Positions 1 to 64,000 of a stretch of 64,000 bases of DNA are shown in pieces. The stretch covers positions 124,001 to 188,000 of the forward strand of contig JAAVVG010000019.1 in assembly GCA_012976225.1 (NCBI GenBank). Reading direction: 5' to 3'. The translations under genes were made by a program, and so were the position numbers. The notes below the pieces were generated by a model that saw only the letters and a program-made list of their open reading frames with translations, was not told where the DNA came from and ran no database searches. How positions within the stretch are numbered: the first letter of the stretch is position 1; every line of letters begins with the position of its first letter. The DNA is from Golubevia sp. BC0850 (lineage: Eukaryota; Basidiomycota; Exobasidiomycetes; Golubeviales; Golubeviaceae).

Positions 1-2947
1 TCGTCAGATCAAACGATAAGAGTTTGATAGTGGAAAGACCGGAGAGAATCCATGCTGTTCTGTTAGGAATAGCAAGTGCTTGGTCCAGGGATCAAGTCGA
101 GAGAGAGAACAGAGGTCAGGGAGGGAGTGGTGGTAGAGAGGTGATGGAACAGAAGGCAATCCTAAGGAACTCTTCAAGAATTAAGGCTTCAAGCTCTTCC
201 AGTTTAGAATCAGGATCAACATCAATTGAAGAAGATGAAAGGATCATCATCAGTCAATCGACGTCGCCTTTCCATCTACTGAAGACTACCAGATCCTTAT
301 CGTTGAATCCACCTCATCCTTCTGTCGCATACATTCATGCTCATCAAGATGAGATGTTTCCGAAGCCCGGACCTACAATTCGGGGTACCAAGAAGGACAA
401 GGAAAGGAGGGCGAAAGAGAAAGGGAAGACGAGAGGGGTTGGAATGGGAGAGGAAGAGGGGCAGAAGTTAGAAGTTGAGAGTAACGAAGAACTTCAACTA
501 GAAAGAGTACTTAAAGGGATCAACTTGAATGAAGAATCTTGTTCGATTCCAGAAAAGAAGAACCCAAACAAAGCTCCAGAAATGGTCTCTCACTCTCAAT
601 ACCTCGGACTTTTATGTTCCGACGCTCCTCACTCTCCTCCAATTCCTCGTCCAAGAACCAAACATAAAGCCAAGAAATCTACTATTAAAATAAAGGAACG
701 ATCTACATCAACCTCCGTTTCATCAGATGAGTCTTCTTCCTCCTCTTCCTCAGATGAAGAAGAAGGAAATTATCACCCTTCTGAAGTTCCTCTTCATCTA
801 CCGCAAGGCGATCTCTATCTCAGAGGTCCTAAAACAAACAACAAGATCAACGATGAAGTGTCAGAAGAAGATTCAGGTGGATCTTCAGAAGCGATCAGAC
901 ATTCATTAGGTTCATGTGCTGAAGCTGTCGATAGAATCGTTTGGGGTGCTCAATTCAAGAACCATCTTCAATCCTTCCAGAGAAACAAAACTTCAACAGA
1001 ATCTCCAACAGATGATCTAATCCTACAATCCTCAAAAGTCATCAAGTTACCTCTTCATGGATCTTTGATCCTTCCCTCGTCAACATCTTCAATCGAACCA
1101 ATCACACTTCCATCTTCTCGATCTTTCGTTCTAACAAGACCTCCAGGACATCACTGTGGCTCAGGTTTTCACTCGTCAGAAGCTCCGAACTCTTCTCTAC
1201 CTTCTGGATTCTGTTGGGTTAATAATGTTTTGGTAGCATCGGCTCATGCTCATCTGGAACATGGGATTAACAAGATCGTGGTTTTGGATATTGATTTACA
1301 TCATGGAAATGGAAGTCAGAGCTTAGCTTGGAGGATCAATGACGAAGGTCAGAGAATTAGAGGGGAAATGTTAGCTAGAAGAGAGGCGGAGAAGATGATG
1401 GGAGGAAATGGAGAGGCAGAACCACTTCAGATTTTCTATGGATCTCTACATGATATTGAATCTTATCCCTGTGAAGATGGAAATTCAGATTTGATTAGAG
1501 ATGCTAGTACTTGTATTGCTGGGAATCACGGACAGTGGATCTGGAATGGTGAGTTTTGAAGCTCTGGGGTCTCTTGGGAATAAGGTGGAACTTATGGATT
1601 AATCTCAAATTATGATGTGAGGGAATGAGGAAAAGGGTTTGGAGGTTTGACCAACCTTCGAACTCTCTTCTCTCGTTCTTTCAAAATGGAAAAAGGTCCG
1701 AAGTACCTGACGTTCTTACTCAAAGAAAGGAGGGAGGCTCATGATCGAATATATCAGCGTTTAATGTTACTGAATTTGGAGGGGGAAAAGGGGAGAGCGG
1801 AATGAATCTAATAACAATTGGAAAAGGGGAGAAGGCGAGATGCTCACCATAACGTAGCTGACAGTCTCTTTCTTCTCTTGATCTCGAACCTGCCAACCTG
1901 GTCTCAGTTCATTTGGAAACGTATGATTCGAACTCTTCTTCATCGTTCAAGGATCTCTACTCATCGAAATACTCGACACTTCTGTCGAAGGCTCGAGAGT
2001 TCCTCGCCTCGACGCCTTCTGGATCTTCTTCTCTGCCTCCAGACCCATCAAAGTCTTTAATTTTCATCTCAGCCGGTTTTGACGCTTCAATTCACGAGCT
2101 ACCTGGAATGCAGCGACACGAGAAGAATGTTCCAACTTCTTTCTACAGAACTTTCACTCAAGATTCGATCAAGCTAGCGGACGAGTTCTGCGAAGGAAAG
2201 ATTGTCGGAGTTTTGGAGGGGGGATACAGTGACAGAGCGCTGAGCAGCGGGATTATGAGCTTACTGGATGGCTTCTGCGAAGCTGGAGAACTAGAAGGAA
2301 AGGACTCAGTCAAAGCTGAAGGATTGGACGAAGTGGAGAATCGAAAGGAATTCTCGAACGAAAATCTACTGGTCATGGAAAAATTCTGTAAGAAGTTCTT
2401 GACTCTACAGAATCCGGTTTACCACTCAAATCAAAGTCAAAAGACTGTGTTGAAGATCCCCAAGTCTTTAGAAACAGGTCATCCTTGGTTGAGAAGAACT
2501 TTTGAAACCTTTGAGATATTATGGGATGCTTGTAAGGATCAAGATCAGGATTCAAAAGGTGGCGTGAGCTCGATTGTGGTTGGAGATGGAGATGGAGATG
2601 GAGATTCAAGTTTGAGTAATACTCCATCTAATGGTAGATCTCTTCGAGATAGGACAACTATCAAAAGTCCAGGACGATTCGATGGCTCTCCAAATACCAT
2701 AGGAAAGGTCGTTAGGAATATGGATTCTACAACTGATAAGAAGATGTCAAAGCCAAGAAACAAAGCTCAGATCGGTGGGGAAACTCCTGATAAAGTCTCA
2801 AGTTCTGTCTCAGTGGATCGAGGTCATGCGAAGGAGGACTTGGCGTCCAAAAACTATGAAATTCAAGATGGAAAGGAACGAGAGGACAGACGAGAAGCAA
2901 GTCCAGACTTTATCGAAAGCTTGAACTCTATGAGGATCGAAAGTTGA
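1..2947 (+). CDS. HOS3: HOS3-like histone deacetylase (5' partial)
   Basis: This is a zinc-dependent lysine deacetylase of the fungal HOS3 type, acting on histones. The reading frame is open to the window edge, so the start lies upstream. Exons are 1-1548 and 1908-2947; the join restores the family motif HGQ-IWNVHLE, with phase 1. Visible motifs are VERPER near the beginning, GHHCGSGFH (about nt 1147-1173), the zinc/catalytic DIDLHHGNG (about nt 1285-1311), and SAGFDA with EGGYS in exon 2. Between VERPER and GHHC lies a long insert rich in Ser and charged residues (roughly nt 130-1000), larger than I expect for the family. The C-terminal 200 residues are low-complexity. All catalytic motifs are present, so it should be active. 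The HDAC assignment is firm; the HOS3 subgroup rests on the VERPER start and the IWNVHL motif. Confidence 0.88.
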
Positions 2948-3344
2948 TGGAGCTTTCGAACGAAAGAAAGAAAGGGGTAGAGAGAGAAGAGCAGTATCGC
3001 CCCAATGTAAAATAGAATCAAACAATGCTTGTTGTAACATCGCTTCTTGTATGGCTTGATGCTGTCTTTTGCTTCGTCCGTAGAGCCCAAGGAAGAAGCT
3101 TCGAAGAGAAAATGTTAGGGTTTTCTTCACCTTGGACCTCTCACCCTTTTTGTTGAGCTCTACTCAAAGTTTAAGACATCTATCTTACTGTGAATCTCTA
3201 TTCAAAACAAGGGGACGCATTCAGATCGCTTACTTAACGTGCAAACCTCCTCAGTCACTGGAGGATTACCCCGCTCGTCTTGGCTGCGAAAGCTTTAAAT
3301 GAAGTTCTCTCACGACATCAACCTTCTTTGAAACATCCAACATC
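2948..3344. other. Intergenic, HOS3 3' / kelch gene promoter
   Basis: There is no supported gene here. An AT-rich CTTTAAAT at about 3293-3300, roughly 45 bases before the kelch start codon, is a possible TATA-like element. The remainder should be the 3' UTR of the deacetylase gene and the promoter of the kelch gene. Confidence 0.5.
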
Positions 3345-4774
3345 ATGTCTTCCTCCATCAAAGCAATCTGGCGCCCCTTGGATTTGGCGAGGTTCTCCTC
3401 ATTGAACAGCTTGTTGTCAAGATCTTCTCATTCTCTCGCCATCCTGAACGATACTGCGTATCTCTTTGGAGGCGAACTCAAACCTAGAACTCCAATCGGA
3501 AGCGAATTGATAAAGGTCCCACTAGATGGTGAGTTTTCTCTGTTCAGATTGAGTCTCTCCAACCAACTCAATCATTCCATGTCCGGAATTTTGACTCCTC
3601 CATTTCCCTCCACGTTCGCTCTGTCCTCTCAGGCTCATCTGACCCCGAAATCGTGATTTCTTCCGGAAAGAGCGGATCTTGGCCATGCGCGAGGGTCGGT
3701 GCAACATTTGTTAGAAACGGAGAGCACTTGTACTTGTGGGGCGGACGTGGAGGGAAGGAGATGAAACCTCTGGATTCCTCCTCGGAAGACCTCTGGAAGT
3801 TCGATTCCAAAAGGCAAGAATGGGAGATGTTGGCGACTTCAGGTGAAAGGCCAGAGGACAGGTCATTTCACACGATGACTTCAGACGAAGAGAACCTCTA
3901 CCTGCACGCAGGTTGCCCCACTTCTGGTAAGTCTCCCGCTGCCTATACTTCAACTTATCCCGAGTAGAGTTGATCTCACAAAGGCTCTTCGGAACTCTCC
4001 TTCCCTTCCGCACTCTCCCAGGCCGACTTTCAACGCTACACTCTCTCAATCTCTCCACCTTGACTTGGAAATCTCTTCCAAGTGCTCCAGATCCGGCTAG
4101 GGGAGGAACAGTTCTTTGCAAAACTCCAGACTCCAAGCTAATCCGATGGGGTGGATTCTGCGGAGAGGAGCTAGCAGGTCCCCTGGATGTGTATGATCCT
4201 TCCACTCAAAAATGGCAATCCTTCAAAGCTGAAATCGAATCAGGTCATCAATCTGGAGATGTCGAACCTCCAAAGAGAAGTGTCCACATTTTAGCTCCAT
4301 TTTCAGTCAAAGGCAACAAGCAGCCGGTTCTAGAAATTGGCGGAGAGAAGAAGGAAGTAGTGGCGGTTTTGGGAATGGGAGAAGGGACTGGAGCTGCTAA
4401 GGAATTGGGCCATGATGGAGCTGGAAAGGTGAGCATTTGAAGCACATTCTTTGATCCGAGCAGTCCAAATTCCAAGTTACCATCAATTAGAGCCTTTGAG
4501 TTTCTCATCTGGCATTCTTTTCTCTCGTCTCGCTTTTTTGCAGTTCCTTTCCGACTTCTACCTTCTTCTTCAGGTCTCTTCCAACTCATCCTACTCTTGG
4601 TTACCAATTCAGACTAAGTCTTCAGTCGATCAAGAACCTGAGCCAAGAGGATGGCTAGCTTTTGATGTGAGACCAGTTTCTGAAAAGGCTTGTCAAATCG
4701 TTATCCAAGGTGGTCTGAATGAAGGAAATGAAAGACTGAAAGATGGATGGGTTCTGGATCTCGAGCTCCCTTAA
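3345..4774 (+). CDS. Kelch-repeat (galactose oxidase-like propeller) protein
   Basis: Four exons (3345-3528, 3633-3926, 4022-4428, 4574-4774) encode about 361 residues. Repeated beta-propeller blades are visible: AYLFGGEL, LYLWGGRGG, LYLHAGC and RWGGF, each preceded by hydrophobic residues and followed by a Trp a few residues on, as in kelch repeats. No signal peptide or catalytic motif is seen, so a cytosolic protein-interaction propeller is likely. All joins keep the frame (phases 1, 1, 0). The last exon ends with the propeller-closing segment GWVLDLELP. I cannot name a specific partner; related soluble kelch proteins act as scaffolds or as nitrile-specifier-like cofactors. Confidence 0.82.
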
Positions 4775-5170
4775 CAAAAAGGTGGAGCTGGTTGTGTTAT
4801 TTATCGCTACATTTGAATCGACTTGGAATTCTTTGCTGAACAATCAGGAGCGCGCACACGAGAGCAAATGCAATTTGACGCCAAAGTATCTGAAATGAAG
4901 TTTTGATCTAAATTTCGGCATGATATCTATCTTATCGTCATACAGCTTTTGAAGTTTCGATTCCCTACTTAAATACTCGGCGCTTTTCATTTCGCATCCG
5001 GGTGAGCCATCTCAGCGACGATTCCCTCAGCTGGATAGAGCCAACCAAACTTGTCTTCTTGATCACCACATTGATAGGAAGTCACTGGTCGATTAAGCGT
5101 GGAGAAATCGTGAAGTCATAGGGAAAGACGGGAAAAGTGGAACGTCAGATAGCGAAGAACAACCTGGCCT
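4775..5170. other. Convergent intergenic region
   Basis: This 396-base stretch lies between the 3' ends of the kelch gene (+) and the aminotransferase gene (-). No convincing coding frame or RNA gene is visible. It probably carries both 3' UTRs. Confidence 0.5.
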
Positions 5171-7421
5171 CTAGCTTTCTGCATCGCCGGTCTTCAGGTT
5201 TCTTTCTGTGTCATGAAAGATCGCTGCTTCACGACCCTGTTCTTTCTATCTTGGAACTCACGTTGATCGAATAGCTTCTTAGCTCCCTCGCCAGCAACCT
5301 TTCCATCACCAAACTCAATCTTTTCGACTTTGTTTCCTTCTGGAAGTTTCCACACTGGACCGTTCTTCGCTAGTTCTTCAGGAGTGTTGTTTGCTAGAAT
5401 TGGAGCATGAGTGTTGTAGGAGAGAGATCTGACTGGAGTGATTCCCTGTTCGAAAGAGAGAAGAGTTCAAAAGGCAACGGAAGAAGAAAGGAGGAAGGAG
5501 GTTAGGAAAACACGATGGATACAGAGAGCGGTAGTCAAGGTCAGAGGAAACAAGTGGAAAGGGAAGAAGAGATACTGACAGCAGCAGTTCCAGCAGCTAA
5601 GAATTCCTTGAAAGCTCCAGATTTCACCTCTTCGAATTCAACGGGGCGTAGCTCGACCTTCCAGTTGAGAAGAGACTTGGCGATCTGAGGAAAGGATTGG
5701 GGCGATGAAATGTGCAGAAGGGGGTCAGCTAAATGAAAGTCCGATCGACGAAGTAGTGATTTTTGTTGGTGCGAGGGACCCAAAGACTAGACAGAGTCAA
5801 GGCTTCTCTTCTTCAGACTCACCTCGACAATCGAGATCTTGGTGACACTTCTCAAAATACTAGTACTTTCCGGAACTACCAGAGTGACCTCCCCCTTTTC
5901 ATTTTCCTTAATAGCCAATACGTTACTCGTACTAAATTCATCGATGTATTTCCTTTCTCCCGAATCTAAATGCAAAGTGATTGGGTAACCTTCCTTCTTC
6001 TTCTCTTTGGTAGGCTTGAAGACTAGAGACATAGAGAAGATAGACATGGGAGGGGAGGGGGTGATGATGAATTGGAGTTAGCCCTCTTACGTCTCAGCCC
6101 TTTTAATCCTCTCCTCGCCCCCAGCGTTGAGCTATATGCTTCTAAATTCATTCTATCACAGAGGAACGGGGAACCCTCTGAAGGATCTTGAGCTTGGCTA
6201 AGGGAGGATGCTCCTTCTCTTCCCCTCTCTTTGCTTCTTTGACTCACCAGGAGCATAGTTCCCTCCAAGTTTAGTGTGTCCAGTACCTTTTGGAGCAGTT
6301 CTATCGAAACTATCTAGAACGAAGGCATCTACAGCTGGTATCCCTTTGTTTGGTCCTCCGTAAAGACTACCAACTGGAGAAACCCAAACCAGAAAGGTGA
6401 ACTCATCTGGAGAGTCTAGAATCAGACGTGGACCTGTACCGATTAGAAGAGGTCGGATGTAAAGAGCTCCTGCTGATGCTTGAGGGGAGTAGGGAGGTAC
6501 GAAGGCGAGGTTTCCGGCTACTACCTGAGTTAGACAGGAGAGGAAGAGAGATTGTGGGACTTCGGGCATGGAAGCCATTCCTGCTGAAAGGTTCATACGG
6601 AGAGAGTTTTCTTGAGGTCGGAAGATGTGGACTGAGTTTTGAGAGGTTCGGAAAGCCTGGCGAGGGAGTGAGGGACAAGAGGGGGAGGACAGAGAGAGGT
6701 TGGGGGAAGAAGAAAGGGGGGAAAGGACAGAGATAGGATGGGGAATATGCGAGGGGAAAAGATCAGTCAAGATAGAAGTGGAAACGATAGAGACAGAGGA
6801 TCTCATTCCTATCAATCTGGCGGAGATAGCGGAGCAGGTAGAAGGTTTCGACCCTCTCTTTGTGCTTTCATGCTCAGAGCGGCACCATTTCCGAGCCTTC
6901 ATGCGCTAAAACAAGATATCATCGCCTTCATCCAATCCGAACTTGAGGCTAGGGAGCCGTCCGACCTTGAGCTACTGACCACAAGAAGCTGGTTTCCTTC
7001 CCGTCAGCCCAATCTCTTCGGAAGACTACGCCAGCAGCCTTTGAAGATTGGATGGAGTATATATACCTTGTCGCATGAAGGATCAGGCAGTAGGCAAGCA
7101 GAGGATAGATTGTGCAGCTAGTAGCTACGGTACCTCTTCTTCAATCTTCCTCCAAACCTCCGCTCCACTTCTCCCTCTCTTCCTCAAACGAACGCCTCCT
7201 GATATCATGGTACTCACCTTAATTCCCTCAAAACACTGCTGACCATAATTCAAAGCAGGACTTGCTACGTTGATGTTGATGTTCATGTCATTCTTCCAAA
7301 CTGGTTCACCCCACTTCCCATCTTTGTAAGTAACAGCGATATGTCCATTGCAGTCTCTCTCTACGAATCCTAGAGTTTTCCAGTCAACTTCTGAAGATGG
7401 AGAGGTGGCTTGCTTCACCAT
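5171..7421 (-). CDS. Branched-chain amino acid aminotransferase (PLP class IV)
   Basis: The enzyme transfers the amino group between Leu/Ile/Val and 2-oxoglutarate. Six exons read on the minus strand: 7421-7218, 6656-6248, 6022-5823, 5684-5580, 5445-5262 and 5205-5171, giving about 378 residues, the usual length. Motifs: ALNYGQQCFEGIK with the next exon beginning AFRTS, the RPQENSLRMN substrate-loop region, the PLP-lysine segment GHTKLGGNYAP, and GTAAGITPVRS in the cofactor-phosphate region. The 4th donor is the weaker GTCAGT. Intron 1 is unusually long (561 bases). The start at 7421 is preferred because a TATA box at 7531-7536 would leave an upstream ATG at 7511 too close to transcription onset. 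The last short exon is the least certain. The GTGHTKLGGNYA version is typical of fungal BCAT-like proteins, so a specialised rather than core role is possible. Confidence 0.87.
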
Positions 7422-7530
7422 TTTCGAAAGGATAATGAGAGGTTCAGATGGAAGATAAGAATGACTCACTTTGTTTTGAAGGGATCGGATCACTCGGCCA
7501 AAAAGCGACACAGCCCCTCCCGCTGTACTG

Positions 7531-7536
7531 TATATA
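7531..7536 (-). promoter_or_regulatory. TATA box of aminotransferase gene
   Basis: TATATA reads on the minus strand about 110 bases before the chosen start codon at 7421. Its position just upstream of another ATG at 7511 argues that 7511 is at or before the transcription start. Confidence 0.45.
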
Positions 7537-8004
7537 TCGACAACACGCTGGGCATGGAGTGTGCTCTCAGATATGCTATGGAGCTCAAAAGATCGGCCAG
7601 AATATCAGATATGTGGCCAGCCCAGCCGCAGGTTGAACAAACTGGTGACTGCGAGTTGACTCTTGTTCTCTCGGGCTCTGTTCGACCCTCCAGGACTTGT
7701 AAAGTTGGAATCTCTTTCTGATAGAAAGCAAAGAACTCGAAGTTCTTCAGAGAGGGAAGAAGAACTGGACCAAATGGAGATCTTCACCTCAGCTTTACAG
7801 GTCACGTTTTGCTAAGACCGTTGTCTCTGCGCTCCCACCAACTATTGTAATGTTGATTCGACGCCCTGGAGATCTTCTCCTGAACAGCACCTTATGCGAC
7901 TTGAGTTGGCCGCCTGAGATTGAATTTTCGATGCTACGTACAATACGAGTTGGGAAGAGATCTTCGAGTCCCTGCTCCTTCTTTCCACATACATCCAATA
8001 CATC
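7537..8004. other. Divergent promoter region, aminotransferase / secreted gene A
   Basis: No supported gene is found here. The stretch holds upstream sequence for the aminotransferase (-) and for secreted gene A (+), including the GGCCGCC element at 7908-7924 listed separately. Confidence 0.5.
7908..7924 (+). promoter_or_regulatory. Shared GGCCGCC element, copy upstream of gene A
   Basis: The sequence GGCCGCCTGAGATTGAA begins 97 bases before the gene A start codon. Near-identical copies sit at almost the same distance before genes B and C, which suggests a common binding site or a duplicated core promoter element. Confidence 0.6.
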
Positions 8005-8705
8005 ATGAGATTCCTCCCTCTTCTACCAAATTTTCTCATTTTCACTTCTTTGGCATTGGCTGCACCTCAAGCTGAAGTCACTCCCATCACGACTCAGTGT
8101 AAGTTCCAATGCAGTGACAGACCGAGAATCAACTCATCAACCTCTCACTCTCCTGTTTCCCTCAGATGACACTGGTCTAAGACTCGATGGTCAACCTGTC
8201 TACTTATCCGTCGATGCCATCGGAGAGCTCAGAAAAGCAGCCGAAGAAGGAAAGAACATCGAATCACTGGCTTCTGTTCGAGCTGACAGTGAACATGTTT
8301 CATTTTTCTCGGTGTTGGAACAAGATCTGAGCAACACTTGGAACTCATCTGCAAGTGGCAGTTATATCCATGAAGGTTATTCGATCTACAGTGAAGTTGC
8401 TAGTATTGCCCGGCAAACGTGAGTTGGTGACAGACAAAGACAAGCACAGAATGAGCTTCTCACTTTTTACCCCTTGTCTCTTCCACAGTGATTCGGAGGC
8501 TTACAGAAGCCTGGGCGCTTCTTATACATCTGATGTAGTTTCGAGCATTTCGACCTTCTACGCAGCAGAGACTGGATCAAATCTGACTTCCGTTGAGATC
8601 GAATCTCAATTCGAAGTCGAGGACGAAGGCTCTGCTTTGAGGTTTCAAATCCCAGTTCTCGTTCTTCTGTTGTCCACCTTTATGGGTGCTTCAATGGTTT
8701 TGTAA
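8005..8705 (+). CDS. Small secreted protein, tandem paralogue A, putative GPI-type tail
   Basis: Three exons (8005-8098, 8166-8418, 8489-8705) encode about 187 residues. The N-terminus is a clear signal peptide ending in LALAAPQAEVTP. The mature part opens with YDTGLRLDG, then an AIGELRKAAEEGKNIESLAS helix, and IYSEVASIA at the end of exon 2; exon 3 starts DSEAYRSLGASYT. The C-terminus is a 20-residue hydrophobic stretch ending ASMVL, like a GPI-attachment or membrane tail. Introns have phase 1 and phase 2, exactly as in B and C downstream. I recognise no known family or catalytic motif and there are almost no cysteines in the mature part, unlike many effectors or hydrophobins. A wall- or membrane-anchored surface protein is an inference from the two hydrophobic ends. 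Confidence 0.82.
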
Positions 8706-9148
8706 TTTGCAGCTGTTCCCACTTGAGGAAGTTGACTGTTTCTGACTTTCAAGAGGCAACCTTCCCGTCGACATGACTGACTACTTTAGACTGCGAACCA
8801 GAGGGCAGAGACCTCTTCCCTCTGCTACTCAAAGAAAAGGTTCCGCGGAATGTAAGGGCAAGGAGAATGCTAAGAACTTTGAGATGCGAAAATCTACGCC
8901 CCTACCACCGTTTGAGCCCTGAAGTCAGCTGTCCCTATGCGCCCATGTACTATACATACCTGGGTAGATGTGCACACAGATCTTTCTCAGATTGAGATTT
9001 CAGATCTCAGATGGTTCTCCCTAGCTGAACTAGATCGTTGGCCGCCGGAGATTGAAGTTCCCCTCTAGATACAAGGCCGGTGGTGAGAAAGGCTTTAAAA
9101 GGAAGGTCGAGGTTCTTCCTTCCTTCTAACCCTCTCACCCCATCACCA
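8706..9148. other. Intergenic A-B with promoter of gene B
   Basis: No gene is supported. The region carries the GGCCGCC element at 9040-9056 and a TTTAAAA stretch near 9093-9099, about 50 bases before the gene B start codon, which could serve as a TATA element. Confidence 0.5.
9040..9056 (+). promoter_or_regulatory. Shared GGCCGCC element, copy upstream of gene B
   Basis: GGCCGCCGGAGATTGAA begins 109 bases before the gene B start codon and differs from the gene A copy at a single base. Confidence 0.6.
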
Positions 9149-9915
9149 ATGAGAATCCAAGGCATTTCTCTCTATCTCTCTCTCAGTACTGCCATGCTGG
9201 TAGCTGGTGCACCTCAAGCTCAAATCACCCCGCTTCCAACCAAATGTAAGTCTAAAGCCTAATTGTTCTCCCCTGAAAGGTCAAGCTGAAACGCTCTCTT
9301 GTCTTCTCTCAGATGACACCGGAATTAATGTGGCTGGTGAAGAGATTGTTCTCACAGAAGACGCTCTAGGCGCCTTGAAGCAAGCAGCTGAAGAAGGCAA
9401 AAAAGTAGAATCGTTAGCCTCAGATCTTGCATCTGCGAATCACGTCTCTTACCTCTCTCAGTATAATAGCGACCTTTCAAGCTACACCACAATCAGGGGT
9501 TGGGAATCTAGGAGTCTTTTGTCCCAGGGATATGAATTCTACGACGGTTTGGCTAGTATAGCCAGGGAAAGGTTAGTTTGGACAAGTTCGAGGTACCTTC
9601 TCCATGTTCCAAATTGATTCACCAAGCTCTTTCGTTTGTCATTCCTTCATCTGCAGCGACCCAGAGGAATATTCACGGAAAGGAGCTGAGTTCACCGCGT
9701 CTTTCGTATCAAGCTTATCACAGTACTACGCCTCGATTGCAACGTTCGTATTTGAGTCGTCTGGTGAAGCTCAGCCGACCCAGAATCAGGAGGAAGAGCA
9801 AGATGTGAATTCGAGTGGGATTCAGAACGAGGAGCAAGACTCGTCTCTCAAATTCCAGGCTCCAATTTTGATGTTGCTTTTGTCGACAATCCTAGGCGCG
9901 TTGATGGTTTTGTAA
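9149..9915 (+). CDS. Small secreted protein, tandem paralogue B, putative GPI-type tail
   Basis: Three exons (9149-9245, 9313-9571, 9657-9915) encode about 204 residues. A signal peptide ends near VAGAPQAQITP, followed by YDTGINVAG and the helix ALGALKQAAEEGKKVESLAS shared with A and C. Exon 3 starts with SDPEEY, the counterpart of TDSEAY in A. B is longer than its siblings because of a Gln/Glu-rich linker (roughly residues 160-180) before the hydrophobic tail ending LGALMVL. Intron phases (1, 2) match A and C. The second donor is GTTAGT. Function unknown; the linker plus tail would suit a protein displayed from the cell surface. Confidence 0.82.
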
Positions 9916-10391
9916 GAGGGTGATGCTTCTTGAATGAACGGAATGAGATCTGAGATCCACCTCCCTGCTGGCGATCGCTGTGAAGTGTTTGTTTACCCCT
10001 TTTTGAGGAAAGAGTTGTTTCGAGTCTCTCTCTTCTATGTGGGTACACACTGCGTTTAGCTAAAGGTCGTTCGAAGGGCTCTATCTCTCTTCACGGATTC
10101 AAGAGGACATTGGTGTTGATACCGATTTTGTGAGCCAAGACCTAAGACCTTTGGCCGCCCGCGCGCGCCAACGCAGCGACCCCTGGATTTTCAAGATCCA
10201 AGGTCCACTTGTGTAGCCTCTTTCGATCTGAGGTAGGCGTATGCATATACATGTACTGTATGTACATGGTTCCTTTCGATCACAACTCCTTAGGCCGCCT
10301 GAGATCGAATTCCTCAATGGTCAGGTAGTTTCAAGGGAAGTCTCATTTTGCCTCGAATCTCCCTCTTCCCATTCCTTCCTCATCTCTCAAC
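9916..10391. other. Intergenic B-C with promoter of gene C
   Basis: No gene is supported. The region holds a GC-rich alternating purine/pyrimidine patch with a partial GGCCGCC at 10153-10159 and the full shared element at 10293-10309. Confidence 0.5.
10293..10309 (+). promoter_or_regulatory. Shared GGCCGCC element, copy upstream of gene C
   Basis: GGCCGCCTGAGATCGAA begins 99 bases before the gene C start codon and differs from the gene A copy at one base. Confidence 0.6.
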
Positions 10392-11110
10392 ATGAGGTTC
10401 TGTATCACTCTAACCACATTTCTCTTTGCTTGTTTAGCAGTAGCTGTCCCTCAAGCCGAAGTTACTCCATTCTCAATCCGATGTGAGTCACAGCGAGCTA
10501 ATCCCCACGCTTTACCAATCAGACTGACTCTCACCTCTGTTTCAACAGACGACACAGGTCTTAGAGTAGATGGAGATCCAATCTATCTCACGGAGGACAG
10601 AATCGGTCCCCTCAGACAGGCTGAAGAAGAAAAGATCGAATCTTTGGCCTCAACCTTGGCCTCTCAAGATGCAGCCGCATACATTTCTGAACAGAGATTC
10701 AATGGAGGACTCGATCCAATGGGAGCCATTAGTGTCTTTTCGAGAAAGTATACGGAGTATGACGTTTACGCCAGTATTGCCGCTGAAACGTAAGTCTGAA
10801 AGGGAAAGGTTCAATCGTTCGCGGAGCGTCTTTTGCATCGTCTCACACCTGCTTTATCCATTTCATACTACTCCGCAGAGATTCCGATGCCTACAGAAGC
10901 TTAGGGGCAGCCTACACTGCCTCCCTGGTATCTGTGAGGTCTGCCTTTTATGCAACGAAGACTGGGGTGGAGTTTACCACCGTTTCGATTGAACCTCAGT
11001 ATGAAGATGAGTCCGAAGAAGGAGAGGATAGCAATACTTCGATGCGATCTCATACGTCACAGGTACTTTGTTTGGCCGCTTCACTAATGGTAGGCTGGTT
11101 GGTGTTGTGA
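10392..11110 (+). CDS. Small secreted protein, tandem paralogue C
   Basis: Three exons (10392-10482, 10549-10789, 10879-11110) encode about 187 residues. The signal peptide ends near VAVPQAEVTP, very close to A. The mature core has YDTGLRVDG, the shortened helix RIGPLRQAEEEKIESLAS, and exon 3 beginning TDSDAYRSLGAAYT. The C-terminal hydrophobic stretch (CLAASLMVGWLVL) is shorter and less regular than in A and B, so anchoring may be weaker. The exon lengths and phases make common descent by tandem duplication nearly certain. A and C look closer to each other in exon 3 than to B. Confidence 0.8.
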
Positions 11111-11715
11111 AAGATCGACGAGCTTGAAACACCTGTACTTTGATGTCATACTGTGATGGAAGCAAGTTCCAAATTCATCAGCCTAAGGAACAGTTTTTTT
11201 TTTTTCTTTCTTTTTTTTGCTTACTAGAAACAACTTGAGATAAGGAGAGCAGCTAGGGGTAGTCGGCAAGAAAATCAAAAATTGAAGACGAGAGAAACGA
11301 ATGGGATCGGAATGTTGCGAGAAAGGGCCTTGACTTTTTGAGTTTCGGAAGATCAGAAGAAGTCGTTCGGTATAAAGGCTGTGGAAGGAAGGTTGATGAA
11401 AGGATCCAGCTACAAGACTAAGATTGCGAGACCGGAAAGACAGGCCTCAGAGCAAGAAAAAAGAAGGTGAAAAGTGGACTACTAGAGGTAGACAACATCA
11501 CAATGGAGTTGGATCCTGATTTTCAGGTTCTCAACTATTGTGTGTTGCTTTTTCCTTTGAACTCAATCGAACCTGCTTGTAGAAGGAATAGAAGAGAAGC
11601 CGAACAGAAAATCCGAGAACACCAGAGGTAGATGATGGGAAACCACTTGAGGATTGAACAGGATCTTATGATTACAAATGTTTGCGTTCTGAGAAGAAAT
11701 TTATTCTCTATCAAT
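11111..11715. other. Intergenic, gene C 3' / complex I assembly factor 3'
   Basis: This 605-base stretch between convergent genes contains a T-rich tract at about 11194-11218 and otherwise no coding frame that I can defend. Confidence 0.5.
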
Positions 11716-13982
11716 TCAGATGTTTCTATTCCTACTAACCCTCCACATCTCCCACGGTAACTTCCAATATCTCTGTTGTAACTTTGGATCAAAGACATCG
11801 AAATCTGAGGCTTCCAATCTTTGTAGAAAAGATTTACTTGGTACCTGAAAGAACGAAGTGGTTTAAAAACCAAATGTAGTCCAAAAAGAGAAGCGAAGTC
11901 AGCAAAAGGATTTGAACTGGCTTCTCAACAGAAGGGAACAGCGGAAAAGGATTCAAACTCACCGCCCCTACCAAAGGACCGACCGCCCCCTGAGGAATTT
12001 TCCCGCCGAATTCCTCCTTAATCATAGTTCTAGCAGTAATCAAATAATCATTGGCTCTAGTAGCAGTTTCGAATACAGCTTCTCTAAACCCATTAGCTTC
12101 CATTCCTTTCCTATAGACCTCTTCTTCAACAACTGAGTTCTTGAAGAGATATTCTGAAGGGATCATTAATCTTCTTTGACCTTTAGTGATTGTATTTCGA
12201 GGAGCTGGCTTAAGTCCAGGTCCACTAGAAGTGGAGGAGGGTGATTGAGAAGGAAGTAATTGAGCATGAAAAGGTATTGAAGAAAGTGACAAAGATAAAC
12301 CATTGGCTTTACCTAGATGAGAGAATAACTCATCTAAGATTGGAGATGATATTCCTAAGAGATTTAAGTAGAGGTAGTAGAGTCGAGAAGAAGTTGCTTC
12401 TGAATAGATTTCTAGGTCTGATAGTGAGGGTGGGGTGAACGGGGAGACTAGATCATCTTCCTGTTGTTTGGGAAGGGAAACGATCGATTAGCCACCTGTC
12501 ATAGAGTTTTCATAAGGAAGAACCGCTTTGGAAAAGAAAATTCGTGAAGAGTGAGAATGGGAAAGGAAAAGGTAAAGAAGTGAACTCACTCTAGCTTGAA
12601 TGATTCTCAAAAAATGATCTTCGACTAAACCTCCAGAGGATAAGATTGAGGGATCATGAATTGCATTTCTAAGAGCTAACACTACTGGATGTTTTGCAGG
12701 TCGATTCTGGTAGGAGAAAAGAGGTCAAGTTTCAGGAAGAGAAAAGAAAAATTGGTCAGCCCCAGGACATTGATACGCCCCTTTAAAATGGGAAACTTTA
12801 GCTGAGATTTGAACCTATGTATCTCTAAGCTCCTCTTTAGGAGTTGAAGAGAAGAGAGAGAGGAAATCGTTCGATCCTTGAGGGCATGAGGGGAGAAGTT
12901 GCGAGGGGGTTGAAGTCCCAAAGTCTCGTTGGGTGGTGTTCCTCTACTTGGAGACGCTTTCCACGAAAAGAAATGAGTGTTTCCCTATCGAAGATCCAAA
13001 AAGAAAAGAATATCTGAAAATCCAGATCTAGATCAAAGGAACGCTACCCATTTCACCTTTTTCAAACCAGATCTCTTTATGTGTTGCTTCTGAATCATCA
13101 CCTCTTCTCTCATCCCTTACCCATCATCTTTCCCAAGTTCGAGAAACCGATTGTCATCCAGTGATGAAGAGGATTCAAAACCAAAGTCGACCGCTTTCCT
13201 GAGCAGAAGAGGAGCTAATTGCCAACCGGAAGAAGCAGTTCCACAATTTCTTACTCAAGCTACTCTCCTTATTCTCCTTGCACAGTAGCTCGTTACTCCC
13301 AAATTCCAAAAAAGAGTATTTCCTGATTTCGCAAAGAAAGCGAGAAACAGGTTGACTGAAAAAACCTCTTGACCAAGTTGGAAGCTTTGATTTCAAATCA
13401 GACTTCCATGAGGCTAAAGAGCTATCGTGAGGTAGGTCGGACAAGGCTAACATGAGACTTTCTAAGGTTCGTCATAGTCTTGCAACCCACTTTTCTTCTT
13501 GAAACCAGGGAGAGAGAGAAAGCTTAACTAAAGCAAAGCTTCTGACCGCCACCCTAGAGCTCCTGGCCTCTCATTCTTCCGAGTCTACCTTTTCCAGCCT
13601 AGCTTTTGCTTTCTGTGATTGATCCTAGATCTCTGAATTCGATACTCACATCGTAAGCACCAGCGATAGCGTCCCTCCACCAACCTATTCTAATTCTTCC
13701 CAAGATTTCAGAGCTGACGGAATCCTTTACAGAAGCCAATTCAGAGTTGAAAGCTCTTATAGCTAAGTAATGAGGTTGTAAATTTCTTGGATAGAAATAG
13801 TGTGCTAGGTAAGAAGAGTAATCGGACAATTGCACCAAGGTAGAAATTTGAGATGAAGAGGTTGAAGTGGAAGTGGAAGAAGTGGAAGCTGGCCGTTTCT
13901 GCTGCTGCTTCTGAGATTGGAGAGATCGTCGTACTAACTTCGTTGAAATCGGAATGGATCTAGAAAGGTTGAGTGAATTCAT
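11716..13982 (-). CDS. Squalene/phytoene synthase-like complex I assembly factor (NDUFAF6 type)
   Basis: NDUFAF6 proteins are mitochondrial factors for early assembly of respiratory complex I, descended from squalene/phytoene synthase but not thought to make terpenes. Exons on the minus strand are 13982-13650, 12706-12590, 12460-11963 and 11844-11716, all joining at phase 0, giving about 358 residues. The first 35 residues are rich in Ser, Arg and Lys with few acidic residues, like a mitochondrial presequence. Family segments: RIGWWRDAIAGAYD joined to NRPAKHPVVLAL, RIIQAREDDL, EATSSRLYYLYLNLLGI, HLGKANGL, ATRANDYLITAR and GAVGPLVGAVPSKSFLQRLE. Intron 1 is 943 bases, very long for this genome. 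The 3' stop at 11716-11718 follows WKLPWEMWR, where the family normally ends. Confidence 0.88.
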
Positions 13983-14132
13983 CGCTGTTAGGGTGACTTG
14001 GAAGGAACCAAGTAGAGAGTAGTGTCGTTCAGTTCAGTAGTCCCTCCTCTCCTCCCTACCCTCCTACAGCAACCATCTCTCTATCTTCAAGCCCTCCTCT
14101 TTCCCCTCCTCCTCTATCTTCAATCATCAATC
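13983..14132. promoter_or_regulatory. Short bidirectional promoter, NDUFAF6-type gene / VMA6
   Basis: Only 150 bases separate the two divergent start codons, so the promoters must overlap. The VMA6 side is a long pyrimidine-rich tract of the kind often found before fungal start codons. Confidence 0.55.
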
Positions 14133-16080
14133 ATGTCATCCCCTTTATCTTTCAACATTGATAATGGATATTTAGAGGGAATCGTTAGAGGATATAGAGC
14201 TGGTTTATTAACCCCATCTCATTACGCTTCCTTAACTCAATGTGACACTTTAGATGATTTCAGAATGCAATTGCAAGCAACAGATTATGGTAACTTCTTG
14301 GCCAATGAGCCTTCTCCAATCTCAACGAGCACAATCGCAGAGAAAGCTACAAGGAAATTGGTTAACGAATTCGATTATTTGAGATCCAATGCTACAAAAC
14401 CTCTGAGTAGATTCTTAGATTATATGACGTGAGTGGCCAGGGAGAGAGAGAGAGAGAGTGGTAGGTTGTTTGGAACGGATAGTGTTCAGATGGATATAGG
14501 TACAAGGAAGATAGAGAATAGATAGAGAGATGGAGGCTTGTTCAAGCTGTTCCTATCCCTATCCCCCCTGACATCTCTCCCCTTCTTCCTCCTCCTCCTC
14601 CTCCCCAACCGCCAGCTACGCATACATGATCGACAATGTCATTCTTTTAATCACTGGAACTTTACATGAACGTGATACTCATGAATTATTGGCTCGCTGT
14701 CACCCTCTAGGTATCTTTGACACCATGCCTGCTCTTTGCGTAGCTAACACTGTAGAAGAACTTTACCATTCAGTCTTGGTCGAGACTCCTTTGGGTGAGT
14801 GAATGATTTGTGGAGACAGTGGACAGTGACTCGATGTGAGACACAGGACAGGTAGATAGTGGAGCTGAGCTGCGTGGGACACAGGTGATTGTGCATCTTT
14901 CCGTGAAGAACGGAGGTTCTCAGAGTCAGTATGATCTTCACATTAGATGCTAGAGGTAGTGGAAGCAAGGCTCGGAGGGTCAGAGCTCCAGGGGATGATG
15001 AGATCGAATCAGGAAGATAGGGTGATAGTCTATTCGTCCCTCGATTCTCTCTCCTCTGACTCCAAGGCTCTCTTCAAAGATCAGAAGAAATCAGAGAGAT
15101 AAGGAAACAGACTTTTCAACTCTACGACCCTACGTAATCATCCTATCCGAATAACTAACCTTCTCCCCTCCCCTCTCTCCCAGCTCCCTACTTCCGAAAC
15201 TGCCTCTCAGCTTCAGACCTAGATGAATTAAACATTGAAATCATTCGTAACACACTTTACAAAGCCTATTTAGAAGATTTCTATGCTTTCTGTCTTACTC
15301 TAGGAGGAGAGACTTCCACTCAAATGTGTGCTCTCTTAGCTTTCGAAGCTGATAGAAGGGTTTTAAATATCACCATCAATAGTTTTGGAACCTCTTTAAC
15401 TAAAGAACAGAGAGCTAAACTTTTCCCAAACATCGGTAGATTGTATCCTGCTGGAAACAATCTTTTGGCTAAGGCTGATGATTTAGAACAGGTTAAAGGA
15501 GTTTGTGAGGCTGTACCTGAATATAAGGGTTTCTTTGAAGGAAATCAAGCTGGAGGTGAAGCTAGTGCTGAAATGTTGGAGGATAGGATGTTCAAGTTGG
15601 AGGTTCAACGTGAGTTTAAAGAAGGATATAGAGATTTTGGCAAGGACGCTTTAGAGCTCTTGAGGGTTGAAATACATCTATCCCTCTTTACTGACGTTTC
15701 TTTGGTTCCCATATTTCTCTACTTGCACTTTCTTGAATTGCCCATTGCTTTTCTATTCCATCCCAATCTCCCCCTCTTGCCTTCTCACACAGTCAATCGC
15801 ATCTTAACAATCACTCAATTCACCTTCTCTGCTTTCTATTCCTTCATGAAATTGAAGGAACAAGAAGTTAGATCTATCACTTGGATTGCTGAATGTTTGA
15901 GTATGGGAGCTAGAGGTGAGTTTCCTCAAGGAGTCACATTCAGACCACCTCTTACAATTTGAAGGGTTCTTGTCTCTTTTGGAAAGCTTAAACTCTGGAC
16001 CCTACTTTGCAATATTGACTTTTCATCCTCTGATTTCTTCACTCCAATCAGATCGTATTTCAGATTACGTGGCTGTTTAA
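14133..16080 (+). CDS. VMA6: V-type proton ATPase subunit d
   Basis: Subunit d (Vma6) sits on the membrane V0 sector of the vacuolar proton pump and couples it to the central rotor. Five exons (14133-14428, 14616-14794, 15184-15609, 15793-15915, 16052-16080) encode about 350 residues, the family length. Conserved segments: [20 protein letters not shown] at the start, [23 protein letters not shown], the [19 protein letters not shown] region, and [16 protein letters not shown] near the end; the final exon adds RISDYVAV. The long frame running through the intron 15610-15792 is open by chance; splicing it restores [13 protein letters not shown], matching the family. Confidence 0.95.
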
Positions 16081-16515
16081 AGATAACAATCGAATTTCAA
16101 TACCCCTCTTGACTTACGAAGGAGTGGCTCCCGTCGCCTTAAGGTTGGGTTCCCGTTACTTTGGTTGATTCTAGTTCAATTTTCTCAAACTTTCCTGACG
16201 ATCCATTTGTTCTTCTCTTTTGATAAATACTTTTTTCCGAAACTACAACTTGACTTGTCTTTTTTTCTTTCTCGTCAATTCCCTTGTCTCTTTCTATTGA
16301 CAATCTCTTTTGACTTTGCAGTTTCTGAAGCTGCACTTGTTTCGTCTAACCTTGTGTTGTACGGAATGTTGGAGAAGTAAGATGGCTGGTGCTGATTCAA
16401 AACATTGTCGCAAGACATCGAATTCTAAATCTCTACCCATCCCCACTTCTCTACCCGTCTCCTCATTCACCCCGCTCATCCCGAATCTGAATCTCAATTC
16501 CATTATCAGCTCTCA
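16081..16515. other. Intergenic, VMA6 3' / DUF4336 gene promoter
   Basis: This is a T-rich and pyrimidine-rich stretch with no defensible gene; it should contain the VMA6 terminator and the promoter of the next gene. Confidence 0.5.
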
Positions 16516-18367
16516 ATGACATCCACTCCATCTCTTTCACCTCCAACTTTAATTTCCACTCTCTCTTCCTCGATTACGACCTATTCACGTCCATTCGCCA
16601 GATTCAACGTTTTCCCAGTTGGTGGTAGATCAGTGGCAGTTCAGCTAAAAGATAAATCTTCAGTTTGGTTATTGGCTTCAACTCCTTTGGATAAAGAGAC
16701 AAAGGAAAGTTTAAAAGGTTTGGGGGACGTTAAATGGATAATCGCTCCAGATGTTGTTCATCACCTTTACGTTTCAGATGTGAGTAATGTTACAAGCATT
16801 CCAAACTGATAAGAGAGTCAATCAGTCGATCAATCAATCAATCGATTCAAAGGAAAAGAAGGCAAAGGAGCCAGAAGATGCAAGGAATGCAGATGAGCGA
16901 TGAGTGGGAACCACCTCCAGGAGACTGAATGAGAGGTGGAGGTCAAGAACAACACTCAACTTGTTGCTTGTCTTTCACCTGCTCTGGTTCTACTCAGCAC
17001 TACTCTTGAAGCTTTGAAGTTCGTTTACCATGCCCTCAAAGGCAGTTCACCGCCATGTGAACAGCTACCTCTTTTCTGTTCTCTCAGACATTGAGTCTGG
17101 GACCTACGGCTGACTAACCTCTGCCCTCTGCCCCTTCCTTTCCCTTACCTCGTCACAGTACTCCGCCGAATGGCCAGAAGCTAAGGTGAGTTTCTAACTA
17201 TCTGCTCAACTAGTCTCTGGAACCAAAATGCCTTGTCTCTATCTTTTGAAACAACATTCTTCCTTATCTCTCTCCTCTCTCTCAACAGGTCATCGGAGTG
17301 GAAGGATTAGAAGAAAAGAGGAAAGATACTAAATGGACTGGAAGTGAGTGACTCTTTCATTTTAGCAGAATATTCGAGCCCTTGCTCAATGAGAAGGGTG
17401 ATGTAGAAAAGCTCAAAGGAACGATGCGCTGACTCTCTTGCCTACCCTCTCTGTTCTTCCAATCTTTCAGTTTACGGAAGAGATCCTACGGACACTCAGT
17501 ATGGGTTTGAACAAGAGGTGTGTAAAGTCACTTCCAATGCCTTGGGGATCTCCTTCGGCTTTCTCTTTCGATCGACTTCTTGATCTTTCGACTGATTTCT
17601 TTTCCCTTCCCTTCTTTTCACTAAAACTTGGAACCCTCAACTTTTTACAACCTTTTCAAACAGATCTCAGCTCAATATTTCCCATCTTTCGCAAACAAAG
17701 ATGTAGCTTTTTGTCACAAAGAAAGTGGAACTCTGATCCTAGCTGATTTGTTATTCAACTTGCCAGCTAATGAGCAGGTGAGTTTTTCAATCTACACTTC
17801 CAAGCGACCCAGGGCCAAGAAAGCCTTTCCGCTTTCTAACCTTTCATCTCTTCTCATCTGTCCCTCTTCCCTTCTCACTCCCCAACTAATCCCCTCTACC
17901 CTATGCTCCCTCAGTACTCAAAAACTCCATCCAAAAAGCCAACTTCCTACATCCCCTTCTTGACTCATTTCTCAAAATATCTAGTCCCAACTTCCTCCCT
18001 TCATTCCTCATTCCTCTGGAACGCCGGAGCTCAAGGAGCGCTTCCAGGCCTAAAAAATGGAGGAACTACCGCTGAAAGGAGGAGCAGATTCGCTAAAGAT
18101 GCTGAAATCGTTGCAAGTTGGGATTTCGATAGGATTGTTATGTGTCATGGAGATGTGATTGAGAAAGGTGGGAAGGCGGCTTGGTTGAGTGCTTTCGGGA
18201 AGGTGAGTCTGAGGAGAGCGATGGGAGAGGGTGAAACGGATTGGCTGAACAGATTGGGAAGGAGCTGTGACAAACATTTTATTTCTTCTTGCTAACTTTC
18301 TTTTGCCCTTTAATTCGAATATTTTGACCTTCAGTATCTAACACCCGAAGGAGAAGCCAAAGTCTAG
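16516..18367 (+). CDS. DUF4336 family protein (metallo-beta-lactamase-like fold)
   Basis: Seven exons (16516-16779, 17159-17185, 17289-17343, 17471-17517, 17664-17777, 17915-18202, 18335-18367) encode about 275 residues. Exon 2 is a 27-base microexon (nine codons). The protein shows the DUF4336 pattern: RPFARFNVFPVGGRSVAV at the start, a substrate-facing APDVVHHLYV segment, ESGTLILADLLFNLP, and DFDRIVMCHGDVIEKGG near the end. DUF4336 proteins resemble hydrolases of the metallo-beta-lactamase superfamily with some metal-ligand positions kept, but no activity is established. The final 11-codon exon matches the usual YLTPEG ending. No signal peptide is evident. Confidence 0.85.
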
Positions 18368-18998
18368 AAACCCAGATCTTTTCTTCAGTTCAACTTTCAC
18401 TGTAAATCAAGCTTCCAATCAACATTCATAGATTTTCGGTCCATCACGACGTTGTTCTTTTGCACTTCAAGTTTTCTCTTTAATTCAATTTCTTCTACAT
18501 TGCTGACTTCGGAGAACGCTTCATGTCGTCTTTCCTCAGTCTGTTTGAGAGGTGAGGAGTTTGCAAGAAAGGTCAATTCCGGCGACAAACTCGAAGCAAA
18601 TAAGCTACTAGCTTCAAAGCTTCAAAGCCGGGTCTTCGAATTCTCTATGAAGAGATTTTAGGGAAAACGAACGAAAAAGGTGATTAGCTTCAGTTACCGC
18701 TCATCCCTTGGCCGACCTACATGGTTTGAATGCAAAAGAACGATTGAAAGCAGATCCATGGTGGTAGAAAGTTTGAACTGAGTAGCGTTTGGAGACGGAA
18801 AGGGGATGAAGGAAGACAGAAGGAGGATGTCTGATTTCTCTCCTTGAAGTTGGTTAGAGAGGAAATCGATCCCAGACCCCTTAATTTCGTCACCTCGACC
18901 TCCCTGACTCCAAATTGAGAGGCTCGTTCGGGAAAGCTATTTAAAGTACTCTTTTTTTTTCCAAATCTCCTTTCAATCCCTTTAACCAACCATTCATC
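18368..18998. other. Intergenic with a TATA-like element
   Basis: No gene is supported. TATTTAAA at 18938-18945 followed by a T tract and CAACCATTCATC-ATG at 18999 looks like a fungal promoter and start context for the short frame below. Confidence 0.4.
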
Positions 18999-19301
18999 AT
19001 GGACGAGTTCATCTCCACTCCCAAACTCTGGCTAAATGGGGTTTTCAACTTCTTACCATTCTCTTTCCATCCAACTCCTTGGATCCGTCAATCGATTCTT
19101 CCATTCACTATCCAGATCGATCACTCATCCAACTCATCTTGGAATCTTTCCAATCCGTTTCTGGTCAAATCACGTCTTGTCTCTTCCCTGCTACCACGAC
19201 CTCAAGCATTTTCAAGTAGTCACTCAAGTAGCAAACAGACTCACAAAGTCACTAGTCGTTTACGTTTCAATTCGCGTCTCTCTTCTTCCAGTCCTTCGTA
19301 A
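18999..19301 (+). CDS. Hypothetical short protein, doubtful
   Basis: A 100-codon frame starts at an ATG with a good promoter-like context (TATTTAAA 54-61 bases upstream). Its product is rich in Ser, Phe and Pro and resembles no family I know. The 3' part overlaps the antisense coiled-coil pseudogene. It may be a real orphan, the first exon of an unrecognised gene, or chance. Confidence 0.25.
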   Translation: MDEFISTPKLWLNGVFNFLPFSFHPTPWIRQSILPFTIQIDHSSNSSWNLSNPFLVKSRLVSSLLPRPQAFSSSHSSSKQTHKVTSRLRFNSRLSSSSPS

Positions 19302-19881
19302 TCATAATCTTGACTCCTTCTAAGTTCCTTGATAGTCAATCTCTTATCCTTCAGATCTTCAGTCATCTTCTCAATCTGTTCCTTCATTTGTTCAATTTCT
19401 TCATCCTTCTCTTCTGTTTCTTCCTCTAGTTCCTCTACTTTTTCAACTTTCTTTTGACATTCCTCTAATTCATGTTCGACTTCATCCAATTCAGTTTCTC
19501 TATCAACCAGCTCATCTTCCGTCTCTTTGCATACGTCCCATGCTTTTGCTAGATGATTTTTGAAGAGTTTTTTATTTCTTTCAGAAGTTGCTTGCTCTCC
19601 CTGGTCTTCTCATTGAGTGAAGCTTCTGACTCGGCAAGCTTTCGAAGAGCCTCTTTCAATTGCGTTTCAAGTCATTTTGAGGATGACTTGGTGCTACTAG
19701 TAATCTGCTCGTTCTCCATGTTCTTCTTCTTCTTAGAAGCTTCTGCCTTTGATGAGATGGTGGCACTTGAAACGTCTTCTTCATCCTCATCTTTTGCATT
19801 CGCTTTTGCGTTAGCGAGTTTGAGAGAGGTTCTTGGTTTCTTGACCTTAGAGTCATACGAAGAGGTTGATGACTCGACCAT
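19239..19881 (-). pseudogene. Broken coiled-coil protein gene
   Basis: On the minus strand from an ATG at 19881 the frame encodes a Lys/Ser-rich head, then reaches an in-frame TGA after TKSSSK. The same frame continues with heptad-like LKEALRKLAESEASL, ends at a TAG near 19550, and the coiled coil resumes in another frame (LAKAWDVCKETEDELVD onward, with many KVEELEEE heptads) to a stop near 19239. No intron with acceptable splice sites removes either break. A once-intact coiled-coil protein of about 210 residues with one nonsense and one frameshift change is the simplest reading. Sequencing error or an unusual intron cannot be excluded. I cannot name the parent family. Confidence 0.45.
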
Positions 19882-20390
19882 GCTTTCAAAGCTTTCTGTT
19901 TAGGAGGGGGAAGAGAGAGTCGGTGAGCATCAGTCTTGAAGAGAAGGAGCACTCATGACTCAATGGAACCTAATCGCGTCAAACACGAAGCAGAATTTGA
20001 AGAAGATTGAGAACCGATGAGAACTTCGGATAGTCAGAGGTAGAAGGAAGATTCGGAGGTGTTGGAAGGGAGAGGCAAGATTGCAAAATGCGTCTCACGC
20101 TCGACTTGTACCCACCGTCCACATGCGAGGCAGAAATTCGTAGTTAGCGGGAATCGAATGTCATTATCTAGATTGAGCAAAAAAGAGAGTGTAAAGTAGA
20201 GCAAGAAAGAAAGTAAAAAGTAAAAATCGACAAAGTAGAGTAAGGTGAGAAGGAGGAAGGGGTCGACAAGACGAGATTCTAACTGGAAAGCAGGAGACAG
20301 AGCACTTGAGTACTTGGGTTTGGAAGAAGAGATTTTGGAAGCTTTTTTATATTTGAGAAAAGAAAGTCTGTTAAAAGAAGTGACGTAAGA
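19882..20390. other. Intergenic, between coiled-coil remnant and tannase 3'
   Basis: A purine-rich, AT-leaning stretch with no defensible reading frame. It lies upstream of the coiled-coil remnant and downstream of the tannase stop codon. Confidence 0.45.
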
Positions 20391-23316
20391 TCAGAGACAA
20401 TCAAAGCTCTCCCAGGCTTGAGTCCCGTTTATCTCTCCTCCTCTGTAAACCTCCTTCTTTGGATAAGGACAGATCTTACGAGTGAGAGTCACTCCATACT
20501 TGTTGGATTGAAAGACGGTTGAAAGGGAGTCCAAGTCTGAAGCTCCAATGCTAGAGGACCTAGGTAGAACCTTCTCTCTTGAGTTGTAGCCTACTCCGAT
20601 CTGGAAGTCAGGAGCTTCGTTACGTTCGGCCCAAGCTACGAGAGAAAGGATGATGTCATGTTTGGAATCCCATTTGAGGGGACGATTTCCTGGATCCTGC
20701 GTGAGAGAAGAGATAAGTCAGTGGCGGTGTTGTTGTCGAGTTCGCGTCGATCTCAACTCACATTTTGAGTGACCGAACCAAAGTGCCAAGCTCCAGGTCC
20801 ATCACGACAGTGATTCATTCCAGGGATTGGAAAGAAGCGATATCCGTCTGAAACCTCTCCACTGATCAGGTTTGGAGAGCTCGCCTCGACAGTCAGATTG
20901 TGAAATCTCATAGAGGCGACCGGGCTGACAGTGATGTCGCTGAGTCCATGGTAGTGAATCTGAGGACAGTTGGAGGAAGAGAAAAGTCGAGAACATCAGA
21001 AAGATAGAACACGAGGAAGGAGAAAGCAGAGAAAGCAGCGTCTGAGTCGGAAAGATTTCGACTCACCAGCTTCTTTCCAGCGTTCAAGAAAGGAGAGATA
21101 TCAGCAACATCCTGATTGCTGCCACTTGGATTCTCACGCTCTCCTAGTAGAACGGTACCGAGAGTGAAGTTGTTGTAGACGTCATAACCAGGGTCAAGCT
21201 CTTGGTATCGGAGGATAGCCAGTTGTGTATATTGACTCGATTTCGAAGCTGTTCCTGACAAAGTCAGAACTTGAGATTCCAATCCTGGAAGGTAGCGGTC
21301 GTAGACGAAGGTTCCATTGAGCACAGTAGGTTCATAGATCGTCTTGAGATTGTCGATTCTGAAGGGAGGGTGGAAGGGGAGAAAAGGGGAGAGTGAAAGG
21401 AAAAGCTCGAGTCAGAGGAATGTTGGAGAGACGATGCATTTTATAAACTTACTGAGCTTGAGTCATGCAAGTCTTAGAGGACCCTCCAAACATCGAGTCA
21501 GGGGAGCCACAGAGAAGCTCCTCTTCGAATCGAGGCTTGCACTGAGTTGCATCGACGATGATACCATCTTTGACTCCATCGAGCGCATCACATTGCTTGA
21601 GAATGGTTTGATGAATAGCTCCTGGCATCAACGTGATATTGAAGAAGCCTTGACCAGCGGAGCTTTGACGGTGAACGACTTGAGTGTGGACCTGGCCTCG
21701 ATTAAGTCTGTTGAAGAGGAGGGTAGGAGAGCCAACGATCACTCCATCGAAGTCGTCAAAGTGCTCTGTAACGCTTCCAAAGCTCTGTTTCCCTCCTGCC
21801 GAGCACCCTGCTAGGTAGGCTCTGATACGACTCTCTGACTGAACGGTGTTGACTCCTAGCTTCTTCTTGTCTCCAGTCTCCTTGACTCGAGCTCCAGCTT
21901 CGTTTCCGTAGAAAAGATTGATGACTTCTTCAGCTGCCACCTTGCTGACGTGAGAAGCACGAGAGGACCAATCTAAAAGAGAGTTGAAGTAGTGCTCGTC
22001 AGTTCCGTTGACCCAGGTAGACGATCCGGCAGTCGAGAAGTGACCAGCGTTAGAAGCGGCGACGGCGAATCGGTGGCGGCTCATTTGCTGTTTCATGTCC
22101 GGTAGAGGAACAAATCCTCTGTCCCAAGAGATAGTGGCGGGGTTTGGAGATTCGTCAGCGACTTCCTTTGCCTGGCGCCATCTCAGCTTCCAATTCAGTA
22201 CTCACCTCTGACCGCCATTGTTGATGTAAAGAAGTCTCTTGTTCCATCCAGAAGAGGAGCCAAGAAGTTCTTCTCCAGAGATAGAACCGTCTGAGCGCTT
22301 TTCGAAATTACCGGCAGAGACGAGAGAGGAGCGTTTTGAAGAACTAGGATTGGAGGCGATCAAGTCAGGGGGGCCTTTGAGATAGGATCCATCCGTGGCT
22401 AGTTCGATGGGGGTCGAGTCAGTTGGGTAGTCGGTAGAATTGGTATACGCCAGATCGATAGAAGGATCAGAGATGAGAGGAAGCCAGACTTCAAACAGAA
22501 CTGAAGTCGATTTGGATGTGGCGATCGACCCTCCCAGACGACAGAACGCTGGAAGTCCTCCAAGCGGACCGTGTTGAGCTTCTCTTCCCTGTGGCATGGA
22601 GAATTGCAGAGAGAAAGAAATTTTGGAGAAGTCAGGGGCGAACAGAAAAGGTAGATCGCTTTATCTTCTCTCTGTTTCTTACCTGTAGGCCGTAAGAAGA
22701 GTCTTGAGTGATGTCGATGTCAGGTCCTACCGAACTCAAGATAGTCTGAATGAACAGCTGATGAGTCAGTATCAGCTCGAATTCGAATATGCTTTGCAAC
22801 TTCTATCTCTTGCGGACACTAACCGGTACGTCCGTGCCAGCGGGAATGACACCTGGCGGATAGGTTGCAGAGAGCAGCTCCAAGCTTGGATTAGACCCTT
22901 CAGGATAGTACTACCAGAAGTTAAAGAGGAAAAATGAACAGAAGAGAGGAGAGTCTTTTCAGCAAATGTCTTTTGACAAGAGGGGCGAGGTTTTGCAAAC
23001 TCACCTGTCCGAAAATCTTGCTGATGTTTTGAGAGGCGAGAACTTCAAAATTCTCGCCAATCCAAGAACACAGCTTTGAAGAATAAGAGCCAGCTTTAGT
23101 TGCACCTCCCTTGGGTTTGAAGTCGGAGATGGAGAGGGTGTCGTATGGCAATCCGTTGAAAGGGGTAGCGGAAGAACCACTGGAAGTGCTACGTGCGATG
23201 AATCCTTGATTTGATTGAGGATTTGAGATGAAATTAGATTGATCTTGAGATTGTGAAATCGGAGAAGCAATTGCTATAAAAGAGATAATGGAGAGAAGAG
23301 AGAGTAGAGATCTCAT
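20391..23316 (-). CDS. Secreted tannase / feruloyl esterase family protein
   Basis: The enzyme cleaves ester bonds of plant phenolics such as gallotannins or feruloyl esters outside the cell. Eight exons on the minus strand (23316-23005, 22910-22824, 22745-22683, 22588-22206, 22118-21453, 21358-21067, 20959-20762, 20696-20391) give about 768 residues, longer than usual. A signal peptide begins MRSLLSLLSIISFIAIASP. Family marks: YYPEGSNPSLE, YGREAQHGPLGG-type segment, YINNGGQRG, the nucleophile elbow GCSAGGKQ, the Asp in HGLSDITVSP, and PGMNHCRDGPGA. This gives the CS-D-HC arrangement, with Cys next to the catalytic Ser and His, that defines the family. The substrate cannot be told from sequence. 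The gene suggests a plant-associated or plant-litter life style. Confidence 0.92.
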
Positions 23317-23639
23317 GGCGGATGAGGGAACTTCGATGAAAGATTGGAATCTATCGACGTTATATACCCTACTTGAGGCAAAAGGAGTGAAATCTAGGAT
23401 TCTAAAAGGGGATGGATGTCGAAGAAAGAAAGAAAGGAAAGATGAAGAAAGAAGGAGTGGAGTATAGTGGAGTGGTGAAGAAGAGAGAGGGAAAGAATTT
23501 TGTCCACCGAGTTCGAGGAGTGCACGATGATATACTGAGCGGATGAAGACAAATGTATATCTCCCTACTCTTTCTACTAACACACCAAAGCAGCCGCTCA
23601 ACTCCCCAACCTGGCCTTCTTCTCGTCATTTACTTTTTC
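23317..23639. promoter_or_regulatory. Tannase promoter with TATA box
   Basis: A minus-strand TATATAA at 23360-23366 lies 44-50 bases before the tannase start codon. The rest of this 323-base stretch also serves as the 3' flank of IML1. Confidence 0.5.
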
Positions 23640-26600
23640 TCATTCTTCTCTGTCCCTCGCCGCTCTTTCCTTATCCCTTTCCCTCTGAGTTGAATCTTTC
23701 ATCAGTCCCTCTCCTACTTCCCTCCAAAAGGATTCCAATGCCAATTCATTGGAACAAAATGCTGAGAACTCGGTTCTGACTTTCTCAGCGCTCGGGGGTG
23801 GTGATGAAGATGAAGCAGAAGGATGGTGATTCAATCCAGAACGAGTTTCTCGATCTCTTTCTCGCTTGTGAGAAGGTTGAAGATGGGAATTGAAAAGTCG
23901 ATTGTTGAGCCTGGAGGAAGAACGAAGGGAAAATCGCTTCAGAAAACAGTCGCAGGCACGTCGAAAGTTTCCAATACTCACCAAAGGAATCCAGCATTTC
24001 CGCCCAATACTTGAACGAAAGCTACACCAGATCTATGAACATATTGACTATACTCAAAATAGCTGGGTCTACTCTCGTAGTCAATCTCCACGTCGTTCGG
24101 ATAAGATTTCCCTGCTTCTTGATCCAAGACGAAGCCAAACTTTCTCAACAAAGCAGCTTCGAAATAACCCATCGCCGAAGCGATTCCAATTTCTGGTAAC
24201 CTATGAGCGAAAGTCGGAGGCGGAGGTGGAGCCAATGAGAGCTGGATCTGCAAAGGAGCCTGGAAAGGATTGTGAGATGAGACGTCTTTGATTTGTCCGA
24301 TTGGCGCTTCGATCAATCGAAGGCCATATTTCTCGACCGTTCGAGTCCAGGTTTGGACTAAGTCCTCGATGAAACGAGACGTCGTTCCAAGCCAGTGGAT
24401 TTGAAAGTTAAATCCGTTGGCTGCACGACGGGACGAAGAAGGTTCGTTCGGGGGAAGAAGAATGAAGTCAGAAGGATTCGCAAAGTCAGAGAAAAGCAAA
24501 GGATTCGAGTCTTTTTTGAATTTTCCTGAAAGCTCTGACTCACCTGGGTTGTGAGCTACATCGTGATGCAAGAAAGCAACCTCGGCTCTGTCACTCTTCC
24601 TGCTCGGGTCGACATCGACTATCACAGACCTACTCATCTTGATCTTGTGTCTTCGTCTAGATTGGATCTGGAAGGGAGCCGGAGTTGCTGGGGTTTCACC
24701 AACCTGACCACGACGAGAAGCTTGCCCTCCAGAGGTCGCAGCAGATGATGAAGATTGCTTCGCTGGACTGTTCCTTGCCGAGACAGTCGGGAACGTTTCT
24801 TTCTCGTTGAGATTCGTGGCTGGAGAATTTTGATTAGACCTGAACCAGCCTTTTGAACGTGTTGGAGCGTAAGGACCACGAAGACGATACTGCGGGATGA
24901 TGAAAGAGAACGAGCAAGTGAGCGGGGGCAAAAAGTAAACAACACCAGCAGACGAAATTATCACTCACGAAGTAGTGTCCGTCCAAAAAGCCATGAGACT
25001 TATGAACGTGCTCAAAGAGACCTTCTCTCTGGAACCTGATTCCCCAATCAACAGCTTCATCTCTATTCCTCACGTCAGCGAAATTCCTACAGAGCCAGGC
25101 GACTAAATCTCCTCCAGTAAAAGTATCAGCGTAAAGGATCTTGTGCCAAGATCTATCATTAATGATTTCAATCCCATTTTGTTCAGATCTCATGTCTTTA
25201 GCTATTTGTTCCAAAGTTTGATCTGAAAGCGATTTCTGTCTAGAAGTCGAAGATCCTGATCCAGAATTTCCAGCTGCGTTCCTTTCTCTCTGAGCATCCG
25301 CTTCGGCATCTTCAGCAAGAGCAGAAGCGATTTGTTTCAAGAAACCTTCATCTCCCATACTTGCAGCTGGATCTAGACTTGTTGGAACGAATCTGAAGAC
25401 TGGATGAGGGGAAGTACGGTGATGATGATGATGACCTCTTTCTGAACTTCCAGGAGCAGGTCTATGCCATCTAGCTCTAGCGAATAATTCAGCTAGCCTA
25501 TCAGTTCCCATCAGTCTAATCTCTTCATCATCTAGATTCTCTCCGCTTGGAGCTCTCATAGGAGGCGGCTTGCCTTCAGCTGGCACCAAGACGAATCGAG
25601 TTCTCCAGTACCTAAGACCTTCCACTAATTCTTCCTCGGCGTAACCAGCGATGAGAGAATCCAGGTAGGTCCAATTGTAGGCGCTGGAATCAGGATAAGA
25701 GAATTTCGCAGAAACCACCTGATAGCCTGGAAGATGTCTTGGCCAAACACAGCAGGAATACTGGATTGCGTCTAGAGCGTAACGACTCTTCCTAACATAT
25801 CTCTTGACATCAATTGCTCCTGCGCTTCGATTGTAAGAGATCCTATGGATTTGATTAGACATACTCAGCAAGATCGGAGTACCAGCAGCTAGCGTTCCAG
25901 GCTGGAAGAGCTCCGAAGGGTGTCTCAATGCGAATTGACGAGGATTTGCGATACTTCGAATCGAGGCGACACCGGCCATTCCAACGACGTTGGAAGGGTC
26001 GAATGAAGGTACGATGAATTGGAACCCTTGAGCTAGACGCTGAGAAGCCATTTCCCTAAGCATCGCAAGAGCAGGAGGTGTTGAAGGATGACGTTTCACC
26101 AAGAAGCTGGTCATCTCTGAACTGACACTGAGAGTGTGAGGATACTCTTGCCAATGAGCAGCCAGATCCGCTTCTGAGGGAAGGTAGAGAGTTGTCAAAG
26201 GAAGACAAGCTGGACTGGTCATACTTCTCCATTTGACGGCATGTCGATTAAGCCTTCTAGGGAAGAGATGCTGCCACCTCAGCAGCTGACTGGAGTTCAT
26301 AGTCGTACCCTTCCTTGGATTGGAGGGATTTACCAAGGTCTGTTTTTCGACCTGAGCTCTCTGAGCATACCTTGCCTTAGCTTCTTCCTCCTCTAATCGC
26401 TCTTCGTAAGCCTCTTGCTCCTTCATGACTTGAGCTTCAGCTTCACTATCGAGACGAACGTGAGCTGGAGCAGATCCGGGGACCGCTTGAGAAGGAATCG
26501 AGATTGGACCTTGATGAGAGAGATCGGTTCCCGATGGTCTAGAGCTCCTGGTTGTAGGTGAATTGAGAGTGCTTGCTGCCTGGCTCGAAGCTCCGCTGAC

Positions 26601-29600
26601 AGAGGTGGTTTGCCCCCTAGAAGCTCCACCTGCAGATAGCATTTCTTGAATCCTACGGGAAGCAGCAGTTGCTGAGGTATCCAACTCCTTCGAAGTAGAT
26701 CCGCCAGGCGTAGTAGGAGCCAAGGAAGAAGTGTCGCTCCCACTAGTCCCACCTCCCGAACGAGTCAAAGAAGACCAGATTCCCCATGTACTCAGCCGAT
26801 AACCGCTCTTCTTGCTAGAAGGACTTGAAGCTCTACTCAGACTGCTATGCTTTGTCAAAACAGAAGTAGCAGCTGATCGAGCAGGAGAAGGAGGAGGTAG
26901 AGACCCGTCCGAAGCCTGAGTTGGAGGAGAAAGAGTTGAAGCGTACTCTTCCACAGCGGCGCTCAACGTGGGATCCGAAGCAGCGACCAGAGCCGGAGCT
27001 TTCCCCATAGGTTCCAGTGGTCGAAGAAGGCCTGATCTAGAGAAGGTGCTGATACTTCGAAGTGAGCCAGCTCTGGAGACTGGACGAGAAGCAAACCTTG
27101 GAGAAGGAGGCTGACTTTGGTCTCTGCTCGGAGCACCAATTTCATTTAGAGCTTGAGAGTGTCGATGAGCGTTCTTGAGAGCTCTTGCCGCCTCATCCGT
27201 GCTCGTTCGTTTTCGAAGTCTTCTAGCTGGAGCTGATACTGGAGACTCCGGAGTGTCAGCATCGAGAATTGAGGGATGCTCGGCGTGAGATTCGAGAACG
27301 ATGGAGGATCGATTACTCTCCCTCCCAGCCTGAGAAGGCCTCGAGGGTTTCGAAAGCTTGATTGGAGATTCGGAGGTGTTGATGCTTAGAGATGGGGCAG
27401 CTATACTTGGACCTGCTGTGCTGATTCCAGAAGTCGTTCTGGTGGGACTCGGAGGAAGAGAACTTCCAGCGCCTCCAATGCTACTCTTTCGAAGAAGCTG
27501 AGATCTAGCGGAAGGTCTTGGTGCAGGAAAGTCCAGGTCTCGAAGAGTGTTGCTGTCGAATCTTTCTCTAGCTAGTCTCCTAGCGGCCTTGGGATTCATA
27601 CCAACCAGCGATTGCTCCAGAGAATTTCCGAATCCGCTCCCACCACCACTTGCGAACCTTGAGGCCACCATGGAAGAAGAGGCGTTACTACCTGTAGTAG
27701 AGAGAGGTCTCTTCTTGGAAGAGGCATAGACACTGTCATCCAAATAAGGAATCACAATGTCGCTGATCTCGTTCTCCATGACTCCCATCATTTGAACCTC
27801 GTGCATCTTACATCTCGGTACGAATTGATCTGCTCTGAAAGGTTTGTCTTGCTGTAAGCTGTAGAAGGAGCAGTCGATCCAGTGAGGCATAGAGTAAAAG
27901 TCCGATAATCCATCTTCTCCATCACTTCCGGTGTCCTTCCGGTTGGAGTCGTAGTAGAGGGGATCTGGAGGGGCTGAAGAGGGAACAGAACTTGAAGCCT
28001 GTCGAGAAGATTGGTTTTGACCACTACTCGCTCTAAAGGAAGCTCCTCTTCGAGGTCTTGAATTGTTTCCTAGACCTCCAGTTGAGTTGGATAGCGATGC
28101 ATTGACAGCAGCTTCTTCGTCCTTGTCGGGCACTTGGCTCCTGAAGTGGAAGAGAGGAACCGAATGCAGAGGCATCTTCGTAAGACAAACCAAGTCCAAT
28201 CCTATTCCATTGTCGATCATCCTTTCAGTTGTGATTCTTAACAGTCTCTTGTCGACTTCGAAATGTCCGGTTCCGGCAGTTACGAAGACGATGGAGAATC
28301 CAGTCCTGTTGAGATCTCGATCGATGTAATGTTCATCGAAAGAATTCAGAGCTAAGTTGATAGCTTCCAAAACATTCCCCTCGTTCGAGTAGCTTAATTT
28401 CCCCGCTAAAATAGTTCTATCCCTCAAAAGATCTGAATAAATCTCCTCTTTATTGGCTAAATGAGAAGGTCCACTTTCGGGTCTTCTAAGCAAAAGGATA
28501 TCATGTTGAAACCGAAAGAATTCCTCCTTCAACATAGTAAAAACATCAGACCAATTGCAATCTGATTCTAAATCCACCACTACTTTATAGTAATCGATGT
28601 ACCATCTCTTGAGACCGTCTGATTCTCGTCGCAGAGGTAGAGAGGAAGAACCACCGCTTGTGATGATTCCATCTTCCAACATATGAAGCTCTGATTCTTC
28701 ATAATGAACCCTTGCAAAAAGAACCACTGAAACGACGTGATTTGTAGGGACTGATCTCCATCGTCGAAGAAGCTCAGGAATGAAACCTTGAATCGCTTTC
28801 TCGAAGTACATTTCTCCATCTTCGTCGAATTGCCACATCTCTTTGGAGAGTTGAAGAAACAAATCGTACTTTGCTGATTCTGATCGGAAGATGGCTTTAG
28901 TTGAAGTAGAAACGTAGCCTGAAGTCACCTGTCGAAAAGAATCCGGATGGTAGAGTCAGAAACTTCACCAAGACAGGACTGAGGTCTTCAGATGAGCTCA
29001 CCTTCCCTTCTTTGATGAAGATTCGACCGACAGTAGCTCTGACACTGCCAGCCAAAGCCACCTTTTGACCAACATGAACGCAAGTGTCTTCCAAAAGACT
29101 CGTGACTCTCCACATGTCAGCTCTTCCAACGTATTGATCCTTAAAGTAGAGTTCCACGTGATCGATGGTATGAGGAGCTCTTGGTACCTGTTAAACGAAG
29201 TGGAAATGTCAGAACACATCAGTAAGGTTGAAGAACAATGGTTTCGCACGACTCATCTCACTCACCTTTGCGAGAATGACTTCCATTCGATTATGGAATC
29301 CATGCTGAGCTGCAATTCCTCTAGAAACGCTGATTTGAAATTGAGGCTGTTTCAGAACTAGTTCAGGATCAGCCATAGCAGGAATAGCTCTGAAAACCAG
29401 TTTCTGATCCGTTTTCTTGCTCTTTCCATTTCCTTTCCTTCTTTTTCTCGAGTTCTCATTGAAATTTCCATTCCCATTGCCACTAGAGTTGATCTCTCCT
29501 ACATTCTTGTTGTTCAAGTTTAAAATAGAATCATTCGGATCATTGTAGAAATCATCATTGACATCTCCAACTGGAGATCTAACTCTAAGTTCGAGCAATT

Positions 29601-29859
29601 CAGTTGAATCACTAACTCCACCTAAAGAATTGACAACCTCTGGATTGATAACTACATCCTTTGAAGAGAAGTTCGGTGGTTCATGAACCCACACTGTACA
29701 AATACAAGAGCTGAAAAGTTGAGATTTGATGTGAGCTCTATAATCTGATGGACGAGTTGAAGAAGAGCGACGACGATCTAGAGAAGATGAAATGGATAGA
29801 GATGGGTTGATCGTCGGTGGAAGCCTGTCGTTTGAAGGATTATTAGATCTGCTTGTCAT
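23640..29859 (-). CDS. IML1: IML1 / DEPDC5, GTPase-activating subunit upstream of TORC1
   Basis: Iml1 with Npr2 and Npr3 (SEACIT, GATOR1 in animals) stimulates GTP hydrolysis by Gtr1/RagA at the vacuole and turns TORC1 off when amino acids are scarce. Six exons on the minus strand (29859-29266, 29187-29002, 28928-24969, 24889-24544, 24420-23982, 23910-23640) encode about 1931 residues. Visible: the N-terminal [10 protein letters not shown] barrel region, [18 protein letters not shown] and [11 protein letters not shown] of the Iml1 core, [11 protein letters not shown] of the VWA-like part, a Ser/Ala-rich linker of several hundred residues (about nt 27760-26430), then a DEP domain ([13 protein letters not shown]) near nt 25120-24970. 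The C-terminal domain has [20 protein letters not shown]. The large middle exon of 3960 bases contrasts with the short exons around it. Confidence 0.95.
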
Positions 29860-30367
29860 GTCTTTGATCTAAGGGTGGCTACAGAGGGAGAGAGAAGGGT
29901 AAGTAGCGGTAAAGAACGAACAGAAGACGGAAGGATACTCACAGCGACGATTCTAGAGCTCTTGATTCCCTTTCCTACTCTAAAGAGCTGAGGAATTGTG
30001 ATTTGAACGTCGTACAATCAGCTTGGTCTTAGAGATTGGATGAAGAATAAAAGGGAAGGGAACGGTTGGCCTGTAAAGCAGAGAGCTGCGAGAACGAGAA
30101 TAGGCCCACCACCAAAGACCCACCCCTTTCCTCTTACCGCCATCACCTCAGAAAGTTTGTTTCAATTCTTTCTGGATTCACTCTTCAACTAGCTAGACAA
30201 ACCTTCAGGCCAAGAACAGACGATACAAGTCATCAGCTAGTCTCCTCTCTGCTCTCTCCTCTCCTCTCCTCTCCCCCTAAAGCTATAGCGAGTTAGCCCT
30301 CTTCCTCCTGCTCGCTCCCTACACTCTCCCATTTATCTTAAAACCCTGAAATCTAATCTAGCTCAAT
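29860..30367. promoter_or_regulatory. Divergent promoter shared by IML1 and VMA2
   Basis: The start codons face away across 508 bases. The VMA2 side has a CTCCT-repeat pyrimidine tract (about 30250-30275) common before highly expressed fungal genes. I see no other gene here. Confidence 0.5.
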
Positions 30368-33062
30368 ATGACAGATGCACGTATGTCAGATGCAGAGATG
30401 TTCAAATTGAACTCTCAAGCTGCAGTCAAGAACTATTCAGTCGATCCAAGGTTGGATTACAGAACTGTCTCTGCTATCAACGGTCCTTTGGTCGTACTAG
30501 ATAACGTTAAGGTGAGCTAATTCAATCGAATTTCATCATAAATTCATTCACATTCAACTACTCCCATGCTCATTTCCTGACCTCCCCTCCCTCTACCATC
30601 TACTTCTCCTCTATCCTCCACCCCCTCTCCCTCCCTCTCAGTTCCCATCCTTCAATGAAATTGTATCCTTAACTCTACCGGATGGTTCAAACCGTAGAGG
30701 TCAAGTCTTAGAAGTTTCAGGTTCAAAAGCCATCGTTCAAGTTTTCGAAGGGACATCCGGAATCGATGTCAGGGACACCCACATCGAATTCACTGGTTCT
30801 TCTATGAAGTTACCTGTCTCTGAGGATATGTTGGGTAGAATCTTCAACGGATCTGGTGACCCTGTTGATAAAGGTCCAAAGGTCTTCGCTGAGGATTATC
30901 TAGACATTAACGGTTAGTAGTAGGTGATAGGAGAGGAGGGAGGATTCTAGAGGGGATCTGCTTTGGGAGGAAGGTGATGAAAACTTTTTTTTTGAAATTG
31001 TGGAATAGTTTTTGGAAGAAAGTTGTCGACCTTGGAGGGTATGCTTGACTAGACTTCTCTAGCAGTCAGTTGTCCTTCATCTCAGGAGGTCCTCACAGGT
31101 CTTTTCTACAGATCTATCTCGAAAGCAAGGCTTCCTTCCATCCTTCTTCAAGATATTGACAATTCAGCTATCAACCTCAAAGCAACCACTAAGATTCAAG
31201 ACTGTGGCTTAATTGCTCTCCTAGTTACTGATACCACCTTATCCCTCTCCTCTCCTCTCTAAACCACCCTCTCCCCATCTTCCTGATCGATCTTCAATGC
31301 AAATCAGGATCTCCAATCAACCCTTACTCAAGAGTCTACCCTGAAGAAATGATTCAAACTGGTATCTCAACTATCGATACTATGAACTCGATTGCACGTG
31401 GACAGAAGATCCCTATCTTCTCTGCTTCTGGTTTGCCTCACAACAAGGTGAGTTGCCCGGACAAAAGAGAGTTGTATCTTCGAGCAATGAGTTTGAACAG
31501 TCGGGAAAGAGCTGAGAAGGTGGAAAGCTCGATTGCTGCGAGCTCGATCGAGATCTCGATCTTCAACCAGAAACTCCCTTGATCCTCCCTTCTTCAAATT
31601 CCGATCCATGAAGATCAGAGCACAATAAAGCTTTGGCGGAAGAGACTTTGTGGAGTTTTCCTGACTTGTTCTGGTCCTTATCATCTTTCTGTTCCCCTCT
31701 TTCTTAGATCGCAGCTCAGATTTGTCGTCAAGCAGGATTGGTTAAACGTGGTGCAGCTCCAGGAATGTCCAAGGGAGTTCAAGATGGACACGAAGACAAT
31801 TTCTCGATCGTTTTCGCAGCTATGGGAGTCAATCTGGAAACTGCTAGGTTCTTCAAGCAAGATTTCGAGGAGAATGGAAGTTTGGATAGAGTCACTTTGT
31901 TCTTGAATTTGGCTAATGATCCAACGTGAGTAGAAGAAAAGCAGAAGATGTTGAGAGAAACGAAGGGATGAAGGAGAAGGAGGCTTACTCTTTGTTTTTC
32001 ACCCTCGTATCCAATCCAGTATCGAACGTATTATCACACCTCGTCTCGCTTTAACCACTGCTGAATACTATGCTTATCAATTGGAGAAGCATGTGTTGGT
32101 AGTCTTGACTGATATGACTTCTTATGCTGATGCTCTTCGTGAGGTCTCGGCTGCTAGAGAAGAAGTACCAGGTCGTCGTGGTTACCCGGGATACATGTGA
32201 GTCTCAGTTCAAGATCTCTAGCTAGGAAGGGTTTAAAAACTGAATGCTTTCGAGAAATATTCCAGAATTTTTGACTGAACCTGTCTCTTCTTTCCCACCC
32301 CAAAGGTACACTGATTTGTCTACCATTTACGAGCGTGCTGGTCGTGTGCAAGGACGTAATGGATCGATCACTCAAATTCCAATTCTGACCATGCCTAACG
32401 ATGATATTACTCACCCTATCCCTGATTTGACGTGAGTTTCCGATCTTCGGGAGAGAAGCTTCGTTGGAGTTGCTTTTGTCTCGCCATCTTCTATTATTTC
32501 CACCTGACACCTTTTCTCCCTTTAACCAATCCGCAGTGGATACATTACCGAAGGACAGATTTACGTTGATCGTGCTTTACACAACAGACAAATCTACCCA
32601 CCCATCAACGTCCTACCATCTCTATCTCGTCTAATGAAATCCGCCATCGGAGCCAAACACACACGTGGAGATCACGGAGATGTTTCAAATCAACTTTACG
32701 CCAATTATGCTATTGGTAGAGATGCAGCTGCTATGAAAGCCGTTGTAGGAGAAGAAGCTCTTTCAGCAGAAGACAAGTTGTCACTTGAATTCTTGGATAA
32801 GTTCGAAAACCAATTCGTTAAACAAGGTGCTTATGAAACGAGAACCATTTTCGATTCTCTAGATATCGCTTGGAGTTTATTGAGAATCATGCCAAAGGAA
32901 ATGTTGAATCGTATCAATCCTAAAGTCATTAAGGAATATTACGCTAGAAAACCTACTGGAAGTAAAAATCAAGGAAAGGCTAATTTGGCTGTTGATGATG
33001 CTAGTAAGAAGGATAAGGGTACTAGAGATGATGATGATACTAAGTTGGTGGATGATAACTAG
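30368..33062 (+). CDS. VMA2: V-type proton ATPase subunit B
   Basis: Subunit B (Vma2) is the non-catalytic nucleotide-binding subunit of the V1 sector that acidifies the vacuole. Seven exons (30368-30511, 30642-30912, 31308-31447, 31708-31925, 32020-32196, 32306-32431, 32537-33062) encode about 533 residues, close to the yeast length. Highly conserved segments: [89 protein letters not shown] and [16 protein letters not shown]. The Walker-A position carries the B-type GLPHNKIAAQ sequence rather than a classical P-loop, as expected. The C-terminus has a Lys/Asp-rich tail of about 25 residues. Confidence 0.97.
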
Positions 33063-33431
33063 ATGTTGGCGAAACGAATGGACTTGGGGATCCTCAGTTT
33101 TTTATCACTTCTAGTTTCTCTCTTTTCAAGTTTCCTTCTTCCTTTTTCTTCTCTTCTGCTCATCAATTATAGCCATCCAAACTCCTTACCTTCACACACC
33201 CGCTCGCTTTCCTTATCTTCATAAACCCAACCAACCAACATGTTCATGTCAATACGTAACCCTTTGTTTTCTCGAATGATGACCCTTGATATACAGACCC
33301 ACTTGGAGGTTGTGTGACGATCTTGGAAGAATGATAGCTTGTTGGAGAAGATGTCTAATGAAGCTTGGAGCTCGGAAAAGAGGAGAGAGCGAGAAAGATC
33401 GAAGTGTTGCTCTTTCCCTCCCACCACCATA
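33063..33431. other. Intergenic, VMA2 3' / PIN nuclease gene promoter
   Basis: No gene is supported; there is a T-rich tract just after the VMA2 stop. An in-frame upstream extension of the next gene is possible from about 33339 but has a poor, basic low-complexity translation. Confidence 0.45.
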
Positions 33432-35168
33432 ATGAGCAGCACCTATGCTGACTGGTTCAACCAGAACAGACCATCAACAGCATCCTCAAGCTCAAATCCA
33501 GTTAGATTAACAATTCAAAAAGGAGATTACATTGTCGATTCAGATGGCAACTTCACTTATGAAGAGAGATGGGAGTCAGAAGAGATTATGGAGATGGATC
33601 AATCTTTTACAGATCAGGATCGGGATCAGGATGCTACTTACCCCGATCCAAATCTAAAGATTGAAAACGATTTATACTTGAACGGAAATTGGAAAGGAAA
33701 AGGGAAACAGAGAGGCAGTCTTACTGGAGACCAAGCTCAGATCGAATCGGAAGCTTCAGAGGATTCTACTTTTGGAAGGTTAGCGATAGGCGAAGGTGTC
33801 TTGCACACTTGGAGTGGTAAACCTGCTTTACTCGTGATCGATACGTGAGTATAGTCAGAGGTTGAATAGGGTTCAGGGAGCTGAAGAAGAAGAGGAGGCC
33901 ACACTTTAGCTTGATAGCTTGGACTGAAGCAACTTGCTTCCCCTCTTCTGACATCCTTTCCCCACTCATATTCTTCCCAAGAAATACTCTCATTTCAGCC
34001 TTACCCTTCTTCGAATCCCTCTTCGCACGTCTACTTTCACTCAACACTCGAGCCTCCACCTCCGAAATCTCTCCCTCTCCAATCACTCTGATCATCCCTT
34101 ACACCGTTCTCTTAGAATTAGACGGCCTCAAAACTTCTAATAGAGCTGGTATAGATGCTAGAAAAGCTAATCATTGGTTATTGGCTGCTTTGAAGACTCA
34201 GAAAAAGGTCTTCGTGAAGGTGGATCCGGGAGATGGGAATGGGATTAGAGAAATGAAACTGGATGAGGGTAGATGGGCTTTACATGTTCAGAATAGAAGT
34301 AACATGCAAGAAGTGATGAGGAATGTCGGAGATGCTGGAGCTGTGAGTTGACTAGCTTTTGGGAGATTCGAGACGAAAGCCTCTCTCTTTGCTTCCCTCA
34401 ATCACTGATGTTTGCTTTCTACCCCTTTCTCAGAGAAACGATGAAGACATCATTCATCTGTGTGGATTTCTTCATCGAACTTCTGGTCATGAAGTCTTTT
34501 TTCTTTCGAACGATACAAACGCAAGAACTTCCGCCGAAGTAGAAGGGATTCGAACGCTTTCCTTGACTACTTTGTTGGGTGGGAATAGCGCGGCTCAAGT
34601 CAATTCTGGAAGGTTTTCAGGAAATTCTAAAGAGTTGGGAAGGATCGTTGAGAATCTAGTTGAACAATGGGGATCTCAAATGGATGGTTGGATAGGCAGA
34701 AGGGAAGAAGAAGATCAATTCGACTCTAGAGAAAATGGAATGGTTGGTCTATTGGATCAAGATCAAGAGCAGTCTCAAGGAGATGATCAAGGAATGGAAA
34801 TCGATGAAGAGGAGTCGCAACATTCAAGTTCAAATCATCAATCTTTTAGCTTTTCCCCCACTTCTACAAGATCTTTGGATTTGAAACCAACTGGAACTTC
34901 AAGTAGCAAATATGCTCATCAAACTTTCACTTATTTTTCCCCTCCTTCGAATTCAAGATCCAATTCTTCATGGAGAAGTACTTCACCTTCTAGTCATCGT
35001 AACAGAGCTACTACGACAGCTCTTACTGGGTCTAATAGCATGCCACTTTCTAACAATCGATTTTTGGAAGGGAGTGGAGGTGACATGTATAGAAGGAAGA
35101 GTACGGAAAGCGGAAATGGGAGTGTGAGTGGGGAGAAGGGAGTGGGCGGGAGTAGGTGGGCTCATTGA
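33432..35168 (+). CDS. PIN-domain ribonuclease, Swt1-like
   Basis: Three exons (33432-33844, 33982-34342, 34434-35168) encode about 502 residues. The PIN domain runs from LLVIDTNTLIS at the first splice join through IPYTVLLELDGLK and ARKANHWLLAAL to EVFFLSNDTNARTSAEVEGI. The acidic residues in VIDTN, LELDGLK and LSNDTN are the metal-binding set of PIN nucleases. The layout and the ARxANxWL helix resemble Swt1, an endoribonuclease of nuclear mRNA quality control. The N-terminal 130 residues are acidic and low-complexity; the C-terminal 200 are Ser/Asn-rich. The Swt1 assignment is by motif resemblance; another PIN/PINc family is possible. Confidence 0.78.
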
Positions 35169-35506
35169 TTGTGAAGGAGGGTTTGGGGGGGGAGTAGAAG
35201 AGAGGAGAAATAAAAACACCATCACCGAAACTCAACTGTCTATTATCATTCATCATATCTAGTTTCATTCATTCATCAGCCTCCATCACATCATGTCTTC
35301 AATGTTCTCTATAATTTCTAGCAAAAGAACTTTTGCAACAACAACTCGAAGTAGAAACGAAAAATTCCTTTCAGTCAATTGATTCAGTAGGATTCGGCTG
35401 CCAAACTCAAGAGCAGAAGTAAGTAGAAGTAACATCAAACGCAGCTTCCACAAAAGACAGCGCCGACAAAACAAATAGATTTCAGCCGTCAACAACCGTC
35501 AACAAA
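35169..35506. other. Convergent intergenic region
   Basis: AATAAA at about 35208-35213 is a possible polyadenylation signal for the PIN nuclease gene. A short direct repeat (CCGTCAACAA, twice) lies at 35486-35505. No gene is supported. Confidence 0.45.
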
Positions 35507-35910
35507 TCAAGTCTCGACTCTCACGGGAGTGCCAGCAGTGGGCTAGACATCAGGGGTGCAGAGAAAAACAAACAGCAAGTGTCAGCTAGGCTTCCCCAAG
35601 ATTCGAATCCTTCTCCAGACTCACGTTTTGGTAACGATTGAACACCCAGTTGAAGAACTTCTTAATCCTACCGACTGGAGCCGGTCCAATGACTCTACGA
35701 CTCTCGAATGGAGATGACTGTGAAAAAGCAGGGGAAAGGGCTCCTGTTCTGAGAAAAAAAAGAAGAAGTCTCTTTCTCTCCACTCACCTGAGCTTGAACC
35801 TGTCTGATCTGAGGTTTCAAGGAAAGATCGTTGAACTGAGGCACCGGGGCCGCAAGACTTAAGGTGGCCAGCACGATGGTGAAAAGTAGAGCTAGAAAGA
35901 TGAGTTTCAT
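35507..35910 (-). CDS. Small secreted protein, 83 residues, orphan
   Basis: Three exons on the minus strand (35910-35788, 35717-35625, 35542-35507) encode 83 residues. Residues 1-21 form a textbook signal peptide (MKLIFLALLFTIVLATLSLAA) followed by PVPQF. The mature part is short, basic and cysteine-free, with RRVIGPAPVGRIKKFFNWVF as an amphipathic, cationic segment and a tail ending VRVET. All joins are phase 0 and the splice sites are good, which supports a real gene. I know no family for it. A secreted signalling or membrane-active peptide, possibly processed, is an inference from the cationic amphipathic segment only. Confidence 0.7.
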
Positions 35911-36038
35911 GTTAAGACTGCTTGAAGATATGGTAAGGGTAGATGGAAGGGTAGGATAGACCGGCTATCTAAAGTAGGAGAAGTAGGAAGGAAGTGACAA
36001 AGTGTGAGGAGAAGAAAATAGTCAAAAAGCTGGCCGGC

Positions 36039-36046
36039 TTTAAATA
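36039..36046 (-). promoter_or_regulatory. TATA box of small secreted protein gene
   Basis: TATTTAAA reads on the minus strand about 130 bases before the start codon at 35910, next to a GGCCGGC palindrome-like patch at 36032-36038. Confidence 0.45.
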
Positions 36047-37345
36047 CCATTCCTTCTCTACTGAGGGGAAGGTATAACACTCTCGATCTACTACTAATTT
36101 TCAGCAAATGTGCACCACTGACAAGCAGGCTGACTTTGGGTTGAGACGGTGGTTCAGGCTTGAAGACGACAAGCCTCCCTCACGCGCGTCGCTTCGCAAG
36201 CTTCGAACCAAAAAACCTCATCGCGAGAACATTATCCATCAAATTATCAAAATGCATCATCGCATCAGCTAGCGTTCCTTTGACAGGGGTGCAACCGTAC
36301 AGAGGGTCCGGTTCAGAGCTCTGCTGGGGCTCGATTCCTTCATTTTTGAGGCATGAGAGATCATCCCGACGATCATACTATGGGGGTGCCGTTAAAACAC
36401 AACGTCTGAGAGCATTGTAAGAAGTGATCCGCACTTTAAAGGGAAGACCGAAGATTGATGAAAGATCGCGACGCGCTTCGTAGCGTCATCTTTCTGGTTT
36501 TTTTTTTCCCTTCTCGACATCGAGCTGAGATTCTACACAAAAGTGGCTCTTGCAGTGAACATCTAGCGATTGATTCATGCGAGCTTAAGCAGGTGGAATG
36601 TGGAACACGAAATCGAGTATGAAGGAGAACACGAGTGATGGAAAGGCGAGAGCAGAAAACAGGGGTAAAGCAATTAAAAGGGAGAAGAGTCAAATAGGGC
36701 TCGACGCTATCAGACATCCCGTTTGCTGGAGCTTGGAGTCTGGATACTTCGATTCTAGTGATTGGAAGGTGGGAACTCTGGGGGTAAGAGGCCTAGGCGG
36801 CAGAAGTCAATATTTGGTGAGAGAGTTCCTGCCTACTCTCAAATCATGACATCCATGCATACTCTCACCTCAAATGAACTGTCTCCTATTGGGACGAAGA
36901 AGTCATCTTCTCCTTCGCTCCAGCTCCTTCACTTGTAAGGGTTTTTTTTGTCCCAACTCGAGTCTCGGAGGACTAATTCCTGTGATTCACTTAGGTGGCT
37001 TCTCGAGCAGACACACTTTGAAAGAGAGCGAGCATTTATGTTTCATTAAAAGCCAAAATAGATGTCTTAAGAAACAAGAAGAAGAGAGGGGGAAAGAACA
37101 AGAACGAGATGAAGAGAGTCCTGAAACAGCGAAACGAAATTTATAAGAGAAAAGCTTTGTAGATGTAAAGACAGCATTTTTTTTAAAGTTTTGTATTTTC
37201 GTTTGTTGGGGATGAGAGAAAAGAGAATTTTAGAAATGAGAAGAGCTAGTAGTACAAAGTAGAGAACCGAGTGCGAGAGAGTGTGGGTAAAAGAGAGAGA
37301 GACTGAGAAAAGATCGAAAGAAAACTCATTGATTAGACCATTGGT
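36047..37345. other. Gene-poor stretch before RNR1 3' end
   Basis: About 1.3 kb with no supported gene. An 83-codon frame on the plus strand at 36598-36849 shows no recognisable motif. A T tract lies at 36499-36507, and the last 200 bases, rich in A and G, should include the RNR1 3' UTR. Confidence 0.45.
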
Positions 37346-40300
37346 TTAACCAGAGCACATCAAACAAGCTTCTTTGTTTTCTAAACTACAAGCCAATTTC
37401 TCAGCTTCTAGTTCTCTTAGCTTTTGACGTTCCAAAGCAGCTTTGAATCCTTCGTCCTGAGAAGCATCTTGAGGAGCTACTTTGTTAGGAGTAGTAGCAG
37501 CACTCTCAATTTCCTCACTTGAAGAAGAAGAAGCAGAAGAGATAGCCGAAAGAGATTTAGCACCATTTCCAGGGCCATCTTTAGTAATCGTTCCATCAAC
37601 TCCTAATCTTCCAACGCCGTTTGTTAGATCTTCAACTTTCTTCTCTGTAGATTCTTGAGCGACAACTTGAACTTGAGGTTTAACAGGGGCTTCAATTCCT
37701 CCCACTCTAGCACCAACAGCAGCCAGACTTGCAGAGTTACCAGTAACGATTGGTTTCTTGATTCCAGCTTTATTAGCAGCTTTAGCTTCAGCTTGTTCTT
37801 CTTGAGAGATAGTGAATTGAACAGCGTTAGCAGCAGGTCTAGTCCTTAAGTAGTAGGTTCCAGTTTTGAGACCTTTCTTCCAAGCGTAGAAATGCATTGA
37901 AGTCAATTGACCGAAAGTTGGAGCAGATAAATGAATGTTCAAAGATTGAGATTGACAAATGAAAGCACCTCTATCAGCAGACATGTCGATAATACTCTTT
38001 TGAGGAATTTCCCAAACAGTTTTATAAAGAGCTTTGATTCTGTCTGGAATTCCTGGAACGTTTTGAATAGAACCTCCATGAGCGATGATTCGGTTCTTCA
38101 TAGCATCATTCCATAAACCTTGTTCAACTAATTCACGTAACAACCATGGGTTAACCACTTGGAACTCTCCAGCCAAAACTCTTCTGGAGTAGATGTTAGA
38201 AGTGTAAGGTTCGAAACATTCGTTGAAACCTAAGATTTGAGAAGTACTAGCTGTTGGCATTGGAGCTAGTAACAGAGAGTTTCTTAAACCGTGCTTGGCG
38301 ATCTTAGCCTTGAGACTTGACCAATCCCAAAGATCAGAAGGAGTGACTCCCCACATGTCGTATTGAAGCTCACCGAGACTGGCTGGACTTCCTTCGTAAG
38401 TCTCGTAAGGACCTTCCAATTCGGCTAATTCCATAGAACGTTCCAAAGCAGCGTGATAGATGGTTTCGAAGATCTGAACGTTTAATTTCCTAGCTTCTGG
38501 AGAGTCGAAAGGATAACCCATAATCATGAAAGCATCTGCTAAACCTTGAACACCGATTCCGATAGGTCTGTGACGGAAGTTGGACTTCTTAGCTTCTGGA
38601 ACTGGGTAGTAGTTGATATCAATGATCTTGTTCAAGTTTCCACAGATAACCTTAGAGACCGAATGAAGACGTTCGAAATCGTAAGTCTTGGTAGCAGCGT
38701 CGATGAAAGTTGGAAGAGCGATTGAAGCCAAGTTACAAACGGCGACCTCATCTGGAGCTGAATATTCGATAATCTCAGTACAAAGATTTGAGCATTTAAT
38801 GGTTCCCAAATTCTTCTGATTGGATTTCCTGTTAGCAGCATCTTTGTAAAGCATGTAAGGGTTTCCAGTTTCAGTTTGAGCTTCTAGAATAGCGTACCAA
38901 AGTTTTTGAGCTTTGACAGTTCTCTTAGCTCTACCTTCCTTTTCATATTTCTCATAAAGTGCTTCAAATTCTTCTCCATAAACGTCAGCTAAACCTGGAC
39001 ATTCACCTGGACATAGTAAACTCCATTCTTCATTCTTTTCAACTCTTCTCATGAACAAATCTGGAATCCAAAGAGCATAGAACAACTCTCTAGCTCTAAC
39101 TTCTTCTTTACCATGATTCTTCCTTAAATCCAAGAATTCGAAAACATCTGCATGCCAAGGTTCTAAGTAAATTGCGAAAGCACCTGGACGTTTGTTTCCT
39201 CCTTGATCAACATATCTTGCAGTGTTGTTGTAGACTCTTAACATTGGTACGATTCCATTTGAGAATCCATTGGTTCCAGCAATATAAGATCCGGTAGCTC
39301 TAATGTTATGAACGTTTAAACCAATTCCACCAGCAGTTTTTGAAATCATAGCACAGGTTTTTAAAGTGTCGTAGATTCCTTCGATAGAATCATCCTTCAT
39401 TGTTACTAAGAAACAAGAAGACATTTGAGAATGAGGTGTTCCAGCATTGAATAAAGTTGGAGATGCATGAGTGAAAGTCTTTTCTGACATTAAGTTGTAA
39501 GTCTCGATTGCTTTCTCCACGTCTTCTCCGTGGATTCCAATGGCTACTCTCATTAACATGTGTTGAGGACGTTCAGCTACCTTTCCATTGATACGTAGAA
39601 GATAAGATCTTTCCAAAGTCTTGAATCCAAAGAAGTTCTGTAAGAGAGGAGGAAGAGAGAGAAGAGGTTAGAGAATCACGTCGGGTGGAAAGTGGGACGC
39701 ATTCTTGGAATTGAATACTCACGTAGTGGAAATCACGTTCATAAATGATAGCAGAGTCAATCTGATCTTTGTTCTTCATGATAGCATCGTAGGTGACCTG
39801 GTTGATCATTGGAGAGTGCTTGTTGTTCTTTGGGTTGACTGATGAGGGAGAAGAGGAAGGGGCAGGACAAGAGTAGATGGGAGGGAGAATTCGCTTTAGC
39901 AACTTTAGAATTCCAAAATTCTTTCGAACAAGTCTCTCTATCTTGTGGAGCACTTCCCAAGAGAAACGAGATCTCTTCCTTCCTCAAAGAGGCTCAGTCA
40001 TCTTCCTCCCCTCCTCCCACTTTCCAAACGCGACCTTTTCTCTTCCTGTCTTCCTCTTTCCTTTCCTTTCCCAATTTGATTCTACAACCCCGCCTCAATT
40101 TTACTCACCATAGTCAAATAAATCTTGTACGACCCCACTGAAAGTCTTCTTAGTCTCTTTGTGAAGATTTGAGATGGCAATTCTAGCAGCCAGGACAGCG
40201 TAATCAGGATGAGTAGTAGTCTTATAAGCAGCGGTTTCAGCAGCCAGATTGTCCAATTCAACAGTAGTGACTCCTTCGTAGATACCATCGATGACCTGAA

Positions 40301-40870
40301 GAGGGAGGTAAAGAGAGGAGAGAGGGGAAGAAAAGAGGGAGAAGCGTGGAGAGAGGAGAAGGAGACGAGAGCAAGAGGTTAGAAAGAGTAGAATTAGAGG
40401 TAAGGAAGGATTGGGAGAATGGAACCACTTCTAAGAGGGAAGGGTCGGACATAACACGACGTGATTCTCTCCCTCTTTTTCTTTCTCCAACGTGTTTCCC
40501 TTCTTCCGTTTCTTTTTTTAATGCAAACATTGGGATGAGAAGAGTAGATGGGCAAATGGGGGATGTTGGGACTCACCTTACGAGTGATCTCGATTGGATC
40601 AACGTAGTTCATGTCGAGACCATAACAGAGCTTTGAAACTCTGGCAGTTACTTTGTCGAATCTGACAGATTCTTTGCGACCATCTGAGAGCGAAGAGAAA
40701 GATAGAGAAGATGGAGAAGGCGGTTAGTAAGGGAATGCTTGTTGAGAAGGGCGACGCGTTGAGGGGAGGGTAGAGTTGGGAGATGAGGAGAGGAGAGAAG
40801 GAACGGGTAAAGTAACAAGTTGATTGTAGCTGTCTGCTGTTTACTCACCTCTTTTGTAGACGTAAATCAT
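37346..40870 (-). CDS. RNR1: Ribonucleoside-diphosphate reductase large subunit
   Basis: This is class Ia ribonucleotide reductase, which makes dNDPs for DNA synthesis with the small subunit. Five exons on the minus strand (40870-40849, 40683-40577, 40295-40109, 39838-39723, 39637-37346) encode about 907 residues. The first coding exon is only 22 bases (MIYVYKR). The N-terminal ATP-cone region ([18 protein letters not shown]) is followed by the barrel with [39 protein letters not shown], the catalytic NLCTEI loop (Asn, Cys, Glu all present) and [12 protein letters not shown]. The C-terminus ends in CLMCSG, the CxxC pair that is re-reduced each cycle. Codon use looks like that of a highly expressed gene. 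Several ACGCGT sites lie in intron 1 and upstream, the expected G1/S control element for this gene. Confidence 0.97.
40753..40758. promoter_or_regulatory. ACGCGT (MCB) in RNR1 intron 1
   Basis: A palindromic MluI cell-cycle box, the binding site of MBF in yeasts, lies in the first intron of RNR1. It is part of a cluster of five found between RNR1 and the start of SMC6. Confidence 0.4.
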
Positions 40871-41630
40871 TGTTGGAGTAGAGGAGGGTAGGGTAGGGGA
40901 GGTGGTGTTTGATGAGTTGAGGTAGAGTTGAAGAACAGCGAGAGTGTTTGCTGGTTCAAAAGAAGATTAGGAGGTAGGCTAGGGTTTGAGTTGAGTGAAG
41001 ATGATGATGATGAGAGTGGTAGAATCTGTTGGATTTTCAGAACAAAGATAACAAGAAAAGGAAGATCAAAGATGGTTGTGGTAGGAAAGAGAAAGTTCTC
41101 GACGTGATTTTTCTTATTTTAAAGCGTGTCTCGAAACGCGACCCTTGCTCGATTCTGATCGACCATCTTGTTTTGAATCGCCAAAACGACGAGTCGAATA
41201 TTGGACACAGGAACGCGGTTTAAAGACTTCTGTCCATGTTCAGAGCCTTGTAGACTCTGTAGAAGGAAGTTCCAATTCAACTCAGAGCATGGATCGAAAC
41301 GCATGTGTGCCAGATATCTTCTCTCTTCCCAAGGACACGACGAGATACAACATACTCTTATTCTCAACGAAAACAAGCAGAATTTCAAGGTCTAGCCAAA
41401 GCAACGAGAGATCTGGAAGACGATATCTTTGGAAAGGATCAAACTGTTGAAGATCAAGCCCTCCAAAGACATATAAGATTTCATCACTCTTTACCTGATT
41501 CAAACAACCTTTTGATCGTTTGAGAAGCTCTGTGTATGTAATAGAGCCTTTCCGAGAAGGGTCGAATCACGATATGGCCGGAGATTAGAATCGGCCATGA
41601 GATTTTATTTTGCTGGAGTCTCAAAGCGCG

Positions 41631-41636
41631 ACGCGT
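41631..41636. promoter_or_regulatory. ACGCGT (MCB) between RNR1 and SMC6
   Basis: This palindromic site lies about 760 bases upstream of the RNR1 start and about 80 bases upstream of the hypothetical frame at 41713. Confidence 0.35.
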
Positions 41637-41712
41637 ACAAGCTTACAAGTTGAACTTGGGTGATTCCTTCAAGACCACATAGCCATCTGATTCCATTCTT
41701 CCCAAAATTAAG

Positions 41713-42111
41713 ATGAAGCTCGACGAAACGACCATGCCAGAAGAGGTTCTAGAAAAAACCTTGGATTATCAAGATTCTTCGGTTGACAGCTCGAATTGCC
41801 TGAAAGAAGCTATGGTCTTGGAACAGACGATTCCTTCTTTAGCTTCTTTTCCTTTCCTCAAAAGATACAGTGCTCAACACGAACCGCTGTTCAATTCTCT
41901 CAGTCATCTTTTTCCTGCTCTTCAAGAGTGTCACGAGAATGAACTTTTTAGACCTCTTCAAGTACAAGATGTTCTTGAGCTTGGACAGAAAGCTGGAACA
42001 GAAAAGGATCATAAACTCAAGTACGTAGCTCCTCAACTCAAGAATAAAAAGGTGGCGGAGGAGGTGGTTAAAACTTGGAATGAAAGGCACGGGAGGTCGA
42101 CGCTGGGATAA
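41713..42111 (+). CDS. Hypothetical protein, 132 residues
   Basis: An ATG-initiated frame gives a soluble, mixed-charge 132-residue product with balanced composition (not low complexity), ending in KNKKVAEEVVKTWNERHGR. No domain is recognised. It could be the second exon of a longer gene: the frame at 41305-41523 ends in NNLLI next to a weak GT donor (41518) and a TTAAG acceptor directly before this ATG, and the two would join in phase. Without that exon it may still be an independent small gene. Confidence 0.4.
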   Translation: MKLDETTMPEEVLEKTLDYQDSSVDSSNCLKEAMVLEQTIPSLASFPFLKRYSAQHEPLFNSLSHLFPALQECHENELFRPLQVQDVLELGQKAGTEKDHKLKYVAPQLKNKKVAEEVVKTWNERHGRSTLG

Positions 42112-42887
42112 ATATTGGTGAAGGGCAGCTTGCTTTCTTTCTCAGCTTCTATCAAAAGTGCCTATTTGATAGATGTCTAGAAATCTCGTGAAGACTTCGT
42201 CGACTTGTGTTCTTTGTCACGAACTGCGAGACAAACTTTTCCGTCGCTATCAGAGCGTGTCGAGAAGAAATGAAGGTTTCAACACCACCGACGAGGGACA
42301 AACACGAAAATTCTCGAGTTGTTACCAGCTCAAATTCAAAAGGCAGTCAAATGCCGCAAGCAGTTTGAAATTCTAGCCAGAGAGCTCCAAGAAGGGAAGC
42401 GGAGTGCCAGACGTACCAAAGAAGGAGAGCTCTCTCTCGCCAAAAATTGAAGAGAATCCGCTCTCCTTACTTCCAAGTTTCCTTCTCAAGCTCAACAAGA
42501 CGAACAACCCTTCTGACCCTCGTCATCCAAGTTTGAGACTAGAATAGAAGCGCTCAACCGCGTCAACGCATGAACCTTCTAGCTCCTTGCCCCCTCTTGT
42601 TTCTCTCACTCTACTCGCTCAAAGCTGTATCTCTTACTGACTCTACCCCAGTAGGACTGAAAATGTCCCTGATCTCACTTCCTTCAAGAACCTACCCACG
42701 CCTTGGTAGTTCCTCCGGTCTCCTCATGCGCTACAGCTTCTGCCTCTAGGGGCAGAAACCGCACGAGAGAATCAAAATTGTCAATTCATCTACTCCAACA
42801 TTGCTGTCAAAAGCTCAAAGACTGATCAAGTATACTTGCTAGTGTTTTGATCTGGATCGTCTTTGCCACCCATATCTTCGATTTCTA

Positions 42888-42909
42888 ACGCGTAGAAAAC
42901 AAAACGCGT
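42888..42909. promoter_or_regulatory. Paired ACGCGT (MCB) sites before SMC6
   Basis: Two ACGCGT hexamers at 42888-42893 and 42904-42909, 16 bases apart, lie 45-66 bases before the SMC6 start codon. Tandem MCB sites this close to a DNA-maintenance gene are typical of MBF-controlled G1/S genes in yeasts. Confidence 0.6.
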
Positions 42910-42953
42910 TGGTTCCTATCTTCCTTCCCCACCAACCACTCATTCCTCTCAAG

Positions 42954-45900
42954 ATGTCCAGAAAGAGAGGCAATGAAGCCACCGCTTCAGAAGATGAAGA
43001 TGAAGATGAAGATGAAAGAGTAGAATCCGGTTCAGTCAGTATACCATTTGCCACTTTCTGGCTCTATCCACTTCCTTCAGCAGCTGACCATCCTCTCTTG
43101 CTGTCATCTCTCCATAGTCCAAACGTCGTCGTCAGAACGTCCAAACTCAAGATTCACTGCTAGGCAATGGAATGGATCACGATGGTTCAGACGAAGAAGA
43201 AGATCAAATCAAACAAACTCAAGGAGATAATGAAGAAGAGGAGGAATACGAAGGAGTCAAATCCAAGGGAAAGGGCAAAGCAAACGGGAAGGGAAAGAAG
43301 AGAGCTAGAGATGATAAAGAAGAGGAAGAATATGAAACAGATGAAGATGCAATTGATGATCAAGAGGGAGATGACCTTGATGAGGGGGAACTGCAAATCA
43401 AAGAGGACATTGAGGCCAATGCGAAGAAGCAAGGAGTGAGTACTTCTGCCCCTCTTGTCCCACTAATCTTGTCGATCATGAGATACATTCTTTGCAGTTG
43501 CATGATGCCTCTTTCGTATCGTGATACCGCTCTCTTTCTCTGACTCTCTGGTCCCACTTCCACTCCCTTCCCCCTCCCTCTCTCAATTTCTCCTCGCCTC
43601 TTTCACTCCCGGCCTTCCCACTTCAGGCAATCGCTCAGTCTGGTGTCATACAGAAAGTAGAATTGACCAACTTCATGTGTCACAAACGTCAGACTGTCAA
43701 GTTCGGTCCTCAATTGAATTTCTTGATTGGACACAATGGAAGTGAGTCGACTGAGAGCAGCAGGAAGAAGGAGTTAAGGAATATTGGCTTATGGAGACTG
43801 AAGGAGGTATATTGGAGATAGGAACGCGTACAGTCCCTTTAAGGCGTGGAGAACAAAGGTAGACAGGAAGGGACTGAGCTCTCTCGCCTAGAGGTGGAAT
43901 GAAGTCGAATGTATGCGTGTCAAAATACTTTGAGACTGCGTTCCAGAATGTTAGGAGGTCCAAAAAAACCTGAGTTCCCATCGGTCTCCGGCTCTTCACG
44001 CTTTTGAGATTCCTTTATCGCTTTACTAACCGCCTGCTCTCCTTTCCTTTCGCCCCGCCTCCCTCACCTTTCCAGGTGGTAAGAGTGCTTTCTTAACAGC
44101 CATCACAATCGCTCTCGGAGGAAAAGCCTCTTCCACTTCTAGAGGTCAAAGTTTCAGGGCTTTTGTTAGAGAAGGCTGTTCGTGAGTCTCCTCTTCCTCT
44201 CGCTCATCCCACCCCTTCTCTGGTATTTCGTCGATCCGTCTCTTCACCTCGACGTCATTTCTTCACTGCTGATCTATCACTTCTTGTCTCTTCGTCCTCT
44301 TCTCTCCCTATCTCTCCTCATGGACTTGATCGCTCGCAACCAGCTCTGCGGAAGTGATTATGACCCTTCGAAACGAAGGAGAAGAGGCTTTCAAGCCTGA
44401 TGTATATGGAGACAAAGTCATAATCGAAAGAAGAATCAATTCAGATGGCGGTGGACATTGGAAAATCAAGAGTTCGGAAGGTAAAACCATCTCTACCAAG
44501 AAGGAGGAATTGAATGCTCTTACTGATCACTGTAACATTCAAGTCAGTATTTTGGAGGTTCTCCCGGCTACTCGATGATTCAACAAAACACGCGCTCAAT
44601 TTTTCTCTGATCCTACGAACCCTCACCTTCGTCTAGGTCGACAATCCTCTAAACGTTCTCTCTCAAGACGCAGCGAGATCTTTCCTCTCTTCCTCCAAGG
44701 CCGATGACAAATATCGTTTCTTCTTGAGCGGAACTCAGCTGACTCAACTAGCAAACGAATACGAGATAGTTAGAGGGGTGATCGACAGGATCAAGACCGC
44801 TTTGGGGAGACAAGAGGAATTGTTGCCTGAACTGGAACAGAAGAAAGCAGATAGTGTACTCAAGTACAAGACGGCTGAGAAGGCTAGGAGACAGCAGCAA
44901 AGAATTGAAGAGATCAACCAGCTTCTCGTTTGGAGTCAAGTCGCTGAGAAGGAAGGGGTAAGTATCTGGAATCGGTGCTGACCAGCGTGATAAAGTTTAA
45001 CTTCTGACGTTGCTTATTGAACAACCTTGCTTCCTTCTCCTTTCTCCGAGTAGGAACTTAAAGCCCTCATCAAAGACGGAGGCGCCAAGAAGTACAAACT
45101 TGAGAAACACCAACGTGAACTTGAACTGGCTCTGGTGAGTCCCGCTGTCCCCAAATCGTTCCTCACACAGCGATTACGTTCACTCGACATGGCTAGAATC
45201 TAACTTTGATTGCACTCTCACACCTTTATCAACTCTCAGGAACAAGTCAAGAATGCAGAAGCCAAGATTACGGAGAATGAAACTGTTCGAGATGGCGCTC
45301 ACGAGAGGACCGCTCCTTTGGTCAACCAACGTCAGCAGGTTCTGAATCAAGCCAAGACATACAAGGCCAAGCTCGCTTCAACACTGGTGAGTATGTTTTT
45401 GAGGTCACAGCTCGAGGGTGAAAACGGCTAAGGCGATCGAGAGTGCGAATCGAAGATCTCGACAGCTCGAAATTGACTTCGCTCACATCCTTTCTACCAA
45501 TACAGGAACAAGAGCATCGTATCAATGAAGATTACTCCACAGTGAAAGCTCGAATCAATGAGTATGAACTATCAATCGAAGAAGAAATCAACAAGAGAAT
45601 CGAAGGAGATAGACAGAAGCAAGCGAAAAGAGATCAATACGAAGCAAACAAAACTAGATTCAGTTCTGAAATCAATACCTTACAACATGAGAATGCAGAA
45701 GTCTCCGAACAGATTAGATCTTGTGGGACTTGCCTCGACGAAATCAAAGCTAGAGAGCAACAGGCTGTTGCTGATCGAGATGACATCCGAAGAAACATCG
45801 AGAAGCAACAGAACTATCAAGGTCAACTTCAAGCAACCGTTCACAACCGATTAAGTGCTTATGGTGGAAAGATTCCAGATCTCGTAAGCAGAATCAACAG

Positions 45901-48900
45901 TGAGAAACGTTGGCGTAACAAACCTCTTGGTCCGATCGGTACTTTCATCAAGGTCAAGGATGAGAGATGGACTCAAGTTCTTGAAGATGTTATCGGAAAC
46001 GTTCTCAATGCTTTCTGTGTCACGAATCATCAAGACAGAGTTCTACTTCAACAACTAATCAGACAGACTCAAAACGTTCACAATACCAGTGTCATCACTG
46101 GAAGTCCAGAGCTATTCGATTTCGAGCATGGAACTCCATCGGAGGATCTAGTCACGATTCTGAGAATTTTAGAGGTGGGTATCGAAAGCGGAGAGAAAGA
46201 AGTCGTTGGAGAAGGACCGGATCGCTTCTCAGAAAACTCACCTCGCTTTCTTCATCTCTCCTCTCAGATCTCCGACGAATTCATCAAACGGCAACTAATC
46301 AACGCTACATACGTCGAAAAGAGCGTGCTCATTCCGACTAGAGACGAAGCAGCTCAGTTGGTTAGAAGGAATACGCCAAACGTCAAGAATGTCTACACGA
46401 TGGATGGCTATCAAGTCACCGGAAGTAGCAAGGAAACCTCAAGTATTGTCGTCAACAAGTCTAGAAATCCACCTAGATTGAGTAGAGACACTTCAAATCA
46501 GCTGAGGTGAGTTGAAAAATTCTTTCCTCTCTTTCTCTAATGAGCAAGTTCTCACTTTCCCATCTCTTTGCCCTTCGTTTCCTTCTCGCTGTACGATGAT
46601 CTAGAGCTGTTGCTGATGAGATTCAGTCTTTAAGCAATCAACTGAGAGCAGCTGACAGTAAGCTCATGGCAGTCCGAAGCGAGAGGCAAAATGCGGAGAA
46701 GACTCTCAACGCTCACAAGGTCAGTTCACCCCTGAAGTTTCTCTCGTCAGGAAAAGAAAGACCCTGACTGAATTCATTTCGTTTTTCGCTCTCAAATGAA
46801 CCGTTCTCCTGCTGCTTTCAGAAACGTCATCCTATCATCCTCAAGCAGATGCGTTCTCTGAAGTCTCAGTTGGAAGCTCTCGAAGATGACATCAACGAGG
46901 ACGCTCCGATCGAGGTTTCTGCTTTGGAGTCTGCAAAGAGAGTGAGTTTCTTCTCAGTTCGCACAGAAAGGCTCGACTCTGGCTCGAGTAGCAAGGATGT
47001 CAAGAACGCATAGGGACAGCTTACCCTCATCGGGATGCTGAGAAACGCTCAAAGAATTTTAGTAGATTAGACTGAGCTTCTCGAAACGGAGTTAGAAAGA
47101 TAGGCAAGAGATTACTCCTTCGGTGCTGATTGGCTAACAACTTGTCCCTTCCTTCCATTTTCAAAACAACTCGATTTTTCTTAATCCACTCTCTGGAATT
47201 GCTCAGGATGCTGAAGAAGAATTGAGGAGACTGGGTAACAAGTTCTCAGCGGTTCAATCGGAAAAGGAGAAGATCGAGTCGGAGATCGAGCCTCTGGACA
47301 GGAAAGCTGATGCTATCAAAGCGCAAATACAAGGTATCGAATCTTCTTTCGTCGACGTTGCTGTGAGTAGCTCCCTCTCTGCCTCATCTCCTTCTTTGAC
47401 TTTTTTCTTTCGGGCTTCGTTTTTGTCAAATTCGCCTTCCAGAAGGGAAACTCACCAACCGAGTCCTCAATTTCCTTTTTGTTCGACCCCACTCATCTCT
47501 CAGGCAATCCTCGAAAAAGCTGTCTCCCATCGTCTCACAGCTCAGAATAAGGTGAATCACCATACCGCCGAGATCAACAAATTCGAACCTCAGGTTAGAA
47601 CGCTTGAAGCTAGTATTGACGAGACTGAAGAAGAGGTCAAGGTGAGTTTTAAGCCGAGCATTATCTCTCCTTCAAAGTTTTTCCAGCGGTCGAGACTGAA
47701 TGGGCGTTCTCTTCTCTCTTCCTGACAGGCCTGGACTGCGCAAGCTCTGGAATACTGCAACGGGCAACGTCATAAAGTCGAGAAATCTCATAACGATTAT
47801 GTGATCGTAAGTTCACCGGTCATCTCCCTCTCTCTTCCCTATGTGGACTGAGATTGACCTTCTCACCCATGACCTTCCTCGATTCTCTTCTCAGGAAAAA
47901 GAAGCTCTCCTCAATCAGCAGAAGAAGAACAGTCGTCGGCGAGTGGCCTTATTCGTCCCCATTTCCCTTGGATTGAATAAATCTGATCTTTTCGCTTCGT
48001 CTTAACATTCCCTCTCCGAATGCGTCTCTTCTGTGTCGTAGTGGTGAAGCCAACATGGAAGCCATCGTGGAAGAAATGCGAGCTCTAGCAAAACGATCCG
48101 ACGATGCAAAAAAGGAATTCGAGGAGATGAACAATCTTCGCCTGGTGAGTCAGGACTTGGAGCCTCCTTCTCTTCTCCGCTTCTTCTTTCTCATCACTTT
48201 CCACGTCTTTTCATTTCAAAGGCTCTGGAGGCTTCGCTCAAGATGCGTGTAACACAATGGAATGTTTTCCGTACCTGCATCGCTGCTCGTGCCAAGATGC
48301 TGTTCATGTATCACTTGCAGAACAGAGGATACAATGGAAAGCTGATCTTTGATCACGATAAGCAGACACTGAGGTTGAAGGTGAGTCTTCGGTGCCTTTT
48401 GCCTGGATCCAGTCCCCTTTTTCTTCTTTTCTCCGGTTTCCATACTGATGTTGTCCTTCCTTTCTCCTTGTTCCTACCTTGACTTCCATCCAGGTTCAAA
48501 CCGAGGATCCAAACGCGACTCAAAACCACAAGAAGGGTAGAAAAGATCCAACTTCTCTTTCTGGAGGAGAGAAATCTTTCTCTACAATCTGTCTCTTGCT
48601 TTCCCTTTGGGAGGCAATCGGCTGTCCAATTCGTTGTTTGGATGAGTTTGATGTCTTCATGGATGCTGTCAATCGTAAAATCGCTATGGAGATGATGGTA
48701 AGTCTCTCCCTTCGGACTCACAGAGCTCGAATCAGAAAATCTCACCTCCACTTCCTTTTGTCTTTCTCATTCCCCCCCCCCTCTCTCTCTCTCTTTCTCT
48801 CTCTCCAGATTCTCAACGCCAAGGCTTCGAATGCAGTTCAAGTGAGTCTCAAAGATGCTTATCCCTTTCCGACGCTTTTGACTTCAGAGAGACTCCTTGC

Positions 48901-49130
48901 TGACCAAACGCTTTCTTCTTTGCCTTCCTCCTTTGTAGTACATTCTCATCACACCTCAAGGAATGCAAGCTCAAGAAGGTACTGAGGGTGTCTACATCAC
49001 CAAGATGAACGATCCTATTAGAAGTGAGTGGCACAAGAATCCTACTTTCCCTTCAATAGATCTTCGTTCTGACCAAGTCTTCTTTCCTTCTTCTTTCCTC
49101 TCTGTACCAGATCAAGCTACCCTCAATTAA
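42954..49130 (+). CDS. SMC6: SMC6, structural maintenance of chromosomes subunit of the SMC5/6 complex
   Basis: Smc6 pairs with Smc5 to form a ring ATPase acting in recombination repair and replication-fork stability in the nucleus. I resolve 22 exons, total 1176 residues: starts at 42954, 43118, 43627, 44076, 44344, 44637, 45054, 45240, 45506, 46268, 46605, 46822, 47207, 47504, 47729, 47895, 48042, 48222, 48494, 48809, 48939 and 49111. The N-terminus is acidic and Lys-rich with no fold. Walker A is GHNGSGKSA, split across the exon 3-4 join. Coiled coils flank a hinge (about residues 480-640, GPIGTFIKVKDERW). The signature LSGGEKSFSTICLLLSLWEA and Walker B RCLDEFDVFMDAVNR lie near the end. 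The intron after 47938 must use a GC donor to keep frame. The exon number is high even for this genome. Confidence 0.95.
48772..48806 (+). repeat. Polypyrimidine tract with CT microsatellite in SMC6 intron
   Basis: A run of C followed by (CT)n occupies most of the intron before exon 20 and forms its polypyrimidine tract. It is simple-sequence DNA. Confidence 0.8.
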
Positions 49131-49547
49131 GTAGACTGATCAGTTTCCAGTTCTCGTCAAATTTCCCCAACGATAGACTCAACAACTCTAGAAAAAATCA
49201 AGAACAGTCTGCTCTCCTATGGTCTCTCTTCTCGAATTTGGTTTCACTTCTTTCCTCTCCTTTTGTACTTTCACAAGTCCCTTTCGTTTCTTTACCTCTT
49301 TCTTTCTCTGACCGAAGAATCGTTTGCCTTTTGCTCCCCCCCCCCCCTTCTTTCGCTTCTCCAAAGTCCGTTTTTTGTTCGAATCACTGTTGTTGCCAAT
49401 TAATTTCGGGTTTTGAAGACAGCATGAAAACCAAAGTTGCGTGAAATTGAAGTCAGCATGAGAATCAAAGTTGCGTGGAATTGAAGTTGATGGTGATGAT
49501 GATACAAAGATGAGATGAAGGGCCATGCGAGAGAGCTTTTCTCCTTC
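49131..49547. other. Convergent intergenic region, SMC6 / F-box-JmjC
   Basis: No gene is supported. The stretch holds a 12-14-base C run near 49336-49348 and the 34-base tandem duplication at 49417-49484 listed separately. Confidence 0.5.
49417..49484. repeat. Two-copy 34-base tandem duplication
   Basis: Units 49417-49450 and 49451-49484 are the same length and differ at four positions (core CAAAGTTGCGTG). It lies between two convergent 3' ends. Confidence 0.8.
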
Positions 49548-51917
49548 CTACCAAGGGACCTCTTCCAACTCTTCTCCGTCCAAATCCAACCCGAATCCAA
49601 AGCCTACCTGATGATCCTGCTCTTCTTCCCTGTTTTCAAGCACTTCGCCTCTTCCCGATCCCTCTGGCGCCCGAATTTCTCCATTCGACTTCTTCAACCT
49701 CTCCCACCACCCACCGCCATTTCTCCTCTTAGCTCCATTAAGAGGACAAAAAGCTAAAGACTTATTCTTTTCTTCCATTTCTAATCTCTCCATTCCTTCC
49801 ATACCATATTTCCATAAATCTTGATCAAACTCTTTTAATCTAGAAGAGAAAAGTTGAAACAAACCTTGATAAGATTCATCGTCATCTTCAACCTCTTGAT
49901 CAACTTGATTGATTTCTCCTTTGTTTCGTTCACTTTCAGATTCGACCTCAGGTTTAGAAGTTTTCTTGAACCCAGAAACCTGATTTTCCTTGTTTTTGAA
50001 AAAGTTCAAAACCTCTGGTAATTCGGATTTAGAAATGAAGTTTTGAGTCAAAGCAATTGATTCTACGAGGAGGGGAGTGGCGAAAGAAGAAAGAGAGGGT
50101 TAGAATTCGAATTCGCTTCTCTCCAACTCAAGCCCCCAATTTTTCTTGAAGGTCAAATACCAGCCACAATAATTCCCAAAGTTTTTTCAAACTCACCTTC
50201 CAAATTAATCACAGCATGCCACCAACCTCTAGGAACATAAACGGTTTCACCCTTTCCACAAATCCCTTCCCTCAACATTCCATCACCATTTTTTCCATGT
50301 TTCTTCAAAGTTTCCTCATAATAAACTAACATCCATTCAGCGATGCTTAGAGGTGAAGTGACTTCAGCTTCGTCTTGAGAAACGTAAATTCCAGGGGGCG
50401 TGAGATGACCAGGTAAAAGTAACCAAGCTTTAGAACCTGTCAATGGGGTGTTCCAAGCTGAAGTTGAGTTTGGATCTTTATGCCACTGAGAGAAGAGGGA
50501 AGAGAGGGAAGGGGATTAGGATTATTGAGAGGTTGACGTTGAGAAGGATGTTTTCGATGGGGGGGATCAATCGTCGAAAATCGAAAGAGAAAGACTCGAC
50601 TCTTCTTTCTCCCCTTCCCTCAGTTTACTTTTTCGCTTGCTTTTTATTTATCTCAGCATATAACCACAAGTTGAGCTAAGTTATACACATACTTTCTTGA
50701 ACTCTTCTCTCTCTCCCTCTTCCTCTAGAACTACTCACCCCACTTCCACTCCTCTCAGGTCCAGCGATAATCCACCTATATTCAGGTCTTTCATTTCCCA
50801 AGAGTCCGAAGAGATCCATTTCCATTCTACTTCTCTCTTTCTCTCTCTCCTTGCCAGTCTCCTCATCACCTTCACCTACACCCACCTCCCTGGAAAACTC
50901 CAACAAATCAGGAATCAACCATTCCCCTTGCTTATCCATTTCCTCGGGGAACTTAGAATCGAATAGATAGAAAGGAGAATCATCGGGTATAGCATAAGGA
51001 TTAAAAGGTCTATTGGATTTTGAAATTGGAATTGGAGGTCTCAAACTTGAAGGTCGAATTCCTCTACCTCTCTTGAAATGAGTTTCACAACTTCTTGAGT
51101 ATTGAATGTAGGTTTTTAAATCGGTAGTAATGGCTTCTGCTCTGAAGATATTGGTTGGGTATTTGGTTGATAGAGAATCGAAGGTGTAGGAGAGACAGGA
51201 TCGATTCTTTTGAGGATTGGAGTCGATGGAATTGGAGATCATAATACATGGAATACTAAGTTGAGCGAATTCTTGAGTGAACTTTGAGATTGAATAATCT
51301 TTGACTTTGATTCTTTTGATTGGTAGATGGTTCTTTGAATGATTATTATTTGAAGCAGAAGGATAATCTTGACTATAAACAACGCTTAAAGGACTGAAAC
51401 TCATTCTGAAGTTATGAAACAAAGTGTCTGAGTAGAGATCAGGGGTTCTAATCGGTTCTTGACAGTCATGCTCAAGATTCCTTTCACCTGTGCCTCTACC
51501 TCTCTGCTTTGTCAAGAAGGTATTCTTCCAATCTCCTTCCCAAGAATCTAAAGCACCTTTAAAAGTTGAAATGTAAATGTCTTTCCACAAGTGATCTTGA
51601 TTAGTGAAAACGTGGAAAGCATGGGAGAGAAGAGATAGAGAGAGTAATTGTTCAAAGGAAAGGTAAGATAGGAAATGAAGGATTAAATCATCTGAATAAA
51701 GTTGGAAATATCCTAAACCTGGTCTGGCTGAGGAAGTTGCTAAGAAGGAATTACCTGACGGTTTGATTCCTAGTGGATGTGATAGCTTTAAGGCTGAGAA
51801 CGTGGAAGAAGAAGAGGAGGATGATAGCTTTTGACGCTTATTGGAAGATGAGCGAGAAGTTGGATTGACTACTGATCGCTTGGTTGAACTGACTGTCGTA
51901 GAAGTTGAAACTGGCAT
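49548..51917 (-). CDS. F-box and JmjC domain protein
   Basis: Three exons on the minus strand (51917-50739, 50485-50197, 50062-49548) encode about 660 residues. A Ser-rich head leads into an F-box (SDDLILHFLSYLSFEQLLSLSLLSHAF, about residues 75-120). The JmjC domain of JMJD6-like type has WIIAGPERSGSG joined to WHKDPNSTSAWN (metal-binding His and Asp), SPLSIAEWMLVYYEET, and GETVYVPRGWWHAVINLE with the second His. The fold is therefore expected to bind Fe(II) and 2-oxoglutarate and to act as a hydroxylase or demethylase; the F-box suggests a link to SCF ubiquitin ligases. The C-terminal 150 residues after SIALTQNFI are charged. Two Ser/Arg-rich inserts interrupt the JmjC region. Substrate unknown. 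Confidence 0.9.
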
Positions 51918-52084
51918 GGCAGAGATTCGATCAGTGATGTTCCAATTCCTTGAATTCGAGAAGATGATCCAGTTAGTTGTATGGGTGGCTTGTCTTCGGG
52001 AGAGAATTCAGAGAATCTTCTACTGAAAACTAGCACCGCCTTCCCCATCCCTGATTACCCTCACCCATCACTGCATCAGTCAGG
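51918..52084. promoter_or_regulatory. Bidirectional promoter, F-box-JmjC / DHR1
   Basis: Only 167 bases lie between the divergent start codons, so control must be partly shared. I see no clear TATA element. Confidence 0.5.
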
Positions 52085-55000
52085 ATGCCACCAAAGAAAG
52101 AGAGATACAACGCCAAAGGAAGACAATCCACAGCTGGTGGTTCAACTCACAAGAAGAAGAAATCAAACGCTGTCAAAAGAAAGAATGAAACTGATTCAAA
52201 TGTTGAAATCATCATTCCTCAAGAAGAAAGAGAGAAAAGGGAAGAATTAAATAGGCAGAGGCAACAGGTGAGTAGCATGGGGTTGGATAACGGAAGATCA
52301 GATGTGTGAAGGGAGGCAGGGAGGGTTAGCGTTGGCAGACAAGATGGTGGAAGAGAGAATGAGAAGAATTGAGATGGAGCGATCTGAATTCTACTCTCCC
52401 TTCACTCTGTTAGCTCTGTAAGATGAGCAGTTGAGTGAATTTATCGTTGAAATTCCATTATGCCTAAGGTAAAGCAAGGCAAAAGGGAGAGAGTCCTCAC
52501 TTCCTAGCTCCCCCTTCCATCAAAGCCTAACCTTTCCACCTTCTCTCCCTACCCAGCTCCTCGCCTCAACTCCAACCTCAACCGGACCAATCTCCTCCAA
52601 GAAACGTAAAAGACTAGACAACTTCATTCAATCTCGTTTAAAGAAGGAGAATCACACTTCCTTGATTGAAAAACTAGCAAAATCCTCTGCCGAAGTTTCA
52701 GATCGATCTGGATTGTTAAGTGCAAGTACTTTGGGGACTGGGAAAGCCCTTTCTGGAAGCGATAGGATAGACAAATCTAGTAGAAGAAAAGAAGCTAGAA
52801 CTGAAGAAAGGAGAGATGCTAGAGGCAAAGGGAAGAAAAAAGGTTTGGCTGGTAAGGTGGAAGAGAAATTGAAGAGACAGAGAGAGGAGGATGAGGAGGA
52901 TAGGGATTTGGATGAAAGTGATCAAGAAGAAGGAAATGAAGAAATGGAAATAGATCAAGAGCTAGAAGGAGGGGAAGAGGAGGAGGGAGTAGATGAAAGA
53001 CAATCTAAGATCGCAAAAGCTTTATCTAAATTCTCGAAACCTCAAGAAAGTTTGGTTGGAACTTCTTCTAATAATACGGTTTTGGGATCTGCTTTGGCTA
53101 GAGGTCCGGATGGTCAAATCATGTTACCGGTTATGAAACAGAGAAAAAAGAAGAAGACTTCAAAGCAGAAGCAAAAGGGTAGAAATCCTGGGAGTGGAAC
53201 TTCTTGGGGTAGATTAGGGAAAGGTGAGAAGAAAGACGAGGATCAAAAGGTTGATTCGGATAGTAGTTTTGATTCTTCGGAATCTGAAAATGAAGAAGAG
53301 GAAGGGATTGTTGAGAAAGAAATTAAGGGAGAGATTTCTGATCAGATGGATTTGGATCAGAAGCTAGAAGAGGGAGAGGAAGAAGTTTCTTCGAATGAAG
53401 ATGAAGTTCTATCTCATGAAGAAGATTTATCTGGTGAATCTGATGAAGATTCAGAAGGAGGAGAGGATGATGAAGGAACTGATGAAGATGAAGAAGCTAT
53501 CTTTATGGAAGCTATGAGACAAAGAGGTCTATTACCTGATGGAAAGTCTTTTAAAGTTGATTCTAAAGGGAAAGGAAAAGAAAAGGCCATTGAAGAAATG
53601 GAGAGAGAAGGTTCTCTACCTTGGGAAGGGTTTGAAGATGAAAATCCGAACGTCGAAGAGGACCGAAATGGAGATGATGAGGACGAGAATCAAGAAGATG
53701 AAGACGAAGATGAAGATGAAGACGAAGAATCTCAAAGTGGATCTGAAGAAGAAGAGGAAGAAAGATCTAAAAGAAGGGGAATAGCAAAAACTAAGAAATC
53801 ATCTGGTTTCAAAGATTGGGCTAGAGAAGCTTTAGGATTTGGTGAAACTAAGGAAACTCCTTCGAATCAAGAAGATGACCATCATTACACTTTAGAACCT
53901 ATTCAAGGATTTAAACAAAGAGTTGGAGATTTAGGTCCTCAAGATGGGATTGCAAGAGGTCCTTTAGGAGATTCTAATCCGGAAACTACGGCTTCTCAAA
54001 CACCCTTTTCTAAGTTTTATTATTCCGAATTGGAAAAGAAAGATGGGTTGGTTAAGAATGTTCATGTGGAAAGGAGTGAGGAACAGAAAGAGGAGAGATT
54101 GAAATTACCAGTGGTTAAAGAAGAAGAAAGAGTTGTTAGGATGATTATGGAAAATATGGTTTGCGTGATTTGTGGTGAAACTGGATCCGGAAAAACTACT
54201 CAGGTTCCTCAATTTTTGTTTGAGAGAGGGTTTGGTGATAAAGGAAGTGGTGAGTTTATGATCGCTTTCAATTGGACAGAAGAGGAGATCTGACTGTTCA
54301 TCAACTCCTTTCCATTTTATCTTTCCTTTTCATCTGAACAGACAATCCAGGAATGGTTGGAATCACTCAACCAAGAAGAGTTGCAGCCTTGTCGATGGCT
54401 TCAAGAGTAGCTTCTGAGTTGTCACTACCGAGCAACAAGGTTTCACATCAGATCCGTTACGACGCTACAGTCTCAAAGGACACTGCTGTTAAATTCATGA
54501 CAGACGGAGTCTTGTTAAGAGAGCTGTCAACAGATTTCTTGTTAGAGAAATACAGTGTCATTCTAATCGACGAAGCTCACGAAAGAAGTTTAAACACCGA
54601 TGTTCTGGTTGGAACTTTGAGTAGAGTGGTCAAACTCAGAGCTGAGAGATGGATGAATTGGAATCAAGAAGAAGAGAAAGCTAAAGGCAGCAAAGCTACT
54701 GAGAGACCTAAACCTTTAAGACTCATTATCATGTCCGCTACCTTGAAAGTCTCGGATTTCACTTCAAATAAAGTACTCTTCAAAGAACCACCTCCAGTCA
54801 TCAACATTGACTCTAGGCAACATTCAGTCACCGTACACTTCAATCGAAAGACTTCGCATGATTATTTAACTGAAGCTACGAAGAAAGTTTCGAAGATCCA
54901 TGCCAGATTGCCTCCTGGTGGAATCCTAGTGTTCTTGACTGGTCAACAAGAGATCGGAACAGTCTGTAAGAGACTCGAAGGAAGGTATGGAAAGAAAGCT

Positions 55001-57159
55001 ATTGAGAAACGAAAAAGAGATCAAGCCAAAATCGCTGAACGAAGAGAGAGGAGAGATGAAGGGAAAGTGGTCGAAGAAGACGACGACGAAGAATTGGACA
55101 AAGAAGATGCGACAAAACTCAAGGTCAAATTCTCTTCTAAAGAAGGTGATGTAGAAGCCGAGGACTTCGACTTTGGAACCAAAGACGAAGAAGATTTAGC
55201 TTTAGATGTCGACGACGGGAATCAAGAAGAAGTCGATCAAGAAGCTTTGGATACCGACGACGAGTCTTCTACATTCAAGACTCATGATTCAGAACTTCCC
55301 GACCAATTCAAAGATGATTCCGATATCCCTCTTCATATTCTTCCTCTTTACTCCCTACTGCCTTCAAATAAACAGATGAAGGTCTTTGAGAACCCACCGG
55401 AGAACACTCGTCTAGTAGTCGTTGCGACCAACGTCGCTGAAACCTCTTTGACCATTCCTGGAATCAGATATGTCGTCGATTGTGGTAGATCAAAAGAGAG
55501 AAATTATGATGAGAACTCTGGAATTCAATCTTTTGATGTCAATTGGATTTCCAAAGCAAGTGCAAATCAAAGATCCGGAAGAGCTGGTAGAACTGGGCCA
55601 GGTCATTGTTATAGATTATATTCATCTGCAGTTTATGAGGATCATTTCAAGCAATTTTCTAATCCTGAAATCTTAAGAACTCCAGTTGACGGTCTGGTTC
55701 TTCAAATGAAGTCTATGAATATAGATAACGTTATTAATTTCCCTTTCCCAACTCCTCCAGATAGGAATGCTATTAGAAAAGCTGAAACTCTTCTCGAGAA
55801 TTTAGGAGCTTTAGAATTGGTCAAAGTTAGATCTAATGGTAGAAACGTTGAGAATTTGAGAATTACTGAAATTGGAAAGAACATGAACCTTTATCCTGTT
55901 ACTCCAAGGTTCTCGAAACTTTTAGCTCAAGGAGATCAACATGGTTGCATGCCTTCTGTTGTAGCGCTAGTTGCAGCTTTAAGTGTTGGAGATCCTTTTA
56001 TAAGAGAACAGGTCTTGAACGAAAACGACGAAGAAGATGAGGATGAATCACTTCCCGAAGAATTGAAAGGTTTGACAAACTCGGATCAGGTCAAGAAGGA
56101 GCAGAAAAAGGCAAAGAGGAAAAGGTTCTTTAATTCTATGGCAAAGTTTGAAGCTTTGGGAAATGGGATGAGCGATACTTTCAGATTGCTGAGTGCTGTT
56201 GGAGCTTATGAGTTCGAGAAAGGTAGTCTGAAGTTCTGCCAGGACAACTTCTTGAGACCTAAGGTGAGTTGGTTCTTGAGTCCCCTCCGCTCAAAAGGGC
56301 TTTTTCTTCTTGCTGACCCCGGTTTTTTTTCCTCCTTTCTTTTCTGCTTTTGCTTTTCCATTTCCAGGCGATGGAAGAAATCCACAAGTTACGAGCTCAA
56401 CTCTCCTCCTTGATTCTTTCTGTCTCGCCTAGTCTATCATCTTCCCTGCTATCTCCTTCTCTAGCTCGTCCTACAGAGATCCAGCTCAAAGTTCTTCGTC
56501 AACTTCTTTCCGCTTCCTTCATTGATCAAATAGCTGTCAGAGCCGATCTTCTCTCTTCGGATCCTAAGATTCTATTTCTAGGAGGTCAGAATGGAGCTGT
56601 CAGGAAAGGTTCCAAGATGTCCTCCACAAGAGGTGTTCCTTATCTAGCAGCTGGAATTCCTGGTGGAGTCGCTTTCATTCATCCTGGAAGTGGTTTCTTT
56701 CACGGAAAACCTCCTGAGTGGATTACTTGGCAAGAGGCAGTCAAGAGCAATAGTAAAAGAGCGATTGATAATGAAGATGGAAATGAAGGTGCTGAAGTAA
56801 AAGGTGAAAGAGAGGTCGAAAGGAATATTTGGTTAAAGAACATCACTAGAATTAATCCAAGCTGGATCTCTACACTGGGTAGAACTTTATGCTCGTTCTC
56901 TAAACCTACGGAGTTACCGAGAAGTAACGCTTCTACTAGTAGTAATATGTCGACAAAGAATTTAGCTGAACAGATCAGAGCTAATAAATCCATGCAGAAC
57001 AAAGTCGGAGGCTCAAGTTCGGAAACTGAGAGAGAGGTTTATTTGACTCCGAATTACAATGCTGGAAAGAGTGATATCACTCCTACTGGATGGGAACTAC
57101 CTCCAGTTAAAGCCAAACAGAGATTAGTCGGAGGCAGATGGTTGACAGAAATGGAATAG
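52085..57159 (+). CDS. ECM16: DEAH-box RNA helicase DHR1 / ECM16 (DHX37)
   Basis: Dhr1 removes U3 snoRNA from pre-ribosomes during small-subunit maturation in the nucleolus. Four exons (52085-52267, 52557-54249, 54342-56263, 56368-57159) encode about 1529 residues. The first 550 residues are basic and then strongly acidic with long Glu/Asp runs. The helicase core shows GETGSGKTTQVPQFL (motif I, ending at the exon 2-3 join), GITQPRRVAALSMA, DEAHERS (motif II), IIMSATLKVSDF (III), VVATNVAETSLTIPGI (V) and QRSGRAGRTGPGHCYRLYS (VI). An acidic insert of about 90 residues lies within RecA domain 2, as in Dhr1. HA2 and OB-fold regions follow, ending HPGSGFFHGKPPEWITWQE. The start ATG sits in MPPKKERYNAKGR, which matches the family's usual beginning. 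Confidence 0.94.
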
Positions 57160-57545
57160 AGTTCAGATGTGGGCTTGATGAATTTCGCCTCTCCTTAATC
57201 TACCCCTCGCATATGACTCATTTGTAACAACATCTTCTTTCTGCTTGTATTTTTGTTAACTTGACTCTCATCATCATCCAAGATTTTCATTTCGCGTCGC
57301 GTCACTCAGCTCCTTTCTCCCTTCTCTCGTTCCAAGAGCACTCGCCCCCTTGACAAATCAAAGTCGACTTGGCGACGAATGAGAGTGAGTTCAACTCTGA
57401 GTTTGACTGCATCTGCATTGATTGCGATGATTTCACATCCAGAGATTTTACAAAAAAGTAAACATTCATTTACGAGTGAAATACAATCTAATGTTACAAC
57501 GAGACAAAGACTAGGACGAGGAAAGAGAATGACAGTGGATCAACT
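57160..57545. other. Convergent intergenic region, DHR1 / TAF1
   Basis: A 386-base stretch between two stop codons. A plus-strand frame from 57379 overlaps the TAF1 3' end and is rejected. GTCGCGTC-type CG-rich sequence lies near 57293-57303. Confidence 0.45.
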
Positions 57546-60500
57546 TCACGAAGCAGAAGAGGGCTTGAGCTTAATCTTCAATTTAGAAGCTTGAGATTGA
57601 GCTGGAGGAGAAGCGGCAGAGTTGGTTGTATAAGAGGCAGGAGGACCAGAGCTGAAAGGAGGGGAAGACGCAGTTGGAGTTTGAGGTTGTTGAGGTGGAC
57701 CCATAGCGTTCCCTCCAAAAGCTGGATAAGGAACTGAATTGAGTGGACCTGCGCTCATAGGGCTTTGCATTGGTGCCCCTCCGAAGAAGCCTCCTCCCAT
57801 TGAAATCGAAGGTCTGAGTAGAGGTTGAGCTTGGGCTTGAGGTTGAGAAGTGGAAGCTGCTTGCTGTTGAGCTTGTTGAGCGGATGAGCCAGATCCACGA
57901 GGTTTTGCTGTCTCTGGATTGTAGAGTGGACAAGTGGTGTTGGTCGACATGTGGCCGATGGCCCCACAACGTCCACATTTTCGCTGGTAGAAGAGGAAGG
58001 GAGAAGAAGGAGAGAGATAGAATGGTCAGTCGACTCGAATGAAACCTTCGCCTCTGTAGTTGAGGTCTTCTGCCTTAATGTCTGTATTCGTGCAAAGAAC
58101 ACTCACCTTGGTTTCAGTCTTCGAATGACTGATGGTAGTCTTCTCCCCCAAAGGTCTTCCCTCAGCAGCGGCCTTTTGCGCTCTCCTTTGCAATCTTCTT
58201 TCTTGATTCCTAGTAGCATTTGCGATTTCAATTGCGATTCTCTCTTTTGCAAGAGCATCCATAGTAGCATCTCCCGTTGGAACTAGATCTTGAGCATCTC
58301 CCGATTGTGCTTTGATACGTTGACGATGACGGATGTAAGCTGAAATGACTCCTGGATCTCTGACTAGCTCGCTGCGCCACTTTCCGTTGATCTGTCGCCA
58401 GCAAGAACCGGATGGAAGAATCAGTGAAAGAAGAGGCGAGCATTTGAGATAACAGCAGAATCGAGGAAGGGAACTCACCAATCTTCTGATCTTCAAGACT
58501 TTTCCACTCGCTCCTTCGGCTTCTCCTTCTACATTACTTGCAGCTCCAGGGCTACCAGCTCTTCCAGAGACAGATTGACTCCTCTCTCTAGCAACTTGCT
58601 TCTGCTGAAGCAGTTGCTTCGCTCTCTCAGCTCTTCTCTCGTCTTCTGCTGTGAGTTCTGGGGGGACGGGATTAGACAATGAGTCTCTTTGAGCATTCCA
58701 GATCCTTTCGACTTCGGATGAGTAGATGGCTTGTTGTTCTGAGATGTTATAACGATGACCAGACGACTTCAAGGTCGCTTCTTCGGCGGCTGTCGAGAGA
58801 AAGTAGGAACGATAGAAGGAGGCGAGCAGGATGGGGATCACGCAGTCAGCACAAGTACCGAAAGACTTCGAAGTCAATGAAGATTGAACATTATGGGCAC
58901 TCGCCTTCTCTGTCTTCAGCAAGCTCGCCAGCTCTCAAGAAAGTCTCCTTCATACTGACTCTCAAGAACGAGAATCCCTCACCCATACCAGTTGGATCAC
59001 CTTCACCATGCAGTTTCAGCATAGCTTTGCTTTGACTTGCTTGAATGAAGTTCTTCGTTGCAATCCAAGGAGCTAACAGCTGTTCAATGTCGAGCTTCAC
59101 GTTGCCTTCATCGATGTCTTCTTCTAGACCATTTGCTGTCTTCGAGTAACCTGCATCTAGTAAACGACGTTGACCGGTCTGCATCGCTTCTGATAGACAC
59201 AGATGCTCCGGTGGAAGAAGCGAGCGTAGTTGGGTAAGGTCTGGAATCGAGGCGCCAGGTTTCATCTTCCAGAACCCTTGATCCGGATCTCCAGCTAGAC
59301 GTTTATACTCCATAAACTCCTGCGAGGGTGATTGGATAGATCAAAATGAGGAAACCTTGGTCAGTCAAGGAAGTCTTTCTGCCGCCACTTTCTCCAGCTG
59401 ACAGAGGAGCTCGAGAACTCACCTTCAGCCTCGATCTCATTTGCAATTCACTCTGATCAGCAAAGTATCTCATAATCCTATGAATCTTGATTCTTTCTCC
59501 TCTACTGTCTTTGATCAGCTTCTGAACGATCATGTAAAGTCGATTCTTGATCGCATTCGTTACCAATCTGGCATGAGGACCTGGAATTGCAGTGGTCGGA
59601 TAGGTTTGACCGACAGTGAAAGTGTTCTTTGCTTCTCGAAGGTAGTACTTGACGGAGTTCTTGGTAGTAGATCTTGGAAAGCGAAAGCAGAAGAATGATT
59701 AGAGGGTGAAATCGTCAGTCGAAGGGTCGAAAAGAATGCGGGTACGACAGCGCCCTTAGATCTCTTCCGGCTGCTCTCACCTAATTAGCAAGTAGTCAGT
59801 TCCCTTAGGCTTATGCTTGAAGAGTGGAGCTCTGATCAAGTTCGTATACATCGTAGGTATACTCTCACCTGGATTGACGAAACCAAACTTCATAAAAGGA
59901 GATTCATCGTTGACGTCTAGGACGAAAGGTTCACCTAAATCTGATTTCGGGATAGTTTCGTCTTTCGCATCTTTCTTTCTGTAGTAGTTGACCATAAGAG
60001 AACCCATTCCTTGCTTAGAAAGGATGGGAGGGTATTCTTCCTGTAGATCGGAAAGAGGCAGGCAAGAAAATAATTGAAAAAGGGCTGTTAGCAAAGGGCA
60101 AAAATCATTTCGACCTTTGGTAAACTGGAAACTCACCGAGAATTCGTAAAGAACAAAAGCGCCCGTATCCTTCAACGTCAAGTCTCTAGTGCTCCTGAAG
60201 TTCTCTTCTCCATTTCCACCCATCACACCCCTGTTTCTGTTCTTTCCATCTTTTTTGTTCTTGCTTGATCCATTCTTCTCAACTCTGGAGAAATGAAGAG
60301 GTAGATTTGAAGGGAACTGCATTGCTGGTCGATGGAAGGAACGAGCTTCGGCTTTCGTTAGACGTGGCTTGTACTTTGAGGGAGGATAGAGTGACCATGG
60401 TTAGAAAAGAGACTAGGTCAGCGCCCCCATTCGTTTGCTCTTCTAGAGAGAACTCAGTTCCTCGTCTCAAGACTCACCCAGGGCAGCTGCAATCTCTGAG

Positions 60501-62353
60501 CTGGGAGACTGTGAACGATCTCCAAGTTACCCAGAGTCTGTCTGACTTTCTGTCTATGTTCTTTGCTGACCTCATAATGATGATCCGCTGAGAGATTGAA
60601 AGGATCCAGCTCAACAGTAGATCTGATTCTCGAATTGGAGTTGAGGTTGTAGAGATTGGATGACGAGGAAGTGGGAGCTGAAACAGCGAGAAACAGCCCA
60701 ATTTGGAGGGGATCAGAAGAAGAACAGTAAGCGAAAGAGCCTTGCAAAGGGATAGAAGCTCATTGAGAGCTTACCTTCCGCAGCATCAGAGACTTCCAAC
60801 ATCATCTCAGGATCGTTCATGTCCAAGATCAACTCGTTAAAGTTCTTGAATCTAGTTCCTGAGTCCCAAATGATTGATTCCAAGAAGTCACCACTCGCAA
60901 GAGCAGAGTTCGATAGCCTATCGATGTGAACTGTAGGTCTCTGTCTTTCTACAAGAGATGTTGAAGGACTGTTGTCGAATTGAAAACAGAGGAGTGAAGT
61001 CTTCCGAGTAAGCGACCTCTCCTCAAAATAAAAGATTTTTCGGAAAAGGGACGGGTTCAACTTCGATGTGACTCACTTCTCATTCGATCCCCAGACTATC
61101 TGATCCTCCCAATCTTCCAATTCCAAGTTACGATTCGCTTTCGCTTTATCCTTCCCTTCGATTCCCACCAATTCTTCGACTTCTTCCTCTTCATCACTTT
61201 CAAACCCAAATTCAGATTTCTTGCGTGACGGATGATCAGGAAGAAGAGACCTGACGATTTGGCGGATATGATTTGAAGAGGGAGAGGATGTTGAGGAGGA
61301 TGTAATGAGGTCTTGTCGAGTTGAAGTTGGAGCAGAGAGTGCAGTCTTAGTCTTCGAAACTGCATTAGTTGAGTTTTGATTCGTAGAGAGAGGACAAGAT
61401 AGAAGAGAAGAGGAAGAGGCAAGAGTGTTAGAGTAGGTGATTTGAGGAAGGGGAAGATAGATGAAGAAACGCTCCTGTTCTCATCGTCTGAACCTCATTC
61501 TGCCTCTTCCTTCTTGATCAATGAGAGAGAATAACATCGATCTCCCAAGTCAAACCTATCTGGAGGAATCCTTGCGAGCCCCTTTCCCTTGTCTCTCAAG
61601 CAGCAGCTGCGCCACCATCTCACTTCTGCCCAGCTTTCCTCCCCGTGATCGAGTCAAGCGCCTCTTTCCATGTAGCATCACTGACAATTAAGTACCAGCT
61701 CCAATTTCGTACATTGCACGTCGCCTCTCTCTCTTCAACTGCAAGTTCCCACCATCCAAACATCCTAACTCACCTTTCAAACCCTCGACCAATCCCAACT
61801 TCCTCTTCTTGATTGGTCTAGCCATACTCTCAGGCCAGTAGAAGTCAACAAAGTTCAAAGTCTGCCCCTTCTCGAAACCTTTCCAAAGCTCTTCTATAGC
61901 CTTAGGTTTCCGAGGAACAGGTTGATTCTGCTGAGCACCATCGATTGACATTGACATTGCATTTCCATTTCCATTTCCATCTTCATCTGATATGTCATAG
62001 TCTTCTTTAGGTTCTGTTTTGATCTTGAAGTTTCCAGGTAAGTTCAGAGAGGAAGAACCTATAGCTTGCATTCCTTGTTTCAAGTATCTGTCCATCTCTC
62101 CTCTATTCCCATAATCTCTGTTGTAGCCTCCTTGATCTTCTTCTTCTTCCTCTTCTTCATCATAAACTTGATCCATTCCTCTGAATTGATCTTCATCGTC
62201 CATGTACTTCTCATTGTAGATGTCATTGCTGTCAAATCCAGATTGACTGCTGATTCCAAGATGCTGTCTTCCTTGATCGTCCACTCCATATTCTGATAGA
62301 AGATTCCCTAAAGCTAGACCTCCTAGCTGAGAGATCGTAGAATCTTCTGCCAT
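57546..62353 (-). CDS. TAF1: TFIID subunit TAF1
   Basis: TAF1 is the largest scaffold of TFIID, which recruits RNA polymerase II to promoters. Eleven exons on the minus strand (62353-61774, 61479-61077, 60968-60775, 60677-60478, 60373-60137, 60040-59781, 59672-59423, 59319-58905, 58789-58479, 58391-58107, 57983-57546) encode about 1190 residues. The acidic N-terminus (LGGLALGNLLSEYG, then Glu/Asp runs) fits the TBP-binding TAND region. The DUF3591 core has SGDFLESIIWDSG, LTKAEARSFHRPAMQFP, GMGSLMVNYYRKKD, RAPLFKHKPKGTDYLLIRS and KIHRIMRYFADQSELQMR. A zinc knuckle KCGRCGAIGHMSTNTTCP follows near the end, with a Gln/Pro/Ala-rich tail; there are no bromodomains, as usual in fungi. Exon 2's acceptor (GAG) is inferred from frame and is the weakest join; the intron after exon 8 uses a GC donor. 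Confidence 0.92.
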
Positions 62354-62827
62354 GAATGGCTAAGATCAAGTAGAAGAGGAACTGAGATGAGTTTGTGGGA
62401 ATGGATGATTTGGTTGGAATTGCTGAAGCTTCAGCTGGAGCAATTGCTTTAAATAGTCGCTGATGAATTCACTCCTTTTCGTTCGGCTCGCCTCAAGATG
62501 ATTCATCTCCCAAAAGAAATCAGAAAATTTGGAGAAGCTAGTAAACACAATAGACCGAGGAAGGGCAAAGGGGGCGAGAAGCCAGGCAGCAGTCAGGGTG
62601 GGAAAGGGAGGCATAGAGAAAGCGAGTAAAGGAAGGACCTGAGGTTTTTTTTTAAAAGGGGGGGGGGGTTTGTTGGAGCAGAGATCAGCGAGAACTGATG
62701 GGTGGGCGGCAGGGATAAGATTCTGCACGGAGAGAATGAAGCAGAAGATTAGAGAGGCTGCCAAGGGAAAGAGTAGAGCTGCGAACAAAGAGTAAGTGAA
62801 GCTCACCTTGATTTGAGTGAGATTTAC
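62354..62827. other. TAF1 promoter region
   Basis: No gene is supported. A T run followed by an A/G run (about 62645-62670) is the most striking feature; a 3' UTR of the next minus-strand gene should occupy the far side. Confidence 0.45.
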
Positions 62828-64000
62828 TCAATCTACGATATAGACTACTTGAACGCCAAAAACCTGTTCTGGAAGTGCACGAGACCCAAAGTGAAATGGA
62901 CTGAGGTTGAGCTGGTTCAGTCCTCGGAGGAGCTGTTCAGAGTTCGGAGGCGAGGGGTTGTTGAAATGAGCGGAGTGTAGAATGCTAATGTCAGAAGAAG
63001 ACAGAAGTCGAAAGAACCAAAGCGAGAGCGCAATTACTCACTCGTGTGCAGACGTAGCAAACTCCCAATCGAACCAAGGAACGTTGTCCTTTAGCCAAGA
63101 AAGAGTCCTCTCATCGGTGTCAACGCGGACCTCTATCATCATCGATTTGATCGCTGAGCATCGTTCCAGGGCATTTTCCTCAGCTTTGACGGCGGTAGAA
63201 GAGGATTCGAGATCTCCACTTGCGGCTAAGCAGACGTCGCCAATTGATAGACCTCTCGAGACCGCGTTCCTTCCAGCGACTAGCAATGCAAGCCCGATTC
63301 CTTTGACGCGGAATTTATACTGAATGCTGTTGTCGATTCCTAGAGAGAGATGCTTGAGAGCGGGGAGCCGTCTCTTCTTTCCAATCTGCTTGAATTGCTT
63401 CCCTTGACAGTGGCGTCAGAAGTGAGACTAGATGATCCCAAAATCCCGAAGGAGTTGAATCTGGTAGATTGAGATTGAAGGTTGATAGATTCTTACAACC
63501 CTTGATCCAGGAGATTAGAGTCGAAGCTGCTGATTCTGAGACTTTGGGCTTCAAACTTGAGAAATTGCAAGTGTCGATGATTGAGGTGTGAACTGGCAGG
63601 CTTGATCGAGTTCCAGATAGATCCGCTAAGCTGAGTTGACCTAGATGAAGAGCAGAAAGCTTTGGTGCCTCCAGAGCTCCAAAGAATCCGTTTGCAGCAG
63701 GGGCATTGGTTCTGGGAAGTGCACCAAGCCTGAGCATTCTCAGCTTCGGTAGACTGAAAGATGGATACCACTTCCTTTGAAGGCCGACCACTCGTGGTAT
63801 AACGACGCTGACGAGACTAGGGGCAGAAGACAGAAGGCTGCCTGCCCACTCTGATGTGATCTCGCCACTGTTGATTTTAACATTCCTTGCCTTTTGAAGA
63901 ACTGGAAGGAGGCTGTCCAAACTCTGGAGATGGGTAGAGCCACTTGCACATATCAGAGTATCTAGAGACGCTTTCCACTTGGAGGAAATTTGAAGCCAGG
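62828..64000 (-). CDS. Leucine-rich-repeat-like (F-box/LRR type) protein, 5' partial
   Basis: The gene runs off the window on its 5' side. Three exons are inferred on the minus strand: 64000-63429, 63385-63042 and 62984-62828. The frame shows irregular leucine-rich units (LPKLRMLRLGALP, APKLSALHLGQLSLADLSG, LSTFNLNLPDS, LPALKHLSLGID) like those of fungal F-box/LRR-type proteins. The second join removes a 43-base intron (GTCTCA donor, GCAG acceptor); reading through it instead destroys the LPALKHLSLG repeat. The last exon is supported by a strong GTGAGT donor after AHE and an open 53-codon frame, but its residues are not recognisable. No F-box is visible in the part present. Confidence 0.6.

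What the first reader, a model, noticed from the sequence alone, without database searches (positions are those of the whole stretch)
8005..11110. Tandem trio of paralogous secreted proteins of no recognised family
Three adjacent same-strand genes (A 187, B 204, C 187 residues) share a signal peptide ending in PQAxxTP, a YDTG opening, an acidic helix with SLAS, a TD/SDxxxYxxxG exon-3 start and a hydrophobic C-terminal tail. Introns fall at identical places with identical phases (1 then 2). Cysteines are nearly absent and no known domain is recognised. The sequence shows the duplication directly; surface anchoring is inferred from the two hydrophobic ends. This is the best candidate for an undescribed system in the window.
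Basis: partly seen in the sequence, partly recalled or inferred. Interest (0 to 1): 0.75.

Follow-up and report, generated by a model that had tools for sequence, protein, structure and literature searches.

The report
Three duplicated fungal cell-surface protein genes
Three neighbouring fungal genes, old copies of one another, encode small acidic secreted-type proteins with what looks like a membrane-anchor signal and share one conserved 17-letter DNA element in front of each gene; they match no described family in the libraries searched, so they look like a small, probably co-regulated surface-protein family of unproven function.

Summary
Genes A (8005-8705), B (9149-9915) and C (10392-11110) are clean three-exon models of 187, 204 and 187 aa, with GT..CAG introns at identical places and phases 1 and 2. 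Identity is 44-47% of aligned residues, far above 1000 shuffles per pair. Introns keep at most a faint resemblance; codon positions point to purifying selection.

Two things are added. (1) Each gene has one GGCCGCC[T/G]GAGAT[T/C]GAA 97-109 nt before its ATG: 15 of 17 columns identical in all three, flanks 1-2 of 20, no other exact copy in 64 kb. (2) The C-termini fit a GPI signal: small trios GSA, DSS, NTS in one alignment column, then hydrophobic tails (simple rule, no predictor). PQAxxTP probably starts the mature chain rather than ending the signal peptide.

Pfam, NCBIfam, PHROGs, PDB sequences, viral contigs and prokaryote genomes gave nothing above chance level. No fungal proteomes could be searched, so "undescribed" is untested where it matters. 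Only exon 2 could be modelled, and poorly (pLDDT 47).

Best reading: a lineage-specific, probably co-regulated family of GPI-anchored acidic surface proteins, a familiar kind in fungi. The molecular role is a guess.

The parts
8005..8705 (+). Gene A: exons 8005-8098, 8166-8418, 8489-8705 (incl. stop); 187 aa, signal-type N-terminus, acidic Cys-free core, GPI-type tail
   Evidence: splice sites and homology to B and C
9149..9915 (+). Gene B: exons 9149-9245, 9313-9571, 9657-9915 (incl. stop); 204 aa, longer acidic linker before the tail
10392..11110 (+). Gene C: exons 10392-10482, 10549-10789, 10879-11110 (incl. stop); 187 aa, diverged tail
7908..7924 (+). Upstream element GGCCGCCTGAGATTGAA, first base 97 nt before the A start codon
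9040..9056 (+). Upstream element GGCCGCCGGAGATTGAA, first base 109 nt before the B start codon
10293..10309 (+). Upstream element GGCCGCCTGAGATCGAA, first base 99 nt before the C start codon
10153..10159 (+). Extra GGCCGCC half-element, 239 nt before the C start codon; the 4 exact GGCCGCC of the window (both strands) all lie upstream of A, B or C
8628..8702 (+). A C-terminal GPI-type signal: omega-like G163-S-A and hydrophobic tail
   Evidence: rule-based scan, not a trained predictor; it also offers D161; coordinates counted by hand from the exon model
9838..9912 (+). B C-terminal GPI-type signal: omega-like D180-S-S and hydrophobic tail
   Evidence: coordinates counted by hand from the exon model
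11033..11107 (+). C C-terminal GPI-type signal: omega-like N163-T-S and hydrophobic tail
   Evidence: it also offers S162; coordinates counted by hand from the exon model

Best explanation
A, B and C are an old local triplication of one gene in a fungus (probably a basidiomycete; species unknown). Each product enters the secretory pathway by its N-terminal signal, is trimmed before [AV]PQA, loses its last ~24 residues when a GPI anchor is added at the small-residue trio, and sits on the plasma membrane or is passed to the cell wall. A Cys-free acidic core of roughly 120-130 residues is then held off the anchor by an acidic linker. A shared promoter-proximal element binds one transcription factor, so the three are expressed as a set. 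The most likely role is a surface-coat or surface-contact protein (wall or partner binding by the conserved core), with the paralogues varying in linker length and in the variable second half of exon 2. Shown: the duplication, the splice structure by sequence, codon-level constraint and the conserved upstream element. Inferred: secretion, the GPI anchor, co-regulation. Guess: the binding or coat role.
For: Gene models and paralogy. Codon positions: position 3 most diverged; NG86 dN 0.47-0.64, with dS saturated in AB and AC and 4.2 in BC; LWL85 dS 2.8 (AC) and 1.8 (BC). Hydrophobic N-termini with ALA, VAG and AVA before [AV]PQA (sequence). Small trios GSA, DSS and NTS in one alignment column, 24 residues after the first of each, then hydrophobic tails (mean Kyte-Doolittle 1.95-2.46 over the last 17). 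Among 388 stop-to-stop ORF pieces of at least 60 aa the three C-termini rank 2nd, 3rd and 4th for tail hydrophobicity. Net charge -15 to -17 without the first and last 20 residues. Upstream element: best ungapped 17-mer triple 15/17 in the three 300-nt upstream regions, against at most 10 in 60 dinucleotide shuffles and at most 12 in 60 random real triples; flanks 1-2 of 20.
Against: No signal-peptide or GPI predictor was available; the omega rule is simple, was run on these three proteins only, and offers a second site in A and in C. A plain C-terminal membrane anchor is not excluded. The tail of C is diverged (AC 5/24, BC 4/24, against AB 16/24). No transcript evidence. The fold is unknown: exon-2 models have pLDDT 46.7 and 47.5. 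LWL85 failed for one pair and YN00 for all three. The element could act in the transcript's 5' UTR rather than as a promoter site, and its distribution outside this window is unknown. Nothing tests the proposed binding or coat role.
Confidence: 0.55

Rival explanations
1. Released, host- or competitor-directed secreted proteins (effector-like) in a duplicated cluster; the hydrophobic C-terminus is not a GPI signal or only a transient anchor.
For: Small, secretion-type, no known domain, tandem and diverged, variable linker. Species-specific families of small secreted proteins are described in a plant-associated fungus (PMC3192844, passages seen).
Against: A hydrophobic C-terminal tail with a small-residue trio at a constant distance is kept in all three, which free secretion would not require. 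dN is below dS where dS could be computed and core motifs are invariant, so there is no sign of positive selection. Neighbouring genes include housekeeping ones (IML1, ribonucleotide reductase large subunit, V-ATPase subunits, a DHR1-type helicase); the window was not scanned for repeats as a whole. Lifestyle of the organism unknown.
Confidence: 0.2
2. Single-pass membrane proteins: the C-terminal helix stays in the membrane, with the acidic core outside; no GPI.
For: Hydrophobic tails of about 17 residues or more.
Against: The chain ends inside the hydrophobic stretch, leaving no cytosolic tail or positive stop; small trios precede a short spacer in all three.
Confidence: 0.15
3. Members of a described fungal family (for example HsbA/Mp1p-type lipid-binding wall proteins, or another family in fungal proteomes) too diverged to be seen here.
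For: General likeness to secreted wall proteins with species-specific paralogue groups, noted for HsbA in some lineages (PMC5872309, passages seen). Only curated libraries, solved structures and non-fungal genomes were searched.
Against: 0 Pfam families at E up to 10 for each of the three proteins, though HMMER's filters drop most matches above about 0.1. The profile against the PDB gives one chance-level hit; that the PDB holds Mp1p domain structures is recalled, backed by a paper title in the reference list of PMC5488042.
Confidence: 0.15

Closest known systems
HsbA / Mp1p family (Pfam PF12296), cell-wall galactomannoproteins
   Same: Secreted fungal wall proteins that form species-specific paralogue groups in some lineages (PMC5872309 and PMC5488042, passages seen)
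   Different: No Pfam match at E up to 10 and no Mp1p-type chain among the PDB hits; fold not comparable here
DELD small secreted proteins of Piriformospora (Serendipita) indica
   Same: Species-specific family of small secreted proteins without known domain (PMC3192844, passages seen); C hits the PDB chain PIIN_05872 at a chance-level E of 0.54
   Different: DELD proteins are 101-135 aa, rich in His and Ala, and end in RSIDELD; A-C are 187-204 aa, acidic, and end in a hydrophobic tail. A and B do not list that chain
Generic tandem arrays of fungal secreted-protein genes
   Same: Local duplication of a small secreted-type gene with kept intron positions
   Different: A conserved 17-nt upstream element and GPI-type tails kept in all copies (whether this is unusual is own judgement, not tested)

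Membership tests
GPI-anchored fungal surface proteins | N-terminal signal peptide | tested here: inconclusive
   Hydrophobic N-termini with ALA, VAG and AVA before [AV]PQA seen directly; no trained predictor
GPI-anchored fungal surface proteins | Small-residue omega trio, spacer, hydrophobic tail to the C-terminus | tested here: met
   GSA, DSS and NTS, each with 24 residues after the first; tails KD 1.95-2.46 (simple recalled rule, no control proteins, second candidate site in A and C)
GPI-anchored fungal surface proteins | Actual lipid anchor | not testable with these tools
   Needs biochemistry
HsbA/Mp1p (PF12296) | Match to the PF12296 profile | tested here: not met
   0 of 3 proteins, E up to 10
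HsbA/Mp1p (PF12296) | Helical-bundle fold (recalled) | tested here: inconclusive
   Exon 2 alone, pLDDT 46.7 and 47.5
DELD family | C-terminal RSIDELD and His/Ala-rich body | tested here: not met
   A, B and C end in SMVL, LMVL and WLVL; definition from PMC3192844 (passages)
Cytochrome c1-derived protein | CxxCH haem motif and profile similarity | tested here: not met
   A alone lists cytochrome c1 chains (8 of 10 hits, best E 0.79; 16 of 16 hits of a chosen 60-aa piece, best E 0.35); B, C and the three-sequence profile list none; no cysteine in the core

The most novel reading that the evidence does not exclude
An undescribed fungal surface-protein family with its own fold, switched on as a set by a dedicated transcription factor through the 17-nt element, forming an acidic coat at one life stage.
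Probability: 0.2. Interest if true: 0.5.

Novelty: new member of a known kind. Interest (0 to 1): 0.33.

Why it matters
Many fungal surface proteins have no recognised domain (general knowledge). A compact three-gene array with kept splice structure, kept anchor-type signal and a sharply conserved upstream element gives a ready handle. The element can be used to look for the rest of a regulon, and the three diverged copies can seed a profile for the family. If the family proves widespread it would define a new domain; if confined to one lineage it is one more orphan surface family.

Tried and rejected
Cytochrome c1 origin: A shows a stretch like the region around the haem motif of cytochrome c1 (8 of 10 hits of whole A, best E 0.79; 16 of 16 hits of a 60-aa piece chosen afterwards, best E 0.35). 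Rejected because B, C and the profile list no such chain, Pfam shows nothing and CxxCH is absent.

Bacterial, archaeal or viral relatives: none of the pattern matches was confirmed as a relative (47 and 60 stretches in viral contigs; 54 and 200 in prokaryote genomes). One pattern spanned an intron boundary, so searches used exon 2 only. NCBIfam: 1 of 3 members matched one ribosomal-protein model at E 0.011; PHROGs: five families, each matched by 1 of 3 members, best E 0.053; taken as chance.

More copies in the window: none by element or profile (8 ORF pieces above threshold, all from A-C, next E 0.48). The same call's permissive tblastn gave weak extra matches, best E 0.014 for C at 34476-34646 (inside the ORF 34356-35168 that has a PIN-domain match), taken as chance.

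Amphipathic helices: maximal moments (0.54, 0.53, 0.44) do not exceed shuffled means (0.55, 0.54, 0.59), so the 'acidic helix' is unproven.

Introns: in all six pairwise comparisons the score lies above the shuffle mean and 13 to 85 of 500 shuffles reach it, so a faint residual or compositional likeness remains.

No tRNA or Rfam hit at gathering score in the window. No fold search was run because the models were too poor. Ten paper searches (listings with starts of abstracts) showed no description of this family; they cannot show that none exists. Passages of three papers were seen.

Full report
What was checked. The three genes exist as described. Splicing the window at GT..CAG sites gives A 187 aa, B 204 aa and C 187 aa, each with introns of phase 1 and phase 2 at the same places. 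Pairwise local scores (357, 352, 270) far exceed the best of 1000 shuffles per pair (74, 63, 61); identities are 80/172, 86/182 and 75/172, and the part from YDTG to 25 residues before the end gives 52/111, 64/127 and 60/128. A three-sequence profile run on 1959 stop-to-stop ORF pieces of at least 20 aa finds eight above threshold, all from A, B and C; the next is E 0.48. A permissive tblastn in the same script gives weak further matches, the best E 0.014 for C at 34476-34646, which I take as chance. So three copies are seen in this window. The likeness among them is not chance.

Coding status. Identity is 52-58% at first, 63-70% at second and 32-36% at third codon positions. NG86 dN is 0.47-0.64, with dS saturated in AB and AC and 4.2 in BC; LWL85 gives dS 2.8 (AC) and 1.8 (BC) and failed for AB; YN00 failed for all three. 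The duplications look old and the proteins constrained. C's intron 1 is 66 nt, in frame and open, so an isoform with 22 extra residues is possible.

Anatomy. Each protein begins with a hydrophobic stretch, with ALA, VAG and AVA before [AV]PQA[EQ][VI]TP, which is therefore likelier the start of the mature chain than the end of the signal. The mature part has no cysteine, and without the first and last 20 residues the net charge is -16, -17 and -15. The best-kept part is YDTG...ESLAS (AB 21/37, AC 25/35, BC 23/35); a second kept part spans the exon 2/3 border (ASIA...[TS]DxxxYxxxGAxxT). Between core and tail lies an acidic linker, longest in B. Near the end a trio of small residues (GSA in A, DSS in B, NTS in C) stands at one alignment column, with 22 residues after each trio, ending in a hydrophobic stretch. 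That is the layout of a GPI-attachment signal (rule recalled; no predictor and no control proteins were run; the scan also offers D161 in A and S162 in C). A and B share 16/24 tail residues while C shares 5/24 and 4/24, yet C keeps the layout.

Upstream element. A search for the best ungapped 17-mer triple in the three 300-nt upstream regions finds this element with 15 of 17 columns identical. Sixty dinucleotide shuffles reach at most 10, and sixty random triples of real window DNA reach at most 12. The length 17 was chosen after the element had been seen; lengths 12 and 20 find the same place with 11/12 and 16/20, against shuffle maxima of 9 and 11. The four 20-base blocks around it share only 1-2 columns each. 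There is no other exact copy in 64 kb; one further match has three mismatches. That scan's chance count (mean 1.02) is not an independent test, because the pattern was taken from these genes. The four exact GGCCGCC in the window all lie in these upstream regions (mean 0.96 expected, 2 of 100 shuffles reach four). With synonymous sites near saturation, such conservation points to function, most simply a shared transcription-factor site.

Relatives. No Pfam family at E up to 10 for any of the three. NCBIfam (best E 0.011, one member) and PHROGs (best E 0.053, one member each) give hits that I take as chance. Against PDB sequences the profile gives one hit at E 1.2, A gives 10 at E 0.7-2.1, of which 8 are cytochrome c1 chains, C gives 4 at E 0.53-1.2 and B gives none. 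Viral and prokaryotic collections gave no confirmed relative. Fungal proteomes were not available, so the absence of known relatives is established only for curated families, solved structures and non-fungal genomes.

Host genome. Of 18 long ORF pieces scanned, 14 match Pfam at E up to 0.01. Among them are a histone deacetylase, a kelch protein, a squalene/phytoene-synthase-like protein, V-ATPase subunits, a tannase/feruloyl esterase, IML1 (with the fungal N-terminal domain), the large ribonucleotide reductase subunit, an F-box protein, a DHR1-type helicase and, below Pfam's cut-off, an SMC hinge; searches confirm the reductase and the helicase. G+C is 44.7%. Basidiomycete origin is an inference from general gene style; the species was not identified and no whole genome is held.

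Structure. The single-sequence and three-sequence runs gave pLDDT 46.7 and 47.5, so no fold is claimed and no fold search was made. Helical moments do not exceed shuffles.

Verdict. This is a real, old, intact-looking tandem trio of small acidic secretion-type proteins with a GPI-like C-terminus and a shared conserved upstream element. The best reading is a lineage-specific, co-regulated surface-protein family. In kind it is familiar in fungi; in sequence it is unmatched by what could be searched. The upstream element is the most useful new fact.

Noticed in passing
window 7908-7924, 9040-9056, 10293-10309: A conserved 17-nt element upstream of each of the three genes, not mentioned in the finding.
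   Followed up: yes
window 10483-10548: Intron 1 of gene C is 66 nt, in frame and without a stop; a retained-intron isoform with 22 extra residues is possible.
   Followed up: partly
window 8628-8702 and 9838-9912: A resembles C in the exon-3 core (24/41, against 15/40 with B) but B in the C-terminal tail (16/24, against 5/24 with C), which suggests either fast change in the C tail or old gene conversion.
   Followed up: partly
window 21452-22201 (-), with ORFs up to 23625: A tannase/feruloyl-esterase match. An upstream same-strand ORF (22921-23625) holds a secretion-type N-terminus that may belong to the same gene (by eye).
   Followed up: no
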